NCBI RefSeq assembly: GCF_000621865.1
Contig: NZ_KK211360.1
Location: forward strand, 80,890-144,889
DNA length: 64,000 nt
Direction of reading: 5' to 3'
Source: Pseudobutyrivibrio sp. MD2005
GTDB lineage: Bacteria; Bacillota; Clostridia; Lachnospirales; Lachnospiraceae
Part shown: piece after piece, positions 1 through 64,000 of the stretch
Layout: every line of letters starts with the position of its first letter
How positions within the stretch are numbered: the stretch's first letter is position 1
Translations under genes and position numbers: made by a program
Notes under the pieces: model-generated
The model's input: only the letters and a program-made list of their open reading frames with translations
What the model was told of the DNA's origin: nothing
Database searches by the model: none

Positions 1-1
1 T

Positions 2-316
2 AGAACACTTGGACTTAGAAAGGGCGGAATAGAAGTTGTATCTTGCCCTACTTGTGGTAGAACACAAATCGATTTGATTGGCCTTGCTAATAAGGTTGAG
101 AATCTTGTTGAAGAATTCTCAGATTTAAATATTAAAGTAGCCGTTATGGGCTGCGTAGTTAATGGACCAGGAGAGGCAAAAGAAGCCGATCTTGGTGTGG
201 CTGGCGGAATAGGCGAAGGTCTTCTCATTAAGCATGGCGAAGTTGTTCGTAAAATGCCTGAAGGGGAGTTGTTAGACGCCTTGAGACAGGAACTCATTTC
301 GTGGCCGCGAGGTTAA
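2..316 (+). CDS. ispG: 4-hydroxy-3-methylbut-2-enyl diphosphate synthase, C-terminal part
   Basis: This is the last 104 codons of IspG (GcpE), the cytosolic iron-sulfur enzyme that makes HMBPP in the MEP isoprenoid pathway; the 5' part lies outside the window. The visible residues carry the family's cluster-binding signature. SCPTCGRT supplies two cysteines and GCVVNGPGE supplies the third, followed by the GGIGEG loop seen in the family. The reading frame is open from base 2 to a TAA at 314-316. A short hairpin (arms 315-322 and 331-338) overlaps the stop but has no T-run, so transcription may continue toward polC. The identification rests on the strongly conserved cysteine motifs. Confidence 0.95.
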   Translation, partial: RTLGLRKGGIEVVSCPTCGRTQIDLIGLANKVENLVEEFSDLNIKVAVMGCVVNGPGEAKEADLGVAGGIGEGLLIKHGEVVRKMPEGELLDALRQELISWPRG

Positions 317-344
317 TAACATAGTAGGAAATGTTATTTGATAA

Positions 345-440
345 TTTAGTGAGCTAGTAGTAAACAAGCTCTTTGTGTTCTAAAGCGAATCGTGTTGATG
401 AGCGTAGAACATTAAGGCTTGTTTACGTAACTAGCGGACT
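345..440 (+). promoter_or_regulatory. structured RNA leader between ispG and polC
   Basis: A long imperfect stem occupies most of the ispG-polC gap. Seen directly: a 6-bp helix (353-358 with 430-435), a 1/3 internal loop, a perfect 10-bp helix (360-369 with 417-426), a 6/5 internal loop, a 7-bp helix (376-382 with 405-411) and a 22-nt cap that can form a small inner hairpin (389-391 with 397-399). There is no T-run after the stem, so it is not a simple terminator. It ends about 10 nt before the polC ribosome-binding site. A cis-regulatory leader, an RNA-processing site and a protein-binding hairpin are all possible. I do not recognise it as a named RNA family. Confidence 0.45.
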
Positions 441-461
441 TAGGTTCGGAGATAGTGTTTT

Positions 462-3400
462 ATGGATCAGATGAGCTTTTATGATGTGTTTCCGAATATG
501 CAGGCTGGCAACGACCTAGAAACAGCACTTAGTGACGCCACAGTAACTAAGGTTAGTACAGGCCGTAGCAAAGATGATATTCGTATATACGTTACTTTTA
601 ATACATTGATTCCTAAGCGCCGAATTTGGCACTTGGAAAAATCAATTAAAAGTCAATTTTTTCCAAATAATGGAGTAACTATTCGTATTTTGGAAGACTT
701 TGATTTATCTAGTCAATATACCCCATCAAATTTGTTGCAATCATATAATGATAGTATTTTAGAGGAGCTGGAAAATATTAGTGCTCTTCTTTTTAACATA
801 TATAAAAAAGCAGATGTTGATGTTACAGAGGATGGCCATATTAGAATCACTTTGGAGGATACCATTATCGGCCATGAATCTGAGCATGAGCTTGTAGATA
901 TTTTGCATTCCATTCTTTGTACAAGATGTCATCAGAATCTCAAGATAGATGTTGAGTATAAAGAGCCTGTAAAAAGTAAATATCTTGCTAACGCAGAGCG
1001 CGAAATCGAAGAACGAATCAAATCTATTAATATGCGTACAGCTGCAGCTGAAGAAAAGGCTGAAGAAAAATCTGATGATAAGGAACAGGCGGAGGAAGAG
1101 CCAGAGAAGAAGGTTATTAAGCCTCTTACTAAATCAGAAGACCCTGATGTTATCATGGGTAATGAAATCCTTGAAAATGCTCTTCCTATGGAGGATATCA
1201 ATGGTGAGCAGCTTGGACCAATCATTATACGTGGCCAGATTGTTGCCCTTGAGTTTAGAGAGACAAAGAAGGGTGGCTATTTCGGTACAGGTTCCATGAC
1301 CGATTTCACAGATTCTATCAATATTAAGTTCTTCTTTAGTGATGCAGACCAGGGACGAGAGCTTGAAAAGGCTCTTAAGGTAGGGGAGTTCTATAAGATT
1401 TCAGGTAAGCTAGATGAGGATATGTATTCTAAAGAGCTTACTGTAGGTCGTATCAATTCGATTATGAAGATACGTGACTTCAGAGTAACCAGACAGGATA
1501 CTGCAGTTGAGAAGCGTGTTGAATTGCACTGTCATACAAAGATGTCGGATTTCGATGGTGTGTCAGATATTACATCTATCATCAGCCGTGCCAAGGCCTG
1601 GGGTCATAAGGCTCTTGCTATTACAGACCATGGTGTTGTTCAGGCGTTCTGTGATGCGGATCATATGAAGGGCTTAGGCGACTTTAAGGTTATCTATGGT
1701 TGTGAGATTTATCTTGTTGACGATACAAAAGAAATTGTTACAAACGATAGAGGACAATCATTGCGTAGCGAGTTCGTAGTATTTGATATAGAGACTACAG
1801 GCTTCAATCCTCGTACCTGCAAAATTATCGAAATTGGTGCCGTTAAGATTGTAAATGGAGAAGTGGTTGATAGATTTTCTGAGTTTGTTAACCCAGAGGT
1901 TCCAATTCCATATCGTATAACCGAATTGACTTCTATCAAGGATGAGATGGTAGAAAGCGCGCCAACAATCGATGTTATTCTTCCTAAGTTCATGGAGTTT
2001 TGTAAGGGCACCGTTCTTGTTGCACATAATGCCAGCTTTGATACAAGTTTTATTAGATACAACTGTAAGCAGCTTGGTCTTGAGTACGATTATACTCATG
2101 TGGATACAATGGAGATGGCTCGTTACTTGCATCCTAATATGGCTAGATTCAATTTGGATGCAGTTTGTAAAGCTGAGAATCTAGTAAATGAGCATCACCA
2201 TAGAGCTGTAGATGATGCTGAAGTTACATCAAAGATTTTTGAAAAGTTTATTGTTAAGCTTGAGGCAGAAAAAATATTTAACCTTACTGAGCTTAATGCA
2301 CATAGCAAGCCGGGGCGTGAGCAGATTAAGAAGATGCGAAGCAATCACTGTATCGTACTTGCGAAGAACGATTTGGGTCGTATCAACCTTTACAGACTTG
2401 TGTCTGAGTCGCATCTGTATTATTTCTCTAGACATCCTAGAGTTCCTAAGAGCTTGCTTGAGGAATGTCGAGAAGGTCTGATTATTGGTTCTGCCTGTGA
2501 AGCTGGAGAGCTTTACAGTGCTATTGTTGATGGTAGAGATGAATCAGAGATTATGCGTATCGCTAATTTCTATGATTATCTTGAAATTCAGCCAGTTGGA
2601 AATAATGAGTTCATGATTCGTTCTGAGAAGAGTCAGTATGAACACATTAATTCTGAGAAGGATTTGCAGGAGATTAACAAACAGATTGTTGCTCTTGGCG
2701 ACGAGTTAAATAAGCCTGTTGTTGCTACCTGCGACGTCCACTTCCTTGATCCTGAGGATGAAGTATATCGAAGAATTATCATGGCAAATAAGGGCTTTGA
2801 TGATGCGGATCAGCAGGCACCACTTTATCTACATACGACAGATGAAATGCTTGAGGAGTTTGCATATCTTGGACTTGCCAAGGCTCATGAGGTTGTTATC
2901 GAAAATACAAATAAAATCGCCGACATGGTGGAACGTATTCATCCAGTTAGACCAGATAAATGTCCACCAGTTATTGAAAACTCAGAGGAAGATTTACGAC
3001 GTATTTGCGAAACCAGAGCCCATGAGGTTTATGGACCGGAGCTTCCAGAGATAGTATCAGCCCGCCTGGAGCGAGAGCTTAATTCTATCATCGGTAACGG
3101 ATATTCCGTTATGTATATCATTGCTCAGAAGCTGGTTTGGAAATCAAACGAGGATGGTTATCTAGTTGGTTCCCGTGGTTCCGTAGGTTCATCTTTTGCC
3201 GCCACAATGGCCGGAATCACAGAGGTTAATCCACTTCCTCCTCATTATAGATGTCCTAATTGCTTCTATGTAGATTTTGATGGACCAGAGGTTAAAGAGA
3301 CAATCGATATGGGACTTTCTGGTGTGGATATGCCAGATAAGATTTGTCCTAAATGCGGTAAGCCTCTTGCAAAAGATGGATTTGATATTCCATTCGAAAC

Positions 3401-4880
3401 ATTCCTTGGATTTAAGGGTGATAAGGAGCCTGATATCGATCTTAACTTCTCGAACGAATATCAGTCTAAGGCTCATAAATATACAGAAGTTATTTTCGGT
3501 GATGGCCAAACCTTTAAAGCGGGAACAGTTTCTACACTTGCTGATAAGAACGCGGTTGGTTACGTTTTAAAATACTTTGATAAGCGTGATATCAGAAAAC
3601 GTCGTGCTGAAAATGAACGTCTTGCCAAGGGCGTTGAAGGTGTTAAGTCTACTACAGGTCAGCATCCGGGTGGTGTAGTAGTTCTTCCAAATGGAGAAGA
3701 TATTTATTCATTTACGCCTGTTCAGCATCCAGCTAATAAGGACACTGATATTGTTACCACCCATTTCGATTACCATAAAATCGATGCCAACCTTCTTAAG
3801 CTTGATATTTTAGGACACTTGGATCCTACCATGATCAAGCGCCTGGAGGATTTGACTGGAATAGACGCGACCAAGATTCCTCTTGATGATAAGGGGGTTA
3901 TGTCTTTATTCCAAAGTACTGAAGCCCTTGGAATTACACCAGATGATATTATGGGAACACCACTAGGTACCCTTGGTATCCCTGAGTTTGGTACTGATTT
4001 CGCCATGCAGATGCTTGTTGAGGCCAAGCCTCAATACTTTACTGATTTGGTTCGAATCGCCGGTCTAGCCCACGGTACTGATGTATGGCTGGGCAATGCT
4101 CAGGATTTGATTTTAAATGGAATTGCCACTATCACCACAGCAATTTGTACTCGTGATGATATCATGGTTTATCTTATTCATAAGGGACTTGATCCTGCTG
4201 AATCATTCACAATTATGGAACGTGTTCGTAAGGGTGTTGTAGCCAAAGGTAAGTGTGATGAATGGCCACAATACAAGCAGGATATGCTCGACCATGGTGT
4301 GCCAGAGTGGTACATTGGTTCATGCGAAAAGATTAAGTACATGTTCCCTAAGGCTCATGCTGCTGCCTATGTTATGATGGCTTGGCGTGTTGCTTATTGT
4401 AAGATAAATTATCCACTTGCGTATTACGCAGCCTTTTTCTCAATCAGAGCAGGTGGTTTTGATTATGAGAAGTGCTGTCTTGGTAAAGCTAGATGTGAGA
4501 AAGAGATTAAGTACTACAAGTCTCAGCCGGATTTATCAGCTACTGATAAAGATATTTTGATTGCCCTGCGACTTTGCCAGGAAATGTATGCCCGTGGATT
4601 TGAATTTTTACCAATGGACCTATACCAATCTGACTCAAGATACTTTAAAATAGTAGATGGAAAGCTTTTACCTCCATTCAATGTTATTTCAGGAATGGGT
4701 GATAAGGCTGCGGAGCAGTTGCAGATTGCCGCTTCTCAGGGTAAGTTCTTATCACAGGATGAAATAAGAGACAGAGGAAAGGTTTCTCAGACAATACTAG
4801 ATAAAATGATAGAGCTTGGTATAATCAAGGATTTACCAAAATCTAATCAGCTTTCACTATCTGATTTCTTTAATATTTAA
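462..4880 (+). CDS. polC: DNA polymerase III alpha subunit, PolC type
   Basis: PolC is the Gram-positive replicative polymerase with built-in proofreading. The protein has 1472 residues, normal for the family. Visible domains in order: an OB-like region around residues 230-340; a PHP domain split around the exonuclease (starting near 352, LHCHTKMSDFDG, with AITDHG); a DEDD 3'-5' exonuclease inserted near 438 (FDIETTGFNP, later HNASFDTSF and HRAVDDA); polymerase motifs SRGSVGSS near 900 and EPDIDLNFS near 988. A four-cysteine zinc knuckle lies near 927-970 (CPNC and CPKC). An acidic/lysine linker near 195-215 is probably disordered. The start has a CGGAGA ribosome-binding site about 9 nt upstream. 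The gene follows the structured leader and is 17 nt from the DUF5050 gene. Confidence 0.98.
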   Translation: MDQMSFYDVFPNMQAGNDLETALSDATVTKVSTGRSKDDIRIYVTFNTLIPKRRIWHLEKSIKSQFFPNNGVTIRILEDFDLSSQYTPSNLLQSYNDSILEELENISALLFNIYKKADVDVTEDGHIRITLEDTIIGHESEHELVDILHSILCTRCHQNLKIDVEYKEPVKSKYLANAEREIEERIKSINMRTAAAEEKAEEKSDDKEQAEEEPEKKVIKPLTKSEDPDVIMGNEILENALPMEDINGEQLGPIIIRGQIVALEFRETKKGGYFGTGSMTDFTDSINIKFFFSDADQGRELEKALKVGEFYKISGKLDEDMYSKELTVGRINSIMKIRDFRVTRQDTAVEKRVELHCHTKMSDFDGVSDITSIISRAKAWGHKALAITDHGVVQAFCDADHMKGLGDFKVIYGCEIYLVDDTKEIVTNDRGQSLRSEFVVFDIETTGFNPRTCKIIEIGAVKIVNGEVVDRFSEFVNPEVPIPYRITELTSIKDEMVESAPTIDVILPKFMEFCKGTVLVAHNASFDTSFIRYNCKQLGLEYDYTHVDTMEMARYLHPNMARFNLDAVCKAENLVNEHHHRAVDDAEVTSKIFEKFIVKLEAEKIFNLTELNAHSKPGREQIKKMRSNHCIVLAKNDLGRINLYRLVSESHLYYFSRHPRVPKSLLEECREGLIIGSACEAGELYSAIVDGRDESEIMRIANFYDYLEIQPVGNNEFMIRSEKSQYEHINSEKDLQEINKQIVALGDELNKPVVATCDVHFLDPEDEVYRRIIMANKGFDDADQQAPLYLHTTDEMLEEFAYLGLAKAHEVVIENTNKIADMVERIHPVRPDKCPPVIENSEEDLRRICETRAHEVYGPELPEIVSARLERELNSIIGNGYSVMYIIAQKLVWKSNEDGYLVGSRGSVGSSFAATMAGITEVNPLPPHYRCPNCFYVDFDGPEVKETIDMGLSGVDMPDKICPKCGKPLAKDGFDIPFETFLGFKGDKEPDIDLNFSNEYQSKAHKYTEVIFGDGQTFKAGTVSTLADKNAVGYVLKYFDKRDIRKRRAENERLAKGVEGVKSTTGQHPGGVVVLPNGEDIYSFTPVQHPANKDTDIVTTHFDYHKIDANLLKLDILGHLDPTMIKRLEDLTGIDATKIPLDDKGVMSLFQSTEALGITPDDIMGTPLGTLGIPEFGTDFAMQMLVEAKPQYFTDLVRIAGLAHGTDVWLGNAQDLILNGIATITTAICTRDDIMVYLIHKGLDPAESFTIMERVRKGVVAKGKCDEWPQYKQDMLDHGVPEWYIGSCEKIKYMFPKAHAAAYVMMAWRVAYCKINYPLAYYAAFFSIRAGGFDYEKCCLGKARCEKEIKYYKSQPDLSATDKDILIALRLCQEMYARGFEFLPMDLYQSDSRYFKIVDGKLLPPFNVISGMGDKAAEQLQIAASQGKFLSQDEIRDRGKVSQTILDKMIELGIIKDLPKSNQLSLSDFFNI

Positions 4881-4897
4881 TTGGGGAGGGCAGTTAC

Positions 4898-5911
4898 ATG
4901 AAGGTATTAAAAGGTATTATTATTGCAGTTGTGGCTTTGGGGATTATTGCTGGTCTTGCTTACTACAAGTACATCAATACAGTTACATATCTCAACGAGC
5001 CAGGCACTAACGGTAACACCATAGGTAATCTTTATGGGAATGGTCTGTTCTGCGAATATGATGGTGTAGTTTATTTCGCGAACCCTAATGATTTCGATAG
5101 GATTTACAAAATGAATCCTGACGAAACTGATATTGAAAAGGTTGCAAACGACAGTGTTTACTTTATTAATGCAGATTCTCATTATCTTTATTACAGTCGT
5201 AACAACAATAAAGATAATGCCAATTTTGTATTGGATGTTAACACTGAAAGTTTGTGTAGAATGACCAGGAAAAACCGCAAGGTAATAATACTTGACAGTG
5301 AAAACTGTAATGCCGCTGCCCTAGCCGGCAATAGAGTTGTCTATTTACGTTATGATCCTGATGAAGCTACCACTTTATATATGGTTTCTACTGATGGCGA
5401 GGAGCGTGAGCAGCTTTCTAAGTCTGCAATCGATCCTAGATGTATGGTAGGGGAAAAGCTATATTTTGCTGGAGTTGAAAAGGATCATAATCTTCATAAA
5501 CTTAATCTAGACACAAAAGATACAGGTTTTGTGTCAGAGGAAAATTTGTGGATGCCTATCATTGATAAAGACACAATGTACTATATTAGCCTTGATGACC
5601 ATCATCGAGTATACACTAGTACTATGTCTGGGGATAACAAAAAGGGCATCACAGCATTTGGAGCTCAAAGCTACAATATTTCAGGTAACTATTTGTATTA
5701 TCAATCTCTCAAGGGCAATCCTGAAGGATTGTACCGGGTAGATTTAATAACAGGTGCAGAAGTACTACTAGCGGAAGGTCAGTACAACAACATTAACGTC
5801 ACCAGCAGGTACGTTTATTTTGCAGATTACTTATCTGGCACCACTTTTCACATAATCAACGGCAGCACAGAGATAGGAGTATTTGATCCGCCAATACTTG
5901 AAGTCAAATAG
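4898..5911 (+). CDS. membrane-anchored DUF5050-type beta-propeller protein
   Basis: The 337-residue protein begins with a short basic stretch and one hydrophobic segment (about residues 7-23), then an extracellular domain with repeated blocks such as FCEYDGVVYFAN, SHYLYYSRNN, NYLYYQSLKGN and SRYVYFADYL. That repeat style, with a Tyr-rich beta strand every 40 residues or so, matches DUF5050 proteins, which are predicted beta-propellers of unknown function. It is probably attached to the membrane with the propeller outside. The start has GGGGAGGG about 10 nt upstream. It lies between polC and pheA in one direction with tiny gaps, but nothing in the sequence connects its role to either. Confidence 0.75.
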   Translation: MKVLKGIIIAVVALGIIAGLAYYKYINTVTYLNEPGTNGNTIGNLYGNGLFCEYDGVVYFANPNDFDRIYKMNPDETDIEKVANDSVYFINADSHYLYYSRNNNKDNANFVLDVNTESLCRMTRKNRKVIILDSENCNAAALAGNRVVYLRYDPDEATTLYMVSTDGEEREQLSKSAIDPRCMVGEKLYFAGVEKDHNLHKLNLDTKDTGFVSEENLWMPIIDKDTMYYISLDDHHRVYTSTMSGDNKKGITAFGAQSYNISGNYLYYQSLKGNPEGLYRVDLITGAEVLLAEGQYNNINVTSRYVYFADYLSGTTFHIINGSTEIGVFDPPILEVK

Positions 5912-5918
5912 GAGGAAT

Positions 5919-7061
5919 ATGAGAGATTTACTGGAAATTAGGGACGAAATTGATGTTATCGACAAGGACATACTTAATCTGTTCACTAAGAGAATGGAGC
6001 TTGCATGCCAGGTGGCTGATTACAAAATCGCCAACGGCAAGGGTGTGTATGATAAAGAAAGAGAAGATGCTAAGCTTGTTAAGCTTTCATCATATGTTGA
6101 CGATGATGATATCTTTAGCCAAATGGCAGTTAGAGAGCTTTACACTCAGATAATGTCAATCAGTAGAAAAAAGCAGTTTGCTATCTTAAGGGACAAGGGT
6201 GTTGAATTTAAAACCGGTTTTACCAAGGTAGATAAATTTGATTTTTCTAATGCAGTTGTTTGTTTCCAGGGCGTGCAGGGAGCATATTCAGAGCTTGCTA
6301 TGAGAGCCTTCTTCGGTGAATCTATGAAATCTAATTTTCATGTAGATTTATGGCGAGATGCCATGGATGCCATTAGCTCAGGTGAGGCTGATTACGCAGT
6401 GCTTCCAATTGAAAACAGTCTTGCTGGATCTATCGAAGAAAATTTTGATTTGCTATCAGAATACAATGTTGTGATTATTGGTGAGCAAATCATTAAAGTT
6501 GATCATGCCCTGCTTGGTGTTAAAGGAGCAAAAATAGAAGATATAAAGACAGTTTACTCTCATCCAAAGGCTATTGCACAGTGTGAAAATTACATTCGTA
6601 ACAATCACATTGAATGGGATGTTAAGAATCTACGTAACACAGCAATGAGTGCTCAAAAGATTCACGATGATAATGATATTACACAAGCTGCTATCGGTAG
6701 CACTTACAATGCAAAGCTTTATGATTTAGATATCTTAGAAGAAAGCATTCAGGATGATAAAAATAACGAGACACGTTTTATTATCGTTTCAAAGGATAAG
6801 AAATATAAAGAGAGTGCAAATCAAATCAGCTTGTGCTTAGAGATATCCCATGAACCGGGAAGTCTATATAGGATTCTGTCAAACCTTATGTTTAACGGAA
6901 TCAATATGAATCGAATTGAATCAAGACCAATTAAGGGGGTTAATTGGCAATACAGATTCTTTATCGATATTGATGGAAATCTAGATGACGAGGCAGTGAG
7001 AAATGCCTTAACAGGTCTAGCGGAGGAGTGTGTAAGTCTTAGAGTTTTAGGTAACTATTAA
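5919..7061 (+). CDS. pheA: bifunctional chorismate mutase / prephenate dehydratase (P-protein)
   Basis: This enzyme converts chorismate to phenylpyruvate for phenylalanine synthesis. Of 380 residues, 1-85 form an AroQ-type chorismate mutase (RDEIDVIDKDILNLFTKRM). Residues about 113-290 form the prephenate dehydratase (FQGVQGAYSE, LPIENSLAGSI and the catalytic TRF near 284). Residues about 300-378 form an ACT regulatory domain with the phenylalanine-binding ESRP motif near 333, so feedback inhibition by phenylalanine is expected. An in-frame upstream start at 5883 exists, but AGGAGG immediately before ATG 5919 decides for the shorter form. The ribosome-binding site overlaps the stop of the DUF5050 gene. 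Confidence 0.96.
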   Translation: MRDLLEIRDEIDVIDKDILNLFTKRMELACQVADYKIANGKGVYDKEREDAKLVKLSSYVDDDDIFSQMAVRELYTQIMSISRKKQFAILRDKGVEFKTGFTKVDKFDFSNAVVCFQGVQGAYSELAMRAFFGESMKSNFHVDLWRDAMDAISSGEADYAVLPIENSLAGSIEENFDLLSEYNVVIIGEQIIKVDHALLGVKGAKIEDIKTVYSHPKAIAQCENYIRNNHIEWDVKNLRNTAMSAQKIHDDNDITQAAIGSTYNAKLYDLDILEESIQDDKNNETRFIIVSKDKKYKESANQISLCLEISHEPGSLYRILSNLMFNGINMNRIESRPIKGVNWQYRFFIDIDGNLDDEAVRNALTGLAEECVSLRVLGNY

Positions 7062-7074
7062 ATGGGGGAATAGT

Positions 7075-8598
7075 ATGAAATTATTTGCGAGCATTTATAT
7101 TGGATCTTACGAGACTACCATGAAGGTCTTTGAAATCGGAAAGCAAAAGGGTGTTAAGACAATTGATACTCTTAAGATTCAATCTGATATTATCAAAGAC
7201 GTTATGAATAACGGTAGTATTCTGCCGGACACAGTCTCAAAGCTTTGTCGCGTCTTAAATGATATGAAGCGCACCATGGAAGGATATAAGGTTGATAGTT
7301 ATTCAGTGGTTGCAGGTCCTAATATAAAGCTTGCCAGTAATGCATTAATTGTGCTGGAACAGATTAAGGTCAACACCGGTCTTTCTGTTTCAGTTCTTTC
7401 AAATTCTGAACAGCGCTTTTTAGGCTATCAGGCTGTAGCATCTACAGACGATTTTGATGAGCTTATTAACGAAAGCGCTGTACTTATTGATATCGGTGGC
7501 GTATCACTTCAAATCACTCTTTTTGCCAAAGGCAAAATAATCACTACCCAGCATCTTTCATTGGGTACAGTTTCAATTAGCGAGAATCTTAAAAAGCTTG
7601 GTAAGACTGCTGGCAATTATTTTGAGCAGACATACGAGATGATGTACAAGGAGCTTGAGGTATTTAAGACAATGTTTCTTAGGGACATTGAGCCTAAATA
7701 TATGATTTTGCTTGGCGTTCAGGTAAGTTCTATTGCTGAACGTCTCTCAGGTTTTTCATCTAAAAAAATAAAAAGTAAAGATTACATGGATTTTCTAAAC
7801 AAGATTGATATGCAGTTCATCAGAGCATTTGAAGCTGACAATGATATTTATCTTGATAATGAAAATCTTATTGAGCCTGTGGTTATGCTTTACAAAGTTC
7901 TTGGAGAGACACTTAACCCGGATATTGTGTATGCACCTGGTGTTTCTGTGTGTGAAGGTATGGCATTTAATCATGCTTTCAACAAAAAATGGCTTACTGT
8001 AAACCATGATTTTGATAATGATATTATTTCAGCTGCCTGGTCAATTGCAAAGCGTTACGGAAGCTATCAGCCTCATCTTAAGGCACTTTATAAGTTGTCC
8101 TCAGAAATATTTGATGCTATGAAAAAATATCATGGCATGGGAAAAAGGGAGCGAGTTTTGATTCAGTGTATTGCCATTTTGCATGATTGTGGTAAATACA
8201 TTTCCCTTTCAGAGGCATCAAGCTGTTCTTATACAATCATTATGTCCTCTGAAATCCTTGGACTTAGCCATATTGAAAGAGAGCTTATCGCCACAACAGT
8301 TGAATTTAACAGAAAGCCTGTTGAGCCATACGAGTATCTTTCTGATAGATTTACCCAGGATGAGTATTTAATCATTCTTAAGCTTTTGGCGATTTTAAAG
8401 GTGGCCAATGCCTTAGACAGATCCCATAAGCAAAAGATAAAAAATGTAAGCATGAGAGTGAAGGATAGAGAGCTTTTGATATCAATAGAGGCTAATAGTT
8501 CATTGGCTCTTGAAAAGGGATTATTCAAGAAGAATGCTGATTATTTTGAAGAGATTTTTTCTATTAAGCCAGTGCTTAAGGAAAATGGAAGGATATAG
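7075..8598 (+). CDS. Ppx/GppA-like protein with C-terminal HD domain
   Basis: The 507-residue protein has the Ppx/GppA layout: an actin-like ATPase fold in the first 300 residues and an HD domain (LHDCGKY near residue 368). It sits 9 nt upstream of ppk, so a role in polyphosphate or (p)ppGpp turnover is the natural reading. The catalytic signatures are altered, however. The usual N-terminal D-x-GS-N/T-S loop reads YIGSYETTM, and the usual DIGGGSTE reads DIGGVSLQ (near 138), replacing the glutamate used for catalysis in characterised exopolyphosphatases. It may therefore bind polyphosphate or nucleotides without normal hydrolysis, or be a regulator of Ppk. The start is supported by GGGGGA upstream. 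Confidence 0.8.
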   Translation: MKLFASIYIGSYETTMKVFEIGKQKGVKTIDTLKIQSDIIKDVMNNGSILPDTVSKLCRVLNDMKRTMEGYKVDSYSVVAGPNIKLASNALIVLEQIKVNTGLSVSVLSNSEQRFLGYQAVASTDDFDELINESAVLIDIGGVSLQITLFAKGKIITTQHLSLGTVSISENLKKLGKTAGNYFEQTYEMMYKELEVFKTMFLRDIEPKYMILLGVQVSSIAERLSGFSSKKIKSKDYMDFLNKIDMQFIRAFEADNDIYLDNENLIEPVVMLYKVLGETLNPDIVYAPGVSVCEGMAFNHAFNKKWLTVNHDFDNDIISAAWSIAKRYGSYQPHLKALYKLSSEIFDAMKKYHGMGKRERVLIQCIAILHDCGKYISLSEASSCSYTIIMSSEILGLSHIERELIATTVEFNRKPVEPYEYLSDRFTQDEYLIILKLLAILKVANALDRSHKQKIKNVSMRVKDRELLISIEANSSLALEKGLFKKNADYFEEIFSIKPVLKENGRI

Positions 8599-8607
8599 GA
8601 GGCGTTT

Positions 8608-10773
8608 ATGTCTAATAAAATCAACTATTCAGATGCAAGATATTTTGATAATCGTGAATTAAGCTGGCTAAAGTTTGAACTTAGAGTCCTAGGCGAAGCC
8701 CAGGTGAAAGAGCTTCCAATCCTTGAAAGGGTTAAATTTGTCAGTATTACATCTTCAAATCTAGACGAATTTTTCATGGTGCGTGTTGCTTCTTTAAAGG
8801 ACATGGAGCATGCAGGATATACAAAGCCGGACATTGCTGGAATGACTCCTACAGAACAGCTTATTGCAATAAATGAAAAGACAAGAGAGCTTGTAGATTT
8901 GCAATATAACATTTGGGGCAAACATTTAAATCCGGTTTTAAAAGAAAACAATATAATCATTTATGATAAATACGAGGATTTAAATGAAGAGCAGCTAAAA
9001 TTTATCGACTCATTTTTTATGAGCCAGGTTTATCCTGTTCTTACACCTATGGCATTTGATGCGTCACGCCCATTTCCTCTTATCAGAAATAAATCACTAA
9101 ATATCGCAGCATTAATCGAAAAAAAGAAGGATGTTGCGGGCGCAGGAAAGGATAACGAGGACGTTGAGTTTGCAACAGTACAGGTGCCATCTGTGCTTCC
9201 TAGAATTGTGGCCCTTCCATCAGAAGACAAAAATCAGGATTGCTTTATTTTGCTTGAACAGATAATAGAGCGCAACATGGATAAGCTTTTCTTGAATTAT
9301 AATGTTGTGGCTGCATCTCCTTACCGTATTATGAGAAATGCCGATTTTTCAATCGATGAGGAAGGCGCAGAAGATTTGCTTCTTGAAATCGAAAAGCAGA
9401 TTAAGTCTCGTCAATGGGGCGAGGTTATCAGGCTTGAGGTAGAAAGCACAATTAATAAAAGGCTATTATCTATTCTTAAAAAGAATCTTGGTGTCAATGA
9501 AATAGATATTTATAAAATCAAAGGACCTATCGACCTTACATTTCTTATGAAGCTTTATGGCATAGAAGGCAGGGATGATTTGCGTCAGCCTTCATTTAAG
9601 CCTCAGGAGAATCCAAGGCTTCGTCCTGGTGAGAAGATATTTGATGAAATCAAAAAGGGTGATATTCTTTTGCATCATCCATATGAAACATTTGATCCAG
9701 TGGTAGATTTTATTGCTCAGGCTGCATTTGATCCACAGGTGCTGGCTATCAAGCAGACTCTATATAGAGTATCTGGTAATTCACCAATCATTGCCAGCCT
9801 TGCTCACGCGGCGGAAAATGGCAAGCAGGTAACAGTTCTCGTTGAGCTTAAGGCTAGATTTGATGAGGAGAATAACATTATTTGGGCAAAGAAGCTTGAA
9901 AAAGCTGGTTGCCATGTAATCTATGGATTGGTAGGCCTCAAAACACACTGTAAGATTGCTCTTGTTGTGCGTCGTGAGGATGATGGTATCAGACGCTATG
10001 TTCACCTGGGAACAGGAAATTACAACGATTCTACAGCAAAGCTATATACCGACTGCGGTATGTTTACATGTAATGAAACATACGGTGAGGATGCAACTGC
10101 AGTATTTAATATGCTTTCTGGTTATTCAGAGCCTGCAAGCTGGAATAAGCTTGTAGTGGCTCCTTTATGGCTGCGTGATACATTCATAACTCTTATCAAT
10201 AGGGAAATCAGCCATGCCAAGGAAGGCAAGGAAGCTGTCATTATTGCTAAAATGAACTCCTTGTGTGATAAAGAAATAATTGAAAAGCTTTATGAAGCAA
10301 GTAGCGTAGGAGTCAAGATTTATCTTATTATCCGTGGTATTTGCTGCCTTCGTACTGGCATACCAGGCGTAAGCGAAAATATCCATGTAATGTCTATTGT
10401 TGGAACATATCTGGAGCATGCCCGTATATTCTATTTTTATAACAATGGTGCCGAGGATATCTACATGGGTTCAGCAGACTGGATGCCTAGAAACCTTGAT
10501 AGACGTGTGGAAATAATCTTCCCGGTTGAGGATGATCAGCTAAAGCTTAAAGTTAAACATATTTTAGATGTTCAGCTTGGAGATACACTTAAAGCATATG
10601 AGATGACAGATGAAGGTTCTTATGTTAGAATCAAAGCTGCTCGTGGCAAAAAGCCTGTGGGAGCACAGGATACTTTTTGCAAGGAAGCAAAGAAATCTAG
10701 TGAGCCAGAGATTGATTTTCTGAAGAAACGAAGCTTCACACCAATCTTTGCAAGTGAGGTTATTGATGACTAA
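8608..10773 (+). CDS. ppk: polyphosphate kinase 1
   Basis: Ppk1 reversibly polymerises the gamma phosphate of ATP into polyphosphate. The 721-residue length and domain order fit the family: an N-terminal domain opening with DARYFDNRELSWLKFE, a PHP-like head domain, and two phospholipase-D-like catalytic domains. The histidine that becomes phosphorylated is expected in YVHLGTGNYND (near 465), and a second conserved histidine in YLEHARIFYF (near 603). The start at 8608 has AGGAGG 6 nt upstream. It is co-directional with the Ppx-like gene before it, and its stop overlaps the start of a HAD phosphatase, so the three form one operon. Confidence 0.97.
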   Translation: MSNKINYSDARYFDNRELSWLKFELRVLGEAQVKELPILERVKFVSITSSNLDEFFMVRVASLKDMEHAGYTKPDIAGMTPTEQLIAINEKTRELVDLQYNIWGKHLNPVLKENNIIIYDKYEDLNEEQLKFIDSFFMSQVYPVLTPMAFDASRPFPLIRNKSLNIAALIEKKKDVAGAGKDNEDVEFATVQVPSVLPRIVALPSEDKNQDCFILLEQIIERNMDKLFLNYNVVAASPYRIMRNADFSIDEEGAEDLLLEIEKQIKSRQWGEVIRLEVESTINKRLLSILKKNLGVNEIDIYKIKGPIDLTFLMKLYGIEGRDDLRQPSFKPQENPRLRPGEKIFDEIKKGDILLHHPYETFDPVVDFIAQAAFDPQVLAIKQTLYRVSGNSPIIASLAHAAENGKQVTVLVELKARFDEENNIIWAKKLEKAGCHVIYGLVGLKTHCKIALVVRREDDGIRRYVHLGTGNYNDSTAKLYTDCGMFTCNETYGEDATAVFNMLSGYSEPASWNKLVVAPLWLRDTFITLINREISHAKEGKEAVIIAKMNSLCDKEIIEKLYEASSVGVKIYLIIRGICCLRTGIPGVSENIHVMSIVGTYLEHARIFYFYNNGAEDIYMGSADWMPRNLDRRVEIIFPVEDDQLKLKVKHILDVQLGDTLKAYEMTDEGSYVRIKAARGKKPVGAQDTFCKEAKKSSEPEIDFLKKRSFTPIFASEVIDD

Positions 10774-11584
10774 AAAGATTCTAGCAGTTGATTTAGACGG
10801 AACACTATTTGACGACGAAAAAGATATTTGCAAGGCCAATATGGAGGCCCTTGATGCAATGCTTAGCGCAGGACATATTCTTGCAGTTGATACAGGACGT
10901 CCTACACATGTAATGAAAAAGATTCTTCATCCATTTGGAATATTCGAAAGAGAAAATGTATATTTACTTGGCTATCAAGGCACAATTGGAACGAAGGCAT
11001 CTGATGATGAAATAATTTTTGGACATTATCTTGATAATGAAATGGCACTTAAGCTTCTTCATTATTCTAAGGATGCAGGCTATTCTACATTGGCTTTTGA
11101 ATACGGTAACATCTATTCATTTAGACATGACAGCGCAATCGATAAATACGCAGAGCGTTCTAAAGAAAAGATTACAATTATCAATTCTCCTGAAGAATTG
11201 GCAGGGCATAAGCTTACAAAGGTTATTGTTTTGGATTTTGATAATCCAGATTCACTGTTTGATTTTCAGGCAGCTCATGAGGATGAGTTATCATCAGAAT
11301 TTCTTAGTATGTTTTCTGATGTTTGTTTCCTTGAATACATCGGTAAGAACACAAACAAAGGTGAAGGCCTTAAGGAATTAGCAGCTCACTTGGATATTCC
11401 TATGGAAAATACAGTTGCCTGCGGTGATGAGAGAAACGACATCTTCATGGTAAAGATGGCAGGTGTCGGTGTTGCAGTGGCAAATGCACGTGATGAATTA
11501 AAGGCTGAGGCCGATTATATCACCACTGTAGATAATAATAATGGAGCAGTGGCAGAGGCTATAAATAAATTTATTTTAAATTAA
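10766..11584 (+). CDS. Cof-type HAD superfamily hydrolase
   Basis: This 272-residue phosphatase of the haloacid dehalogenase superfamily opens with ILAVDLDGTLFDDE, where the first aspartate is the nucleophile. It ends with the Cof-family motif GDERNDIFMV that binds Mg2+, followed by GVGVAVANA. The large type IIB cap between them is typical of Cof proteins, which dephosphorylate sugar phosphates, nucleotides or flavin precursors; the substrate cannot be read from the sequence. I chose ATG 10766, which overlaps the ppk stop by 8 nt and has GAGGT upstream, over an in-frame ATG at 10748 inside ppk. Coupling to ppk hints at a phosphate-metabolism role, but this is inference. Confidence 0.9.
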   Translation: MTKKILAVDLDGTLFDDEKDICKANMEALDAMLSAGHILAVDTGRPTHVMKKILHPFGIFERENVYLLGYQGTIGTKASDDEIIFGHYLDNEMALKLLHYSKDAGYSTLAFEYGNIYSFRHDSAIDKYAERSKEKITIINSPEELAGHKLTKVIVLDFDNPDSLFDFQAAHEDELSSEFLSMFSDVCFLEYIGKNTNKGEGLKELAAHLDIPMENTVACGDERNDIFMVKMAGVGVAVANARDELKAEADYITTVDNNNGAVAEAINKFILN

Positions 11585-11593
11585 TAGAAACTG

Positions 11594-11622
11594 TTGACGT
11601 TAAAGGATTTATGTGGTAAATT
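11594..11622 (+). promoter_or_regulatory. predicted sigma-A promoter of the infC operon
   Basis: TTGACG at 11594-11599 and TAAATT at 11617-11622 are separated by exactly 17 bp, with a TG pair upstream of the -10. It stands just after the HAD gene stop and about 110 nt before the attenuator, as expected for a long infC leader. Confidence 0.7.
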
Positions 11623-11640
11623 ATTAGCGTTGTGAAAACA

Positions 11641-11730
11641 AAGTAGAGTATCCACTCTCACCTTAGCACGTATTATTTACTGTGACTTGGGTCTTATACT
11701 TCACACAAACCTTGTTTGTGATGATTTATG
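11641..11730 (+). promoter_or_regulatory. infC operon leader with candidate antiterminator
   Basis: The leader carries a 7-nt segment TATCCAC at 11649-11655 identical to the 3' arm of the downstream terminator (11743-11749). It can therefore pair with the terminator's 5' arm (11731-11737) and prevent terminator formation. The upstream copy also lies within a small hairpin (arms 11645-11649 and 11653-11657), and another hairpin stands at 11704-11720. This mutually exclusive arrangement fits the ribosomal protein L20 autoregulatory leader known from Firmicutes infC-rpmI-rplT operons, although I cannot confirm that family by eye. Confidence 0.6.
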
Positions 11731-11755
11731 GTGGATATTCTGTATCCACTTTTTT
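11731..11755 (+). terminator. attenuator terminator in the infC leader
   Basis: A perfect 7-bp stem (11731-11737 with 11743-11749), a 5-nt loop and six T residues lie immediately before the infC ribosome-binding site. The position shows it is an attenuator and not the end of an operon. Confidence 0.75.
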
Positions 11756-11774
11756 ATTTTATGGAGGTAGTACC

Positions 11775-12284
11775 ATTAGCGATTTAATGATTAATGAGCA
11801 GATTCGCGACAAAGAAGTTCGTGTAATTGGCTCTGATGGGGAACAGCTTGGCATTATGTCAGCAAGAGAGGCACAGAAGCTTGCCGATGATGAAGGCTTA
11901 GATTTAGTTAAAATTTCACCAAAGGCTAATCCACCAGTGTGCAAGATAGTTGATTACGGTAAATTCCGTTATGAGCAGGCACGCAAGGAAAAGGAAGCTA
12001 AGAAAAAGCAGCACGTTGTTGAGGTCAAAGAAATTCGTATGTCTCCAAACATCGATGCTAATGATATGAACACTAAAGTAAACGCAGCTAAGAAGTTCAT
12101 CTCAAAGGGCGACAAAGTAAAGGTAACACTTCGTTTCCGTGGTCGTGAGATGGCTCACATGCAGTCGTCAAAGCATATCTTAGATGATTTTGCAGAGGCA
12201 CTTGCAGAAGTTGCTGTAGTGGAAAAGGCACCTAAGATTGAAGGTCGTAGTATGAGCTTGGTGCTTACAGAAAAGAAATCGTAA
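11775..12284 (+). CDS. infC: translation initiation factor IF-3
   Basis: IF-3 keeps the 30S subunit free and checks start-codon fidelity. The protein has 169 residues with the N-terminal domain (MINEQIRDKEVRVIG), the lysine-rich linker (EARKEKEAKKKQ region) and the C-terminal domain (KEIRMSPNIDANDM, FRGREMAH). The best start is the ATT at 11775: GGAGG at 11763-11767 is 7 nt upstream. The first ATG in frame (11787) would be 19 nt from that site, and the longer open frame upstream runs through the attenuator. AUU starts are known for infC, where IF-3 discriminates against its own start codon. It heads the infC-rpmI-rplT operon. Confidence 0.95.
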   Translation: MSDLMINEQIRDKEVRVIGSDGEQLGIMSAREAQKLADDEGLDLVKISPKANPPVCKIVDYGKFRYEQARKEKEAKKKQHVVEVKEIRMSPNIDANDMNTKVNAAKKFISKGDKVKVTLRFRGREMAHMQSSKHILDDFAEALAEVAVVEKAPKIEGRSMSLVLTEKKS

Positions 12285-12302
12285 TACAGGAGGAAAATTA
12301 TC

Positions 12303-12500
12303 ATGCCAAAGATGAAGACAAGAAGAGCAGCTGCAAAGCGCTTTAAGGTAACAGGAACAGGAAAGCTTAAGAGAAATAAGGCATACAAGAGCCACATCTT
12401 AACCAAGAAGACTACAAAGAGAAAGAGAAATCTTCGTCAGTCAGCTATCGTTGATTCAACAAACGTAAAGAACATGAAGAAAGTACTTCCATATCTCTAA
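12303..12500 (+). CDS. rpmI: 50S ribosomal protein L35
   Basis: This 65-residue basic protein begins [15 protein letters not shown] and ends [10 protein letters not shown], the standard L35 signature. AGGAGG stands 9 nt upstream. It is the middle gene of the classic infC-rpmI-rplT operon, 18 nt after infC and 46 nt before rplT. Confidence 0.98.
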
Positions 12501-12546
12501 GATTTGGTTGTAGTTAGTTATTTATTTCGGTTAGGAGGAAATTAGA

Positions 12547-12903
12547 ATGGCAAGAGTTAAAGGCGGATTAAACGCTAAGAAAAGACATAATAGAACATTA
12601 AAGTTAGCAAAGGGTTACAGAGGCGCTAGAAGCAAGCAGTATCGTGTTGCAAAGCAGTCAGTTATGCGTGCCCTTACATCAGCTTACGCTGGTAGAAAGC
12701 AGAGAAAGAGACAGTTCAGAACACTTTGGATCGCTCGTATCAATGCTGCAGCTCGTATCAATGGACTTTCATATTCTAAGTTCATGTACGGTCTTAAGCT
12801 TGCAGGTGTTGAGATGAACAGAAAGATGCTCGCTGAGCTCGCTGTTAACGACGCTGAAGGATTTGCAAAGCTTGTAGAAGTTGCAAAGGCTAAGGTAGCT
12901 TAA
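12547..12903 (+). CDS. rplT: 50S ribosomal protein L20
   Basis: L20 is an early assembly protein of the large subunit and, in several Firmicutes, the repressor that binds the operon leader. The 118 residues open [16 protein letters not shown] and carry the usual [13 protein letters not shown] block. AGGAGG lies upstream of the ATG. The last gene of the operon, it is followed within 12 nt by a strong terminator. Confidence 0.98.
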
Positions 12904-12914
12904 TAACGTAATTT

Positions 12915-12948
12915 GTCGGTCTAGTCATCTGATTAGGCCGATTTTTTT
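12915..12948 (+). terminator. intrinsic terminator of the infC-rpmI-rplT operon
   Basis: The arms 12916-12923 and 12934-12941 pair over 8 bp, including one G-U, and are followed by a run of seven T. Confidence 0.85.
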
Positions 12949-12978
12949 ATAAATTTTTTTACAAAAGAGGGACTATAA

Positions 12979-13815
12979 ATGAAGAAATTATTAGTAATGC
13001 TTATGTGTATCACAATGCTTTCAATGACAGCATGTGGCAACAAGGACGATGTTGAGGATGTAGAGGAAGTTACAACAGAGACATCAGAAAATGATGTAGA
13101 AACATCTAAGGACGTTGAGGAAGAGGAACCTGAGGAAGAAGTTGTAGATTTAGATGATTATGTTGGTTTCTATTATGATGGGGAAAATGATGTAACCATC
13201 GAAAAAGCTGGTGATAACTACACAATGGAAGTTGGTATTTTTAGACTCACCACTTTGGATGGTGGTAAAGTGTCTGCCACAGCAGATGGAGTATTATTTG
13301 AAACAACAGATGCTGCTGGCGACCCTATAACTGTCTCTTTCTGTAAGGATGGTGAGGATTATACACTTGAAATAGTTGATAGTACTTGGGCATATTTGGA
13401 AAATGGACAGAAATATACAGGCTTCTATCAGACAACAGAAGAGGAAGCGTATCCAGCTTCAGAATCAGACCTTGAAGACGGAGAATACTATACAAATCTT
13501 GTTAGTCAGCCTTCTCAATATGCCAATGAATATATTACAAGCATTTCTTTTGAAGCTGATTGTATTGTGGTTGATGCTTCATTTGCAAAATATGAAAATG
13601 GCGATTTCTCAAATAAGACTTCTTATGAAAAAAAGTCTTATGTATTGTCAATCGATGGTTCTACAAAATACTGCTCAGGTGGTGGAGATGGTGATCCAAT
13701 CTATATGAGTTCCAGTGAATTCGAGCAGTATGTTAATCAGTGTATGGATTCAGGCCTGGGGCTATCAATCATTATTGAAGGTGGCTTAGTTAAGGAAATT
13801 GGAATCTGGTCATAA
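12979..13815 (+). CDS. lipoprotein of unknown function
   Basis: The 278-residue protein has a type II signal peptide: MKK, a hydrophobic core, then MTAC, predicting lipidation of Cys19. A long acidic, low-complexity spacer follows (about 23-55: many Glu, Asp, Val and Thr), then a globular region starting DDYVGFYYDGENDVTIEK, which looks like a small beta-rich domain of the kind found on clostridial surface lipoproteins. I do not recognise a family. Its own ribosome-binding site GAGGGAC lies upstream. It follows the L20 terminator, so it probably has its own promoter in the T-rich gap, but I cannot define one. It is on the outer face of the membrane if the prediction holds. Confidence 0.75.
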   Translation: MKKLLVMLMCITMLSMTACGNKDDVEDVEEVTTETSENDVETSKDVEEEEPEEEVVDLDDYVGFYYDGENDVTIEKAGDNYTMEVGIFRLTTLDGGKVSATADGVLFETTDAAGDPITVSFCKDGEDYTLEIVDSTWAYLENGQKYTGFYQTTEEEAYPASESDLEDGEYYTNLVSQPSQYANEYITSISFEADCIVVDASFAKYENGDFSNKTSYEKKSYVLSIDGSTKYCSGGGDGDPIYMSSSEFEQYVNQCMDSGLGLSIIIEGGLVKEIGIWS

Positions 13816-13911
13816 ATCTGCAGTTCATTGTTTTGTGACACTTTTGTGCCTCATGTTTGATATTATATATATAAATGTTATATATCAATATCGATAGGAG
13901 GATGTGTATTT

Positions 13912-15519
13912 ATGAAAAGAATAGTTGGTTTAATGCTGATTGTAGTATTGGCGTTAACAGGTTGTGGTGCTAAAAAAGTAGATAATGATAATCAAAGTGC
14001 CACTACTACTGAATATTCAAATGACTTGTTTAAGATGGCTTTACCTAGCGAGCTAATAGATATCAGTGAGGTCGAGACTGACGGTAATCGAATTTCTGTT
14101 TACTATAAAGAGGCTAAAGATGCAGGCTTTGGAGGTTTTGTATTTTCGGTATGTGCCTATACTTCTCCAGAGGAATATGCTGGAGGCCCTTGTAAAAAGA
14201 TAGGTGAGCTTACAAATGAAAAGTACGAGATTTATGATATCGTACTTGAGCAAGCTACAGAAATTCAGTGGGATTATAATGAGCCAGATATGCCAGAAGA
14301 TTACAGTAAGCTTTTGGATGCAACTGACGCCTGCCTTGAAGGCATCGAGGGCATTAACGATAACACTTTCGTTTTTGGCGCAGGAACAAAAGGCGCAGAT
14401 TTGTACAACAATATTCTTGCAAAATACGTAAAGGCTATCAATGAAGGCTGGGAGCCTGCTAAATACGAAGAAGAGGATATGAGCCCAGAAATTGGTGTTG
14501 CAGCTATGCAGGCTGAAAATCCTCTTGATGTAATTGGATTTGCATATCAAGATATTAATGTTGACGGCATTGATGAATTAATGGTAGGCGTAATTTCAGA
14601 AGATGAACTAAAGGGTGTCGTATATGATGTTTACACAATGGTAAATCGTGTGCCTGAACATGTAGTATCTGGTACAGCTAGAGATAGATACTACAATTAT
14701 AACGATGTTTTCCTTTGCAATGAATGGTCTGGCGGCGCTGGAGAAAATGGTATTGATTTATATAACCTAGAGCCAAACTCTACAGAGCTTGTTCTTCAGT
14801 ATGGGTACAAGTATGATTCCTACACAGACCCTGAAAATCCATGGTATAGAACTTACGACCAGGAAGAATATGAAAGCATAACAGAAGAGGAATATAATGA
14901 AGCAGAAAAAATGTCTGATTCTTACGTGTTATTTGATTACACACCTCTTTCAAAGATTAATGATGCAACTACTGAGGATAGTGCAGATAATGGTGCGCTT
15001 CCAACTTACGAGTACCCAGGACCAGAGTTATTCTATTCAGTTATGTATGATTATATTGCTGATGAGTTTGGTGCCCATTATGATAAAGCAGATGTGGGAA
15101 TTCCATGTCCAATTATTGTTGCAGAGGATGAAAGCGACAAGGATGATATAAAGGTTTGGGGTGATTTCTGGTATTTCAATTACACACTGAATGGTGATAC
15201 TTTAGAGTGTGTTTCTGGAGGTTCATATCCAGGATGTATGCACTTCAAGTACACTGATGAGGGATACGAAGTAACAGAATTTGAAGCAGTGGAAGATGGT
15301 TCTAATTTTGATTCATCTGCTAAAAAGATTTTTGGCAAGAATTATGATAAGTTTATCGAAATCAATTCAGATGAAAAGCTTCGCGAGGATACCAGAGCAC
15401 AGATTATAGCAAATTACGTTTTTGACAAAGATCTTGATATAAAGGCATATAATGATTATGAAGGAGAACCAGTAGAGCTTCCAGAGCAGAATATTGATTC
15501 GTTCTATAGTAATCTTTAG
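13912..15519 (+). CDS. large lipoprotein of unknown function
   Basis: The 535-residue protein begins with a clear lipoprotein signal (lipobox LTGC, Cys18). Near residue 210 it carries AYQDINVDGIDELMVG, a calcium-loop-like D-x-N-x-D-G segment often seen in clostridial surface lipoproteins. The remainder is rich in acidic and aromatic residues with no domain that I can name. AGGAGG lies upstream. It is not evidently homologous to the lipoprotein just before it. The gap between them (about 96 nt) is AT-rich. The next gene (YitT family) starts 11 nt after its stop, so the two may be co-transcribed. Confidence 0.75.
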   Translation: MKRIVGLMLIVVLALTGCGAKKVDNDNQSATTTEYSNDLFKMALPSELIDISEVETDGNRISVYYKEAKDAGFGGFVFSVCAYTSPEEYAGGPCKKIGELTNEKYEIYDIVLEQATEIQWDYNEPDMPEDYSKLLDATDACLEGIEGINDNTFVFGAGTKGADLYNNILAKYVKAINEGWEPAKYEEEDMSPEIGVAAMQAENPLDVIGFAYQDINVDGIDELMVGVISEDELKGVVYDVYTMVNRVPEHVVSGTARDRYYNYNDVFLCNEWSGGAGENGIDLYNLEPNSTELVLQYGYKYDSYTDPENPWYRTYDQEEYESITEEEYNEAEKMSDSYVLFDYTPLSKINDATTEDSADNGALPTYEYPGPELFYSVMYDYIADEFGAHYDKADVGIPCPIIVAEDESDKDDIKVWGDFWYFNYTLNGDTLECVSGGSYPGCMHFKYTDEGYEVTEFEAVEDGSNFDSSAKKIFGKNYDKFIEINSDEKLREDTRAQIIANYVFDKDLDIKAYNDYEGEPVELPEQNIDSFYSNL

Positions 15520-15530
15520 GAGTAAAGCAT

Positions 15531-16370
15531 ATGATGAATAAGCGAAACATAGAAATTATCTCCTATATATTGATAATATTGGGAGCTATTTTGGCAAGTT
15601 TTTCAGTTGCTCTTATATTGCTGCCTAACGATGCGATTGATTATGGAACTGCTGGCGTGGCAATCATAATTAGCAAGAAGACCGGCTTACCACTTGCACC
15701 ATGTGTTATCGCTGTGTTTGTGCCATTTATTATCCTAGGCTATTTTGTGCTTGGAAGTAGATTTACAATTAAAGCTACAATTGGATCTATCGCATATACG
15801 TTAGGAATAAAGTTTTTTGAAGGCATTCCATTTGAGCTTAATACGGAACACTTTTTAGCGGTAGCATTTGGGGGCGCATTGCTTGGCGCTGGTTTATCAT
15901 TAATTCTAAGAAGTGGCGGCTGTATCGACGGCTCAGAAATTCTAGCAAACATAGTAGTAAAGCGTTTGTCAGATAAGACTGGCCAAAACTATAGCATGAC
16001 TCCGGTTCTGCTTCTGTTCAATGCCGTGGTTTACATTACTGTGTTTATAACAATAGACGCTACAACAGCTTTATTAAGTTTGCTTGTCTATGTAGTGGCC
16101 ACAGCTGTTATTGATCATTACACTGACCATTTCGAATCTATAAAGCAGGTAACCATCATCACCAAAGATGCAGAAGGCATTAGCAAAGATATAAAGCTCA
16201 GGCTTAACAAAACCTGTACCATTATGGATTCAAGAGGTGCTATTGCAGGCGATAACTATACGCTTATTTGCTATATCAGTTATTTCGAACTGCCTATAAT
16301 GAAGGACATTATTTCATTCCATACCGGTAGCTTTAGCACGGTATCTACAATTGATGAGATTTTAAGATGA
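15531..16370 (+). CDS. YitT family membrane protein (DUF161 + DUF2179)
   Basis: This 279-residue protein has about five hydrophobic segments in the first 200 residues and a soluble C-terminal domain (about 205-279) starting FESIKQVTIITKDAEGISKDI. That is the YitT arrangement: a DUF161 membrane region with a DUF2179 cytoplasmic tail. Family motifs seen are the GTAGVAIIISKKTGLP stretch and RSGGCIDGSEILA. Function in this family is poorly known; it is often proposed to be a transporter. TAGGAG is 8 nt before ATG 15531, and a second ATG follows directly. A 15-bp hairpin with T-run, one of the GTATCACTT-type elements, lies 13 nt after the stop. Confidence 0.88.
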   Translation: MMNKRNIEIISYILIILGAILASFSVALILLPNDAIDYGTAGVAIIISKKTGLPLAPCVIAVFVPFIILGYFVLGSRFTIKATIGSIAYTLGIKFFEGIPFELNTEHFLAVAFGGALLGAGLSLILRSGGCIDGSEILANIVVKRLSDKTGQNYSMTPVLLLFNAVVYITVFITIDATTALLSLLVYVVATAVIDHYTDHFESIKQVTIITKDAEGISKDIKLRLNKTCTIMDSRGAIAGDNYTLICYISYFELPIMKDIISFHTGSFSTVSTIDEILR

Positions 16371-16383
16371 TATAGACTATGAT

Positions 16384-16428
16384 ATGAGTATCACTTTGGA
16401 AGATTTTCGAAGTGGTACTCATTTTTTA
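16384..16428 (+). terminator. hairpin terminator of the GTATCACTT family
   Basis: The arms 16384-16397 and 16409-16422 form a stem of about 14 bp with G-U pairs, followed by TTTTTT. Core arms are AGTATCACTT (16387-16396) and AAGTGGTACT (16410-16419) around a 13-nt loop. It resembles the tandem hairpins at 16500-16750 but is 113 bp out of their register. Confidence 0.65.
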
Positions 16429-16499
16429 TACATTCAGTTAGTTGGAGGAATCTAGGAAATTTCATTGAGCCATTTACTGTTTGGTCACTTTAACCGAGA

Positions 16500-16750
16500 A
16501 GTATCACTTTTAGCGATTTTTTCTAAGTGATACTCAATTTTGGTGAAAAATAGGTTGTTTTCATATTTTTGAGTATCACTTTAACCTTATAATTCAAAGT
16601 GATACTGATATTTTTGAAATCTCTGTTGATTTTTGCTTTTTCAAGTATCACTATTTAAATCTGGCAAATAGTGATACTTGTTTTGGTGTTTTTTATTGAT
16701 ATTTGGTAGAATCTGAGTATCACTTTTAAAATTGTAAATAAAGTGATACT
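16500..16750. repeat. array of four palindromic hairpins with an exact 72-bp period
   Basis: Left arms AGTATCACTT start at 16500, 16572, 16644 and 16716. Right arms AAGTGATACT start at 16525, 16597, 16669 and 16741. Every unit is a 10-nt arm, a 15-nt loop and a 10-nt arm, and every linker is 37 nt. Arms are conserved but loops and linkers differ in sequence. The third unit has ACTA/TAGT in place of ACTT/AAGT, a compensated change that keeps the pairing. Linkers are T-rich on the + strand, and two share TTTTGGTG. This could be tandem degenerate duplications of a terminator-like element, a row of protein-binding palindromes on one helical face (72 bp is about seven turns), or folded RNA. I do not recognise it. 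Confidence 0.85.
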
Positions 16751-16811
16751 TTTTTATGCAGCGTTTGAATGGTTGTAAGTGCTTTTCCAATTGTTTTAAC
16801 TGGAAAAGATT

Positions 16812-17391
16812 ATGAAAGTTGCAACAGCTGGAACCTGCGGTCCTTAGAACGGTAGGATTGATTTCTATTGAAAACATCCAGCCAGGAGATATGGTTTATG
16901 CCAAGGAAACAGTTGGTGTAGAACAATCCGTAGATGTAAGTCAGGATGCTGAGACCGCTCCGGTACTTGAAGTATTCTCACATGAGGTTGATGAGACATA
17001 CATCGTAACTATTGATGGCGAGGATATTGAGACTACTGCAAATCATCCATTCTATGATGAAGATGGCGAGCAGGTAGAGGCTAAAGATCTTGAAGAAGGC
17101 GATGAGCTCACAACCGAAGATGGTAGCACAGCTTCAGTAGATTCTGTTGAATGCGTACATCATGATGAACCAGTAACTGTATACAACTTCTGTGTAATGG
17201 AAGACCATACTTACTTTGTAGGTGAGCATGGGGTACTGGTGCATAATGAATGTGATGGATCAGCACTTGATAGCTTCGATAAAAAAGTAAAGGAAAGCAG
17301 AACAAAATGGGGGAAGGAGCATGGAAAAGGTAATGTTAAGCATAATAATGCGATAGAAGACGAGTTGGATAAGGCTCGCCAGAACCATTAA
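16812..17391 (+). pseudogene. remnant of a polymorphic toxin: pretoxin Hint domain, frameshifted
   Basis: From 16834 the sequence reads as a Hint/intein-like autoprocessing domain: GLISIENIQPGDMVYAKE, TANHPFYDEDGEQ, YNFCVMEDHTYFVGEHGV and terminal VLVHNE. Upstream, the AGT motif that normally follows the first cysteine is in another frame (ATG 16812), one base out and ending at a TAG. The catalytic N-terminal cysteine is absent. The large N-terminal export part of such toxins is missing, and after the cleavage site only 47 residues of toxin domain remain (KEHGKGNVKHNNAIEDEL). The gene stops exactly where the convergent AbiE module begins. It is best read as a dead fragment of a contact-dependent or Rhs-like toxin. 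Confidence 0.75.
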
Positions 17392-18290
17392 AAAATATCT
17401 TTTGTAAATTCCATTATAAATGCCTTCACATCTTGATATGAAATCTCATCAGATATGAGATTTCTAGTGGTACGCTCGTAATCATTTTCGTAGAAATCTT
17501 TATCACAAAATTCTTTGATTGTGGCAGCTATATCTACGCTAGGCTCGGCAGAAGGAGCTACATTATCTTTTATTTCTAATCTATGATTACGAACCTCAGT
17601 GACAAGAGATTTGAAATTTTCATCTACTGCAACTTGCTGTCCAAGCTTATAAATATCATATAGATGGCGTGAGTTTCTTGCAGCTTTGTTTTGAATGTAG
17701 TAGTCACATAAAGCAAACAGCTTATCAATCAATGTTCGCTCTAAAGATTGCACCTGCATAGGAAATGGCAGAAGATTATACTCTTCAATTAATTCAGGTT
17801 CCTCATCTTTTAAAGCTTCATAGATATAGTTTCCTATCATTCTCTCTTCGGTTGGAAAAGCATAAGACATTAGGGCAGTTTCCAGCTTTACATATGTAGT
17901 CAAAAAAGGATTATCTACTATGGAGCTATATGCAAAATCGTAGTGATTGTAATCTTTATTACTTTCAATAGAATCCCAGTTTGCTATTGTAAATCCTAAT
18001 TTATCTGCAATGGATTTTAAGATATCGTATTTAAGATTCTTTCTTCTGCTTTTTCCTAAATGTTCAGTGAATGTAATATCAATATCTTCTGAAAAACGAT
18101 CTATTACTCCAAAGGCCTTCGAAAGAGAAGTGCCGCCTTTAAAGCAGATAGGATAATCACATGAAGAAAGCTCCTTAAGGATAATTGTGACATAGTAATC
18201 CTTCTCTATGATATCTTGGGCTTGACCCATCTTTTCTGCAGTAAGGGCGACGGTATCGCCAAATAATTCTTTATCATTGTGCAAGTACAT
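17388..18290 (-). CDS. abiEii: AbiEii-type nucleotidyltransferase toxin
   Basis: The 300-residue protein carries the DNA-polymerase-beta-like nucleotidyltransferase signature of AbiEii/AbiGii toxins: KGGTSLSKAFGVIDRFSEDIDI, with the glycine-rich motif at residues 52-58 and the paired acidic residues at 69-71. In the type IV toxin-antitoxin system AbiE, such toxins act on NTPs or tRNA and block growth, giving phage abortive infection. The start overlaps the end of the upstream abiEi gene by 17 nt on the same strand, so the two are translationally coupled, antitoxin first. Its stop overlaps the stop of the Hint remnant. A 63-bp near-identical copy of its codons 83-104 lies at 20533-20595. Confidence 0.9.
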   Translation of the reverse strand: MYLHNDKELFGDTVALTAEKMGQAQDIIEKDYYVTIILKELSSCDYPICFKGGTSLSKAFGVIDRFSEDIDITFTEHLGKSRRKNLKYDILKSIADKLGFTIANWDSIESNKDYNHYDFAYSSIVDNPFLTTYVKLETALMSYAFPTEERMIGNYIYEALKDEEPELIEEYNLLPFPMQVQSLERTLIDKLFALCDYYIQNKAARNSRHLYDIYKLGQQVAVDENFKSLVTEVRNHRLEIKDNVAPSAEPSVDIAATIKEFCDKDFYENDYERTTRNLISDEISYQDVKAFIMEFTKDIF

Positions 18291-18900
18291 TGTCTAACCT
18301 CAATTCATAATAAAATTTGAATGCTGTGAGTGGAAACTTTCTTATATATTCATCCACGTCGCTTCTTTTTATGTTATGTGATTCAATAAATTTCAAGAAG
18401 CATTGTCTGGCTTCTTCATAATCATAATCTAAATATGAGTCTAAATCCGACAATAGATACAGCATTTGTAATATGTATACGTTTTCTTCGGTGATGGCTG
18501 TAAGTGGCTTTTTTACATTAAATTTTCTGTTACCAATAATAACATCCCTAGGGGCTGAGTTAGTGTTGTTACTTACTATCTCAACTACATGAGGAACCTG
18601 GGTAGAGATGCCAATCTGATTTGCAAAGGTATTTCCTGTATAGAATCCATCAACCTTTCCATTCTTGACTATAAATCTATATTTGGCAACGGTATCTGCT
18701 GTTGGTCCAACTGCTGATTTAAGCCTGGTTTTCTTTGGTATATAATAAATGCCATTATCATACTTAGCAAGCACCCCCTTTTTGCATAGCGTAGATAGCT
18801 GCTGGGTAAGGGCTGGCTTTGAAATAGTGCCATCATATATATCTGAGAAGAAGATTGGCTCACCTTCTTTATACTTATCTTTTATGTAATTGTATATCAT
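18274..18900 (-). CDS. abiEi: AbiEi-type antitoxin / transcriptional regulator
   Basis: This 208-residue protein has an N-terminal winged-helix region (about residues 1-55: IFFSDIYDGTISKPALTQQLSTL then GVLAKYDNGIYYIP), typical of AbiEi antitoxins and the related DUF6088 proteins, and a C-terminal domain that in characterised AbiEi is needed for antitoxicity. It precedes and overlaps abiEii, the standard order. AbiEi of other bacteria represses its own promoter by binding inverted repeats; matching repeats are present just upstream. A GGCGGTGAT ribosome-binding site precedes the ATG at 18900. Base composition is similar to the neighbours, so transfer is suggested only by context. Confidence 0.85.
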   Translation of the reverse strand: MIYNYIKDKYKEGEPIFFSDIYDGTISKPALTQQLSTLCKKGVLAKYDNGIYYIPKKTRLKSAVGPTADTVAKYRFIVKNGKVDGFYTGNTFANQIGISTQVPHVVEIVSNNTNSAPRDVIIGNRKFNVKKPLTAITEENVYILQMLYLLSDLDSYLDYDYEEARQCFLKFIESHNIKRSDVDEYIRKFPLTAFKFYYELRLDNVLAQ

Positions 18901-18911
18901 ATCATCACCGC

Positions 18912-18978
18912 CTTAACAATCTGAAATAAAAAATATATTTCGTTAAGTCTATTTTAACATGTTATTAGAATATGTCAA
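18912..18978 (-). promoter_or_regulatory. abiE promoter with candidate AbiEi operators
   Basis: Read on the minus strand, TTGACA (18973-18978) and TAAAAT (18951-18956) form a promoter with a 16-bp spacer. The perfect palindrome TAACATGTTA (18955-18964) overlaps the -10. Downstream, between promoter and start codon, is an inverted repeat (CTTAAC at 18912-18917 with GTTAAG at 18942-18947, plus inner GAAAT/ATTTC). Both are good candidates for autorepression by AbiEi. Confidence 0.55.
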
Positions 18979-19080
18979 AGAAAAAGTAGTCTCAAGTTGT
19001 AAAGGGGGCAGCCTAACTAATGTGGTCAACTTAAGTATCACATTGGGGTTAGACAATCAATCTATAAATTTGAAAAATGA

Positions 19081-19177
19081 CCAACAGAAACATATTGCGT
19101 ATATCTTGATAATTTGAGATAATATCTTCTGTTGGAAAAATTGTATAGGCTATATACCTATAAAGGCAGATAGCCTA
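19081..19177 (+). promoter_or_regulatory. candidate promoter/leader of the zinc-ribbon gene with inverted repeats
   Basis: TTGCGT at 19095 and GATAAT at 19118 are 17 bp apart, a fair promoter. It is bracketed by a 9-bp inverted repeat, 19081-19089 and 19127-19135. Further down, TAGGCTAT (19146-19153) and ATAGCCTA (19170-19177) can form a hairpin ending a few bases before the ribosome-binding site. An alternative pairing TATAGG/CCTATA overlaps it. Confidence 0.35.
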
Positions 19178-19194
19178 ACGAAGGGAGAAAGAAA

Positions 19195-19488
19195 ATGTTT
19201 ATTTTATTTGGTACAACTGAAAAAACAAAAGTTATGACAGAGATTGAAACTAATGAACTCTGCATGAATTGTAATAATATGGTAAAGCATGGGATTATCA
19301 GAAAAAGATCATATTTTACATTATTTTTCATTCCATTGATTCCACTTCATACTCGCTATTCAATTATTTGTCCAGCATGTACTTTTGAAAGAAAGATAAA
19401 GAAGGCAGAGGCGAAAGCATTCTGCAATCGTATAGTAACTATGGTTGATAACGAATTCGGTTACAGCGAAAACAAAAAGGGGGCATAA
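19195..19488 (+). CDS. zinc-ribbon protein
   Basis: The 97-residue protein has two cysteine pairs, CMNC near residue 23 and CPAC near residue 61, separated by a hydrophobic stretch (RSYFTLFFIPLIPLHTRYSIIC). This is the zinc-ribbon type found in short bacterial proteins that sit at the membrane; the family function is not known to me. GGGAGAAAG lies before the ATG. The next gene starts 3 nt after its stop and encodes a small membrane protein, so the two are probably made together. Confidence 0.7.
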   Translation: MFILFGTTEKTKVMTEIETNELCMNCNNMVKHGIIRKRSYFTLFFIPLIPLHTRYSIICPACTFERKIKKAEAKAFCNRIVTMVDNEFGYSENKKGA

Positions 19489-19491
19489 GAT

Positions 19492-19929
19492 ATGTTGGAT
19501 AAAAAGTATAGAAAGAAAAATGGTAAGGCTTATCTTGTAATTTTTTTCAATTCGTTCAGAAGAGTATTTGTAGGTCTATTCCTGTTAATCACATTGTTTT
19601 GCTTAGTTGCATTCGCATTAATTCCTGCAGTAGTTTTCTTAGCACTTACTATACTTGAGTTTTATAGATGTAAGGAAATTGATAATGTAACTGATAATCT
19701 TCGTGAATACGGAGTATTAATGGTAAATCATCCTGAATATACTGTTTATGATTTCTCTAAGGCATTAAGAAAAGATGTAGAAACAGTAAATTCTGATATT
19801 GAGAAGATGCTTAAAAAGAAGGTTTTATTTGGTAATGCTGAGCAAACAAGATTTTGCCTAGATGAGGATTTCAATTTAAGGGTTCTCTTACAACAGAATG
19901 GATGGGCTAGTGCAGTATTTGTAAACTAA
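19492..19929 (+). CDS. small membrane protein of unknown function
   Basis: The 145-residue protein has a basic N-terminus and one long or two close hydrophobic segments (about residues 23-56, VGLFLLITLFCLVAFALIPAV and onward). A soluble C-terminal domain follows, with a helix-turn-helix-like stretch (HPEYTVYDFSKALRKDVETVNSDIEKMLKKKVLF). This looks like a membrane-anchored winged-helix fragment; a DNA-binding role is speculative. It is coupled to the zinc-ribbon gene upstream. A GTATCACTT-family hairpin with T-rich tail lies 50 nt downstream and may terminate the pair. Confidence 0.6.
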   Translation: MLDKKYRKKNGKAYLVIFFNSFRRVFVGLFLLITLFCLVAFALIPAVVFLALTILEFYRCKEIDNVTDNLREYGVLMVNHPEYTVYDFSKALRKDVETVNSDIEKMLKKKVLFGNAEQTRFCLDEDFNLRVLLQQNGWASAVFVN

Positions 19930-19978
19930 AAAAGCAATCTTTTATCAAAATATGATGTATTAAAGATGTAAAATATAA

Positions 19979-20017
19979 TAGTATCACTTTGAAAGAATTC
20001 AATGTGATACTATTTTT
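19979..20017 (+). repeat. single GTATCACTT-family hairpin, probable terminator
   Basis: The arms 19980-19993 and 19998-20011 pair with one mismatch and are followed by ATTTTT. The core arms match the 16.5-kb array but the loop between them is 12 nt, not 15. Confidence 0.6.
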
Positions 20018-20060
20018 GATATGAGTAATTTGGAGGCGGAATAATTTATGGAAGAAAAAA

Positions 20061-20495
20061 ATGAGTAATATAGGTGAAAGCAAAGTATATAATAAAATAT
20101 ATAATCGTGATGATGTGTTATTGTGGGATGTAATTGAGTTTCAAGATAATACAACTTTAAAAGTTAATATTATATCAACCAATTCGAAATATAAGCAGGG
20201 AATCCGGATTGCTGTTGATTTTGGTGATGGCTTAATAGATATTAATGGATTAACCGGTAAAGAGTTTTATCTGATGGAAGATACCTGTCCAAAAGATGCG
20301 ATAGTAAAAGTGAGTTCAAAAAGGGGAAAACTTAGTGTTTACAATGTTTATGAAAGGACTGATGGAAATCTTCGATCATTAGGTGATTACAGCGGAATGA
20401 TTGTAAAAGAAAATGGTAAATATAGAGAGTATAGATGTACTACGTCCAGTATAGATGATTTTAATACACTGGTTTTTTCCATAGAGATTACGTAA
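20061..20495 (+). CDS. hypothetical protein with a questionable start
   Basis: This is a 144-residue soluble protein with no family I recognise; it is beta-rich in appearance (DDVLLWDVIEFQDNTTLKVN, GIRIAVDFGDGLIDINGL). The start is odd. A strong GGAGGCGG site (20032-20039) stands 9 nt before ATG 20048, but that frame runs ATG GAA GAA and then stops after six codons. The long frame begins at ATG 20061 with only a weak site. The two frames differ by one A in a run of seven A (20054-20060), so either the gene is frameshifted, or slippage makes the longer form, or 20061 is the true start. Confidence 0.55.
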   Translation: MSNIGESKVYNKIYNRDDVLLWDVIEFQDNTTLKVNIISTNSKYKQGIRIAVDFGDGLIDINGLTGKEFYLMEDTCPKDAIVKVSSKRGKLSVYNVYERTDGNLRSLGDYSGMIVKENGKYREYRCTTSSIDDFNTLVFSIEIT

Positions 20496-20532
20496 GTAGT
20501 AGAATCTAGAATTTTGAATTTGAATTATTGAA

Positions 20533-20595
20533 TTTGCTATTGTAAATCCTAACTTATCTGCAATGGATTTTAAGATATCGTATTTAAGATTCTTT
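20533..20595. repeat. 63-bp duplicate of an internal piece of abiEii
   Basis: Bases 20533-20595 match 17980-18042 at 62 of 63 positions, same orientation (offset 2553; the one difference is at 20553). The source encodes abiEii residues about 83-104 on the minus strand. No flanking abiEii sequence is present here. The rest of the 20496-20825 gap holds a terminator and the leader of the acetyltransferase. Confidence 0.9.
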
Positions 20596-20652
20596 GAGCC
20601 TATGAATTTTTTTCTGTAAATATGGAACTTCTATGATAATTTAGATTTGTGA

Positions 20653-20685
20653 TGGGTGTAGTCAGATTGGCTACATCCTTTTTTA
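20653..20685 (+). terminator. intrinsic terminator
   Basis: The arms 20654-20661 and 20671-20678 form an 8-bp stem with one G-U, followed by six T. No intact gene ends immediately before it, so it may belong to the hypothetical gene at 20061 or to a lost gene. Confidence 0.65.
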
Positions 20686-20788
20686 GAACTATACAGTTCC
20701 TTGGAAGACAAGTCAAGAAATATTTGTTTTATTCAACTTCTTAGTGTATGCTTTTGAAAACATATACAATCATAGGAGGGCATAAAAA

Positions 20789-20815
20789 ATGGAATCTGAA
20801 ATGGAACTAGTATAA
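20789..20815 (+). CDS. eight-codon open frame, possible leader peptide of the acetyltransferase gene
   Basis: AGGAGGG at 20774-20780 lies 8 nt before ATG 20789, which opens MESEMELV and stops. The stop overlaps the AAGGAGG site of the acetyltransferase, so translation could be coupled. It may instead be the eroded start of a former gene. Confidence 0.3.
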   Translation: MESEMELV

Positions 20816-20825
20816 GGAGGCAACA

Positions 20826-21230
20826 ATGAACATCAAATATACAGATAAGCATAACTTTAATAAAAATGAACTAGAAGAATTATTTTTATCAGTGGATTGG
20901 TCTTCAGGTCATTATCCTGAAAAACTCTGTGTAGCAATGAAAAATTTTAATACCGTTTTTTCAGCTTATGATAAGGATAAACTTGTTGGAATGGTATGTG
21001 CCATGGATGATGGTGTTATGAATGCATACGTCCATTATTTGTTGGTAAATCCTGATTATCAAGATCAGAAGATTGGCAGGACTTTAATCGAAAAGATTAA
21101 AGAAAAGTACGAAAGCTATCTTAGAATAGCTGTAATTGCATATGACAATGAAATGAACTTTTACAACAACTGTGGCTTTGAAAAAAGTAAAGATGCATCA
21201 CCTATGTTTATAACATCCTTGTGGACATAA
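20826..21230 (+). CDS. GNAT family N-acetyltransferase
   Basis: The 134-residue protein has the GNAT core: LVGMVCAMDDGVMNAYVHYLLVNPDYQDQKIGRTLIEKIKEKY, where the Q-x-x-G-x-G/R-type pyrophosphate loop reads DQKIGR. The tail is AVIAYDNEMNFYNNCGFEK, typical of the fourth motif. It transfers an acetyl group from acetyl-CoA to an unknown amine; candidates are amino acids, polyamines or a drug. AAGGAGG is 5 nt before the ATG. It stands alone, with a terminator-like hairpin downstream and a decayed transposase beyond. Confidence 0.85.
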   Translation: MNIKYTDKHNFNKNELEELFLSVDWSSGHYPEKLCVAMKNFNTVFSAYDKDKLVGMVCAMDDGVMNAYVHYLLVNPDYQDQKIGRTLIEKIKEKYESYLRIAVIAYDNEMNFYNNCGFEKSKDASPMFITSLWT

Positions 21231-21246
21231 TTTATAACCATTGAAA

Positions 21247-21285
21247 GACCTCAATCTCAGTTAAGAGACTGAGGTCATAATTTTT
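21247..21285 (+). terminator. intrinsic terminator after the acetyltransferase gene
   Basis: The arms 21247-21258 and 21265-21276 pair over 12 positions with one mismatch. TTTTT follows at 21281. It touches the IS256-type remnant, so part of it could be an IS end. Confidence 0.6.
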
Positions 21286-21361
21286 AGTCTGTTAATCTGC
21301 CAGCATACATGATTGAAAGCTCTCCACGAACTTTGCCCCAATTTCGGATTGGCATTGTCCA
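21284..21361 (-). pseudogene. C-terminal tail of an IS256-family (Mutator) transposase
   Basis: On the minus strand, 25 codons read WTMPIRNWGKV then RGELSIMYAGRLTD and a TAA. The W-x-x-P-I-R-NWG pattern followed by a short amphipathic helix and GRL at the end is the typical C-terminus of IS256-type DDE transposases. Nothing upstream in this frame continues it: the sequence runs straight into the end of the Pr6Pr-like gene. It marks a former insertion sequence in this accessory block. Confidence 0.7.
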
Positions 21362-21384
21362 TTATTAAATTTACAGAGATTTTT

Positions 21385-22098
21385 TCAAAGGCTCGTAACT
21401 TCAAAAAACCATAACCATGACAGCTTCCTGTTAAGAAGATACAGCACTGTAGCTATAGAGTATGCAATGATATATATAATCAAAATCGAGCCAATTATCA
21501 TCCATATAGGTAACTTGGTAGGATCCAAAAAAGGATAAGGAATCATATTCATTGGCATAACTTCTGCTGTGAAAAGCTGAATAATTATAAGTCCATATAT
21601 CGTAATAAACCAGGTTCCGTTAAGTCTCGTAAGAGGTTTTACTTTGCCTATTGGTGAATCATTTGTAATGAATGAAATAACCATAAGAACAGGGAGAATA
21701 AAGTGAGTTACAACCTCATCCCACTCATCAAGAGCTGACGGATCTCCCAGGCAGAATCCTATAAATACCACAATCATTATTACCGCCTCTGAAACTGCAC
21801 AGGAAAGTCTTATAAAATATACCGGAACATGCGTCATTTCTTTACTTGTAACTAATTCATACATGTTAACAACTATAAATATGAGTGAGCCAATCATAGT
21901 AAAAAGCGTTCCATCAACAGTGAGCCATCTGAGAGCATATATTCCTGCCTTTTTTGCAAAGACAATATACATCGGAACTATTCCAATCATCACAATAACC
22001 ATGGATATTACCAGATTTATTGTCTTTTTAAGGCGAAAGCGTCTGTCGAATTTTTCCATTACCCCGTCAAGATTATCAACTTTACTCAATGTGCACAT
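21385..22098 (-). CDS. multi-pass membrane protein, Pr6Pr-like
   Basis: The 237-residue protein has six hydrophobic segments (about residues 30-50, 65-83, 93-116, 127-146, 160-178 and 196-220). Spacing and the HFILPVLMVISFI segment resemble the Pr6Pr/FAR-17a-like family of six-helix membrane proteins of unknown function; that assignment is tentative. The start at 22098 overlaps the end of the glycosyltransferase by 13 nt. A later ATG at 22059 (MEKFDRRF) is an alternative start, and its product would begin just before the first helix. Co-translation with the glycosyltransferase suggests a shared role in membrane lipid or cell-surface glycan. Confidence 0.6.
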   Translation of the reverse strand: MCTLSKVDNLDGVMEKFDRRFRLKKTINLVISMVIVMIGIVPMYIVFAKKAGIYALRWLTVDGTLFTMIGSLIFIVVNMYELVTSKEMTHVPVYFIRLSCAVSEAVIMIVVFIGFCLGDPSALDEWDEVVTHFILPVLMVISFITNDSPIGKVKPLTRLNGTWFITIYGLIIIQLFTAEVMPMNMIPYPFLDPTKLPIWMIIGSILIIYIIAYSIATVLYLLNRKLSWLWFFEVTSL

Positions 22099-23264
22099 AC
22101 CCCTTCCATGTTTGTAATGACTTCATCATAGATTTCCAGCGTGCTGTCCACGAAATGTTTATCATCAAACCTCAAAGACATCTCTTTCGCATTTTGGCCA
22201 AGTTTAAGCCGCATATCCTCATTTTCTAATATTTTCATGATATATTCACAAAAATCATCTCCAGTTTCAAAGGAATACCCGTTTACTCCGTTTTCCAGAA
22301 CTCCTTTAAGACACATGTCTTTTCTGCATACTATTGGCAAACTACAGGCCATAGCCTCAATATATGACAAACTGTTAACCTCAAAATCCGATGCCGAAAC
22401 ATAGACTGTTCCTATGTTATAAAAACGATAAATCTGATCAGGAGGAATTCTTCCTGTGAAAAAAACAGAATCATTTATATTTAGTTTAGCTGTCTGTTTT
22501 TCCAGTTTTTTCCGGTATAATCCGTCTCCTACGATAACAAGCTGAATCTCCGGATCTTTTTCCAAAAGTTGTTTCATCCAATTCAGGATGTTTGTAATTT
22601 TCTTCTCCTTACCAAGACGTGATACCACAAGGAGAATCTTATTATTGTCACGGATGCCGTATTGGCTCATCAACTTTCTGCGCTCTTCTTTGGTCACATT
22701 TCTCTGAAACTTTTTTAGATTTATTCCGTTATGTAAAACTGTACACTTATTCTTTACGAATACATGCTGATCGAATGTCAGTGCTTTTTCAGCGGGCAAT
22801 ATAACAAGACTTGCATGTTTATATGCAAAAAGCCCCCACACTATCGGAATCAATGTGATTGGAAAAATTTTGGAAACTTTTCCAAACACATATTTTGAAT
22901 AATCTGTATGAGACGTCATGACAATAGGCGCACCACAAATATCAGAAATCATATTAGCTATGATCCCGGTAGGACCTTCTGTGTGAATATGGATAATGTC
23001 AGGCTTCCATGCAACAATTTCATCGATAAATGCATGTCTTCTGATATGACTCTTTTTCCATTCAGGATAAAAGATTGATCTATATGATTGCAGGTAATAA
23101 TCATCACCATTTTTATAACTTATATTCTGGTCGGATAAAGTAAGAACTTTCACTTCAATTCCACGCCTTCTCATTTCATCAGCGTAAACTGCTACTATCT
23201 GGGCAACGCCATTTATATCGTCCCTATATCCATCAGAAGTAATTAGAACCTTCAATTGCACCAT
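22086..23264 (-). CDS. glycosyltransferase family 4 protein
   Basis: This is a GT-B fold glycosyltransferase of about 392 residues. The N-terminal half shows VLITSDGYRDDINGVA and IIHIHTEGPTG. The C-terminal GT4 domain shows VVSRLGKEKKITNIL, VIVGDGLYRKKLE, FFTGRIPPDQIYRFY and the E-x7-E nucleotide-sugar motif EVNSLSYIE. It resembles processive diacylglycerol glucosyltransferases and mannosyltransferases, but donor and acceptor cannot be fixed. The start is uncertain: GGAGGGGG abuts ATG 23264, and GTG 23261 or TTG 23255 would give better spacing. An earlier in-frame ATG at 23288 lacks a ribosome site. The 3' end overlaps the Pr6Pr-like gene. Confidence 0.88.
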   Translation of the reverse strand: MVQLKVLITSDGYRDDINGVAQIVAVYADEMRRRGIEVKVLTLSDQNISYKNGDDYYLQSYRSIFYPEWKKSHIRRHAFIDEIVAWKPDIIHIHTEGPTGIIANMISDICGAPIVMTSHTDYSKYVFGKVSKIFPITLIPIVWGLFAYKHASLVILPAEKALTFDQHVFVKNKCTVLHNGINLKKFQRNVTKEERRKLMSQYGIRDNNKILLVVSRLGKEKKITNILNWMKQLLEKDPEIQLVIVGDGLYRKKLEKQTAKLNINDSVFFTGRIPPDQIYRFYNIGTVYVSASDFEVNSLSYIEAMACSLPIVCRKDMCLKGVLENGVNGYSFETGDDFCEYIMKILENEDMRLKLGQNAKEMSLRFDDKHFVDSTLEIYDEVITNMEGVCAH

Positions 23265-23407
23265 CCCCCTCCAGATTGTCCGTCTCAAATAATACAGCCT
23301 TACTTTTTAACTTTATTTCTGGTAGTGTATCAAATCGGTATGATTAATTTGTTAAAAATAAATATCTTGCAGTATTTGCGCCAAAAACAGACAGGGATAG
23401 ATGTACA

Positions 23408-23500
23408 ATGCTTGAGGGAAGTGCTCTTGAGGGAGAATGGACAAAGCAACTTCCAAAGCATGATATGAATATTGTAGTTATGGAGAATAAAAAATCCTAA
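23408..23500 (+). pseudogene. short coding remnant
   Basis: Thirty codons starting MLEGSALEGEWTK and ending MENKKS are open in a gap of about 300 bp that otherwise shows nothing. There is no ribosome-binding site. The composition looks like the end of a real protein rather than random AT-rich sequence. I cannot name the parent. Confidence 0.35.
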
Positions 23501-23568
23501 GTAAATAATATAATCAAATACCCTTCTGTGATATATTAGAAAGAAAAAATATAGCAAAGGGATTATTT

Positions 23569-24015
23569 ATGAAAAAGACGTTAGTTACATTATTATTGGC
23601 TTGTATGCTTGTGGGCTGTGGAAATAAGCAGAGTGATGAGATAATTGGTGGGGCAGATGAGCCTACAAGTATTATATTAGAATCGGATTCAACAAAAGAT
23701 GATGAGAGCGGTGCAGATTCAATTACTGATGATGAGGCTTTTAATGCTATAAAAAACTACTGCTATGAGAATTATCCTGATGTAAAAGAATTAGAAGAGT
23801 CTGGAGAGTATGAGGTTTACTGGAATATTGAGTCTAGTGATGACAAGCAGATAGTTGTTGCATTTAGATCCTATACTGCAGCGATTGTTCGTTTTTACAT
23901 TGATACCGCCACAGGAGAAACCTACATAACAGAATATGTTTCAGGCATTACTGATAAGGAGGAGCCTACTGGAGAGACTTTTAATGTAAAAGACTATTTT
24001 GAAATAGGTGAATAA
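23569..24015 (+). CDS. small lipoprotein with a GGADEPTSI motif
   Basis: The 148-residue protein has a signal peptide with lipobox LVGC (Cys17). Immediately after the acylated cysteine comes IIGGADEPTSIILES, which resembles the GGADGPTSI motif of the sodium-pump decarboxylase beta subunit (OadB/GcdB), here in a protein with no membrane helices. The C-terminal half (about 55-148) is a small soluble domain, YCYENYPDVKELEESGEYEVYW, with no family that I can name. The gene has its own weak ribosome site, and the next gene overlaps or abuts its stop. Confidence 0.7.
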   Translation: MKKTLVTLLLACMLVGCGNKQSDEIIGGADEPTSIILESDSTKDDESGADSITDDEAFNAIKNYCYENYPDVKELEESGEYEVYWNIESSDDKQIVVAFRSYTAAIVRFYIDTATGETYITEYVSGITDKEEPTGETFNVKDYFEIGE

Positions 24016-24019
24016 TGAT

Positions 24020-24736
24020 ATGGAACGTGATGAGTTAAAAGAAGCCATTCTTAGAGATCTAAATGCAGAGGAATATCCTTTTATTATAGAAGTTAAAGGA
24101 AACACCATTATTGGAAGATGGAAGACTCAGGAGATTCTTGAAGGTGCTAATCCAAAAAGATATCGTCCCTTTTCTGTAGAATATAAGCTCCGTGCAGACG
24201 GAACATTTTATGGCGGGGAAATGACAGTCCACTGTGATGAGTACAAGCCACCTATATCAGCAGAGTCTAGAGGGATGTATTCTGTTACTGCCAATGAAAA
24301 TTTGAAGTGGAGGAAAAAGGTGGATGTTAAAGACTGGTCTACTATTGACCACGACGAGCAAAAGCTTTTTTCAATAATAGAGCATTATTTGATAGATAAA
24401 GGTTTTTCCTATCGACCAGGTGTATGGAAGCATGCTTATATAGGTTGGAGACAAGGATATTACTTACGATTAGTAGGTGCATTACTATTGTTTGTTGGTA
24501 CCTTTATTTTTATAGGCTCACTAGGTACTGGAAACTTATTTCTTAATCTATTTCCTTGGATTCACATCCTAGTTGGTGCTTGGGTTCTTCTTATAGGATT
24601 AGGGAAGATTCCGTTTTACCATCTTAGGAATGACATACTGATAAAAGTGATTATTGGAACCATTGCAATTTGCTGGTTGCTAGTCTTTGCCTGTATGTTT
24701 TTTGATATAGATCCACTTGGATTCCTTTTTAGATAA
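24020..24736 (+). CDS. membrane protein of unknown function
   Basis: The first 150 residues of this roughly 238-residue protein are soluble, with beta-type patterns (FIIEVKGNTIIGRWK, RPFSVEYKLRADGTFYGGEMTV). Three hydrophobic segments follow (about 153-172, 180-200 and 212-232). I recognise no family. The start is uncertain: GTG 24008 lies inside the lipoprotein gene, while ATG 24020 has AGGTG 9 nt upstream and is preferred. Tight spacing to the lipoprotein gene suggests that the two act together at the membrane. Confidence 0.6.
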   Translation: MERDELKEAILRDLNAEEYPFIIEVKGNTIIGRWKTQEILEGANPKRYRPFSVEYKLRADGTFYGGEMTVHCDEYKPPISAESRGMYSVTANENLKWRKKVDVKDWSTIDHDEQKLFSIIEHYLIDKGFSYRPGVWKHAYIGWRQGYYLRLVGALLLFVGTFIFIGSLGTGNLFLNLFPWIHILVGAWVLLIGLGKIPFYHLRNDILIKVIIGTIAICWLLVFACMFFDIDPLGFLFR

Positions 24737-24766
24737 ATAATATTGTCCAACAAATTACCCTTCTAT

Positions 24767-24784
24767 GTAAAGGGGTCAGGCACT
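24767..24784. repeat. 18-bp direct repeat, copy 1
   Basis: GTAAAGGGGTCAGGCACT occurs here and again, identical, at 27913-27930. The two copies lie just outside the ABC exporter genes (24916-27878). Confidence 0.9.
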
Positions 24785-24915
24785 CCGTCTTTCAATTTAT
24801 GATCTTACATACCATTTTTTGAACACATTATTATGATAGGATTTTTTATGTAATTAGTATTCAATAGTTTTGTGGCATTATAGTTAATCTTTTATGGGTT
24901 GAAGAGGTATTTATT

Positions 24916-27159
24916 ATGCTTGGAATATTAAAAAACAGCTTATTAAAAGATATTTATAAGAACAGGACTACGTACTTGTTGATGGTTTTGTTTATTTCTG
25001 TCGGTATGTATGTAGCTGCGACATTGGCATCTATTACATATTCTTATAATATAGTTTGCAATGCAAATTATATCACATCAAATTATCAAGATGGTCAATT
25101 TTCACTTAGAGCCCCTTTAAAAGAAAAAACGGAAATATCTTTGGAAAAAAATGGAGGGGTTACTCTAGAACGTATATTTTCATTTGATTTAAAAATTGAT
25201 AATGATAGTATTCTTCGTATATTTAAACTTCGCAAAAATATTGATTTAGTAGTATTAGACAAAGGTGTTTATCCTAAGAAAAATAATGAGGTAGTATTAG
25301 ATAAATGTTTTGCTGCCAATCATAATCTATTGGTAGGGGATGTTATTAGCATTAATTCCAAAGAATATTTTATAACAGGGCTAGGTTCAGTGACTGATTA
25401 TGATGAACCAGATAGGAATATTTCAGATTATGGTTCAAATAGTTTAGTATTTGGCTTAGCTTTTTTAACAGATGAAGCATATGCGTCGCTATTATCAGAA
25501 GCAGGAATGGCGACTAGACAGGAGTATGTATATTCTTATAAGTTAGAAAAAGGCGCAACAGACGAAAATCTAAGACTCGAATTAATGGCTCTATTAGAAT
25601 CGGATGACATGGTCATGACATTTATTCCTCGAAATAATAATGGAAGAATGTGTAGTGCAGTTGAGGATGGTTTCGCGTATGAAATATGCGGATTTGCTGT
25701 CGGTATAGGTCTCTTATTTCTTGTATCTGTTATATTTTATCTAAATATAAAGAAAACTATTGAAAAAGAAAGCTCATCAATTGGTGCTCTTTATGCCATG
25801 GGAGTAAAAAAAATTGAAGTAATCTTTATGTATCTTGCGCCACCTACACTAGTTTCCTTTGTAGCAGGCTTACTGGGATGGCTCGGTAGTGTTTGTTTTA
25901 GTGCTACAGAGCTGGTTTCCAATTCGAATTATTATTGTGTACCATATGTACCTCTTAAAACATCTCCATTTATATTTGTGTATTGTGTATTAATGCCTCC
26001 AACAAGTTGCTTTTTGATCAATGTAATTATACTTAATAAAAGCTTTTCAAAGCCACCAGTAATCTTGCTAAAAGGTACTATGGATATTAACGAAAAATGC
26101 TATAAGGGGCACGATAACAAAGGGATTATGTTTAACCTGATATGTTCACGTATTTCTAAAGATTTTGGTTTATTCATAGTTCTTTTTATAGGTTCGTTAG
26201 TAGCTGGCATAATATATATGCTTGGATGCGGGCTTGGTCAATTTGTCGGCAACATTCAGAATAGACTGCCACAAGAAATTAGGTATAAATATGTATATGA
26301 TTTGCTAGATGAAACGTATGAGCCACTTAATAACGGGGAAGCAGTTTATAAAAAGACTTTTAAATATGATAATCTGGGATATGTGCTTGATATTGAGTTT
26401 TTGGGTATCGAATCCTCGAGTGAATATTTTGATGTAAGTACAGATAATTTAAATGGTCGAATTATAATTAGTAAAGCTATTGCTAATAGATATGGATTAC
26501 AAAAAGATGATAGTTTAACAGTATATGATGGTGTGACAGGAAAAAAGTACATTTTTATCATTGCTGGAATAGCTGATTATAAGGTAATGTATACTGCATT
26601 TATGGATATAGATGATTTGCGTAATCTTTTGGGGCGAGGAAATGTATATAATTCTATATATTCTGATGTGGTGTGTAATTATAGTCCTAGAGAATTGCTA
26701 GGTTCATATAGTAGGGAAGATTATTTGAATCCTATCGATAGTTTTGCTGAGGAAGCAGGTAGTATGAAAGTGTTCTTTATAGTTGTGTCTGTATTCTTCT
26801 TCGCTGCGATGATTATTTATATTGTGAGATTTTCAATAAATGGTGCAACGCGGCATATTGCCATTTACTCTGTGCTTGGATATAGCAACGTTGAACTGCA
26901 AATAGTATTCCTTTCAAGTACAGCATTATATTCAATAGTATGTGGAGTTATGGGGTTAATTATTGGATTTGAGTTTTCAAAGATTGCGGTACCTTATCTT
27001 TTAGCAACAACACCTATAGGAATATTTTTGACGTATTCCATTAAGAGATTTATACGAGATATTCTGATAATTATTCTAATATACTTGATAGCTGTAGTTG
27101 TTTCGTTTAAACAAATTAAAGATATAGACGAGTTACAGTATATTAGGGCGAGGGAATAG
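24916..27159 (+). CDS. FtsX-like ABC transporter permease
   Basis: The 747-residue protein has an N-terminal membrane helix (about 20-42), a large extracellular domain, three to four helices at about 255-370, a second extracytoplasmic domain and a final group of helices from about 615 on. This is the duplicated FtsX/MacB layout of permeases that export peptides or lipoproteins or transmit mechanical force. The ATPase for it is encoded 20 nt downstream. No accessory periplasmic adaptor gene is present. AGAGG precedes the ATG. Substrate is unknown; in Firmicutes such pairs often confer resistance to antimicrobial peptides, but there is no adjacent two-component system here. Confidence 0.88.
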   Translation: MLGILKNSLLKDIYKNRTTYLLMVLFISVGMYVAATLASITYSYNIVCNANYITSNYQDGQFSLRAPLKEKTEISLEKNGGVTLERIFSFDLKIDNDSILRIFKLRKNIDLVVLDKGVYPKKNNEVVLDKCFAANHNLLVGDVISINSKEYFITGLGSVTDYDEPDRNISDYGSNSLVFGLAFLTDEAYASLLSEAGMATRQEYVYSYKLEKGATDENLRLELMALLESDDMVMTFIPRNNNGRMCSAVEDGFAYEICGFAVGIGLLFLVSVIFYLNIKKTIEKESSSIGALYAMGVKKIEVIFMYLAPPTLVSFVAGLLGWLGSVCFSATELVSNSNYYCVPYVPLKTSPFIFVYCVLMPPTSCFLINVIILNKSFSKPPVILLKGTMDINEKCYKGHDNKGIMFNLICSRISKDFGLFIVLFIGSLVAGIIYMLGCGLGQFVGNIQNRLPQEIRYKYVYDLLDETYEPLNNGEAVYKKTFKYDNLGYVLDIEFLGIESSSEYFDVSTDNLNGRIIISKAIANRYGLQKDDSLTVYDGVTGKKYIFIIAGIADYKVMYTAFMDIDDLRNLLGRGNVYNSIYSDVVCNYSPRELLGSYSREDYLNPIDSFAEEAGSMKVFFIVVSVFFFAAMIIYIVRFSINGATRHIAIYSVLGYSNVELQIVFLSSTALYSIVCGVMGLIIGFEFSKIAVPYLLATTPIGIFLTYSIKRFIRDILIIILIYLIAVVVSFKQIKDIDELQYIRARE

Positions 27160-27179
27160 TGAAAGGTGGTTAGTGGTAT

Positions 27180-27878
27180 ATGGTTATTGTAAGAAATATA
27201 AAGAAAGCATATGGAAGCGGAACAGGTACGGTTCATGCATTGAAGGGTGTGTCTTGTGAAATTCAGTCTGGTGAAAAATGTGCAATCATAGGCGCTTCAG
27301 GAAGTGGAAAGTCAACATTACTTAATAGTATAGGTGGATTAGAGAAAGTGGATGAAGGAGAAATAATAATTGATGAAACAAATATAAATAGCCTTAATAA
27401 AGAAGAACTAAGGCGTTTTAGACGAGATAAACTGGGCTTTGTGTTTCAGTTTTACAATCTTTTACCTAATTTATGTGTAAGAGACAATATAAAGGTTGGA
27501 GAAAAGCTTAGTAAGTCACCAATGAATTACGAAGGACTTCTGAGTACCCTTGGACTGAAACAGTTCGAAAACATGTATCCTCCAGAATTATCTGGAGGTC
27601 AGCAGCAGAGAGTATCTATTGCGCGAGCATTGATTAAAAATTCACCCATACTTTTATGTGATGAACCGACTGGCGCATTGGATTCAACTACTTCCAAAGA
27701 AATATTGAAACTGCTAGAAGAAATCAATAGAAAGTATGGTACAACAATCATTTTTGTCACGCATAATAATGCTATTACACAGATGATGGACACAACAATA
27801 ATAATGAAAGATGGAATGATTATTGATGTAATAAAAAATCCAAATCCTGTATCGGCAGAGGAATTGGATAATCTGTGA
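27180..27878 (+). CDS. ABC transporter ATP-binding protein (LolD/MacB class)
   Basis: The 232-residue ATPase is complete. Walker A GASGSGKS lies at residues 38-45, the Q-loop in GFVFQFYNLLP, signature LSGGQQQR near 137-144, Walker B with ILLCDEPTGAL, and the switch histidine in FVTHNNA. The FQFYNLLP and DEPTGALD blocks are typical of the LolD/MacB/FtsE group that works with FtsX-type permeases, which the preceding gene encodes. The ribosome site is GGTGG. The operon appears to be just these two genes. Confidence 0.95.
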   Translation: MVIVRNIKKAYGSGTGTVHALKGVSCEIQSGEKCAIIGASGSGKSTLLNSIGGLEKVDEGEIIIDETNINSLNKEELRRFRRDKLGFVFQFYNLLPNLCVRDNIKVGEKLSKSPMNYEGLLSTLGLKQFENMYPPELSGGQQQRVSIARALIKNSPILLCDEPTGALDSTTSKEILKLLEEINRKYGTTIIFVTHNNAITQMMDTTIIMKDGMIIDVIKNPNPVSAEELDNL

Positions 27879-27912
27879 CAATTATTTAGCTTTATAAAAT
27901 ATGCTAAATTGC

Positions 27913-27930
27913 GTAAAGGGGTCAGGCACT
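27913..27930. repeat. 18-bp direct repeat, copy 2
   Basis: This is identical to 24767-24784. It lies 34 nt after the stop of the ATPase gene. Confidence 0.9.
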
Positions 27931-27985
27931 GAAGAAGGTGCAAGTGAGCAACCTTTCTTTATTCCTTTAAATTAATGTCATTTTT

Positions 27986-28636
27986 CTAAGGCTGGGTAGT
28001 TTTAAATGAAACATCATCCAAAGCACTGCTATTTTTAACTTTGATTAAAATGCGTAAGAATATATTATCCTCATCAGAGATAACAAAATTCTTACAATAT
28101 AGAATTTGGCCGTTTTTATCTAGAATACTATAAGTTTCAATATATCCACTAAAACTCTGATCACGATATTCTTCAAAGGAATAGTCAGATACTTCATTAC
28201 CCATTTTATTCGCAGAATCTTTAGTAGTTGACTCGGCGGTGGTACCAGACATATCGAAATCAGAATATGGCTTTGCCCATACCATAACTACGCCATAGTC
28301 ATCCTTTGAAAATACATAATTATCCGAATAAGAATCGTGAGTCTCTTTTTCAATAGCTTCATATAATCCTTCTGAAAAGTTTAGATTGATGGTGCTTCCA
28401 TGGGACTCGAAAGAGTAATTGGTCAATTCCTTATTTGTAATACTATCCTTAGAATCTATGTTAGTAGAATCATTTTTTGATTTCGCGTCATCTTGACTAT
28501 TATTTCCAGCTTCCTCATTTACAAATCCTGCTTCTATTTTATCTCTTTCGATTGCAGTATTTTGATAATCATTTTTGAAACTGCATGAGCAAAATAATAG
28601 AGAAGACAGTAAAAAAATAATGGCTGTCTTTTTCAT
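27986..28636 (-). CDS. lipoprotein of unknown function
   Basis: The protein of about 216 residues begins MKKTAIIFLLSSLLFCSC, a lipoprotein signal with the likely lipidated cysteine at 18 (a second cysteine at 16 makes the exact site uncertain). An acidic, Asn/Ser/Asp-rich spacer follows (about 25-65), then a domain starting LTNYSFESHGSTINLNFSEG, of no family I can name. The start at 28636 is preferred because GGAA is suitably placed; an in-frame ATG six codons upstream has no ribosome site. It converges with the ABC exporter operon. Confidence 0.65.
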   Translation of the reverse strand: MKKTAIIFLLSSLLFCSCSFKNDYQNTAIERDKIEAGFVNEEAGNNSQDDAKSKNDSTNIDSKDSITNKELTNYSFESHGSTINLNFSEGLYEAIEKETHDSYSDNYVFSKDDYGVVMVWAKPYSDFDMSGTTAESTTKDSANKMGNEVSDYSFEEYRDQSFSGYIETYSILDKNGQILYCKNFVISDEDNIFLRILIKVKNSSALDDVSFKTTQP

Positions 28637-28716
28637 AAACTTAGTTCCATTCATTTAAAAATTACTTGCACATTATCGTATATATGAATCTAAATATCAA
28701 CATATTGATAGCTGAT

Positions 28717-28756
28717 AAGTATCACTTTAAAAATTTCAAATAAAGTGATACTTTAA
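28717..28756. repeat. single GTATCACTT-family hairpin
   Basis: The arms 28717-28729 and 28741-28753 form a perfect 13-bp stem. As in the 16.5-kb array, core arms AGTATCACTT and AAGTGATACT are separated by exactly 15 nt, and the loop is close to that of the last array unit. It lies in the gap upstream of the minus-strand lipoprotein gene. Confidence 0.75.
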
Positions 28757-28798
28757 AATTAAATGTGAAGGCGAATTTGCCAAAGGCAGATATTTGCA

Positions 28799-28864
28799 GA
28801 TAATTTCATTGTTGAATCATTTGAGCAGCATTTTAAAACATTATTAAAAGAAGGAAGTAGATAA
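28799..28864 (+). pseudogene. coding remnant before the phosphatase gene
   Basis: In one frame, 21 codons read DNFIVESFEQHFKTLLKEGSR and stop 2 nt before the phosphatase start. Just upstream, a different frame reads ANLPKADICR, suggesting a frameshifted C-terminus of a lost gene. The parent family is not identified. Confidence 0.35.
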
Positions 28865-28866
28865 AT

Positions 28867-29400
28867 ATGAATCATTTTTATTTTATTAGACATGGGGAAA
28901 CTGTTTGGAATGTCGAAAACAAGATTTGCGGAGTGACAGATATTGAACTAACAGAAAGAGGTCATGAGCAGGCTATTGAAACAGGAAAAAAGATATTAGA
29001 ACAGGGAATTACTGCAGATGTAATACTTGCATCCCCTCTTGTAAGGGCAAAAGAAACAGCAAGACATATCTCTGAGATTACAGGAATCCCTGTGGAAATT
29101 GAGCCAAGACTTAAGGAGCAGAATTTTGGTAGATTTGAGTCTACTCCTAGGGATGGAGCAGAATTCCATGAAGCAAAAAAGGATATGGCAAGCAGATTTG
29201 GAACAGGTGAATCAATGCTACATTTGGCCCAGAGAATTTACAATCTTATAGATGATATAAAAAAGTCTGACAGGGAAGTTATATTGGTAGCCCATAATGG
29301 AATTGCAAGGATGGTAGAATCATACTTTAGGGAAATGAATAACGAAGAGTTTTCTTCTTGTGGAATTAAGAATTGCGAGATTAAGAGGTATGATTTTTAA
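28867..29400 (+). CDS. histidine phosphatase family protein
   Basis: The 177-residue protein has the phosphoglycerate-mutase-like signature FIRHGETVWNVENKICG near the N-terminus, where the histidine is phosphorylated during catalysis. The second catalytic histidine is in VILVAHNGIARM. LTERGHEQA and SPLVRAKETARHI are further family blocks. It probably dephosphorylates a small phosphorylated metabolite (cobalamin or sugar-phosphate type); substrate is unassigned. A purine-rich AAGGAAG precedes the ATG. Its gene is followed by a strong hairpin, so it is probably monocistronic. Confidence 0.92.
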   Translation: MNHFYFIRHGETVWNVENKICGVTDIELTERGHEQAIETGKKILEQGITADVILASPLVRAKETARHISEITGIPVEIEPRLKEQNFGRFESTPRDGAEFHEAKKDMASRFGTGESMLHLAQRIYNLIDDIKKSDREVILVAHNGIARMVESYFREMNNEEFSSCGIKNCEIKRYDF

Positions 29401-29459
29401 AATGATTATACGAGGGGATATAAGTGATGGAATAAAAAAAATAGTGGCAAGCTTAATAG

Positions 29460-29511
29460 ATGACTTCTTGCTGACAATTTCATTGTTTTGTAAGCAAGAA
29501 GTCATAGTTTT
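29460..29511 (+). terminator. strong hairpin terminator after the phosphatase gene
   Basis: Perfect 13-bp arms lie at 29460-29472 and 29493-29505, followed by AGTTTT. This is a good intrinsic terminator, with a long 20-nt loop. Confidence 0.65.
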
Positions 29512-29666
29512 ATCACAAGCTAACGTAACAATGTGGCCTCTTAGACAATTTGCGATACGAATTCAGCAAATATTGTCATTTTTTATCGCAAAGTTTGTCG
29601 GAGCCAGCATTTATTTGTTTGCTTGTGATAAAAAATGGGGTTTTTCTTTATTTTTGTATCGCAAAT
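29509..29666. repeat. nested inverted repeats in a geneless segment
   Basis: TTTATCACAAGC (29509-29520) is exactly complementary to 29621-29632. Inside, ATTTGCGATAC (29548-29558) can pair either with 29584-29592 (9 bp) or, over 11 bp, with GTATCGCAAAT at 29656-29666. GACAAT (29544-29549) also pairs with 29572-29577. The rest of the 29401-29983 gap has only a terminator and a small coding remnant. This may be the wreck of a small mobile element. Confidence 0.5.
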
Positions 29667-29701
29667 CATACTTAATGCCGCATGTTATCGTTGGAATGTG
29701 A

Positions 29702-29788
29702 TATTCTGGTATAGCATTTGTGCCTGACTCAGATAAATCTACTGAATTTTATGAGAATCTATCTGATGAAGCAGATTTTGAGCTGTAG
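29702..29788 (+). pseudogene. coding remnant upstream of galE
   Basis: Twenty-eight codons open after a TGA read YSGIAFVPDSDKS then TEFYENLSDEADFEL and stop. The amino-acid pattern looks like a genuine protein C-terminus. No start codon or ribosome site is present, and I cannot name the parent. Confidence 0.35.
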
Positions 29789-29983
29789 TTGTTTATTGTA
29801 AACAGATTGCAAAGGTTCATAAGCGTATGGGGCGATGATAGAATTCGTACCCAGAATATATTTTTTGTGTAAAATAGCTATATTATGGTCGCTTTTGCAA
29901 AAAAATCTATACTTAATTTACTTTAATTCTTAAGTGCTTTCTGCTAAGCTAATACCGGATAGAAACATAAGGAGGATATTTTT

Positions 29984-31000
29984 ATGGCTATTTTAGTTAC
30001 AGGCGGTGCTGGTTTCATCGGAAGCCACACATGTGTAGAGCTTCAGCAGGCTGGATATGATGTTGTTGTTTATGATAATCTTAGCAACGCATCTGAAAAA
30101 TCACTTGAAAGAGTAGAGGCTATCACAGGAAAGCCAGTAAAGTTTTACAAAGGTGATATTTTAGATCGTGATAGATTAAATGAGGTTTTTGAGAAGGAGC
30201 AGCTTGATTCATGTATTCATTTTGCAGGTCTTAAGGCTGTTGGTGAATCAGTTCAGAAGCCTTGGGAATATTATGAAAATAATATTGCAGGTACACTTAC
30301 ACTTGTTGATGTTATGAGACAGCATAACTGCAAGAACATCATTTTCTCATCATCAGCTACAGTTTATGGTGACCCAGCAGAGATTCCTATTACAGAAAAG
30401 TGCCCTAAGGGACAGTGCACAAACCCATATGGATGGACAAAGTCTATGCTTGAGCAGATTCTTTCAGATATCCAGAAGGCTGATAACGAGTGGAATGTAG
30501 TTCTTCTTCGTTACTTCAATCCAATTGGAGCTCATCCATCAGGAACAATGGGAGAGAATCCTAACGGAATTCCAAACAACCTTATGCCTTATATTACACA
30601 GGTTGCAGTTGGAAAGCTTCCTGAGCTTGGTGTATTCGGTAACGATTACGATACTCCAGATGGCACAGGTGTCCGTGATTACATCCATGTTGTAGACCTT
30701 GCAAAGGGACATGTTAAGGCGCTTAAGAAGATTCAGGACAATTCAGGTCTTAGCATTTACAATCTTGGTACAGGTGTTGGTTATTCAGTTCTTGATATTG
30801 TTAAGAACTTCGAAGAAGCAAATGACATCAAAATCCCATATTCAATCAAGCCTCGTCGTGCAGGTGATATTGCTACATGTTATTCTGATGCTACAAAGGC
30901 TAAAGAAGAGCTTGGATGGGAAGCTGAGTTTGGCATTAAAGAAATGTGTGCTGACTCATGGAGATGGCAGAAGAACAACCCTAACGGATACGACGATTAA
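29984..31000 (+). CDS. galE: UDP-glucose 4-epimerase
   Basis: GalE interconverts UDP-glucose and UDP-galactose (Leloir pathway, exopolysaccharide precursors). The 338 residues carry the NAD-binding [10 protein letters not shown] at 6-15, the catalytic serine region SSSATVYGD and the YGWTK (Y-x3-K) motif near 149. [12 protein letters not shown] and [14 protein letters not shown] are further GalE blocks. AAGGAGG stands upstream. Codon use is biased toward the A/T-ending and fast codons, consistent with high expression. The gene is flanked by a geneless gap and its own terminator, so it is monocistronic. Confidence 0.97.
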
Positions 31001-31025
31001 TTCAAAACATAATAGTTGTACAAAT

Positions 31026-31057
31026 AAAGTCACCAAAGGATTCTTTGGTGACTTTTT
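31026..31057 (+). terminator. intrinsic terminator of galE
   Basis: A 13-bp stem (31026-31038 with 31043-31055) with a four-base loop is followed by T residues. Confidence 0.85.
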
Positions 31058-31103
31058 AATATATATGTGTTATGATTAGACGGATTATATTACGGAGATT
31101 GTT

Positions 31104-31937
31104 ATGTACGGAGTAGATTTTACAAAGAAAAAAAGGGTAGTCATAAAGGTTGGTTCATCAACCATTACACATGAGGCTACAGGAAATATCGATTATACAA
31201 AATTAGAAAGGCTTGTTAGACAGCTATGTGACCTTAGGGCTCAGGGCAAGGATGTTTGTCTTGTGTCATCAGGTGCTATTGCAGTAGGTCGCTATGCTAT
31301 AGGGCTTAAAGAACGTCCACATGATTTAGCAACCAAGCAGGCTTGCGCCTCTATTGGGCAGGCTTATCTTATGTCTGTTTATCAGAAGCTGTTTTCAGAG
31401 TATAATCAAAGGGCTGGTCAGATTCTTATCACCAAAAAGACTATGACTGATCCTGAATCTCGCGAGAACGCTAAGAACACTTTCGAGCAGCTTTTTGAGC
31501 TTGGTGTTATTCCAGTTGTTAATGAGAATGATACTGTTGCCACACATGAAATCCAGTTTGGTGATAATGATTCTTTGTCGGCTATCGTTTCTGCACTTGT
31601 AAAGGCAGATGCTTTGGTACTACTTTCTGATATCGATGGTCTATATACTGATGACCCTAGCACCAATCCAGATGCAGAGTTTGTACCTATTGTTGAAGAT
31701 ATAGACGCTGTTGCAAATATGGCTAGTGGAGATAGCACTTCAGATGTTGGTACAGGCGGTATGACTGCAAAGATTCGCGCAGCACAGATTGCAACATACT
31801 CCGGCGCAGATATGGTCATTACAAATGGAAAACACATTGGTAATGTCCACCGTATTTTCGAAAATAAAGACAAGGGCACTCTTTTTGTTGCAAACAAAAG
31901 GGACGATGTCCATGTATTAGATTTGTTAGAGGATTAA
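31104..31937 (+). CDS. proB: glutamate 5-kinase
   Basis: ProB phosphorylates glutamate, the first step of proline synthesis. The 277 residues form only the amino-acid kinase domain (VVIKVGSSTITHE, LVSSGAIAVGR, VNENDTVATHEIQFGDND, SDIDGLYTDDP, GTGGMTAKI). The C-terminal PUA domain of the longer ProB type is missing, as in many Firmicutes. proA, the next enzyme, is two genes downstream on the same strand. The stop overlaps the start of the DUF896 gene by 1 nt. Feedback inhibition by proline is expected for the family. Confidence 0.96.
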   Translation: MYGVDFTKKKRVVIKVGSSTITHEATGNIDYTKLERLVRQLCDLRAQGKDVCLVSSGAIAVGRYAIGLKERPHDLATKQACASIGQAYLMSVYQKLFSEYNQRAGQILITKKTMTDPESRENAKNTFEQLFELGVIPVVNENDTVATHEIQFGDNDSLSAIVSALVKADALVLLSDIDGLYTDDPSTNPDAEFVPIVEDIDAVANMASGDSTSDVGTGGMTAKIRAAQIATYSGADMVITNGKHIGNVHRIFENKDKGTLFVANKRDDVHVLDLLED

Positions 31938-32161
31938 TGATGATTACAGAGAAAGATATTACAAGAATTAACGAGCTTTATCACAAGAGTAAAGCAGAAG
32001 GTCTAAATGAAGCTGAAAAAGAAGAGCAGGCTGCTCTTAGAAAGGCATATATTGCTGCGATTAGAGGCAATATTAGAGCACAGCTCAATAATATTGATAT
32101 TGTTGATGAAAATGGAAATGTAGAAAATCTTGGCGAAAAATATGGAAAGAAATCAAAGTAA
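31937..32161 (+). CDS. DUF896 (UPF0291, YnzC-like) small protein
   Basis: The 74-residue protein reads MMITEKDITRINELYHKSK, with the helical-hairpin pattern of the DUF896 family, to which B. subtilis YnzC belongs, followed by an acidic tail. Function is unknown. The start codon overlaps the proB stop (ATG at 31937; a second ATG follows at 31940), and its end overlaps the start of the folate gene by 20 nt. It is clearly part of the same operon. Confidence 0.85.
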   Translation: MMITEKDITRINELYHKSKAEGLNEAEKEEQAALRKAYIAAIRGNIRAQLNNIDIVDENGNVENLGEKYGKKSK

Positions 32162-32729
32162 GGAACTTAGATTAATACATAAAAAGCTTAGAGATAATAT
32201 GTCTGCTGAGGAACATGCTTTAAAATCTGCAGATATTTCACGAAATGTTTTGGCTCTTTTAGAATCTGATTTTAAAGGAGCTAATATTTTTTTATGCTTT
32301 TATCCTTTTGGTTCGGAAGTGGCTTTGTTGCCGCTATATGAACATCTTTTAGAATTAGGAAAATCTCTGTATTTTCCAGTTTCTGACATTAAAGAACATA
32401 CACTCACTTTTTATAAAATATCGCATATACGAAATGATTTTCATAAAGGCGCCTATGATATTATGGAGCCCAATAATGGCTTAGCCCCTTTTGATTATGA
32501 AAATTCAAAATCCGAAAATGTTATTTGCATTACACCAGGTCTTGTTTTTGATAAAAATCTTAATCGTCTAGGGTATGGCGCCGGGTTTTACGATAGATTT
32601 TTATGTGATAAGCCAGGTATAGTTAAAATAGCCCCGTGTTTTACAAATCAAATTTTAGACAATATAAAAGCTATGCCTCATGATATCAGGATGGATGTAG
32701 TTGTGACGGAAGATTATCAAATTGGATAA
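32142..32729 (+). CDS. 5-formyltetrahydrofolate cyclo-ligase
   Basis: This enzyme converts 5-formyl-THF to 5,10-methenyl-THF using ATP. The protein of about 195 residues has the N-terminal helix (SKELRLIHKKLRDNMSAEE), the FYPFGSEVAL segment and the signature block LNRLGYGAGFYDRFL, which binds ATP and folate. ATG 32142 is preferred over TTG 32130; neither has a strong ribosome site, so translation may depend on coupling to the DUF896 gene it overlaps. It sits between proB and proA by operon habit; no functional link is seen. Confidence 0.9.
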   Translation: MERNQSKELRLIHKKLRDNMSAEEHALKSADISRNVLALLESDFKGANIFLCFYPFGSEVALLPLYEHLLELGKSLYFPVSDIKEHTLTFYKISHIRNDFHKGAYDIMEPNNGLAPFDYENSKSENVICITPGLVFDKNLNRLGYGAGFYDRFLCDKPGIVKIAPCFTNQILDNIKAMPHDIRMDVVVTEDYQIG

Positions 32730-32744
32730 ACTTAGGAGGAGATA

Positions 32745-33992
32745 ATGATGACATTAATTGAACTTGCTACAAAGGCTAAAGAAGCGAAATATTTGGTTGC
32801 TTTACTTTCTACAGAAGTGAAAAATAAAGCAATTCTTGCGGTTGCAGATGCACTTGAAAAAAATAGCGGTGATATTGTTAAAGCAAACGCTATTGATATG
32901 GAAAATGGTGAGAAAAAGGGGCTATCTCAGGGGCTACTTGATAGATTAAAACTTGATGAAAGCAGAATTCATGGTATGGCAGAAGGACTTCGTCAGGTAG
33001 TTGACTTAGATGATCCAATCGGAAAGATTACAGAGGAATGGGAACGTCCTAATGGTTTAAAGATAGCAAAAAGACTTGTACCAATTGGAGTTGTTGGTGT
33101 AATATATGAGGCTAGGCCAAATGTTACGGCAGATGTTTTTGGCTTATGCTTTAAGACTGGTAACTCAGTAATTCTTAAGGGTGGCAGCGATGCCTTAGAG
33201 TCTAATAAAGCTATTGTAAAGGTTATCAAGTCTACACTTGAGAAGGAAAATGTACCTGTTGACGCAATCACTCTTATAGAAGATACCACAAGGGAATCCA
33301 CCAATCAGCTTATGCGTATGAATGACTATGTGGACGTGTTGATTCCTCGTGGCGGCGCTGGACTTATAAAATCAGTTGTTGAAAATGCATCTGTGCCAGT
33401 TATCGAGACAGGCTCAGGCAACTGCCATATTTATGTTGATCATGTTGCTGATATTGATATGGCCATTAACATTATCGTAAATGCGAAGACACAGCGTATA
33501 GGTGTTTGTAATGCATGTGAATCTCTTGTTATTCATGAGGAAATTGCGGCAGAGCTTTTGCCAAAGCTTACTGTAGCTTTAAGAGAACACGGGGTTCAGA
33601 TTTTCGCTGATGAAAAAGCAAAGGCTTTAATGGAAGGTGCTGAAGCTGCAACAGAAAAAGATTTTGGTACAGAGTATTTAGATTATATAATTTCTGTTAA
33701 GACGGTATCGTCGGTTGAAGAGGCAATTGCCCACATCAACAAATATAATACAGGACATTCAGAAGCAATCATTACAAAGGATGAGGTAAATGCAAACAAA
33801 TTCCTTGATGGAATTGATGCATCTTGCGTTTATGTAAATGCCTCAACAAGATTTACTGATGGCTTTGAATTTGGCTTTGGTGCAGAAATAGGTATCAGTA
33901 CACAAAAGCTTCATGCAAGAGGACCAATGGGACTCCTTGCTTTAACAAGCTATAAATATACAATCCATGGGAATGGACAGGTTAGAAAATAA
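32745..33992 (+). CDS. proA: glutamate-5-semialdehyde dehydrogenase (gamma-glutamyl phosphate reductase)
   Basis: ProA reduces gamma-glutamyl phosphate with NADPH, the second step of proline synthesis. The 415 residues have the aldehyde-dehydrogenase fold: [16 protein letters not shown], the [12 protein letters not shown] block, [12 protein letters not shown], and the catalytic cysteine in [17 protein letters not shown] lies upstream of the ATG (a second ATG follows). With proB upstream, the operon makes glutamate semialdehyde, which cyclises spontaneously before the final reductase, not seen in this window. Confidence 0.97.
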
Positions 33993-34010
33993 TATTAGAT
34001 AGGAATTGAA

Positions 34011-35444
34011 ATGAGTATTACAGATTTATTAAACAATGCTCCAACAGAGGAGCCAGAGCGTCAGTATTATTTCATAGCTGAGGCAAAGAAAATAATTGAA
34101 AAGAAGGAAGCTGAGCTTGGTCGCAAGCTTACATGTTGCGTCACCACATTTGGTTGCCAGATGAATGCTAGAGATTCCGAAAAGCTTCTTGGCGTTCTTA
34201 AAGAAATCGGATATGTTGAGACTGAAAGTGAAAATGCAGATTTTGTAATTTATAACACATGTACTGTTAGAGAAAACGCCAACAACAAGGTATATGGTCA
34301 CCTTGGTATTCTTCATGGTTACAAGAAAAAGAATAAAGATATGATGATTGGGCTCTGCGGCTGCATGATGCAGGAACCTTCAGTTATCGAGCATCTTCAG
34401 AATAATTACAAGTTTGTAGATCTTATTTTTGGTACTCATAATCTTTATAAATTTGCTGAGCTTTTCACAACAGCTCTTCTTAATAAAAAGGGTATGATTA
34501 TCGATATTTGGAAGGATACAGATAAGATTGTTGAGAATCTTCCAATTTCGCGTAAATACCCATTTAAGTCTGGTGTTAACATCAGCTTTGGCTGCAATAA
34601 TTTCTGTACATACTGTATTGTTCCGTATGTTCGTGGACGTGAGCGTTCAAGAAAGCCAGAGGACATTGTAAATGAAATCAAAGGCTTAGTGGCAGACGGC
34701 GTTGTTGAGATTATGCTTTTAGGACAGAACGTAAACTCTTACGGTGTTGGCCTTGAAGAAAAGGTTACTTTTGCAGAATTACTTCGTATGGTTAATGACA
34801 TCGAAGGCTTAAAGCGTATTCGTTTCATGACACCTCATCCAAAGGATTTATCAGATGAATTGATTGAGGCTATGGCTACACTACCTAAGGTTTGTCATCA
34901 TATGCACTTGCCACTTCAGTCAGGAAGCTCTGAAATCCTTAAGAAAATGAATCGACGTTACACAAAGGAGCACTATCTTGAACTTGTAGATAAGCTTAAG
35001 GCACGTATTCCTGATGTGGCAATTACAACAGATATTATTGTTGGGTTCCCTGGCGAAACAGAAGAAGATTTCCTTGAGACAATGGATGTAGTAGATAAGG
35101 TTCACTACGACAGCGCATTCACCTTCATCTATTCAAAACGTACAGGTACTCCTGCTGCAACAATGGATAATCAGGTTCCAGAGGATGTAATCAAAGATAG
35201 ATTCGACAGACTTCTTGCCCTTGTGCAAAAGCATGGCCATGATAAGGTGAAATCTTTGGAAGGTACAGTTCAGGAAGTTCTTGTTGAGGAAGTTAATGAG
35301 CAGGATTCAGCTCTTGTTTCTGGTAAGCTTGCAAATAACGTAACAGTTCATTTCCCAGGAGATGAATCTATGATTGGCAAATTAGTCAATGTTAGGTTAA
35401 ACTGTTGTAAGGGATTCTATTTCATTGGTGAGATTGCCGAGTAG
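34011..35444 (+). CDS. miaB: tRNA-2-methylthio-N6-isopentenyladenosine synthase
   Basis: MiaB is a radical SAM methylthiotransferase acting on i6A37 of tRNA. The 477 residues show the N-terminal cluster domain (CVTTFGCQMNARDSEKLLG, and NTCTVRENANNK), the radical SAM motif FGCNNFCTYCIVPYVRGRE with its C-x3-C-x2-C, and a C-terminal TRAM domain. This sets it apart from the related RimO also present at 50778. The start follows proA by 18 nt with AGGAATTG upstream. Confidence 0.96.
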   Translation: MSITDLLNNAPTEEPERQYYFIAEAKKIIEKKEAELGRKLTCCVTTFGCQMNARDSEKLLGVLKEIGYVETESENADFVIYNTCTVRENANNKVYGHLGILHGYKKKNKDMMIGLCGCMMQEPSVIEHLQNNYKFVDLIFGTHNLYKFAELFTTALLNKKGMIIDIWKDTDKIVENLPISRKYPFKSGVNISFGCNNFCTYCIVPYVRGRERSRKPEDIVNEIKGLVADGVVEIMLLGQNVNSYGVGLEEKVTFAELLRMVNDIEGLKRIRFMTPHPKDLSDELIEAMATLPKVCHHMHLPLQSGSSEILKKMNRRYTKEHYLELVDKLKARIPDVAITTDIIVGFPGETEEDFLETMDVVDKVHYDSAFTFIYSKRTGTPAATMDNQVPEDVIKDRFDRLLALVQKHGHDKVKSLEGTVQEVLVEEVNEQDSALVSGKLANNVTVHFPGDESMIGKLVNVRLNCCKGFYFIGEIAE

Positions 35445-35476
35445 AATCATTATTTCGTTCGATTGGGAGAATAATT

Positions 35477-36097
35477 ATGTTTGCTTACATCAGAGGAACA
35501 CTTGCTGATATTGATGATAATAATGTTATTGTAGAGAATAATGGGGTTGGTTATAGTATTAGCTCATCTATGAACACAATCAGGCAGCTGCCTGCAATCG
35601 GCTCAGAGGTGAAGCTTAATACAAAGCTAATTCCAAAAGAAGATTCTCTTACATTATATGGTTTTTACGATAAGGAGGAGCTTAAGATGTTTGAGCTTCT
35701 TCTTTCTGTTAGTGGTATCGGTCCAAAAGGAGCCCTTGCCATTCTTAGCAATATGACTGTTTCAGATATTCAGTTTGCAGTTGCTGGAGGTGATGCAAAA
35801 GCGTTTGCTGCGGCTCCAGGTGTTGGTAAAAAGACAGCAGAGAGAGTCATTATTGATCTTAAAGATAAAGTGGATATTATCGGCGCGTTCGAAGCGAAAA
35901 TCACATCTGATTTATCTGGAGCATCTAAGAAGGTTGCACCAACAACTACTGTTAAAGAAGAAGTGTTAGAGGCCCTTGTTGCTTTAGGATATTCCGCAAG
36001 CAATGCGGCTAGAGCTTTGGACAAAATGACTATTACGGAATCCACTACTACAGAACAACTGCTTTCTGATACATTGAAGCAGATGTCATTCTTATAA
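35477..36097 (+). CDS. ruvA: Holliday junction DNA helicase RuvA
   Basis: RuvA binds Holliday junctions and directs RuvB. The 206 residues open MFAYIRGTLADIDDNNVIVENNG (OB domain I). Two helix-hairpin-helix repeats follow in domain II (LLSVSGIGPKGALAIL and AAPGVGKKTAERVI), then a C-terminal domain III (VLEALVALGYSASNAARAL) that contacts RuvB. GGGAGA lies upstream. ruvB begins 12 nt after the stop. Confidence 0.97.
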   Translation: MFAYIRGTLADIDDNNVIVENNGVGYSISSSMNTIRQLPAIGSEVKLNTKLIPKEDSLTLYGFYDKEELKMFELLLSVSGIGPKGALAILSNMTVSDIQFAVAGGDAKAFAAAPGVGKKTAERVIIDLKDKVDIIGAFEAKITSDLSGASKKVAPTTTVKEEVLEALVALGYSASNAARALDKMTITESTTTEQLLSDTLKQMSFL

Positions 36098-36109
36098 AAG
36101 GTGAATGAA

Positions 36110-37123
36110 ATGCTTACTAACAAACAGATTACGTCAACAATAGCAAGTCACGAAGATCTTGTTAATGATAATGCCTTAAGACCTAAGTCTTTTGATGGAT
36201 ACATCGGTCAGACTAAGGTTAAGGAAAATATGAAAATATATATTGAGGCTGCTAAGAATCGAGGAGATGCTCTTGATCATGTGCTTTTATATGGCCCTCC
36301 AGGTCTTGGAAAGACTACACTTGCTGGCATTGTAGCAGGAGAGATGGGCTCCAATATCAAGGTCACATCAGGCCCTGCTATCACAATTCCAGGAGAGATT
36401 GTGGCAGTTCTTATGACGCTTAAGGATGGAGATATTCTTTTTATAGATGAGATTCATCGCCTTTCAAAGCCTGTGGAGGAGACTCTATATTCGGCTATGG
36501 AAGATTTTGCTGTAGATATTGTAATGGGCAAGGATACAACGGCTCGTTCTATTCACACAAAGCTTCCACGGTTCACTTTAATTGGTGCTACCACACGTCC
36601 GGGACTTCTTTCGGCACCACTTCGTGATCGTTTTGGAATTATTGGGCATATGGATTACTACACTCCAGAGGAGCTTTCCACAATCGTTACAGCTTCTGCT
36701 GGAAAGCTTAATGCGCCTATTGATTACGAAGGTGCATATCAGATTGCACTTAGATCTAGAGGCACCCCACGTCTTGCTAATCGCTATCTTAAGCGAGTTC
36801 GCGATTATGCTGAAGTAAGATACGATGGAAGGATTTCAAAAGAGGTAGCTGCAGCTACACTTGATTCACTAGAAGTAGATACACTTGGACTGGACAACAA
36901 CGATAGAAATATATTGCTTGCCATTATCGAAAGATTTGGCGGAGGCCCTGTAGGACTGGATAATTTAGCTGCTACAGTGGGAGAAGATTCAGGCACAATA
37001 GAGGATGTTTACGAACCATATTTACTGCAGCATGGTCTTATTATCCGAACACCAAAGGGAAGAGTTGCAACTAAGCTTGCATATGAACATTTTAATATGC
37101 CGATTCCCGAAAATGTACTGTAA
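36110..37123 (+). CDS. ruvB: Holliday junction branch migration ATPase RuvB
   Basis: RuvB is the AAA+ motor of branch migration. The protein of about 337 residues shows [18 protein letters not shown], Walker [13 protein letters not shown], Walker [11 protein letters not shown], sensor 1 [12 protein letters not shown], arginine finger PLRDRFG and the C-terminal winged helix ([21 protein letters not shown]). I prefer ATG 36110 (AAAGGTG upstream) to GTG 36101. It is paired with ruvA. Confidence 0.97.
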
Positions 37124-37199
37124 AATCTTTACAAGTAGCTTGTTTTTGCAATAGAAGAAAGTTATAATAAAACTTGAATTTTAGGCGGGAGGATAGTAT

Positions 37200-37625
37200 A
37201 TGGTTTCCGAAAAGAGCGCAAAGGTGCTTATAGGCGGAAAAGTTTATACGTTGAGTGGCTACGAGAGCGAAGAATACCTTCAAAAGGTGGCCAACTACAT
37301 TAATGCTAAGCTTGATGAGTTCAATTCAATAGATGATTACAAACGTATATCAGCGGATTTGAAAGCTACATTATTAGAGCTTAACATTGCAGATGACTAT
37401 TTCAAAGCACGTACTCAGGTCGAATCATTAGAATCTGATTTAGAGATTAGAGATAAAGAAATATACAATTTGAAGCACGATTTGATATCTGCTCAGCTCA
37501 AAACTCAAACCTTAGAAGAGACAATTGATAAATTGGAAAAGGAGAATAAAGAGCTTCTACTTAACAAGACAAAGCTTGAAGCTTCCCTTGAGGATGCTCT
37601 TTTAGGTTCTATATCAGATAATTAA
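37200..37625 (+). CDS. zapA: cell division protein ZapA
   Basis: ZapA stabilises FtsZ filaments. The N-terminal domain reads KVLIGGKVYTLSGYESEEYLQKVANYIN, the ZapA globular head. A coiled coil follows (about 70-130, ESDLEIRDKEIYNLKHDLI onward), longer than in the short E. coli form but usual in Clostridia (141 residues). GGGAGG precedes ATG 37200. The gene ends at a terminator. The gap after ruvB suggests its own promoter. Confidence 0.9.
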   Translation: MVSEKSAKVLIGGKVYTLSGYESEEYLQKVANYINAKLDEFNSIDDYKRISADLKATLLELNIADDYFKARTQVESLESDLEIRDKEIYNLKHDLISAQLKTQTLEETIDKLEKENKELLLNKTKLEASLEDALLGSISDN

Positions 37626-37627
37626 CA

Positions 37628-37655
37628 GGGGCTCCCAAGAGGGAGCTTCTTTTTA
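37628..37655 (+). terminator. intrinsic terminator after zapA
   Basis: The stem 37631-37636 with 37641-37646, extended by G-U pairs, has a 4-nt loop and is followed by T residues. Confidence 0.7.
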
Positions 37656-37674
37656 CTTAATAGGAGTCATATTG

Positions 37675-39783
37675 ATGAATAAACTGGAACTTTTATCACC
37701 AGCCGGTGATTTACAAATATATAAGGCTGTTGTAAATGCAGGAGCAGACGCTGTATATTTTGGCGGCGATTTATTTGGCGCCAGAGCATACGCTAAGAAT
37801 TTTTCTATGGATGATGCAAAAGAAGCTATTGAATATGGACACCTGCACGGTGCACAGTCTTATCTTACTGTTAATACACTTCTTAAGAATCCGGAAATCG
37901 AAGATAAGCTATATGATTATCTTAGAACATATGTAGAAAACGGTATTGATGCATTTATAGTACAGGACTTTGGTGTTTTTAATTTTATTAGGACATTTTT
38001 CCCTGATACTGATATTCACGTCAGCACCCAGGCCAGCCTTTGCACACCTTATGGTGCAAAGTTTTTTGAGGATTTAGGTGCTAGTCGAATTGTCACTGCC
38101 AGAGAAATCTCTATCGAAGAGATTGCAAAGATTAATAAAGCTTGTCCGGATCTTGAAATTGAGAGCTTTATTCATGGTGCTCTTTGTGTATGCTATTCTG
38201 GTCAATGTCTTATGTCATCAATGCTTGGCGGCCGTTCTGGCAATAGAGGTCGATGCGCACAGCCTTGTCGTCTTCCTTATGAGGCTTTTGATGATAAAGG
38301 TAAAAAGCTTAATAAAAAGGGAAATTATATTCTTTCACCAAAGGATTTTTGTACTATAGAATACTTGCCTCAGATGATTGAAGCTGGAGTTATGTCTTTT
38401 AAAATCGAAGGCAGAATGAAGCAGCTTGATTATGCTGCAGGTGTAGTCAGTGTCTATAGACACTATCTTGATCAGTATTTATATAAAGGTGCTAATAACT
38501 ATTCAGTTACGGAGGAAGATATTAATCGCCTTCTTGATTTGGGAAATAGATGCGGATTCACATCATTGTATTTAAAAGATAAAAATGGCCCTGAAATGAT
38601 TACATTTGAGGCGCCTGGTCATACTAAGGCAGAGTCAACAAAGGCAGAATATCCAGAACAAAAAATCAAAGTTGACTGTAAGGTAGAGGCCTGCCTTGGA
38701 AAAGAATTTACTATTACCTTTACAGATGAAAAGGGCAATGTCGGACGCTGCGTTTCTAATGTTGTTGAAGCGGCTCAAAACAGGGCTACATCAAAGCAGG
38801 ATATAGAAAAAGCGGTATCAGGCCTCGGAAATACAGTCTTTGCAATAGATAAACTAAACATATCATATGATGATAATATTTTCTTGCCTGTATCGTTGAT
38901 TAAAAACGCCAGAAGAACCGCAATTCAGGAGCTTTCAGATAGTCTTTTGAATTTAGGCGAAAAGCGTATTTTACCTTATGAAAAAATAGATAAGCGATAC
39001 AATGAAATGCAAAACGCTAGATGTTTTGTTGCAGTTTTATCGAAAGAGCAACTTAATGCTGTTTCCAAGTTTTCATTTGTTGATGCAATTGCTGTTCCAA
39101 TAAAGCTATTTGACGATGCTAAAAAGCTTTTTGATGGAAAAGTTTTTGTCTATCTACCACCGATACTTAGGGATAGATTCATAGCTGATATCAAAATCGA
39201 TGAAAGAGCAGACGGCGTTATAGCGTGCTCCTATGATGAGTTGGGTCTTCTTTCTGATATGGGTTATCCGAAAGATAAAATCATTCTCGACCATAGGCTT
39301 TACACTTTTAACAATAGAAGCCTTGCGGGATTTGAGAAGGAAGACTACAAGTACAACTGTATTCCTTATGAGCTTTCCTTAAAGGAGCTTAAGCATCGCG
39401 ACAATCATAATTCACAGATGATTATTTACAGCAGAATACCTATGATGATTACTGCTAATTGCACGGTGAAAAATACAGTAGGCTGTAATAAGTCTAATCA
39501 GGTAATCAATCTTGTTGATAGAAAGAATGTACAGTCACTTGTTACATGTAATTGCGACTATTGCTACAATACAATTTACAACAGTAGAAAATATATTGCT
39601 TTTGATTTAAAGAAGGATATCCTTGAATTGGGAATCAAAGAAGTAAGAATTGATTTTACTGTCGAAGATTCAAAAGAAGTAGAGCAAGTGCTTAATGCAT
39701 TTGAGGATTCCTTCTTAAATGATAATCCATATCACTTTACAGAAGACTTTACAAAGGGACATTTAAAAAGAGGAGTGGAATAG
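37675..39783 (+). CDS. U32 family peptidase-like protein (RlhA/YhbU type)
   Basis: The protein of about 702 residues is a peptidase U32 family member: LELLSPAGDLQIYKAVVNAGADAVYFGG at the N-terminus and YSGQCLMSSMLGGRSGNRGRCAQPCRLPY at 180-210, where the conserved cysteines bind an iron-sulfur cluster. CNCDYCYN near the C-terminus supplies more cysteines. The long form with an extra C-terminal domain resembles proteins that hydroxylate 23S rRNA (RlhA) or tRNA (TrhP). ATG 37675 has TAGGAG 8 nt upstream; a TTG just before it is in frame. The next gene starts 2 nt after the stop. Confidence 0.9.
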   Translation: MNKLELLSPAGDLQIYKAVVNAGADAVYFGGDLFGARAYAKNFSMDDAKEAIEYGHLHGAQSYLTVNTLLKNPEIEDKLYDYLRTYVENGIDAFIVQDFGVFNFIRTFFPDTDIHVSTQASLCTPYGAKFFEDLGASRIVTAREISIEEIAKINKACPDLEIESFIHGALCVCYSGQCLMSSMLGGRSGNRGRCAQPCRLPYEAFDDKGKKLNKKGNYILSPKDFCTIEYLPQMIEAGVMSFKIEGRMKQLDYAAGVVSVYRHYLDQYLYKGANNYSVTEEDINRLLDLGNRCGFTSLYLKDKNGPEMITFEAPGHTKAESTKAEYPEQKIKVDCKVEACLGKEFTITFTDEKGNVGRCVSNVVEAAQNRATSKQDIEKAVSGLGNTVFAIDKLNISYDDNIFLPVSLIKNARRTAIQELSDSLLNLGEKRILPYEKIDKRYNEMQNARCFVAVLSKEQLNAVSKFSFVDAIAVPIKLFDDAKKLFDGKVFVYLPPILRDRFIADIKIDERADGVIACSYDELGLLSDMGYPKDKIILDHRLYTFNNRSLAGFEKEDYKYNCIPYELSLKELKHRDNHNSQMIIYSRIPMMITANCTVKNTVGCNKSNQVINLVDRKNVQSLVTCNCDYCYNTIYNSRKYIAFDLKKDILELGIKEVRIDFTVEDSKEVEQVLNAFEDSFLNDNPYHFTEDFTKGHLKRGVE

Positions 39784-39785
39784 AT

Positions 39786-41120
39786 TTGATTAGCGTTCTT
39801 ATTTCGTTTTCGAGAATCACAATTTTATCATTTATACTAGTTTTTACGCTGATTGATTTAATTCAGATATTTGAGTTCAAACTGGGAGAAGTGGTTTCAG
39901 GCATTTTAACCACCATTCAGGCTGTGATGGTAGTTCTGTTTCTGATTAATACTTCTGTAATCCTGTATTTGGTCAAAGAAGAACCTACTATTTTGTTACT
40001 CCTTGTACTGCAGTTGTTATTATTTGCTGCTATAGGTTTGACTATTAACAGGCTTACAATACCGCCATCTAAGGCACTGATTAATAATGTTTTGCTGTTT
40101 CTAAGCATGAGCTTTATATTCCTTGAGCGACTTGGAATGACAAGCGCTGTAAGGCAGTTTATATTTGCTTGTGGTTCCATTGTTGTGGCGGCACTTGCTG
40201 TATATATTCTTAGAAATATTCGTCACATTGAAAGACTTATGTTTGTTTTTGCTGGAATCGGAGTTTTGTTGCTGCTATTAGTTTGCTTTATGGGTAGAGT
40301 AGAATACGGTGCAAAACTATCACTTACATTTGGTTCTATAAGTATTCAGCCTAGCGAGTTTGTTAAGCTTACGTTTTTGTTATTTATCAGTGGATGCATC
40401 GTCACTTATCGCGATTTTAGAGGATTTATGTTTGCCTCTATTGGAGCTGCAATACATGTAATCGTACTTGTGTTATCAAAAGATTTAGGTACAGCTTCAA
40501 TTTTCCTTGTGACATATTTACTGCTGATTTTTATTGCTTACAAAAATTATATCGTTCTTGGTATGGAGCTTCTTGTAGCTTCTGTTGGGGCGGTATATGC
40601 ATACAATAAATTTCCGCATATTCAGTCCAGATTTATTGCCTGGTCTGATCCTTTATCTGTAGTCGATGATAAGGGCTACCAAATATCTCAATCTTTGTTT
40701 GCTATAGGTACAGGAGGGTGGCTTGGTTCTGGATTTACCAAAGGCTCGCCTCTAAAAATTCCAGTAGTAACAAAGGATTTTATATTTGCTGCAATCTCAG
40801 AGGAATTGGGCTGCATAGCAGCGATATGCTTGATTATTTGCCTAATGTGTACTTGCGTATTTTTGTTTAACATTGCATTCAACTGCAACGACAGTTTTTA
40901 TATGCTTGTTACCAATGGCATTGCTATTATTTTTTCAATACAGACTATTCTCAATATTGGTGGTGTAATCAAATTTATCCCATCTACAGGTGTGACTTTA
41001 CCATTTATCAGTTACGGTGGAAGTTCCCTTCTTTCTATGCTGATATGCCTGTACATTGCTGAATGTTCCGATGATTTATTCTACATTGAGAAGGACAGAA
41101 GATATGCGAAAAAATACTAA
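39786..41120 (+). CDS. FtsW/RodA/SpoVE family peptidoglycan polymerase
   Basis: The protein of about 444 residues has ten or so membrane helices and the SEDS-family C-terminal block FISYGGSSLLSMLI with PSTGVTLPF just before it. SKDLGTASIF contains the aspartate region important for glycosyltransferase activity. Start codon TTG 39786 is supported by AGGAGTG about 9 nt upstream. The stop overlaps the start of a penicillin-binding protein by 17 nt, the usual SEDS/class B PBP pair, so together they polymerise and cross-link cell wall, for division or elongation. Confidence 0.92.
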   Translation: MISVLISFSRITILSFILVFTLIDLIQIFEFKLGEVVSGILTTIQAVMVVLFLINTSVILYLVKEEPTILLLLVLQLLLFAAIGLTINRLTIPPSKALINNVLLFLSMSFIFLERLGMTSAVRQFIFACGSIVVAALAVYILRNIRHIERLMFVFAGIGVLLLLLVCFMGRVEYGAKLSLTFGSISIQPSEFVKLTFLLFISGCIVTYRDFRGFMFASIGAAIHVIVLVLSKDLGTASIFLVTYLLLIFIAYKNYIVLGMELLVASVGAVYAYNKFPHIQSRFIAWSDPLSVVDDKGYQISQSLFAIGTGGWLGSGFTKGSPLKIPVVTKDFIFAAISEELGCIAAICLIICLMCTCVFLFNIAFNCNDSFYMLVTNGIAIIFSIQTILNIGGVIKFIPSTGVTLPFISYGGSSLLSMLICLYIAECSDDLFYIEKDRRYAKKY

Positions 41121-42537
41121 TTCAAAAAGAACAATCAGAAGAGAAATATACGTTGTAGCTGTATTATTTGCCCTTGTGTTTATTGCGATGATAATTTACT
41201 TGGCTCGCTATGTGCAGGTCGGTTCAAGGGATTTTATTTATAATTCATACAACTCCCGATTTTCTGTATTTGCAGATGATGTAACCAGAGGCTCAATTTA
41301 TACGGCAGATGGCCATGTGATTGCCAAAACGTCTCTTGATAGCGAAAGAAATCAGGTAAGAGAGTATCCAGATGAGAGGCTTTTTTGTCATTCTGTTGGT
41401 TATGTTGGAAAGGGGATGGCTGGTCTTGAGGCAGAATATTCCTTTGATCTGCTAAAAAGCCATATAACGCTATCTGAGCAGATTAACAACTCTTTGACGG
41501 GGCAGCGCAGTCCAGGTGATGATTTATATACCACATTCGATTACGATACCCAAAAAGCAGCTTTTGAGGGGCTGGGGATGTTTGATGGTGCTGTTATAGC
41601 TATTGAGCCAGAGACTGGGAAAGTTGTTGCTATGGTTTCTAAGCCAGACTACGATCCCAACACAATCGCTACTTATTGGGATGATATTACAGACGAAACT
41701 AAAAATAATTCGGCTCTTTTGAATCGTGCTATTGCTGGAGCATATCCTCCAGGTTCTACCTTTAAAATTGTTACCACTATTGCATATCTAAGAGATAACG
41801 ATGGTGATGATTCCTTTAGTTATAAATGTAATGGCTCTATGGCTGTTGATGATTATACGATTCATTGTAGTGGTAGAAAATCCCATGGCACAGAAGATTT
41901 ACTAAAGGCATTTTCTAATTCCTGCAATAGCGCATATGCCTATATTGGCGTCAATCTTGATTTAGATAAATATAATAAGACAGCTGAGGATTTGTTATTT
42001 AACACAAAGCTTCCGACAGATTTAGGCAGTACGAAAAAATCAAAATTTTCTTTATCTGACGAATCATCAAAGAGTCTTATTGCCCAGACTGCAATAGGCC
42101 AAGGTGACACTACAGTATCACCTTTACATATGTGTATGCTTGTTTCTGCTATTGCCAATGGTGGAGAGCTTATGGAACCATATATGGCTGATAAAATTGT
42201 CAGTGTTGAAGGAGATGTGGTGAGCGAACATGAGCCTGTAAGCTATGGAACTATCATGTCAGATGAGGAAGTAGAGCTTTTAAATCAATACATGGAGGCT
42301 GTTGTTATGGATGGAACTGCAGACAGTGTTGATTTTGGCGATTTAAATGTATATGGTAAGACAGGAACAGCAGAGTACACCACAAATAAAAGTGTTACTC
42401 ATTCATGGTTCGTGGGATATGCTACTGATGAAAATGGTAATAAGCTGGCAATTGCAGTAATTATGGAAGGTGCAGGATACGGAAGTAAGTACGCTGCGCC
42501 ACTAGCAGCAAAGGTTTTTAATGCCTACTTTGAATAA
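41104..42537 (+). CDS. class B penicillin-binding protein (transpeptidase)
   Basis: The 477-residue protein has an N-terminal membrane anchor (about 14-34) and then the transpeptidase fold. The active-site serine is in AYPPGSTFKIVT (S-x-x-K), followed by the SNSCNSAY (S-x-N) and YGKTGTAEYT (KTG) motifs. It lacks a long dimerisation or PASTA region, as in PbpA-type partners of FtsW/RodA. ATG 41104 with AAGGA upstream is preferred to the in-frame ATG at 41056, which lies within the SEDS gene. Beta-lactam antibiotics would target it. Confidence 0.94.
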   Translation: MRKNTNSKRTIRREIYVVAVLFALVFIAMIIYLARYVQVGSRDFIYNSYNSRFSVFADDVTRGSIYTADGHVIAKTSLDSERNQVREYPDERLFCHSVGYVGKGMAGLEAEYSFDLLKSHITLSEQINNSLTGQRSPGDDLYTTFDYDTQKAAFEGLGMFDGAVIAIEPETGKVVAMVSKPDYDPNTIATYWDDITDETKNNSALLNRAIAGAYPPGSTFKIVTTIAYLRDNDGDDSFSYKCNGSMAVDDYTIHCSGRKSHGTEDLLKAFSNSCNSAYAYIGVNLDLDKYNKTAEDLLFNTKLPTDLGSTKKSKFSLSDESSKSLIAQTAIGQGDTTVSPLHMCMLVSAIANGGELMEPYMADKIVSVEGDVVSEHEPVSYGTIMSDEEVELLNQYMEAVVMDGTADSVDFGDLNVYGKTGTAEYTTNKSVTHSWFVGYATDENGNKLAIAVIMEGAGYGSKYAAPLAAKVFNAYFE

Positions 42538-42572
42538 ATTAATATTTTATTTAAGAATTACTCAAAAAAGCG

Positions 42573-42601
42573 TTGCAATTTATGAATTGCTTTGCTATAA
42601 T
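42573..42601 (+). promoter_or_regulatory. predicted promoter of rpmB
   Basis: TTGCAA at 42573-42578 and TATAAT at 42596-42601 have a 17-bp spacer. Downstream, GTTGC/GCAAC arms (42609-42625) can form a small hairpin in the leader. Confidence 0.75.
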
Positions 42602-42658
42602 TTCTTCGTTGCGAATTTTGCAACGTGCTTTTGAAAATTATTACAAGGAGGTGCAATC

Positions 42659-42844
42659 ATGGCAAAATGTGCAGTTTGTGGAAAAGGCGCTCATTTCGGT
42701 AACAATGTGAGCCATTCTCATAGAAGATCCAATCATATGTGGAAGTCTAATGTGAAGTCCGTTAAGTGTAATGTGAATGGAACACCTAAGAAGTTATATG
42801 TATGTACTTCTTGTTTACGTTCTGGCAAGGTTGAGCGTGCTTAA
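42659..42844 (+). CDS. rpmB: 50S ribosomal protein L28
   Basis: The 61-residue protein begins MAKCAVCGKGAHFGNNVSHSHRRSNHMW, the zinc-containing C+ form with CAVC and CTSC cysteine pairs. AAGGAGG lies upstream, and the gene has a consensus promoter and its own terminator. The order rpmB, Asp23, FakA, RecG that follows is conserved in Firmicutes. Confidence 0.97.
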   Translation: MAKCAVCGKGAHFGNNVSHSHRRSNHMWKSNVKSVKCNVNGTPKKLYVCTSCLRSGKVERA

Positions 42845-42863
42845 TCTTACATGACACGATATT

Positions 42864-42895
42864 GAAAGTCACTCGAAAGGGTGGCTTTTATTTTT
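42864..42895 (+). terminator. intrinsic terminator of rpmB
   Basis: The arms 42865-42874 and 42879-42888 pair over 10 bp with G-U, around a GAAA loop, followed by TATTTTT. Confidence 0.75.
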
Positions 42896-42953
42896 GCTTT
42901 AGTATATAATAGTTGCATACTATGACAAAATATGCGAATTTTGGAGGTACGTT

Positions 42954-43313
42954 ATGCAAGGTCAGATGGAAACAGAGCTTGGTAAAATTGTTATAGACAC
43001 AGATGTAATTGCGACCTATGCAGGTTCGGTTGCTGTAGAGTGCTTCGGTATTGTAGGCATGGCCGCTGTCAATATGAAAGATGGTTTGGTAAAGCTTCTT
43101 AAGAAGGATTATTTAAACCATGGAATTAGCGTTAACATTGACGAGGAAAACAACATTTCTTTAGATTTCCATGTTATCGTTTCATACGGTATTAGCATTG
43201 AGGCAGTAGCAGCAAATCTCATGGAAACAGTAAAGTATAAAGTATCGTCTTTTACAGGCTTGACAGTTGATACAATAAATATTTATGTTGAAGGCGTCAG
43301 AGTTATTGACTAA
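42954..43313 (+). CDS. Asp23/Gls24 family envelope stress response protein
   Basis: The 119-residue protein belongs to the Asp23 family (LGKIVIDTDVIATYAGSVAVECFGIVGMA and the VSYGISIEAVAANLMETVKYKV block). It is a membrane-associated or cytoplasmic protein of unclear role in cell-envelope homeostasis. In B. subtilis this is YloU, next to the fatty acid kinase YloV (FakA) and the same layout appears here. GGAGG precedes the ATG. Confidence 0.93.
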   Translation: MQGQMETELGKIVIDTDVIATYAGSVAVECFGIVGMAAVNMKDGLVKLLKKDYLNHGISVNIDEENNISLDFHVIVSYGISIEAVAANLMETVKYKVSSFTGLTVDTINIYVEGVRVID

Positions 43314-43326
43314 GGAGGAATTATAC

Positions 43327-44859
43327 GTGGAGATTCAAACAATCGATGCGTCTTTATTAGCAAAGATGTTCCTTGCAGGAGCAAAGAATCTTGAAGCTAA
43401 AAAGGAATGGATAAATGAATTAAATGTTTTCCCTGTACCAGATGGTGATACAGGAACAAACATGACTATGACTATTATGTCAGCTGCTAATGCAGTAATG
43501 GAACTTGATAACCCAGATATGAAGACATTGTCTAAGGCAATTTCTTCAGGTTCTCTTAGAGGAGCTAGAGGTAACTCTGGTGTTATCTTATCTCAGCTTT
43601 TCCGTGGCTTTACAAAGGTAATATCTAGCCATGAAGAGGTTGATGTGCCATTGCTTAACGAAGCTTTTGAAAAGGCTGTACAGACAGCTTATAAGGCTGT
43701 TATGCAACCAAAGGAAGGTACAATCCTTACAGTTGCACGTGCTGCTGCAGATAAGGCTGCCGTAATGTCTAAAAAGACAAAGGATGTTGTTGAGTTTGCT
43801 GAGGCAGTTATCGCTGAAGCAGAAGATACATTAGCACGTACTCCTGATATGCTTCCTGTATTAAAGCAGGCAGGTGTAGTTGATTCCGGCGGACAGGGTC
43901 TCGTTGAGGTTCTTAAGGGTGGTTTTGACGCTCTTATTGGTAAGGAAGTTGATTATACTGCTGAGGCAGTAGAGGCACCTAAGGCTAAGCCAGCTATTTC
44001 TAAATATGCTGTAGAGTTCGTTATCGAATCAGAGAAGCCACTTGCTGCATACCAGATTAAGGAATTAAAGGCTAAGCTTGAAAAGTTAGCTTCAGGCAAG
44101 GTTTCAGATCTTACAATCACAGAGACAAACTCTGATGAAGTTGTATTTACTAGCGAAAAGGATGGTGAGGAGGCTTCTCCTAAGTTTACAGAGCCAGCTA
44201 AGGAAATGGGATTCGTTTCAATAGCTACAGGTGAGGGGCTTACATCAATCTTTACAGAGCTGGGTTGTGACTACATGATTCCAGGTGGTCAGACAATGAA
44301 CCCTAGTACAGATGATATTTTAAGTGCTGTTGCACATGTTAATGCTAAGACAGTATTTGTTTTACCAAACAACAAAAATATCATTCTTGCAGCTAATCAG
44401 GCTGCAGCAATTTGTGAGGATAAGAAGCTTGTTGTTATCCCTACAAAGACTATTCCTCAGGGTATTACAGCTCTTATTTCATTCGCTGCAGATGCTAGCG
44501 TTGAAGAAAATGAGTCTGCTATGACAGAGGAAATCGCTAATGTTAAGACAGGCCAGGTTACATATGCCGTTCGCGATACTATGATTGACAATAAGGAAAT
44601 CACAAAGAACGACTGGATGGGCATGGGCGATTCAGGCCTCTTATCAGTAAATGCTGATATTGATGTTGCATTCAAAGAGATGGTTGATCAGATGGTTACT
44701 GAAGATTCATCTGTTATCTCAATTTACTGGGGCGAAGGCAGTGATCAGTCTAAGGCTGAGGCTCTTGGAGCTGCTGTTCAGGAAAAATATCCTGATCTAG
44801 AGGTTGAAATCTCTGAAGGTGGCCAGGCTGTATACGCATACATTGTTTCAGTGGAGTAA
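43327..44859 (+). CDS. fakA: fatty acid kinase catalytic subunit (DAK2 domain)
   Basis: FakA phosphorylates fatty acids bound by FakB proteins for use in membrane lipids. The protein of about 510 residues has an N-terminal DAK2 kinase domain with FPVPDGDTGTNMTMTI, where aspartates bind Mg-ATP, and SGSLRGARGNSGVILSQL. A C-terminal domain follows (YDYMIPGGQTMNPSTDD-like block), needed for FakB interaction. GTG 43327 with GGAGG 8 nt upstream is the best start; a longer in-frame ATG lies inside the Asp23 gene. It is coupled to Asp23 and recG. No fakB gene is in the window. Confidence 0.92.
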   Translation: MEIQTIDASLLAKMFLAGAKNLEAKKEWINELNVFPVPDGDTGTNMTMTIMSAANAVMELDNPDMKTLSKAISSGSLRGARGNSGVILSQLFRGFTKVISSHEEVDVPLLNEAFEKAVQTAYKAVMQPKEGTILTVARAAADKAAVMSKKTKDVVEFAEAVIAEAEDTLARTPDMLPVLKQAGVVDSGGQGLVEVLKGGFDALIGKEVDYTAEAVEAPKAKPAISKYAVEFVIESEKPLAAYQIKELKAKLEKLASGKVSDLTITETNSDEVVFTSEKDGEEASPKFTEPAKEMGFVSIATGEGLTSIFTELGCDYMIPGGQTMNPSTDDILSAVAHVNAKTVFVLPNNKNIILAANQAAAICEDKKLVVIPTKTIPQGITALISFAADASVEENESAMTEEIANVKTGQVTYAVRDTMIDNKEITKNDWMGMGDSGLLSVNADIDVAFKEMVDQMVTEDSSVISIYWGEGSDQSKAEALGAAVQEKYPDLEVEISEGGQAVYAYIVSVE

Positions 44860-44863
44860 TTAA

Positions 44864-46912
44864 ATGGAATTGTTATCACCAGTAGACACAATAAAAGGTG
44901 TTGGAGAAAAGATAACTAAATTATTAAATAAGTTAGGAGTATATACCATAGAGGATATACTCCTTTTTTTTCCGCGCACCTACTTAATATATCCATCACC
45001 ATCGGTGCCAAATCCTGATAGTGTAGGAAGCTTAATTAGTATTTCAGGAAGAATAAAATATAGCCCTAAGGCTTTTCGTTCTAAAAGCAGGATGGATATT
45101 CTTTCTGTTACTGCTTATGTTGGAGATATACCAGTTGATTTGGTATGGTTCAATTCGAATTATCTAAAAGGGACATTCGAGCCAGGTAAAATATATGTGT
45201 TTTATGGCAGATTAATCAATGATAATGGCCATTACAAGATGTCTCAGCCACAGGTATTTGAGCAGGATAAATACGAGGCTATAAAGCAGCAAATTCTACC
45301 TATTTATCCCCTTTCTAAGGGTCTTAGCAATAATACCGTTACGAAGGCAGTGCGAGAGGCTTTGGAGCACTGTAGGGTTTCTGATGATAGATTGCCTATA
45401 GAGCTTGAAAACAAAAATCAATTTATGCCATATAGCCAAGCTATAAGCACATATCATTTCCCGGAAAGCTTTGATAAGCTTGTGCTTGCTAGAAAGCGTC
45501 TTGCTTATGAGGAAATGTTTTTCTTTATCTTAAATTCAAGGCTACAGGAAAACAATGTTGCTGCTTATCCTAATCAATTTGAGATTAGTCATCATAAAGA
45601 AGTAGATGATTTTATGGCGCAGTTGCCTTTTTCATTGACTAATGATCAACAAAAGGTTTTAGATGATATTCGCGAAGATTTGCTAGGTGAATTTGTTTCC
45701 CAACGATTGATACAAGGAGATGTAGGAAGCGGTAAAACGATTGTGGCTTTCCTTGCGATGCTTGATGCAGCGCTGTCAGGATATCAGTCTGCAATTATGG
45801 CACCAACAGAAGTTCTTGCAAAGCAGCATTACTACACATTTTCTAAATGGGTGGAGGATTCAGGGCTTGATATACCGGTTGCCTTATTTACAGGTTCAAT
45901 GAAGGTCTCTGAGAAAAAAGCAATGCAAAAGCTTGTGGACGATAATTCTAATTGTATGATAATTGGAACACATGCTCTTATTTCTGAGGGAAGAGAGTTT
46001 AGGGAACTGGCTCTTGTAATCACAGATGAACAGCACCGTTTTGGTGTTCAGCAAAGAGATAAGCTTTCGGGAAAGGGCAATCATCCTCATATAATTGTAA
46101 TGTCAGCTACACCAATTCCTCGTACACTTGCTATGATTCTATATGGAAATATGCACGTTTCAGCCATAAAAGAATTGCCAGCTAACAGACTTCCGATTAA
46201 GACCTGTGTAATCAAGGAAAGTATGAGAAAAAGCGCCTACAAATTCGTTGTAGATGAAATTGCAAAGGGGCATCAAGTGTATATTATTTGTCCTCTTGTG
46301 GAAGCATCAGAGACAACTGAAGCACAGAATGTAACTGACTATAGCAAAAAGCTTAAGGATTATCTTGGGGACGATTATCGTATAGGCGTATTACATGGCA
46401 AAATGAAGCCTGCTGAAAAGAATCAGGTTATGGATGAATTTGCAAGGCATGAGACAGATATTTTGGTTTCTACCACTGTTGTTGAGGTAGGCGTAAATGT
46501 ACCTAATGCCACAGTAATGATGATTGAAAATGCCAATAGATTTGGACTTGCAGCTCTACATCAGCTTAGAGGAAGAGTTGGTAGAGGTGATGCACAAAGC
46601 TATTGTATTCTCATGAATGCCAGCCCTGACAATAGAGAATCGGAACGACTCAATATAATGCTTAAATCAAATGATGGATTTTATATTGCTAAGGAGGACT
46701 TAAAGCTTAGAGGTCCAGGAGATATGTTTGGCGTGCGACAAAGTGGTGAATTTAGCTTTAGGGTAGCAGATATATATCAGGATGCTGACGAATTAGAAAT
46801 GGCTTCAGAAGATGTTGATATGATAATAAAAGAAGACCCAAACTTAGAATCACATCCTAAGCTTAGGTCCACACTTAACTCATTCCTCGCCGACCAGTTT
46901 TACGTGCTCTAG
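44864..46912 (+). CDS. recG: ATP-dependent DNA helicase RecG
   Basis: RecG remodels stalled forks and recombination intermediates. The 682 residues carry a wedge/OB domain (GVGEKITKLLNKLGVYTIEDILLFFPR), Walker A GDVGSGKTIVA, the DEQHRFG (DExH) box, SATPIPRT, and the C-terminal TRG region LHQLRGRVGRGDAQSYC. It starts 4 nt after fakA. The 3' end overlaps the 3' end of convergent rqcH by 33 nt, and its terminator lies inside that gene. Confidence 0.97.
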   Translation: MELLSPVDTIKGVGEKITKLLNKLGVYTIEDILLFFPRTYLIYPSPSVPNPDSVGSLISISGRIKYSPKAFRSKSRMDILSVTAYVGDIPVDLVWFNSNYLKGTFEPGKIYVFYGRLINDNGHYKMSQPQVFEQDKYEAIKQQILPIYPLSKGLSNNTVTKAVREALEHCRVSDDRLPIELENKNQFMPYSQAISTYHFPESFDKLVLARKRLAYEEMFFFILNSRLQENNVAAYPNQFEISHHKEVDDFMAQLPFSLTNDQQKVLDDIREDLLGEFVSQRLIQGDVGSGKTIVAFLAMLDAALSGYQSAIMAPTEVLAKQHYYTFSKWVEDSGLDIPVALFTGSMKVSEKKAMQKLVDDNSNCMIIGTHALISEGREFRELALVITDEQHRFGVQQRDKLSGKGNHPHIIVMSATPIPRTLAMILYGNMHVSAIKELPANRLPIKTCVIKESMRKSAYKFVVDEIAKGHQVYIICPLVEASETTEAQNVTDYSKKLKDYLGDDYRIGVLHGKMKPAEKNQVMDEFARHETDILVSTTVVEVGVNVPNATVMMIENANRFGLAALHQLRGRVGRGDAQSYCILMNASPDNRESERLNIMLKSNDGFYIAKEDLKLRGPGDMFGVRQSGEFSFRVADIYQDADELEMASEDVDMIIKEDPNLESHPKLRSTLNSFLADQFYVL

Positions 46913-48631
46913 AGTTGGAGTTGCTATTAATGAATAATTAGTATAATAAACTACAAAGCCTGCTACTGAGCTAGCGGGCTTTTTTACGTTCTTCTTTTGG
47001 AGATAATCTATCTCGACTTTATCAGTGTCTCGTCCAGAAGAGTAGTAAGCTGCAAGCTCCGCTGCGTATTCGTACGTGCTGTCAGGCAATTCTTTTCCAT
47101 TTGTTTTAACGATAACATGACTGCCATGGATTTTCTTGGTATGGAACCACCAATCGTTTCCTGTAGCAAATTTAAATGTGAGTTCATCATTTTGATAATT
47201 GTTTTTACCCACGTAAATATCAAAGCCATTGTCATCAATAAAGTGAAGAGGCTTGCTCTTTTTTGATTTTTCTTTTTTATTTCCTGCATGCTTTTTGATA
47301 AAACCATGGTCGGAAAGCTCGCGTCTGATATCTGCCAAATCTGTTTCATTTTCAGCAATATTAAGTGCAGCTTCGATTGATTTTAAAAGCTCTAATTCCT
47401 GCTTTGATTGTTCGATATAAGTATCAAGTGCTTCGGCAGTACGTTTAAGCTTTGCGTATTTATCGAAATATTTTTTTGCATTTTCTGATGCTGATAAATC
47501 AGGATCCAGGGGAATAGTGAGCTCATTGTTATCATAGTAATTGATTACTGTGATTGATTTATCCTGAGGCTTTGCACTATAACCGTAGGTGTGAAGCATT
47601 TCACCGTAAAGCTTATACTTATCGCGTTTTTGTGTATCTTTTAGTTGTTTGAGCTGTAAATCTAATTTTTTAGAAGCACGCTCAATGTGGTTTGAAATAA
47701 TCTTTCGCAGATCAGATGATTTCTGCCTGATATTTGTGTAAGCATTTCTTTTAGCGTAAAACTCTACAAGCACCTGAGACATTGTAGGGTAATCTTTAGA
47801 TTCCATATCTGCATACATAGAAAGTGGAATTGGAGCATACTCAAGTGGCTTATCGGTGCTTTGATCGATAACGATGTTGTAGCTGTAATTATTGTTATTG
47901 ATATCATCCATCAATCCACTAAAAGCTGCATACAAGCGGTCTTTGTGCTCGTCGAATAAAGAAGCGTTGCTTGCATCTGAATCTATTGAAGCTCTATAAC
48001 AGATTTCGTTGGCAATTGTAGGACTGATTCCAATAAAAGAAGACATAATAGCCTTGAATACTGAATTGCTTTGTTTTAGAACAACATTTTTAAAATAGTC
48101 TTCAGTTGCTTCGAAAGGATTGATTTTACCTTCCTGAGCAGGAATAAAATAATCTCTTCCAGGTAAAACTTCTCTGACTGAGCTGACTGATGCAGGAATA
48201 TGCTTGATAGAATCGAGGATCATATTATCTTCGTTGCAGAAAATTATATTGGAATGCTTACCCATAATTTCTACATAAAGATATTTGAATGTGATATCGC
48301 CCATTTCATTCAAATGCTGAATTTTAAATCTCACTGCACGTTCAAGGCCAAGCTGACTGATTTCGATGATGCGTCCGGCGCCAATATGCTTTCTGAGAAG
48401 CATGCAAAAACCAGGTGCTGTCGCTGGAGCAGGTTTGTTATCTGAAGTGAGATACATAAAAGGGAGAGAAGCGTTGGCTGAGATTAGTAAACGCTTATTT
48501 CCATCTGGTGTATTTATTGTAATAAGTAGTTCTTCGCGCTCAGGCTGAGAAATTTTATTTATCTTTCCGTTTAATAATTTTTCGTTAAATTCATGCACAA
48601 GAGCATGAATTGAAATACCATCTAGTGCCAT
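46880..48631 (-). CDS. rqcH: NFACT family ribosome quality control protein RqcH
   Basis: RqcH (Rqc2 homologue, formerly fibronectin-binding protein) adds alanine tails to stalled nascent chains on 50S subunits. The 583 residues have the NFACT-N domain (MALDGISIHALVHEFNEKLLNGKINK), a helix-hairpin region with coiled coils (about 290-420) and NFACT-R (GNDWWFHTKKIHGSHVIVKT). AAAGGA precedes the start. The 3' end overlaps recG. Confidence 0.95.
   Translation of the reverse strand: MALDGISIHALVHEFNEKLLNGKINKISQPEREELLITINTPDGNKRLLISANASLPFMYLTSDNKPAPATAPGFCMLLRKHIGAGRIIEISQLGLERAVRFKIQHLNEMGDITFKYLYVEIMGKHSNIIFCNEDNMILDSIKHIPASVSSVREVLPGRDYFIPAQEGKINPFEATEDYFKNVVLKQSNSVFKAIMSSFIGISPTIANEICYRASIDSDASNASLFDEHKDRLYAAFSGLMDDINNNNYSYNIVIDQSTDKPLEYAPIPLSMYADMESKDYPTMSQVLVEFYAKRNAYTNIRQKSSDLRKIISNHIERASKKLDLQLKQLKDTQKRDKYKLYGEMLHTYGYSAKPQDKSITVINYYDNNELTIPLDPDLSASENAKKYFDKYAKLKRTAEALDTYIEQSKQELELLKSIEAALNIAENETDLADIRRELSDHGFIKKHAGNKKEKSKKSKPLHFIDDNGFDIYVGKNNYQNDELTFKFATGNDWWFHTKKIHGSHVIVKTNGKELPDSTYEYAAELAAYYSSGRDTDKVEIDYLQKKNVKKPASSVAGFVVYYTNYSLIATPTLEHVKLVGEE
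46956..46987 (+). terminator. recG terminator located inside the rqcH coding region
   Basis: The arms 46956-46965 and 46972-46981 form a 10-bp stem with one G-U pair around a six-base loop, followed by a T-run. On the minus strand it is coding sequence for the last part of rqcH. Confidence 0.7.
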
Positions 48632-48757
48632 AGTTTAGTCCTTTCTCATATTGACTATAATCATACATTTAATTATAATAATTTACAACTATGTACACTT
48701 CAGATTATTGTCGAAAGAAATAGTCTAAAGTCTACTTATTTCGTTAAGGAGACACTT

Positions 48758-49636
48758 ATGGTTCGTAGTATGACAGGATATGGCAAGGGCTTTGCAGAGA
48801 ATAGTGATGCTCGTGTCACAATCGAAATGAAATCTGTTAATCACAGATATTTAGATTTAAATATCAAGCTTCCAAAGAAACTTAATTTCTTAGAAAGTCA
48901 AATTAGAAACAAAATCAGCGAAAGTATTTTCAGGGGTAAGGTAGATCTTTATATCACGCTAAATGAGCATGCAGATGCTTGCTATACAGTATCTGTTAAT
49001 AATGCTATGGCCAAATCTTACTTAGATGCTATTTCAGATATGGCATCATCACTTGGCATTGATAACGATATGAAGGCTAGCAACATCGTCAGACTTCCTG
49101 ATGTTATTGAGCTTGAGGAGAGCGATTCTGATGAGGATAGCTTAAAAGAGCTTGTAATGAGCGCTCTTTCGGATTGTATTGCTCAGTTTGTTGAATCGCG
49201 TATTGCAGAGGGCAAGCGCCTTCAGGCGGATCTTGTTTCTAAGATGGATGAAATGCTTACACTTGTAGATAAGCTTGAGGCCCGCAGCCCACAGATTATC
49301 GAGGAATACAAGGCTAAACTTTCAGCTAAGATAAAAGAGCTTCTTGATGACAATAAAATCGATGAGAATCGTATTGCTCAGGAAGTTACTATCTATGCAG
49401 ATAAGGTTTGCATTGATGAGGAAATGGTTCGTCTTAAGAGCCATGTTGTGGAGACTCGCTCAGTATTTGATTTAGATAAAGAGGTTGGTAGAAAGCTTGA
49501 CTTCCTTGCTCAGGAGCTCAATCGCGAAGCTAACACAATCCTTTCTAAATCTACCGATGTAGAAATCGCTGACATAGGTATCACTCTTAAGACACTTATT
49601 GAGAAAGTTAGAGAACAGATTCAGAATATAGAATAA
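48758..49636 (+). CDS. YicC family endoribonuclease
   Basis: The 292-residue protein opens MVRSMTGYGKGFAENSDARVTIEMKSVNHRYLDLNIKLP, the diagnostic YicC N-terminus, and ends with the DUF1732 block (ELNREANTILSKSTDVEI). In E. coli YicC acts as an endoribonuclease. AAGGAG lies upstream. It is followed 1 nt later by remA and leads the operon yicC, remA, gmk, rpoZ, rimO, pgsA. Confidence 0.95.
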   Translation: MVRSMTGYGKGFAENSDARVTIEMKSVNHRYLDLNIKLPKKLNFLESQIRNKISESIFRGKVDLYITLNEHADACYTVSVNNAMAKSYLDAISDMASSLGIDNDMKASNIVRLPDVIELEESDSDEDSLKELVMSALSDCIAQFVESRIAEGKRLQADLVSKMDEMLTLVDKLEARSPQIIEEYKAKLSAKIKELLDDNKIDENRIAQEVTIYADKVCIDEEMVRLKSHVVETRSVFDLDKEVGRKLDFLAQELNREANTILSKSTDVEIADIGITLKTLIEKVREQIQNIE

Positions 49637-49637
49637 T

Positions 49638-49898
49638 ATGTCATTTATTAATATTGGTTTTGGAAATATAATTAATAGTACAAAGATTGTATCTATGGTT
49701 ACCTCCGACTCGGCACCTGCCAAGAGAATCGTTGCGAACGCAAAAGAAAAGGGCAATATCATCGATGCCACACAAGGACGTAGGACTAGGTGTGTGATTA
49801 TATGCGACGATCACGTTGTTTTATCAGCACTAATGCCGGATACAATTGCAAATAGAATTAGCGATAATTCGTTTAAGGAGGACTTCGATAATGATTAA
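49638..49898 (+). CDS. remA: RemA family extracellular matrix regulator (DUF370)
   Basis: RemA of B. subtilis (YlzA) is a DNA-binding activator of biofilm matrix genes. The 86-residue protein starts FINIGFGNIINSTKIVSMVTSDSAP and has ATQGRRTRCVIICDDHVVLSA, the DUF370 core. The position between yicC and gmk is conserved in Firmicutes. Its end overlaps gmk by 8 nt. Confidence 0.9.
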   Translation: MSFINIGFGNIINSTKIVSMVTSDSAPAKRIVANAKEKGNIIDATQGRRTRCVIICDDHVVLSALMPDTIANRISDNSFKEDFDND

Positions 49899-50529
49899 TG
49901 ATAAGGGCCTTGTTATTGTTCTTTCAGGCTTTTCAGGAGCCGGCAAAGGCACAATCATGAAGCATCTTTTAGATGCACATCCAAACGACTATAATCTTTC
50001 AATTTCTGCTACTACACGTAACATACGTGCAGGTGAGCAGGATGGTAGAGAATACTTCTTTAAGACTAGAGAAGAATTCGATTCCATGATAGAGAATGAT
50101 GAGTTGCTTGAGTATGCCACATTCAATGGCAATTCTTACGGCACACCACGTGCTTATGTAGAGCAGCTTATTGAAAGAAAAAAGGATGTTATCCTTGAGA
50201 TTGAGATTCAGGGTGCTCTTCAGGTTAAGAAAATGTACCCAGATGCATTGTTACTTTTCACAATGCCACCATCTGCCAAGGAGCTTGAAAACAGACTCGT
50301 AGGTAGAGGCACAGAGACACCTGAGGTTATTGCACAGCGTCTTGCAATTTCATGCAAGGAATCGCAGTACATGGGTCAGTATGATTACCTGATTGTAAAT
50401 GATTCTTTAGAGAGAGCTGTAGATCAGGTTCATAATATAATTCAAGCTGAACATTTTAGAGTTGATAGAAATCGTTCAGCAATCAAAGAAATGCAAGAAC
50501 AATTAAAGATGTTTGAAAGGAGCAATTAA
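49891..50529 (+). CDS. gmk: guanylate kinase
   Basis: Gmk makes GDP from GMP. The protein of about 212 residues has the P-loop LSGFSGAGKGTIMKHL, SATTRNIRAGEQDGREYFF for GMP binding, and EIQGALQVKKMYPDALLLF. ATG 49891 overlaps the remA stop; GGAGG precedes it at normal distance, and the longer open frame upstream would lie in remA. Confidence 0.96.
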   Translation: MINDKGLVIVLSGFSGAGKGTIMKHLLDAHPNDYNLSISATTRNIRAGEQDGREYFFKTREEFDSMIENDELLEYATFNGNSYGTPRAYVEQLIERKKDVILEIEIQGALQVKKMYPDALLLFTMPPSAKELENRLVGRGTETPEVIAQRLAISCKESQYMGQYDYLIVNDSLERAVDQVHNIIQAEHFRVDRNRSAIKEMQEQLKMFERSN

Positions 50530-50531
50530 TT

Positions 50532-50774
50532 ATGATACATCCATCTTATGTAGAACTTATGGAAAAGGTAAATGAGAACGTAGAGGTTGGCGAGGAGCCA
50601 GTTGTTAATAGTCGTTACACAATCGTTGCTGCAACAGCAAAGCGTGCACGTCAGATTATCGACGGTGCAGATCCACTTATCCCAGCTGAAAAGGGTGAAA
50701 AGCCACTTTCAATTGCTGTAAATGAGCTTAACGAAGGTGCTATCAAGATTATTAATGAGGATGCAAATAACTAA
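50532..50774 (+). CDS. rpoZ: RNA polymerase omega subunit
   Basis: The 80-residue protein begins MIHPSYVELMEKVNENVEVGEEPVVNSRYTIVAATAKRARQII, the omega signature, with the conserved AKRAR motif. It stabilises beta-prime in the polymerase. The gene is packed between gmk (2-nt gap) and rimO (3-nt gap), the usual location. Confidence 0.95.
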   Translation: MIHPSYVELMEKVNENVEVGEEPVVNSRYTIVAATAKRARQIIDGADPLIPAEKGEKPLSIAVNELNEGAIKIINEDANN

Positions 50775-50777
50775 TAT

Positions 50778-52106
50778 ATGAATGTACTATTTGTTTCTTT
50801 AGGTTGTGATAAAAACCTTGTTGATTCCGAGCATATGCTTGGTGATTTGATGGATAACGGATTTAGCATTTGTGACAGCGAAGAGGATGCAGATATCATT
50901 GTTGTCAACACATGTTCTTTTATAGCAGATGCTATGGAGGAAAGCATCCAGACCATCATCGATTTAGGCGCATACAAAGAAAACGGCCGTCTCAAAGGCT
51001 TGATTGTTACAGGTTGTTTGGGACAGCGTTTCACAGAAGATATTCTCAAGGATTTGCCAGAGGTTGATGCTATTATCGGCACCAATTCTTATGATGAGCT
51101 TGTTAATGCTATCAATATCATCCTTGAGAAACATGATGAAGTTCCTGTATTTAAGAAGGATTTAGTGGGGCTTCCTAGAGATGGCCGTAGAGTTCTTACT
51201 ACAGGTGGTCATTATGCTTACCTTAAGATTGCAGAAGGCTGCAACAAACGTTGCACCTATTGTGCAATCCCATATATCCGTGGTAATTACCGTTCAGTTC
51301 CTATGGAACAGCTTATTGCAGAAGCCAAAGAACTGGTAGCTGGTGGTGTTAAGGAGCTTATCCTTGTTGCCCAGGAGACTACAGTTTACGGTATTGATAT
51401 TTATGGCGGCAAAAGCCTTACAAAGCTTTTACACGAGCTGTGCAAAATCGAAGATCTTCAATGGATACGTATTCTTTATGCTTATCCAGAAGAAATCACT
51501 GATGAGTTGATTCAGTGTATGGCCACAGAGCCAAAGATTTGTCACTACATCGATATGCCTATACAGCATTGTAATGATGATATTCTTAAATCGATGGGTC
51601 GAAAGACCAACAAAGCAGATATTATGAATATCGCTGCAAGGCTAAGAAACGCCATGCCTGATATTTCTCTCAGAACTACACTTATTTGTGGTTTTCCTGG
51701 AGAGACAGAGGCTATGCATGAGGAGCTTCTTCAGTTTATTAAGGATATGTCATTTGATAGACTTGGTGCTTTCGCTTATTCCCGTGAAGATGGCACAGTA
51801 GCTGCCGAAATGGAGAATCAAGTGGAAGATTCCCTCAAGGAAAAATGGCTTGAAGAAGTTATGCTTTGTCAGAAAGATATTTCGCTTTCTAACAATGAAA
51901 AATACATCGGTCGTACATTAAAGGTTTTCATTGAGGGTAAGTTACCTGAAGATGGAGTCTTCATTGGTAGAACATATCGAGATACACCATCAGTTGATGG
52001 ATTTATTTTTGTAAACAGTGAAACCGAGCTTGTTAGTGGTCAGTTCGTAGAAGTGACTGTTACAGGCTTTGATGAATATGATTTAATAGGAGATGTAAAG
52101 TTATGA
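50778..52106 (+). CDS. rimO: ribosomal protein S12 methylthiotransferase RimO
   Basis: RimO is a radical SAM enzyme that methylthiolates an aspartate of S12. The 442 residues show the N-terminal cluster motif SLGCDKNLVDSEHMLG, VNTCSFIADAMEES, the radical SAM motif EGCNKRCTYCAIPYIRGNY and a TRAM domain. The SLGC-KN-VDSE pattern and IRG after the cysteines separate it from MiaB. It overlaps pgsA by 4 nt. Confidence 0.95.
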   Translation: MNVLFVSLGCDKNLVDSEHMLGDLMDNGFSICDSEEDADIIVVNTCSFIADAMEESIQTIIDLGAYKENGRLKGLIVTGCLGQRFTEDILKDLPEVDAIIGTNSYDELVNAINIILEKHDEVPVFKKDLVGLPRDGRRVLTTGGHYAYLKIAEGCNKRCTYCAIPYIRGNYRSVPMEQLIAEAKELVAGGVKELILVAQETTVYGIDIYGGKSLTKLLHELCKIEDLQWIRILYAYPEEITDELIQCMATEPKICHYIDMPIQHCNDDILKSMGRKTNKADIMNIAARLRNAMPDISLRTTLICGFPGETEAMHEELLQFIKDMSFDRLGAFAYSREDGTVAAEMENQVEDSLKEKWLEEVMLCQKDISLSNNEKYIGRTLKVFIEGKLPEDGVFIGRTYRDTPSVDGFIFVNSETELVSGQFVEVTVTGFDEYDLIGDVKL

Positions 52107-52660
52107 ATTTACCAAACAAATTAACACTATTTAGAGTAATTTTAATTCCTTTTTTTGTATTCTTTTTACTTTTAGGCAACGCTCTTGACGACAATCTTGC
52201 TCTTAGAATTTTGGCAGATTTAGTATTTATCGTTGCATCACTTACAGATATGCTTGATGGTAAGATTGCCAGAAAGTACAATCTTGTAACTAACTTTGGA
52301 AAGTTTATGGATCCACTTGCTGATAAGCTTTTGGTTTGCTCAGCTATGATTTGTCTTGTTGCAACAAAACAGCTTTATGCATGGTTCGTAATCATTATTG
52401 TAGCAAGAGAGTTTATTATCTCAGGCTTCAGACTTATTGCTGCTGAAAATGGTATTGTAATTGCAGCCAATATCTTTGGTAAGATTAAGACAGTTACTCA
52501 GATGATTATGATTATTATCTTAGTAGCTGTTGCAGGAAAGACACCTACATTCCTTTATGTACTTGGACAGATTTTTGTTTGGGTATCACTTGTAATGACA
52601 GTTCTTTCACTTGTTATTTATATTTACCAGAACAGCGAAGTTCTTAAGGAGCAGAAATAA
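52103..52660 (+). CDS. pgsA: CDP-diacylglycerol-glycerol-3-phosphate 3-phosphatidyltransferase
   Basis: PgsA makes phosphatidylglycerol phosphate. The 185 residues contain four or so membrane helices and the CDP-alcohol phosphotransferase signature with D-G-x2-A-R (DMLDGKIARKYNLVTNFGKFMDPLADKLL), where the aspartates coordinate metal. It overlaps rimO (4 nt) and cinA (1 nt). Confidence 0.95.
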   Translation: MNLPNKLTLFRVILIPFFVFFLLLGNALDDNLALRILADLVFIVASLTDMLDGKIARKYNLVTNFGKFMDPLADKLLVCSAMICLVATKQLYAWFVIIIVAREFIISGFRLIAAENGIVIAANIFGKIKTVTQMIMIIILVAVAGKTPTFLYVLGQIFVWVSLVMTVLSLVIYIYQNSEVLKEQK

Positions 52661-53136
52661 TGTCTATTTTGGAAGTTGTTAACAAGCTCAGTTCATTAAA
52701 TAAATCAGTTGCCACTGCAGAATCCTGCACAGGTGGTTTGATTGCAAGCACAATAGTAGATGTGCCAGGGGCATCAGATTGTTTTAACGAGGGCTATGTT
52801 ACTTATTCCAATGAAGCTAAAATGAAAAATCTTGGCGTAAGCCAGGAGACACTTGCTTCCTATGGTGCTGTCAGCAAACAGACTGCCTGCGAAATGGCCA
52901 GAGGAGTTAGGAATAGAGCCGGTGCCGATTTAGGTATAGCTTCAACAGGCATTGCAGGTCCAGGGGGCGGCACAGTAGAAAAGCCAGTTGGCCTTGTATA
53001 TATTGCCTGTGCCTACAGCGATGACAAATGCACCTTTAGAGAACTGCACTTATCAGGCGACAGAAGTCAGGTGAGAAAAGCAGCAGCCAATGAGGCGATT
53101 AAACTATTAGCAGAATGTTTGGATTCATCCAATTAA
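52660..53136 (+). CDS. CinA C-terminal domain protein (nicotinamide-nucleotide amidase type)
   Basis: The 158 residues make up only the C-terminal domain of CinA: VATAESCTGGLIASTIVDVPGAS, YVTYSNEAKMKNLGVS and GIAGPGGGTVEKPVGLVYIA, the amidase of the PncC family that recycles NMN. The N-terminal COG1058 domain of full CinA is absent, which is common. The start overlaps the pgsA stop by 1 nt. Confidence 0.93.
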   Translation: MSILEVVNKLSSLNKSVATAESCTGGLIASTIVDVPGASDCFNEGYVTYSNEAKMKNLGVSQETLASYGAVSKQTACEMARGVRNRAGADLGIASTGIAGPGGGTVEKPVGLVYIACAYSDDKCTFRELHLSGDRSQVRKAAANEAIKLLAECLDSSN

Positions 53137-53151
53137 CATTGAGGGATTAGC

Positions 53152-53703
53152 GTGAGAGTAATTTCTGGAAATAATCGTGGTATGACATTACTTGCTCCAG
53201 AGGGCATGGATACACGTCCTACCACAGACAGAATCAAAGAAACACTTTTCAATATGATTGCCTACGATGTTCCAGAAGCCATTTTTTTAGATCTGTTTTC
53301 TGGAAGTGGTCAAATAGGTATCGAAGCTCTTAGTAGGGGCGCAAAAAGTGCAGTATTTGTAGAAAATGATAAAAAGGCTTATGATTGTGTAGAGAAGAAT
53401 CTTGCGAAAGCACGACTTACTGATTCTTCTACTGTTTTGAAAATTGATTTTACGTCTGCTTTAAATAGGCTGGATAACCATGAAGCTTTCGATATAGTTT
53501 TTATGGATCCACCATATAACAAGCTTATCGAAAAAAAGGTTTTAGAGCAGCTCACAAATAAGCACTATATTACAGCTGATACTTTGATTATTGTTGAGGC
53601 CAGCCTTGATACTGAATTTGATTATGTATCAGAGCTAGGTTTTTCAATCGTCAAAGAAAAGCTATACAAGACTAATAAACATATATTTTTAAAGAAGGCG
53701 TAA
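53152..53703 (+). CDS. rsmD: 16S rRNA (guanine966-N2)-methyltransferase
   Basis: RsmD methylates G966 of 16S rRNA with SAM. The 183 residues carry [34 protein letters not shown] (SAM binding) and the catalytic [11 protein letters not shown] 53152 follows GAGGGA with appropriate spacing. It starts 15 nt after the CinA-C gene, and coaD follows after 1 nt, an arrangement conserved in Firmicutes. Confidence 0.94.
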
Positions 53704-53704
53704 A

Positions 53705-54193
53705 ATGAAACGAGCAATTTATCCCGGAAGCTTTGATCCAATCACTTTTGGGCATCTAGATATTATTACCAGAGCCAGCAAGCTTTGTGATGAGTTGATT
53801 GTCGGTGTCTTAAATAACAAGCAAAAAAATCCGTTGTTTTCCATCGATGAACGTGTTAGTATGATAAAGGAATTGACTGACAATTTAGATAATGTTCATG
53901 TTGAATGTTTTGAAGGATTGTTGGTTGATTTTGCAAAAAAGAAAAATGCACAGGTTATTATCAGAGGTCTTAGAGCTGTTACTGATTTTGAAAATGAAAT
54001 TCAGTTGGCGCAATCTAATAAAGTTCAATATCCAGACCTCGAAACCTTGTTTATGACTACATCTTTACAGTATTCATATTTGAGTTCTACAGTTGCAAAG
54101 GAATTTGCATCTTATGGAGGAGATATCAGCCTTTTTGTTCCACCACAGGTTATACCTCTCATAGAAGCCAAAATTAAAAATAAGGAGAAGTAA
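53705..54193 (+). CDS. coaD: phosphopantetheine adenylyltransferase
   Basis: CoaD adenylates 4'-phosphopantetheine in CoA synthesis. The 162 residues contain [19 protein letters not shown] with the H-x-G-H-like nucleotide motif, [19 protein letters not shown] and [16 protein letters not shown]. It abuts rsmD (1-nt gap) and precedes a coiled-coil gene by 5 nt. Confidence 0.96.
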
Positions 54194-54198
54194 ACACC

Positions 54199-54912
54199 AT
54201 GGCAAGCGCAAGTAAAATTGAAGATATCATTGATGAGATTGAAGCTTATATTGATGATTGCAAACCATCAGCTTTTTCAACAAACAAAATAATTGTTAAC
54301 AAGGATGAGCTTGAATCTTTACTTCAGGAGCTTCGTACAAAGACTCCAGATGAAATTAGAAAGTATCAGAGAATGATTGCTAATCGTGAGCAGATTCTTG
54401 CTGATGCAAAGGCTAAGGCAGACGAAATCATTAGCCGTGCTCAAGTTCAGACTAATGAGCTTGTTTCAGAGCATCAGATTATGCAGCAAGCATATGCTCA
54501 GGCAAATGAGGTTATTTTAATTGCTCAGAAAAATGCTCAGGAAAAGATTGATAGAGCTACTGAGGATGCTAATAATATTCGTATGGGAGCTATCGCATAT
54601 ACGGATGAGCTTCTTGCTAATATCCAGACAATCCTTAGCAACTCTATTGAGACAACCAGAGCTCGTGATGAGGCATTTTTAAATACAATGCAGGTATATC
54701 TTGATACTGTTGATGCTAACAGAGCATCATTAGTACCAGATTCTTTAAATGATGGTGACGATGATCCAGCATCAAGCCTTGAGGCTACTGGTGATAGTGC
54801 TATGCCTGAAATTAAGGAAGAGCCAAAGCGTGAAGCTGCTTCTGCATCATCAAATCAAGATGATGATGTTCCAGCACTTGACATTCCAGAACAGTTTTTT
54901 AATAAGGATTAA
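54199..54912 (+). CDS. DivIVA-like coiled-coil protein
   Basis: The 237-residue protein is acidic and almost entirely helical: a long coiled coil from about 60 to 175 with recurring Ala, Glu and Gln (DAKAKADEIISRAQVQTNEL, AQEKIDRATEDANNIR). An Asp/Ser-rich, probably disordered tail follows. It resembles the proteins often annotated as ATPase or V-type ATPase subunit H-like, and DivIVA-type division scaffolds, without a clear N-terminal DivIVA motif. Function is not established. AGGAGA precedes the ATG. Confidence 0.65.
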   Translation: MASASKIEDIIDEIEAYIDDCKPSAFSTNKIIVNKDELESLLQELRTKTPDEIRKYQRMIANREQILADAKAKADEIISRAQVQTNELVSEHQIMQQAYAQANEVILIAQKNAQEKIDRATEDANNIRMGAIAYTDELLANIQTILSNSIETTRARDEAFLNTMQVYLDTVDANRASLVPDSLNDGDDDPASSLEATGDSAMPEIKEEPKREAASASSNQDDDVPALDIPEQFFNKD

Positions 54913-54913
54913 T

Positions 54914-54937
54914 AACCAATTTGTTTAATTGGTTTTT
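54914..54937 (+). terminator. intrinsic terminator between the coiled-coil gene and ygiQ
   Basis: The arms 54914-54921 and 54927-54934 form 8 bp with a 5-nt loop and run into TTTTT. It is AT-rich and only 13 nt from the next start codon, so read-through or attenuation is possible. Confidence 0.5.
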
Positions 54938-54950
54938 GTAGATTTAAAGT

Positions 54951-56924
54951 ATGCAAAGATTTTTACCAGTAAGTAAAAAAGATATGGAAGATCGAGGCAT
55001 TACACAGCTTGACTTTGTTTATGTTTGTGGTGATGCATATGTAGATCATCCTTCATTTGGGGCGGCAATTATTTGCCGCCTTCTTGAATTAAATGGATAT
55101 TCTGTCGGAATTATCCCACAGCCAGATTGGAAGAATGATGATTCCATAAATGCACTGGGAGAGCCACGACTAGGCTTTCTTGTTAGTGCTGGTAATATGG
55201 ATTCTATGGTAAATCATTATAGTGTTTCAAAACATAGACGTGATTACGATAATTATTCTCCGGGCGGTAAAATCGGTCTTAGACCAGATTACGCCACAAT
55301 CGTTTATTGTAATTTGATAAGGCACACATATAAAAAGAAGCCTATTATTATTGGAGGAATCGAGGCCTCTCTTAGACGTCTCGCTCATTATGACTATTGG
55401 TCAAATAAAGTTAGACGTTCAATACTTTTAGATTCTGGTGCTGACATTATCTCATATGGTATGGGTGAGCGTTCAATTATCGAAATTGCCGATTGCCTTG
55501 CATCTGGAATGGATGTAAAAGACATCACATACATCGATGGAACTGTATTTAAGACAAGAGACGCTTCTTTTACTGAGGATGGCCTTATTTTACCTTCCTA
55601 TGAGGAAATAAAAGCAGATAAGGCTACTTATGCGAAAAGCTTTTACACTCAATACGTAAATACGGATGCGTTCACAGCAAAGAAGCTGGTTGAAACCTAT
55701 GATGGAGCTATGTTCGTTATTCAGAATCCGCCTCAGAAGCCTCTTACAAGGCAGGAGATGGATGATGTTTATGCGATCGAATACATGCGCACCTATCATC
55801 CTATGTACGAGAAGGATGGAGGTATTCCAGCTATCAAAGAAGTTAAGTTTTCTTTGATTAGTAACAGAGGTTGTTTTGGAGGTTGTAATTTCTGTGCCCT
55901 TACTTTTCATCAGGGCCGAATTATTCAGTCTAGAAGCCATGAGTCTATCATAGATGAAGCAAAGCTTATCACTGAAGATCCTGATTTTAAGGGATATATA
56001 CATGATGTTGGTGGCCCTACTGCCAACTTTAGAAATCCTTCATGTAAGAAGCAGCTTACAAAGGGAGTGTGCACTAATAGACAGTGCCTAGTGCCAGAAA
56101 AATGTCCAAATCTAGAAGTTGATCATAAGGATTATGTAGCCCTTCTGACAAAGCTTAGAAAGCTTCCTAAGGTAAAGAAAGTTTTCGTGCGCTCCGGAGT
56201 TCGTTTTGATTATGTAATGTACGATAAGGATGATACATTCCTTAGGGATTTATGCAAGTATCATATCAGTGGCCAATTAAAAGTTGCCCCTGAGCACATT
56301 TCTAATAATGTACTGGGGTACCTTGGAAAGCCGGATATATCTGTATATAATTCCTTCTGCGACAAATATGCAAAGATTAATAAAGAGCTTGGATTAAAAC
56401 AGTATTTGGTACCATATTTAATGAGTTCACATCCAGGTTCGACTCTTGATGATGCTATTGCACTTGCAGAGTATTTACGTGATCATCATTTATCGCCAGA
56501 GCAGGTACAGGATTTTTACCCTACACCAAGCACAATCTCAACTACAATGTATTACACAGAGATTGACCCAAGGGATATGAAACCTGTCTACATTTGTAAG
56601 AATCCTCACGAAAAGGCTATGCAGCGTGCTCTTATTCAGTATAAGCGACCAGAAAACTATGATCTTGTAAAAGAGGCTTTGCTGAAGGCTGGCCGTGAAG
56701 ATTTAATTGGATTCGGTGAAGAATGCTTGATTCCACCAAGAAAGATAAAAGGCAAAGATTTCAAAAAGACTGATGGTTTTAAGGGAAATACTAATCATAA
56801 AAATTCAAGCCATGAGAACTCTAAGAAATCTGAGCATGTAAATAAAAATAAATCAGCTAGAAATAAGAATTCTGGCAAGCAAAGTAGACCAAATGAAAGA
56901 ACTAAGAATAGAAAAAAGCGATAG
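54951..56924 (+). CDS. YgiQ family radical SAM protein
   Basis: The 657-residue protein opens QRFLPVSKKDMEDRG and has GDAYVDHPSFGAAIICRLLE, typical of YgiQ. The radical SAM motif NRGCFGGCNFCAL lies near residue 305. The C-terminus (about 610-657) is a highly basic, Lys/Asn/Ser-rich tail (KNSSHENSKKSEHVNKNK), probably disordered, which might bind nucleic acid. Its substrate is unknown. No ribosome-binding site is evident and a terminator-like hairpin lies just upstream, so expression may be weak or regulated. The end overlaps the next gene by 32 nt. Confidence 0.9.
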   Translation: MQRFLPVSKKDMEDRGITQLDFVYVCGDAYVDHPSFGAAIICRLLELNGYSVGIIPQPDWKNDDSINALGEPRLGFLVSAGNMDSMVNHYSVSKHRRDYDNYSPGGKIGLRPDYATIVYCNLIRHTYKKKPIIIGGIEASLRRLAHYDYWSNKVRRSILLDSGADIISYGMGERSIIEIADCLASGMDVKDITYIDGTVFKTRDASFTEDGLILPSYEEIKADKATYAKSFYTQYVNTDAFTAKKLVETYDGAMFVIQNPPQKPLTRQEMDDVYAIEYMRTYHPMYEKDGGIPAIKEVKFSLISNRGCFGGCNFCALTFHQGRIIQSRSHESIIDEAKLITEDPDFKGYIHDVGGPTANFRNPSCKKQLTKGVCTNRQCLVPEKCPNLEVDHKDYVALLTKLRKLPKVKKVFVRSGVRFDYVMYDKDDTFLRDLCKYHISGQLKVAPEHISNNVLGYLGKPDISVYNSFCDKYAKINKELGLKQYLVPYLMSSHPGSTLDDAIALAEYLRDHHLSPEQVQDFYPTPSTISTTMYYTEIDPRDMKPVYICKNPHEKAMQRALIQYKRPENYDLVKEALLKAGREDLIGFGEECLIPPRKIKGKDFKKTDGFKGNTNHKNSSHENSKKSEHVNKNKSARNKNSGKQSRPNERTKNRKKR

Positions 56925-57828
56925 CAATCAGCGTTTTGATAAGTATTTAAAGCGTGTTCTTCCCAATGCAAGTACAAGCTTTATTTACAAGATGCTTCGC
57001 AAAAAGAATATTACACTTAATGATAAAAAAGCTGATGGTTCAGAAAAGCTTAATACAGGTGATGATGTAAAGATATGGTTTTCTGATGAGACATTTGAAA
57101 AAATGGCAGGTACATCAGATAAGGATCTGCTTTATTATTCAATCAAAGAAATTGATAACGACATAGATATTGTCTTTGAAGATGATGATATGATAATTAT
57201 CAATAAGCCTGCTGGTGTTAAATCCCAAAAGGATGCACCATCTGATGTTTCTATCAATGAGATGGCAATATCTTATTTGATTGCATCTGACCAGCTTTCA
57301 GAGGAAAGCTTTAAGCATTTTCATCCGAGCGTATGCAATAGGCTTGATAGAAATACATCTGGCATTGTGCTGTTTGCAAAGAATCTTCATGCAGCACAAC
57401 AGCTTGGCGCAGCTCTTAAAGAAAGAAGCTGCAAAAAGCTATATCGAGCGGTGGTACTAGGCAGGATTGATGATAATCAGCAGATAGAAGGCTTTCTATC
57501 TAAGGATGAAGCTACAAATAAAGTTTCTATCAGTGAGAAAGAAACAAAGGATTCTAAGCCTATAAAGACAGCTTATAGACCTATTTCACATGTTGGAGAT
57601 GATTTCACATTACTTGAGATTCATCTTATTACTGGCCGCACTCATCAGATTAGAGCCCATTTGGCGTCCATAGGACATCCAATTTTAGGTGATAATAAAT
57701 ACGGAAATACGATAATTAATAAAGAACGCAAAGTTAGAGGACAACTTCTTCATGCATATTCAATTGAGTTTGAAGATGGAAGAAAGTTTGTCTGCGATTT
57801 GCCAAGGGAGTTTAATGGCTACTTATAA
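56893..57828 (+). CDS. RluA family pseudouridine synthase
   Basis: The 311-residue protein has an N-terminal S4 RNA-binding domain (DSNQRFDKYLKRVLPNASTSFIYKMLRKKNI) and the pseudouridine synthase core, with the catalytic aspartate in NRLDRNTSGIVLFAKN (HRLDR-like) and LITGRTHQIRAHLASIGHPI. Similar enzymes modify 23S rRNA or tRNA; the target is not deducible. The start lies in the basic tail of the YgiQ-like gene and recU overlaps its 3' end by 14 nt. Confidence 0.92.
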   Translation: MKELRIEKSDSNQRFDKYLKRVLPNASTSFIYKMLRKKNITLNDKKADGSEKLNTGDDVKIWFSDETFEKMAGTSDKDLLYYSIKEIDNDIDIVFEDDDMIIINKPAGVKSQKDAPSDVSINEMAISYLIASDQLSEESFKHFHPSVCNRLDRNTSGIVLFAKNLHAAQQLGAALKERSCKKLYRAVVLGRIDDNQQIEGFLSKDEATNKVSISEKETKDSKPIKTAYRPISHVGDDFTLLEIHLITGRTHQIRAHLASIGHPILGDNKYGNTIINKERKVRGQLLHAYSIEFEDGRKFVCDLPREFNGYL

Positions 57829-58345
57829 ATCAAGGGGCTTAAGAGGCTCCACCTTTGAAGAATTTATAAATAAAACAAATGAGGTCTACGCTGAGAATGG
57901 CTTAGCTCTTATTCAAAAAATCCCTACGCCGATTACGCCTATTGATATGGATACAAAGGGGCATATTACTCTTGCATATTTTGATCAGAAATCTACTGTC
58001 GATTACGTAGGTGCTATTCAGGGAATCCCTGTATGTTTCGATGCCAAAGAGTGTAATAAGGATACGTTTCCTTTGCAAAATATTCATCAGCACCAGGTGG
58101 ATTTTATGGGCAAGTGGGAATCCCAGGATGGACTCGCATTTATTCTTATTTTCTTTAGTGAGAGGGATGTTTATTACTATCTTACATATGAAAAACTAAA
58201 GGAATTCTGGGATAGAATGTTAGAGGGCGGAAGGAAGAGCTTTCGAATTGAAGAATTAGATGAAAAATACTTCTTTGTCACTAAGCCTAATTTGCTTGTT
58301 CCGTATCTAGATATGATTAATGTAGATTTGAGCTCTAGAAATTAG
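57815..58345 (+). CDS. recU: Holliday junction resolvase RecU
   Basis: RecU cuts Holliday junctions in Gram-positive bacteria. The protein of about 176 residues shows SRGLRGSTFEEFINKTNEVY, IDFDAKE-like residues (GIPVCFDAKECNKDTFPLQNI, here with FDAKE as the PD-(D/E)xK site) and HQHQVDFMGKW. ATG 57815 follows AAGGGAG at normal spacing; the longer frame upstream lies in the preceding gene. It provides the resolvase that would act with the RuvAB encoded at 35.5 kb. Confidence 0.92.
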   Translation: MATYKSRGLRGSTFEEFINKTNEVYAENGLALIQKIPTPITPIDMDTKGHITLAYFDQKSTVDYVGAIQGIPVCFDAKECNKDTFPLQNIHQHQVDFMGKWESQDGLAFILIFFSERDVYYYLTYEKLKEFWDRMLEGGRKSFRIEELDEKYFFVTKPNLLVPYLDMINVDLSSRN

Positions 58346-58439
58346 TGTAGAATTGTTACAATTCAGTGCAAGACAGATTGTCACTTGTTGTGTTGTTATA
58401 TTATAAAAAATAATTGATATAGCAAAAGGCGGAGACGAA

Positions 58440-59162
58440 ATGGAATTAAAAATAGCAATATGCGACGATGATAAAGCTGATAGAGATAGAATTGCTAACC
58501 TTGTAGATGATTATTTGAAAGATAATAATATTTCAGCAGATGTTAAAGTGTTTAATCATCCCGATTCTTTGATAGAAGAATGTGAGGAATTTAGACCTCA
58601 TATATATGTGCTTGATATTGTTATGCCTATGGTAACTGGCATAGAAGCAGCAAGGGAGCTTAGATGGAATCAGCCTGAGGCTCAGATTATTTTTGCTACA
58701 TCAGAAAGCTCATTTGCACTGGAGTCCTTTGATGTTAACCCTATAAATTATATTCTTAAGCCAGTGCAAAAGGATAAGTTATATAGCACTTTGGATATGG
58801 CTATATCTCGTGTCGATTTAGAGAATGATAAGAGCATTGTTATAAAGGTAAAGGGCGGGTATCAGACACTTCGTATAGACGATATACTTTTCATAGAATA
58901 TCGTAATCATGTTGTGTCGTATCATCTGCATTCAGGAGAAGTTGTTTCAACACCTACTCTAAGAATTGGGTTTTCTGAATACCTGGAAGAAAATCATAAA
59001 GGTCAGTTGTTTGTCAGATGCCATGAATCTATTGCTGTAAATATTTCATCCATTGACAAGCTTACAAAGACAGATATCACCCTCAGAAACAAAGAAGTAA
59101 TTCCTGTATCGAAAAGTAGATATTCTCAGGTAATGGAAGCTTACATGGATTATAGATTTTAA
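58440..59162 (+). CDS. LytTR family response regulator
   Basis: The 240-residue protein has a receiver domain (AICDDDKADRD acidic pocket, phosphoacceptor Asp59 in YVLDIVMP, conserved lysine in YILKPVQKDK) and a C-terminal LytTR DNA-binding domain (IRIDDILFIEYRNHVV and LFVRCHESIAVNISSIDKL). This class normally pairs with GHKL sensor kinases; one is encoded at 59943. GGCGGAGA lies upstream. A terminator follows directly. Confidence 0.93.
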   Translation: MELKIAICDDDKADRDRIANLVDDYLKDNNISADVKVFNHPDSLIEECEEFRPHIYVLDIVMPMVTGIEAARELRWNQPEAQIIFATSESSFALESFDVNPINYILKPVQKDKLYSTLDMAISRVDLENDKSIVIKVKGGYQTLRIDDILFIEYRNHVVSYHLHSGEVVSTPTLRIGFSEYLEENHKGQLFVRCHESIAVNISSIDKLTKTDITLRNKEVIPVSKSRYSQVMEAYMDYRF

Positions 59163-59171
59163 ATTAAGTGT

Positions 59172-59212
59172 AAAACAGAGTTGAATCAGTGCGATTCAGC
59201 TCTGTTTTTTTA
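59172..59212 (+). terminator. intrinsic terminator after the response regulator gene
   Basis: The arms 59173-59186 and 59192-59206 form a long stem with one bulge, around a 5-nt loop and followed by a T-run. Confidence 0.8.
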
Positions 59213-59256
59213 TATGCTTTAAAATACAAACAAATATTAATAAATGAGGAAACGTT

Positions 59257-59466
59257 ATGACAAGAGAAAATCAAGTGTACGACATTCCAAAAAGAGACGG
59301 TAGTGTTTGGCCGAATGACATTTGCCCAGCATATACACCAAGAGAGGACTCTATTGACTGTATAAAAGGATGCTGGTACTGCAAATATGCAGATTTTCAT
59401 CTTCAGGAAGAAACTGCTTTAGAGGTGGGGATTTGTAATTGGCCAAAGAAGATAAAAATAAATTAA
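59257..59466 (+). CDS. small cysteine-rich protein
   Basis: The 69-residue protein contains five cysteines: DICPAYT, DSIDCIKGCWYCKYADF and GICNWPKK. The C-x3-C-x2-C spacing could hold a metal, but I know no family for it. TGAGGA lies upstream. It lies alone after the response-regulator terminator and just before a decayed gene. Whether it belongs to the two-component system is unknown. Confidence 0.55.
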   Translation: MTRENQVYDIPKRDGSVWPNDICPAYTPREDSIDCIKGCWYCKYADFHLQEETALEVGICNWPKKIKIN

Positions 59467-59481
59467 GTTAGGAGAGGGAAT

Positions 59482-59879
59482 ATGATTCTATTAATAGATA
59501 CTACAAAAGATAGTCAAGGAAATGTTTTGGCGAAGCGAGCCAGGCTGAACGTGGAGTTGCTTTTCTTGAAAGCCTTCCAAAGTACCTGGGTGTTAGATGT
59601 GGTGGTATATTAACTGGTGGAAATAATTTCAACGTAAGATTTTTTGAAGAGGAAGAAAAAAGAGTAACTGAATTATATCAAGAAATAGTCGAATTTTATG
59701 TAAAGGATAATGGATTTAGTAGAGAAGTTGCAAAGAAATTTGCAGGGCCTGATTATTATCCGCTTCCTTTAAGAATTTTACTTGGTATCATGTTTAAAAC
59801 TACTTTTGTAAAAAAGATGGAAGGAGTTGCTTCAAGCTTAGGCTGCACTAAGCCGCTTAACTATAGACCCTGGAGTTAA
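59482..59879 (+). pseudogene. decayed flavodoxin-like NAD(P)H oxidoreductase gene
   Basis: From 59529 one frame reads GEASQAERGVAFLESLPKY and onward (VRCGGILTGGNNF, AKKFAGPDYYPLPLRILLG, SLGCTKPLNYRPWS), then a TAA at 59877-59879. This resembles the C-terminal half of a flavodoxin-fold NADPH oxidoreductase, but no start codon lies in that frame. ATG 59482, with GGAGAGGG upstream, opens MILLIDTTKDSQGNVL in a different frame that runs to a stop 42 codons later. The two parts look like the ends of one gene joined by an internal deletion (most of the N-terminal half, including the FMN-binding loop) around 59515-59530, out of frame. Confidence 0.7.
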
Positions 59880-59942
59880 TACTATTTGAATGAATTATAG
59901 ATAGTGTTATCATAGTTATGAAAATATGACGGGAGATAATCA

Positions 59943-61559
59943 ATGAAACAGATTCTTTTAGGGGCTATTTTTCTCAGTATATTAGCCATGTTTTTTGAAG
60001 GCTATATTGTATTTAAAAATCTAAAAAATAAGCTACATGCATATCTGTTTTTGAACTGTGTTGTGATGATAGTTAATAATATAGGCTATCTGCTGCAACT
60101 GGTATCTAAAACAGAGGATGCATATATTGCAGCGCTTAAGTTTTCATATGCGGGAAGAGTTTGGATTCTGTTCTCACTGTTTATGTTTTCTGCGGAGCTT
60201 TGTCATGTGGCTTTACCCAAATTTCTTATAAATGGCTTTATCATATTTGATATTGCCGTTTATTTTGTTGTGTTCACATTTCAACAACACAGTCTGTACT
60301 ATTCAATGACTTATTTTGATAAGAGAAAACTGTTTCCAGTACTGTTGCATAGAAATGGAATTATTCACAACATCTTTATGATGTATCAGGTTGTGATAAT
60401 AGTAATAGTCTTTTACTGGCTAATAAAATCATTTATAAACTGCACAGGTAAGACAGCAAGAAAACGAATATTGATTATTATTGCAGGCTTTCTGATTGAA
60501 ACAATCCTATATCTTATTCAGATATTACACTTGCTCTTTATTACATATTTCTTTGATATTTCAGTTTTGGGAAACGTAGTCCTTACTATATTCATATTCA
60601 TCGCAATCTTTAGATACAATCTGTTGGGTATCATAGATTTAGCAAAAGAATATATCATAGATAGGCTTTCTGAAGGAGTGATAGCAGTAGATTCAGAGGG
60701 GAACCTTCAGTACTATAACGAGCATGTTAAAGAATTATTTCCTGATATCAATGTAAGCCCTGATGAAGTAATTAATAAGCTGCAGCAAGTTATATCCACC
60801 GGAGGGTCTCTAACTTTTGGGGATAGATTTTATACTCCAGAGAGGAAGGAGCTTTTTGTTGATGATGAGATTATTGGAGAGCTTTATGCGCTAATTGATA
60901 CTACTGTTCTTAAGCAAAATGAATATAAGCTGAAATCAGAAGCAGCCATACTGGAAATGGCAGCAAGTAAAATGCGAGAGCGTTTACTTACGACAGAGGA
61001 ATTAATTAAACAAGATAGAGCAATGCGTCATGATAGAAGACATTTTGAGGCTCTGTTATTATCCCTACTTCAAGAGGGAAATATAGATAAAGCGAAACAA
61101 TGCCTTGAGGAACGTATGGCAATTGAGCCAAGGTCCGCAAAGCGTTACTGCGATAATGCTACTGTAAATGCGGCTCTAACTCACTATGTAAACATTGCTG
61201 AGAATAATGGTATTAAAACTATCGTATATACGAATATTCCTTTTGAGCTTTCAATTGATGAAATGAAGCTTGCTATTGTTATTAGTAATTTATTAGAGAA
61301 TGCTATTCATGCTTGCGAAGCTCTTCCTGAAGGTAAGCGATTTATTGAAGTAACTGCCAAGTATAAAAGCCAGCTTTTGATTGAAGTTGTAAATTCTTGT
61401 GAAGGAATGGTTTCGCTTGATGACAAGGGGCATCCTTATAGCTTAGAAGCTAACCATGGAGTTGGCACAAAAAGTGTGCTTGCTTTCATAGAAGAAGTAG
61501 ATGGTGACATTAGATATATCGCTGAAGATGAGGTGTTTAAAGTTAGATTAATTCTATGA
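59943..61559 (+). CDS. 7TM-type sensor histidine kinase, GHKL/AgrC-like
   Basis: The 538-residue protein has seven hydrophobic segments in the first 235 residues, of the histidine-kinase N-terminal 7TM type. A short PAS-like domain follows (DRLSEGVIAVDSEGNLQYYNEHV, about 238-320), then a coiled linker and a kinase core. The H-box reads MRHDRRHFEALL near residue 363. The ATPase N-box reads VISNLLENAIHACEALPEG and the G-box HGVGTKS near the end. GHKL kinases of this type phosphorylate LytTR regulators; the likely partner is at 58440. GGGAGA precedes the ATG. Confidence 0.9.
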   Translation: MKQILLGAIFLSILAMFFEGYIVFKNLKNKLHAYLFLNCVVMIVNNIGYLLQLVSKTEDAYIAALKFSYAGRVWILFSLFMFSAELCHVALPKFLINGFIIFDIAVYFVVFTFQQHSLYYSMTYFDKRKLFPVLLHRNGIIHNIFMMYQVVIIVIVFYWLIKSFINCTGKTARKRILIIIAGFLIETILYLIQILHLLFITYFFDISVLGNVVLTIFIFIAIFRYNLLGIIDLAKEYIIDRLSEGVIAVDSEGNLQYYNEHVKELFPDINVSPDEVINKLQQVISTGGSLTFGDRFYTPERKELFVDDEIIGELYALIDTTVLKQNEYKLKSEAAILEMAASKMRERLLTTEELIKQDRAMRHDRRHFEALLLSLLQEGNIDKAKQCLEERMAIEPRSAKRYCDNATVNAALTHYVNIAENNGIKTIVYTNIPFELSIDEMKLAIVISNLLENAIHACEALPEGKRFIEVTAKYKSQLLIEVVNSCEGMVSLDDKGHPYSLEANHGVGTKSVLAFIEEVDGDIRYIAEDEVFKVRLIL

Positions 61560-61581
61560 TATGATTGGAGATATGTATTAG

Positions 61582-61641
61582 ATGTTAAAGCTTGGTGAAG
61601 AATGGAAATGTAGAGAATTAGAGTTCCAGACAGATTATTGA
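61582..61641 (+). CDS. 19-codon open frame of doubtful status
   Basis: MLKLGEEWKCRELEFQTDY is open between the kinase and DUF89 genes, with GGAGA 12 nt upstream. It might be a small peptide or a gene scrap. No other support. Confidence 0.2.
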   Translation: MLKLGEEWKCRELEFQTDY

Positions 61642-61675
61642 GTTTAATATTTTTGTATAAAAGAGGTTAGTTTTT

Positions 61676-62515
61676 ATGAAATTTAGTGATAGTTGCGCCG
61701 CTTGCATGTACAATCGTCAATGCGCTAAAACAGACAATGCAGATTATCTTAAAAAGATAAAAGATATATTGGATAATAGGCCAGCTGATATTACAAGCTC
61801 AGAGCTAGTTATGCAATTCAACGAACTACATGAAAAGTATATAGGGCCATTGGATGATTTGTCTGCTGAAAAAAAGGAATATAATGATTTAGTTCTTTCT
61901 ATGGAAGACGATATCAGAAAAGACATAGAAGCAAGTGTAGATCCTCTTGCAACATCGATTATCATGGCTAGAATTGGAAATTATATTGATTTTGCAGCTC
62001 TTGATTCAGTTGATAAAGAAACATTTATTGGTTTATTTGATAATACGAAAATGAGTGAGGCTGAAATGGAAGTTTATGATTCTTTTTGTAGACAGTGCTC
62101 TAAAGCCAAGAGTTTTCTGCTTTTAACTGACAACTGCGGGGAAATAGTTTTAGATAAACTTATGTTGGAACAATTAAAAAAGAGATTCCCTAATTTGGAA
62201 ATCACTGTTATGGTTAGAGGTGCTGATATATATAATGATGCTACCTTAGAAGATGCAAGATATGTGGGACTTGATACTCTAGGTACTATAATTACCAACG
62301 GCAGAAGAATGGCAGGCACAGTCTACAAAATGCTTCCTGATAAGGCAAAATCTGTAATTGATAATTCAGATATAATATTTGCGAAAGGCCAGGCTAATTA
62401 TGAATCTTTTGCTGGCGAAGGACATCATGCATTCTATACATTCTTATGTAAATGCGACTTGTTTATAAATCGATTTAATGTACCAAAACTGACAGGGATA
62501 TTTGTAGAGGAATGA
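61676..62515 (+). CDS. DUF89 family damage-control phosphatase
   Basis: The 279-residue protein opens with a zinc-type CAACMYNRQC stretch. It contains the metal-binding motif LLLTDNCGEIVLDKLMLEQL, followed by VMVRGADIYNDAT and IIFAKGQANYESF, which mark the DUF89/ARMT1 superfamily. These metal-dependent phosphatases remove damaged or excess sugar and pantetheine phosphates. GAGG lies upstream. Its stop overlaps the start of the TraX-like gene by 4 nt. Confidence 0.88.
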   Translation: MKFSDSCAACMYNRQCAKTDNADYLKKIKDILDNRPADITSSELVMQFNELHEKYIGPLDDLSAEKKEYNDLVLSMEDDIRKDIEASVDPLATSIIMARIGNYIDFAALDSVDKETFIGLFDNTKMSEAEMEVYDSFCRQCSKAKSFLLLTDNCGEIVLDKLMLEQLKKRFPNLEITVMVRGADIYNDATLEDARYVGLDTLGTIITNGRRMAGTVYKMLPDKAKSVIDNSDIIFAKGQANYESFAGEGHHAFYTFLCKCDLFINRFNVPKLTGIFVEE

Positions 62516-63267
62516 TTATTAAAAATATGAAACGACTTTTAAATTCCAATCATCTTAAACTAATCGCAATAATCGCAATGACCATAGATCATGGGGCTGA
62601 TTTGCTGTATCCAGGATTCCCTTTAGAGGCTGGGGCATTTGTATTGCATTTTATTGGACGTATTACAGCACCAATCATGTGGTTCTTTATCTGCGAGGGA
62701 TATCATTACACGAAAGATGCAAAGAAATATATGATGCGTCTTGGCATATTTGCCTTGATTTCTCACTTTGCATATTGTTTTTGCTTTGGAATCAGTTTAA
62801 ATCCTTTTACTGGAAGCATATTTAATAGAACAAGCGTAATGTATCCGCTGTTTATTGCAGTGGTTGTTCTTTATTTAGAGGATAATTGGAAGGCTGATAT
62901 TTGGCTGCTTAAGCGATGTGTTATTACCATCCTCATATTAAGTACGTTCCCTGCTGATTGGAGCTGTATAGCAGTGCTTGCTATTTTATGGATGTACGAT
63001 AAAAGAGGTAATTTAGAAAAGCAAATGATAGGAATGCTTGGGTGGGTTGCTGTTTATGGCATCGTCTCCTTTTTATTTGTCAGCAAAGTATACGCAGTTG
63101 AATTAGTTGGGGTATTAACTGTATATCCGATTTTGAAGCTATATAATGGAACACGCGGTAATGCAAGATTCATGAAATGGGTTTTCTATATTTATTATCC
63201 TTTACATTTATTTATTATTGGACTAATTCGTATATACGTATATGGAAATATTAATATTTGTATTTAG
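62512..63267 (+). CDS. TraX family membrane protein
   Basis: The 251-residue protein has six or seven membrane helices and opens LNSNHLKLIAIIAMTIDHGADLLYP, followed by HFIGRITAPIMWFFICEGYHYT. This is the TraX family signature, named for an F-pilin acetylating protein but widespread on chromosomes with unknown substrates. No conjugation gene is nearby, so a membrane acyltransferase-like role is more likely than transfer. It overlaps the DUF89 gene by 4 nt and ends at a terminator. Confidence 0.85.
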   Translation: MIIKNMKRLLNSNHLKLIAIIAMTIDHGADLLYPGFPLEAGAFVLHFIGRITAPIMWFFICEGYHYTKDAKKYMMRLGIFALISHFAYCFCFGISLNPFTGSIFNRTSVMYPLFIAVVVLYLEDNWKADIWLLKRCVITILILSTFPADWSCIAVLAILWMYDKRGNLEKQMIGMLGWVAVYGIVSFLFVSKVYAVELVGVLTVYPILKLYNGTRGNARFMKWVFYIYYPLHLFIIGLIRIYVYGNINICI

Positions 63268-63277
63268 CATAAGTGTA

Positions 63278-63317
63278 AAACAGGCATAAAACAGTGTGGT
63301 CTATGCCTGTTTTTTTA
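63278..63317 (+). terminator. intrinsic terminator after the TraX-like gene
   Basis: The arms 63278-63288 and 63302-63312 pair perfectly over 11 bp and lead into a T-run. Confidence 0.8.
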
Positions 63318-63376
63318 TTGATGTTATTATATTTATAGATAAAATAATGGATAACAGGTAACGGAGGAGTTTAATT

Positions 63377-63715
63377 ATGGATAACAAATTTATTGCGTAT
63401 TGTGGTTTGGATTGTGAGAGTTGTGAGGCTCGGTTAGCGACAATTAATGATGACAATGAACTTAGAAAAAAGGTTGCAAAAGAATGGTCAGAAATGAACA
63501 AGGCTGATATTAGGCCAGAAATGATTAATTGTGTAGGCTGTAGAATGGAAGGAATCAAGTTTGCATATTGTGAATCTATGTGTCCTGTAAGACAGTGCGC
63601 AATGGCAAAAGAAATGGATACATGTGGTACTTGTAAAGAAATTAACTCTTGCCCTAAAGTAGGCGCTATTATAAATAATAGTCTAGAGGCAAAAGAACGT
63701 CTGCTAGGAAAATAG
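63377..63715 (+). CDS. DUF3795 protein
   Basis: The 112-residue protein has the DUF3795 pattern: IAYCGLDCESCEARLATI at the start and a cysteine series (CVGCRMEG, CESMCPVRQCAMAK, CGTCKEINSCPKVG), expected to bind metal or an iron-sulfur cluster. Function is unknown. GGAGG precedes the ATG. It probably has its own promoter after the terminator at 63278. Confidence 0.9.
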   Translation: MDNKFIAYCGLDCESCEARLATINDDNELRKKVAKEWSEMNKADIRPEMINCVGCRMEGIKFAYCESMCPVRQCAMAKEMDTCGTCKEINSCPKVGAIINNSLEAKERLLGK

Positions 63716-63792
63716 GAACATCTGATAAGTATGAAACTATTATGGAGGGAGGAGAGCACTGGTTCCATACGGATGAGCAAATGCGATTTTGA
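63715..63792 (+). pseudogene. coding remnant after the DUF3795 gene
   Basis: In a frame shifted from DUF3795, 25 codons end with DKYETIMEGGEHWFHTDEQ then MRF and TGA. No start or ribosome site of its own is seen. It may be the end of a lost gene. Confidence 0.3.
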
Positions 63793-63824
63793 ATAATTGG
63801 ATGCAAATGTGCAGAGGAAAGTAA

Positions 63825-64000
63825 ATGGAGAAACGTGTTAAAAGATATATCATATCAACATATTTAGTATTTTGGTTTATGGTTCTTGGAATTTGTGGGA
63901 CAGCTAGCATGGTTTTTCACTGTCCTCCTGTTGTGATGAGAGTGCTTTCAAATGTTTGTGCCTGGGCGCCTACTATAGTTCTGTTAGCTGGGTTTAGATA
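63825..64000 (+). CDS. membrane protein, possible CPBP intramembrane protease, 5' part
   Basis: The first 58 codons are visible: MEKRVKRYIISTYLVFWFMV then LGICGTASMVFHCPP and CAWAPTIVLLAGF, giving two membrane helices. The opening resembles CPBP-family (CAAX protease-like) proteins, but the catalytic motifs lie beyond the window, so the assignment is tentative. GAGGAAA precedes the ATG. Confidence 0.5.
   Translation, partial: MEKRVKRYIISTYLVFWFMVLGICGTASMVFHCPPVVMRVLSNVCAWAPTIVLLAGFR

Follow-up and report, generated by a model that had tools for sequence, protein, structure and literature searches.

Arrays of palindromes at whole-turn spacing in Pseudobutyrivibrio and their linkage to a predicted nuclease-like protein family

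The window array and its neighbours

The stretch of DNA analysed here (the window) comprises 64,000 nucleotides of a Pseudobutyrivibrio genome, namely C6:80890-144889 of G000 (3.09 Mb, 26 contigs, 99.98% complete). A gene encoding a YitT-family membrane protein (15531-16370, forward strand; PF02588) is the upstream neighbour of the array studied in this work, and a remnant with a pretoxin HINT (PT-HINT) domain (16819-17391, forward strand; PF07591) is the downstream one. Next to them, on the reverse strand, we identified a homologue of the AbiEii nucleotidyltransferase toxin (17388-18290; PF08843) and a DUF6088 protein in the AbiEi position (18274-18900; PF19570). A preliminary description of this sequence had placed a toxin remnant and an AbiE system here, and both proved to be real by profile match (PT-HINT, AbiEii, DUF6088).

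The array consists of four 35-bp palindromes. Its left arms, AGTATCACT(T/A), are found at 16500, 16572, 16644 and 16716 and its right arms at 16525, 16597, 16669 and 16741; loops measure 15 nt, linkers 37 nt and the period is 72. When rechecked, the coordinates, lengths and period given earlier for the four hairpins were all exact. Units 1 (16500-16534) and 2 (16572-16606) have plus orientation, units 3 (16644-16678) and 4 (16716-16750) minus orientation, each with arms around an asymmetric core, and unit 3 carries one two-sided matching arm change. The units are separated by linker 1 (16535-16571), the central linker (16607-16643), which holds the dyad of the array, and linker 3 (16679-16715).

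The octamer AGTATCAC has 16 occurrences in the window, where 1.5 would be expected (0/100 shuffles as high). Single copies of the array's sequences were also detected. A terminator-like hairpin 3' of yitT (16384-16422, forward strand) has the array's arm sequence followed by a T-run; its arm begins 113 bp ahead of unit 1, off the 72-bp register. A lone hairpin at 19980-20011 (forward strand), with the array's outer arms and a short T-run, looks terminator-like by eye, and a lone copy of the 35-bp unit lies in a divergent intergenic region (28718-28752).

Recurrence, spacing and arm types of the arrays

The four-unit array of this arm type (own type) occurs seven times in the genome: on C6, C1, C2, C5 and C9 and twice on C4. 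All seven have four units, unit-to-unit distances of 72-74 bp and a total length of 251-253 bp. There are 23 exact units in G000, and 28 array units with relaxed arms. On C4 the two arrays (C4a and C4b) duplicate one another, which leaves six independent arrays. The gene surroundings of the seven look unrelated. GTATCACT/AGTGATAC was invariant in 24/24 units of the six independent arrays, or in 27/28 units with the duplicate C4b, in which one arm base is changed.

We assigned the orientation of the 28 units by unsupervised, position-blind expectation-maximisation and obtained ++-- polarity in 7/7 arrays, six of them independent (margin of the weakest unit 2.6). The loops had been called variable. 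Their sequences do differ from unit to unit, but they are not free, as the orientation model detected an asymmetric core. Outer linkers were 37 bp long in 7/7 arrays and middle linkers 38 bp in 5/7. Linker identity among the six arrays was 0.384 at the same index, 0.386 at other indices and 0.31 after shuffling. Since linkers are near-random while arms are almost unchanged, recent duplication is unlikely, whereas lasting selection on arms and length would give such a pattern. An ancestral terminator duplicated in tandem, as had been considered before, does not fit linkers that are equally unlike at corresponding and non-corresponding places. Chance local duplication is contradicted by the presence of seven such arrays and by the 10.5-bp multiples in a second family described below.

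The AT profile of 18 linkers has a periodicity of about 10 bp, with power at periods of 8.5-11.5 bp above 2000/2000 shuffles, a maximum at 9.5 and common peaks at approximately 4.5, 13.5, 24.5 and 33.5 bp. Over the full 72-bp profile the power was again highest at 9.5 bp and about five times lower at 10.5; the bending signal is therefore confined to the linkers. We take this periodicity as a hint, not proof, that the DNA is bent within a complex of two-fold symmetry.

The compensated change in unit 3 (ACTA/TAGT) had been read as a sign that arm pairing is under selection. Over 12 arm positions of the 28 own-type units we counted 28 one-sided changes, 1 compensated change and 3 that were two-sided but unlike. 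The change in unit 3 is the sole compensated one, and at its position 7 units deviate, 6 of them on one side only. At position 12, the start of the core, we located 13/28 of the one-sided changes. A further 91 units of the GGATGCAT type, chosen with ≤1 mismatch in each 7-bp half-site, a limit under which compensated changes could still occur, had 58 one-sided, 0 compensated and 4 two-sided unlike changes at positions 1-8, and 121, 15 and 8, respectively, at positions 9-11 (core edge). With 28 one-sided changes against 1 in the own type, selection on pairing finds no support.

A search of related genomes, as proposed in the preliminary description, detected the exact own unit pattern in 0/60 relatives, of which 28 belong to the genus, where arrays with different arms are nonetheless abundant. 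Arrays of TTTATCA(C/A)...(G/T)TGATAAA (B-type) have spacing that alternates between 43 and 30, with a period of 73 bp. Their chains (n = 21) range from 4 to 21 half-sites, with 8 as the commonest number (7/21), and their polarity varies, unlike the ++-- of the own type. AT power peaked at 10.5 bp in the 25-bp spacer and at 8 bp in the 37-bp core. Three arrays of G003 (C1:2236653-2237386, L120; 1482449-1483007, L118; 2255406-2256098, L121) have expanded to 16-21 half-sites; their inner units are nearly identical, which gives the impression of recent tandem amplification. Among 299 genomes of the family, 17 had a match to the B-type pattern, two of them in the genus (G000 and G014); we fetched all 16 matches from the remaining 15 genomes, and the array scan accepted none of them.

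The GGATGCAT pattern matches 16/29 genomes of the genus, or at least 15 when G027, which is coding-like by eye, is set aside. We measured unit-to-unit distances in 27 fetched regions and in the metA array of G020 (<140 bp, one of 146 excluded). The 91 distances fall at 43, 52-54, 61-65, 72-73, 84, 93-95, 105-106 and 126-127 bp; the best period is 10.45 bp (R = 0.905; R = 0.904 at 10.5 bp), several distances being from orthologous arrays and hence not independent. The 19 distinct distances alone gave R = 0.82 at 10.50 bp. As the seed pattern could bias only distances of 46-70 bp, we also took the 21 distances beyond this range, for which R was 0.913 (0/20,000 uniform draws as high). The earlier suggestion that the palindromes lie on one face of the helix is supported by this second family. 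Within the class, units are spaced by 4-10 and 12 helical turns in many arm types, and the GGTATAAC family (75-bp period) and the L163 array (49-51 bp) are off whole turns by about 1.5 bp or more. At L162:7004-7299, in a random sample of G003, a 52-bp unit with ACTGCC arms stands six times in nearly identical form.

A generic array scan of 60 stretches of G000 (1.16 Mb: C3, C4, C7, C8 and most of C9) detected 16 arrays, four of them already known, in addition to the window array. By eye they represent about nine arm types, and the guaA array of this genome is a tenth. This degenerate array (L317) was missed by the scan, and the array counts should therefore be read as minimum values. No open reading frame of 90 aa or more encloses any of the 16. 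We detected 0 arrays in shuffled stretches of G000 (one mononucleotide shuffle per stretch), 0 in 50 kb of E. coli and 0 in a 399-kb sample of G010. A 400-kb sample of G003 yielded L162, L163 and one false positive, a serine-rich coding repeat (L166). Median periods of ten arm words from the scanner, an overcount as some belong to one arm type, were 52-53, 62 and 72-75 bp (R = 0.84 at 10.5 bp, p ~1e-4).

Outside these genomes the own arm matched twice in genome_contigs (about 2 expected, a rough estimate) and four times in viral_contigs, and none of these matches passed the array scan. Phages gave no match to the own array (E ≤ 0.01) and plasmids none to the B-type metA array. A search for the array pattern with a 37-38 gap returned 17 contigs, two of which pass the array scan. 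These are IMG/VR contigs with array-like repeats at L215:1283-1583 (ATTAAC 31/35) and L224:698-1020 (TGATAA 29/43), and they may be misbinned chromosomal DNA. We found nothing on such arrays in the open-access literature.

The neighbouring genes were compared by eye, using the beginning of each adjacent reading frame, and ten neighbouring proteins were profile-scanned. The toxin/AbiE neighbourhood of the window is not common to the arrays. Defence-type genes near arrays are AbiEii beside two arrays, Imm70, DUF1016 and a Gp49/HTH pair; like the window array, one array of G010 has an AbiEii gene close by (L113:4179-4997). A common regulon was considered, as lysine/methionine-type genes stand near several B-type arrays (by eye), and failed for the other arrays. 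Clustering at terminus or origin was likewise dropped: by our reading of the GC skew the B-type arrays of G010 are mid-replichore, and the G003 sample was unclear. We looked at 54 arrays for gene orientation (L111 and L127 left out; 2 unclassified). Divergent regions hold 2/52 classified arrays, compared with 10/63 background gaps of at least 350 bp; that arrays are rarer there is suggestive only.

Arrays lie downstream of metA in 4 of 27 metA-bearing genomes (G012, G003, G010 and G000, the last partly masked). G020 has the same MetA protein as G012 but a GGATGCAT array at metA, where G012 has another type; such places are thus reused while arms turn over. On the 3' side of metA (L168-L195) the sequence is wholly different in most of 12 species, and G018 has there an integrase-like reading frame (by eye). 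This side of metA looks like an insertion hotspot. Rfam skipping-rope RNAs were detected at L114:1701-1784 and L122:2182-2265, approximately 0.5-1.3 kb from metA arrays.

A protein family encoded beside the arrays

A gene of ~270 aa follows the GGATGCAT array at guaA, and through it we found an unnamed family of proteins of ~260-280 aa, with genes beside arrays of six arm types. An array lies within ~270 bp of 14/14 members found in the genus, most of these loci having been retrieved for an array at or near the place. Among the 14 are three members from stretches whose choice did not depend on an array at that place (L163, L317, L324), and 3/3 have one. We estimate that chance adjacency would be about 2% per member, at roughly one array per 70 kb.

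The member at L163, from the GC-skew sample, has a fifth arm type on both flanks, and those at L317 and L324, in tiles of G000, each have an array upstream. On C5 the own-type array lies 205 bp upstream of the GTG start of a member and 271 bp from the first ATG. The G003 member stands between two TTGATAAA arrays, the G010 member (L111) has a TTGATAAA array on its 3' side, and in G012 (L114) a GGTATAAC array 3' of the gene touches the stop codon. Most arrays adjoin no family member, and for the own-genome arm types TTACCACTG, TTGCGATA, TACTTGT, GGCTAAT and TACAGT no member was seen in the stretches read. Downstream of a relative on a human-gut contig (L278) we counted 9 GTTGC/GCAAC half-sites in 392 bp, compared with 7 in 3033 bp upstream. 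These half-sites are irregular and do not pass the array scan, and the excess is only suggestive.

The C-terminal 120 residues matched PADLOC PDC-S68 in 7/7 proteins (3e-24 to 5e-31). This part also matches the C-termini of plasmid AAA/RecD-like and RecQ-type proteins and, weakly, phage endonuclease families and HEAT_CxxC_PDDEXK. The motifs RSKSE, YE, PDF and WEH are invariant in the family; the lysine of (D/E)XK is missing from its customary position (WEH[LF]G). We read the C-terminal domain as PD-(D/E)XK-like, a prediction from these matches and motifs. Pfam and NCBIfam gave nothing above the curated cut-off, the PDB no relative at E ≤ 1, and none of 47 viral pattern matches was confirmed as a relative.

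The N-terminal part, by eye a coiled coil and a small module, is more variable: among 11 computed pairs of differing arm type, identity was 14-31% in the N-terminus and 33-54% in the C-terminus. In the protein tree two TTGATAAA proteins of different species group together (100/99), the own-genome GTGATACT protein is sister to this pair (89/89), and the GATAGTAA protein is sister to the GGATGCA proteins (98/95); long branches leave some placements uncertain.

The guaA place was compared in seven species. The gene next to guaA has in all of them a promoter-like TTGACA/TATATT pair, a leader of ~110 bp, a five-unit array and then the start codon, 11-12 bp behind the last array arm. With half-sites located at ≤2/8 mismatches, arms were 94% identical, loops 48% and linkers 49%. 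The layout 53/53/94/63 is kept within 1 bp, and in G000 it is 53/53/105/62, the 94-bp gap being widened to 105 bp, by one extra turn. In all seven species the part of the leader that separates promoter from array contains a well-conserved block, CACTATC..GGC..TTCATTTCGCC..TTAT.CCA. The position of the array between promoter and start codon suggests autorepression. On C5 the array and the gene are separated by a promoter-like TTATATTA; the roadblock layout is therefore not general and was seen at guaA only.

Interpretation and alternative explanations

The arrays form a class: their arms are conserved, their units are spaced by whole turns, and they are tightly linked to one protein family. A tandem DNA-binding array was among the readings proposed at the outset, and recurrence in the genome and 10.5-bp spacing favour it as the probable one. 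We infer cooperative binding of the family proteins to the arrays in duplex form, by which they would control their own genes. At the window, eight half-sites (AAGTGATACT) form four 35-bp palindromes with centres about seven helical turns apart. These would be occupied by four protein dimers on one helix face, symmetric (++--) about the middle linker, and the DNA between dimers may be bent or wrapped. The likeliest binder would be the cognate family member of ~260-280 aa, with the variable N-terminal part reading the arm. For the window array this would be the protein encoded beside the sister array on C5, as judged from adjacency and from a protein tree that follows arm type. Arrays beside their own family genes are probably autoregulatory operators, and a bound guaA array would block polymerase. 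Distant copies such as that in the window might serve as further docking sites that retain the protein, titrate it or label its sites of action; this is the weakest step. Taken as a whole (duplex-DNA platform, cognate binder, autoregulation, distant docking sites), we consider this explanation rather probable.

A bolder version would have ten or so parallel systems per genome. In each, a nuclease-like protein keyed by its N-terminus to its own arrays would regulate in cis and build multi-dimer complexes elsewhere. Arm specificity would diversify like a self/non-self code, with array DNA marking self or array loss being punished. We offer this version tentatively and think it unlikely.

The arrays might instead be non-autonomous mobile elements, REPIN/BIME-like, spread now or once by the neighbouring nuclease-like protein, so that their form would reflect the mobilising complex and not a host function. 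They are dispersed and intergenic, with several families per genome; arrays flank the gene on both sides at L120 and L163; and the G003 expansions of 16-21 half-sites, the differing array content at metA in sister species and the Y1 transposase matches in the B-type-rich genomes G003, G010 and G014 point the same way. However, C4a/C4b is the only recent copy set among own-type arrays, linkers are saturated while arms have hardly changed, no target-site duplication was seen by eye at the ends of own-type arrays, and orthologous places are kept with their layout (guaA in 8 species, metA in 4/27 genomes). We judge this reading improbable. To the same degree we doubt that the arrays are platforms of an unrelated host protein of DNA architecture or regulation, with the nuclease-like genes merely near them or using them. 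The linker AT periodicity, which suggests bending, would suit such a protein, as would the arrays that stand alone (most of them), neighbours without a common function (by eye) and whole-turn spacing in other arm types too, but it is improbable that a single host protein recognises some ten different arms. Moreover, arm type follows the branch of the neighbouring protein, and the 3/3 members outside the stretches picked for arrays had arrays as well.

A multi-hairpin RNA, or a set of transcription terminators, had also been proposed. The units can fold (MFE z = -7.0 for 16380-16770), the same arm is used by the yitT terminator-like hairpin, and arrays often stand 3' of genes. Against this, compensatory stem changes, the mark of a structured RNA, are almost never seen and nearly all arm changes are one-sided. 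Spacing locked to 10.5 bp has meaning for duplex DNA, a T-run directly behind the right arm is missing in most units (by eye), and Rfam gave no match on the arrays of nine loci and the searched part of the window. The RNA or terminator reading is largely refuted, and we regard it as very improbable.

Comparison with known systems

The duplex-DNA reading can be set beside several known systems. REP, BIME and REPIN elements resemble the arrays in being extragenic, dispersed palindromes with regular spacing, alternating orientation and several families per genome, as far as they are characterised in PMC2817692 and PMC3116915. The arrays share these features (0/16 in an open reading frame of at least 90 aa, half-sites alternating, spacing regular). 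According to the same sources REP-family units are thought to be mobilised by RAYT transposases, and there too the gene of a DNA-acting enzyme is flanked by its own repeats (PMC2817692, PMC3116915). The differences are as follows. The protein adjoining the arrays is PD-(D/E)XK-like by prediction. REP copy number is usually >100 per genome, compared with 7 own-type arrays and 28 units here. The arrays are spaced at whole turns with strict lengths and have uncompensated half-sites, not conserved stem pairing. When compared by eye with the REP table of PMC2817692, the arms AGTATCACT, TTTATCA and ATGCATCC do not have the GTAG/GTGG-type tetranucleotide at the palindrome foot. Y1/RAYT (PF01797) gave 0 matches in G000, which rules against REPIN/RAYT for the own-genome arrays; 10/29 genomes of the genus have one.

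A CRISPR array was rejected, because only the arms are kept, the unit cores differ and the array had no phage match at E ≤ 0.01. PDC-S68, a candidate for phage defence in PADLOC, has a C-terminal domain homologous to that of the family. Its models are 1202-1273 aa long with the domain at the end, whereas the family proteins have ~260-280 aa, their own N-terminus and a link to arrays. NrdR-box pairs and plasmid centromere arrays are palindromic sites at whole turns, on one face, with cooperative binding. Those sets belong to one regulon or plasmid locus, whereas here about ten specificities stand at unrelated genes.

In summary, these results suggest that the arrays and the nuclease-like protein may constitute a new kind of DNA-control system in the genus. 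Spacing in whole turns, which recurs inside species and across them, points with unusual clarity to a large protein-DNA assembly that forms cooperatively, and this evidence comes from genome sequences alone. The class also offers many natural protein-site pairs for the study of changing DNA recognition. If the linked proteins bind the arrays, the family would combine an evolvable DNA code with genome-wide docking, outside REP-RAYT, CRISPR and restriction-modification.
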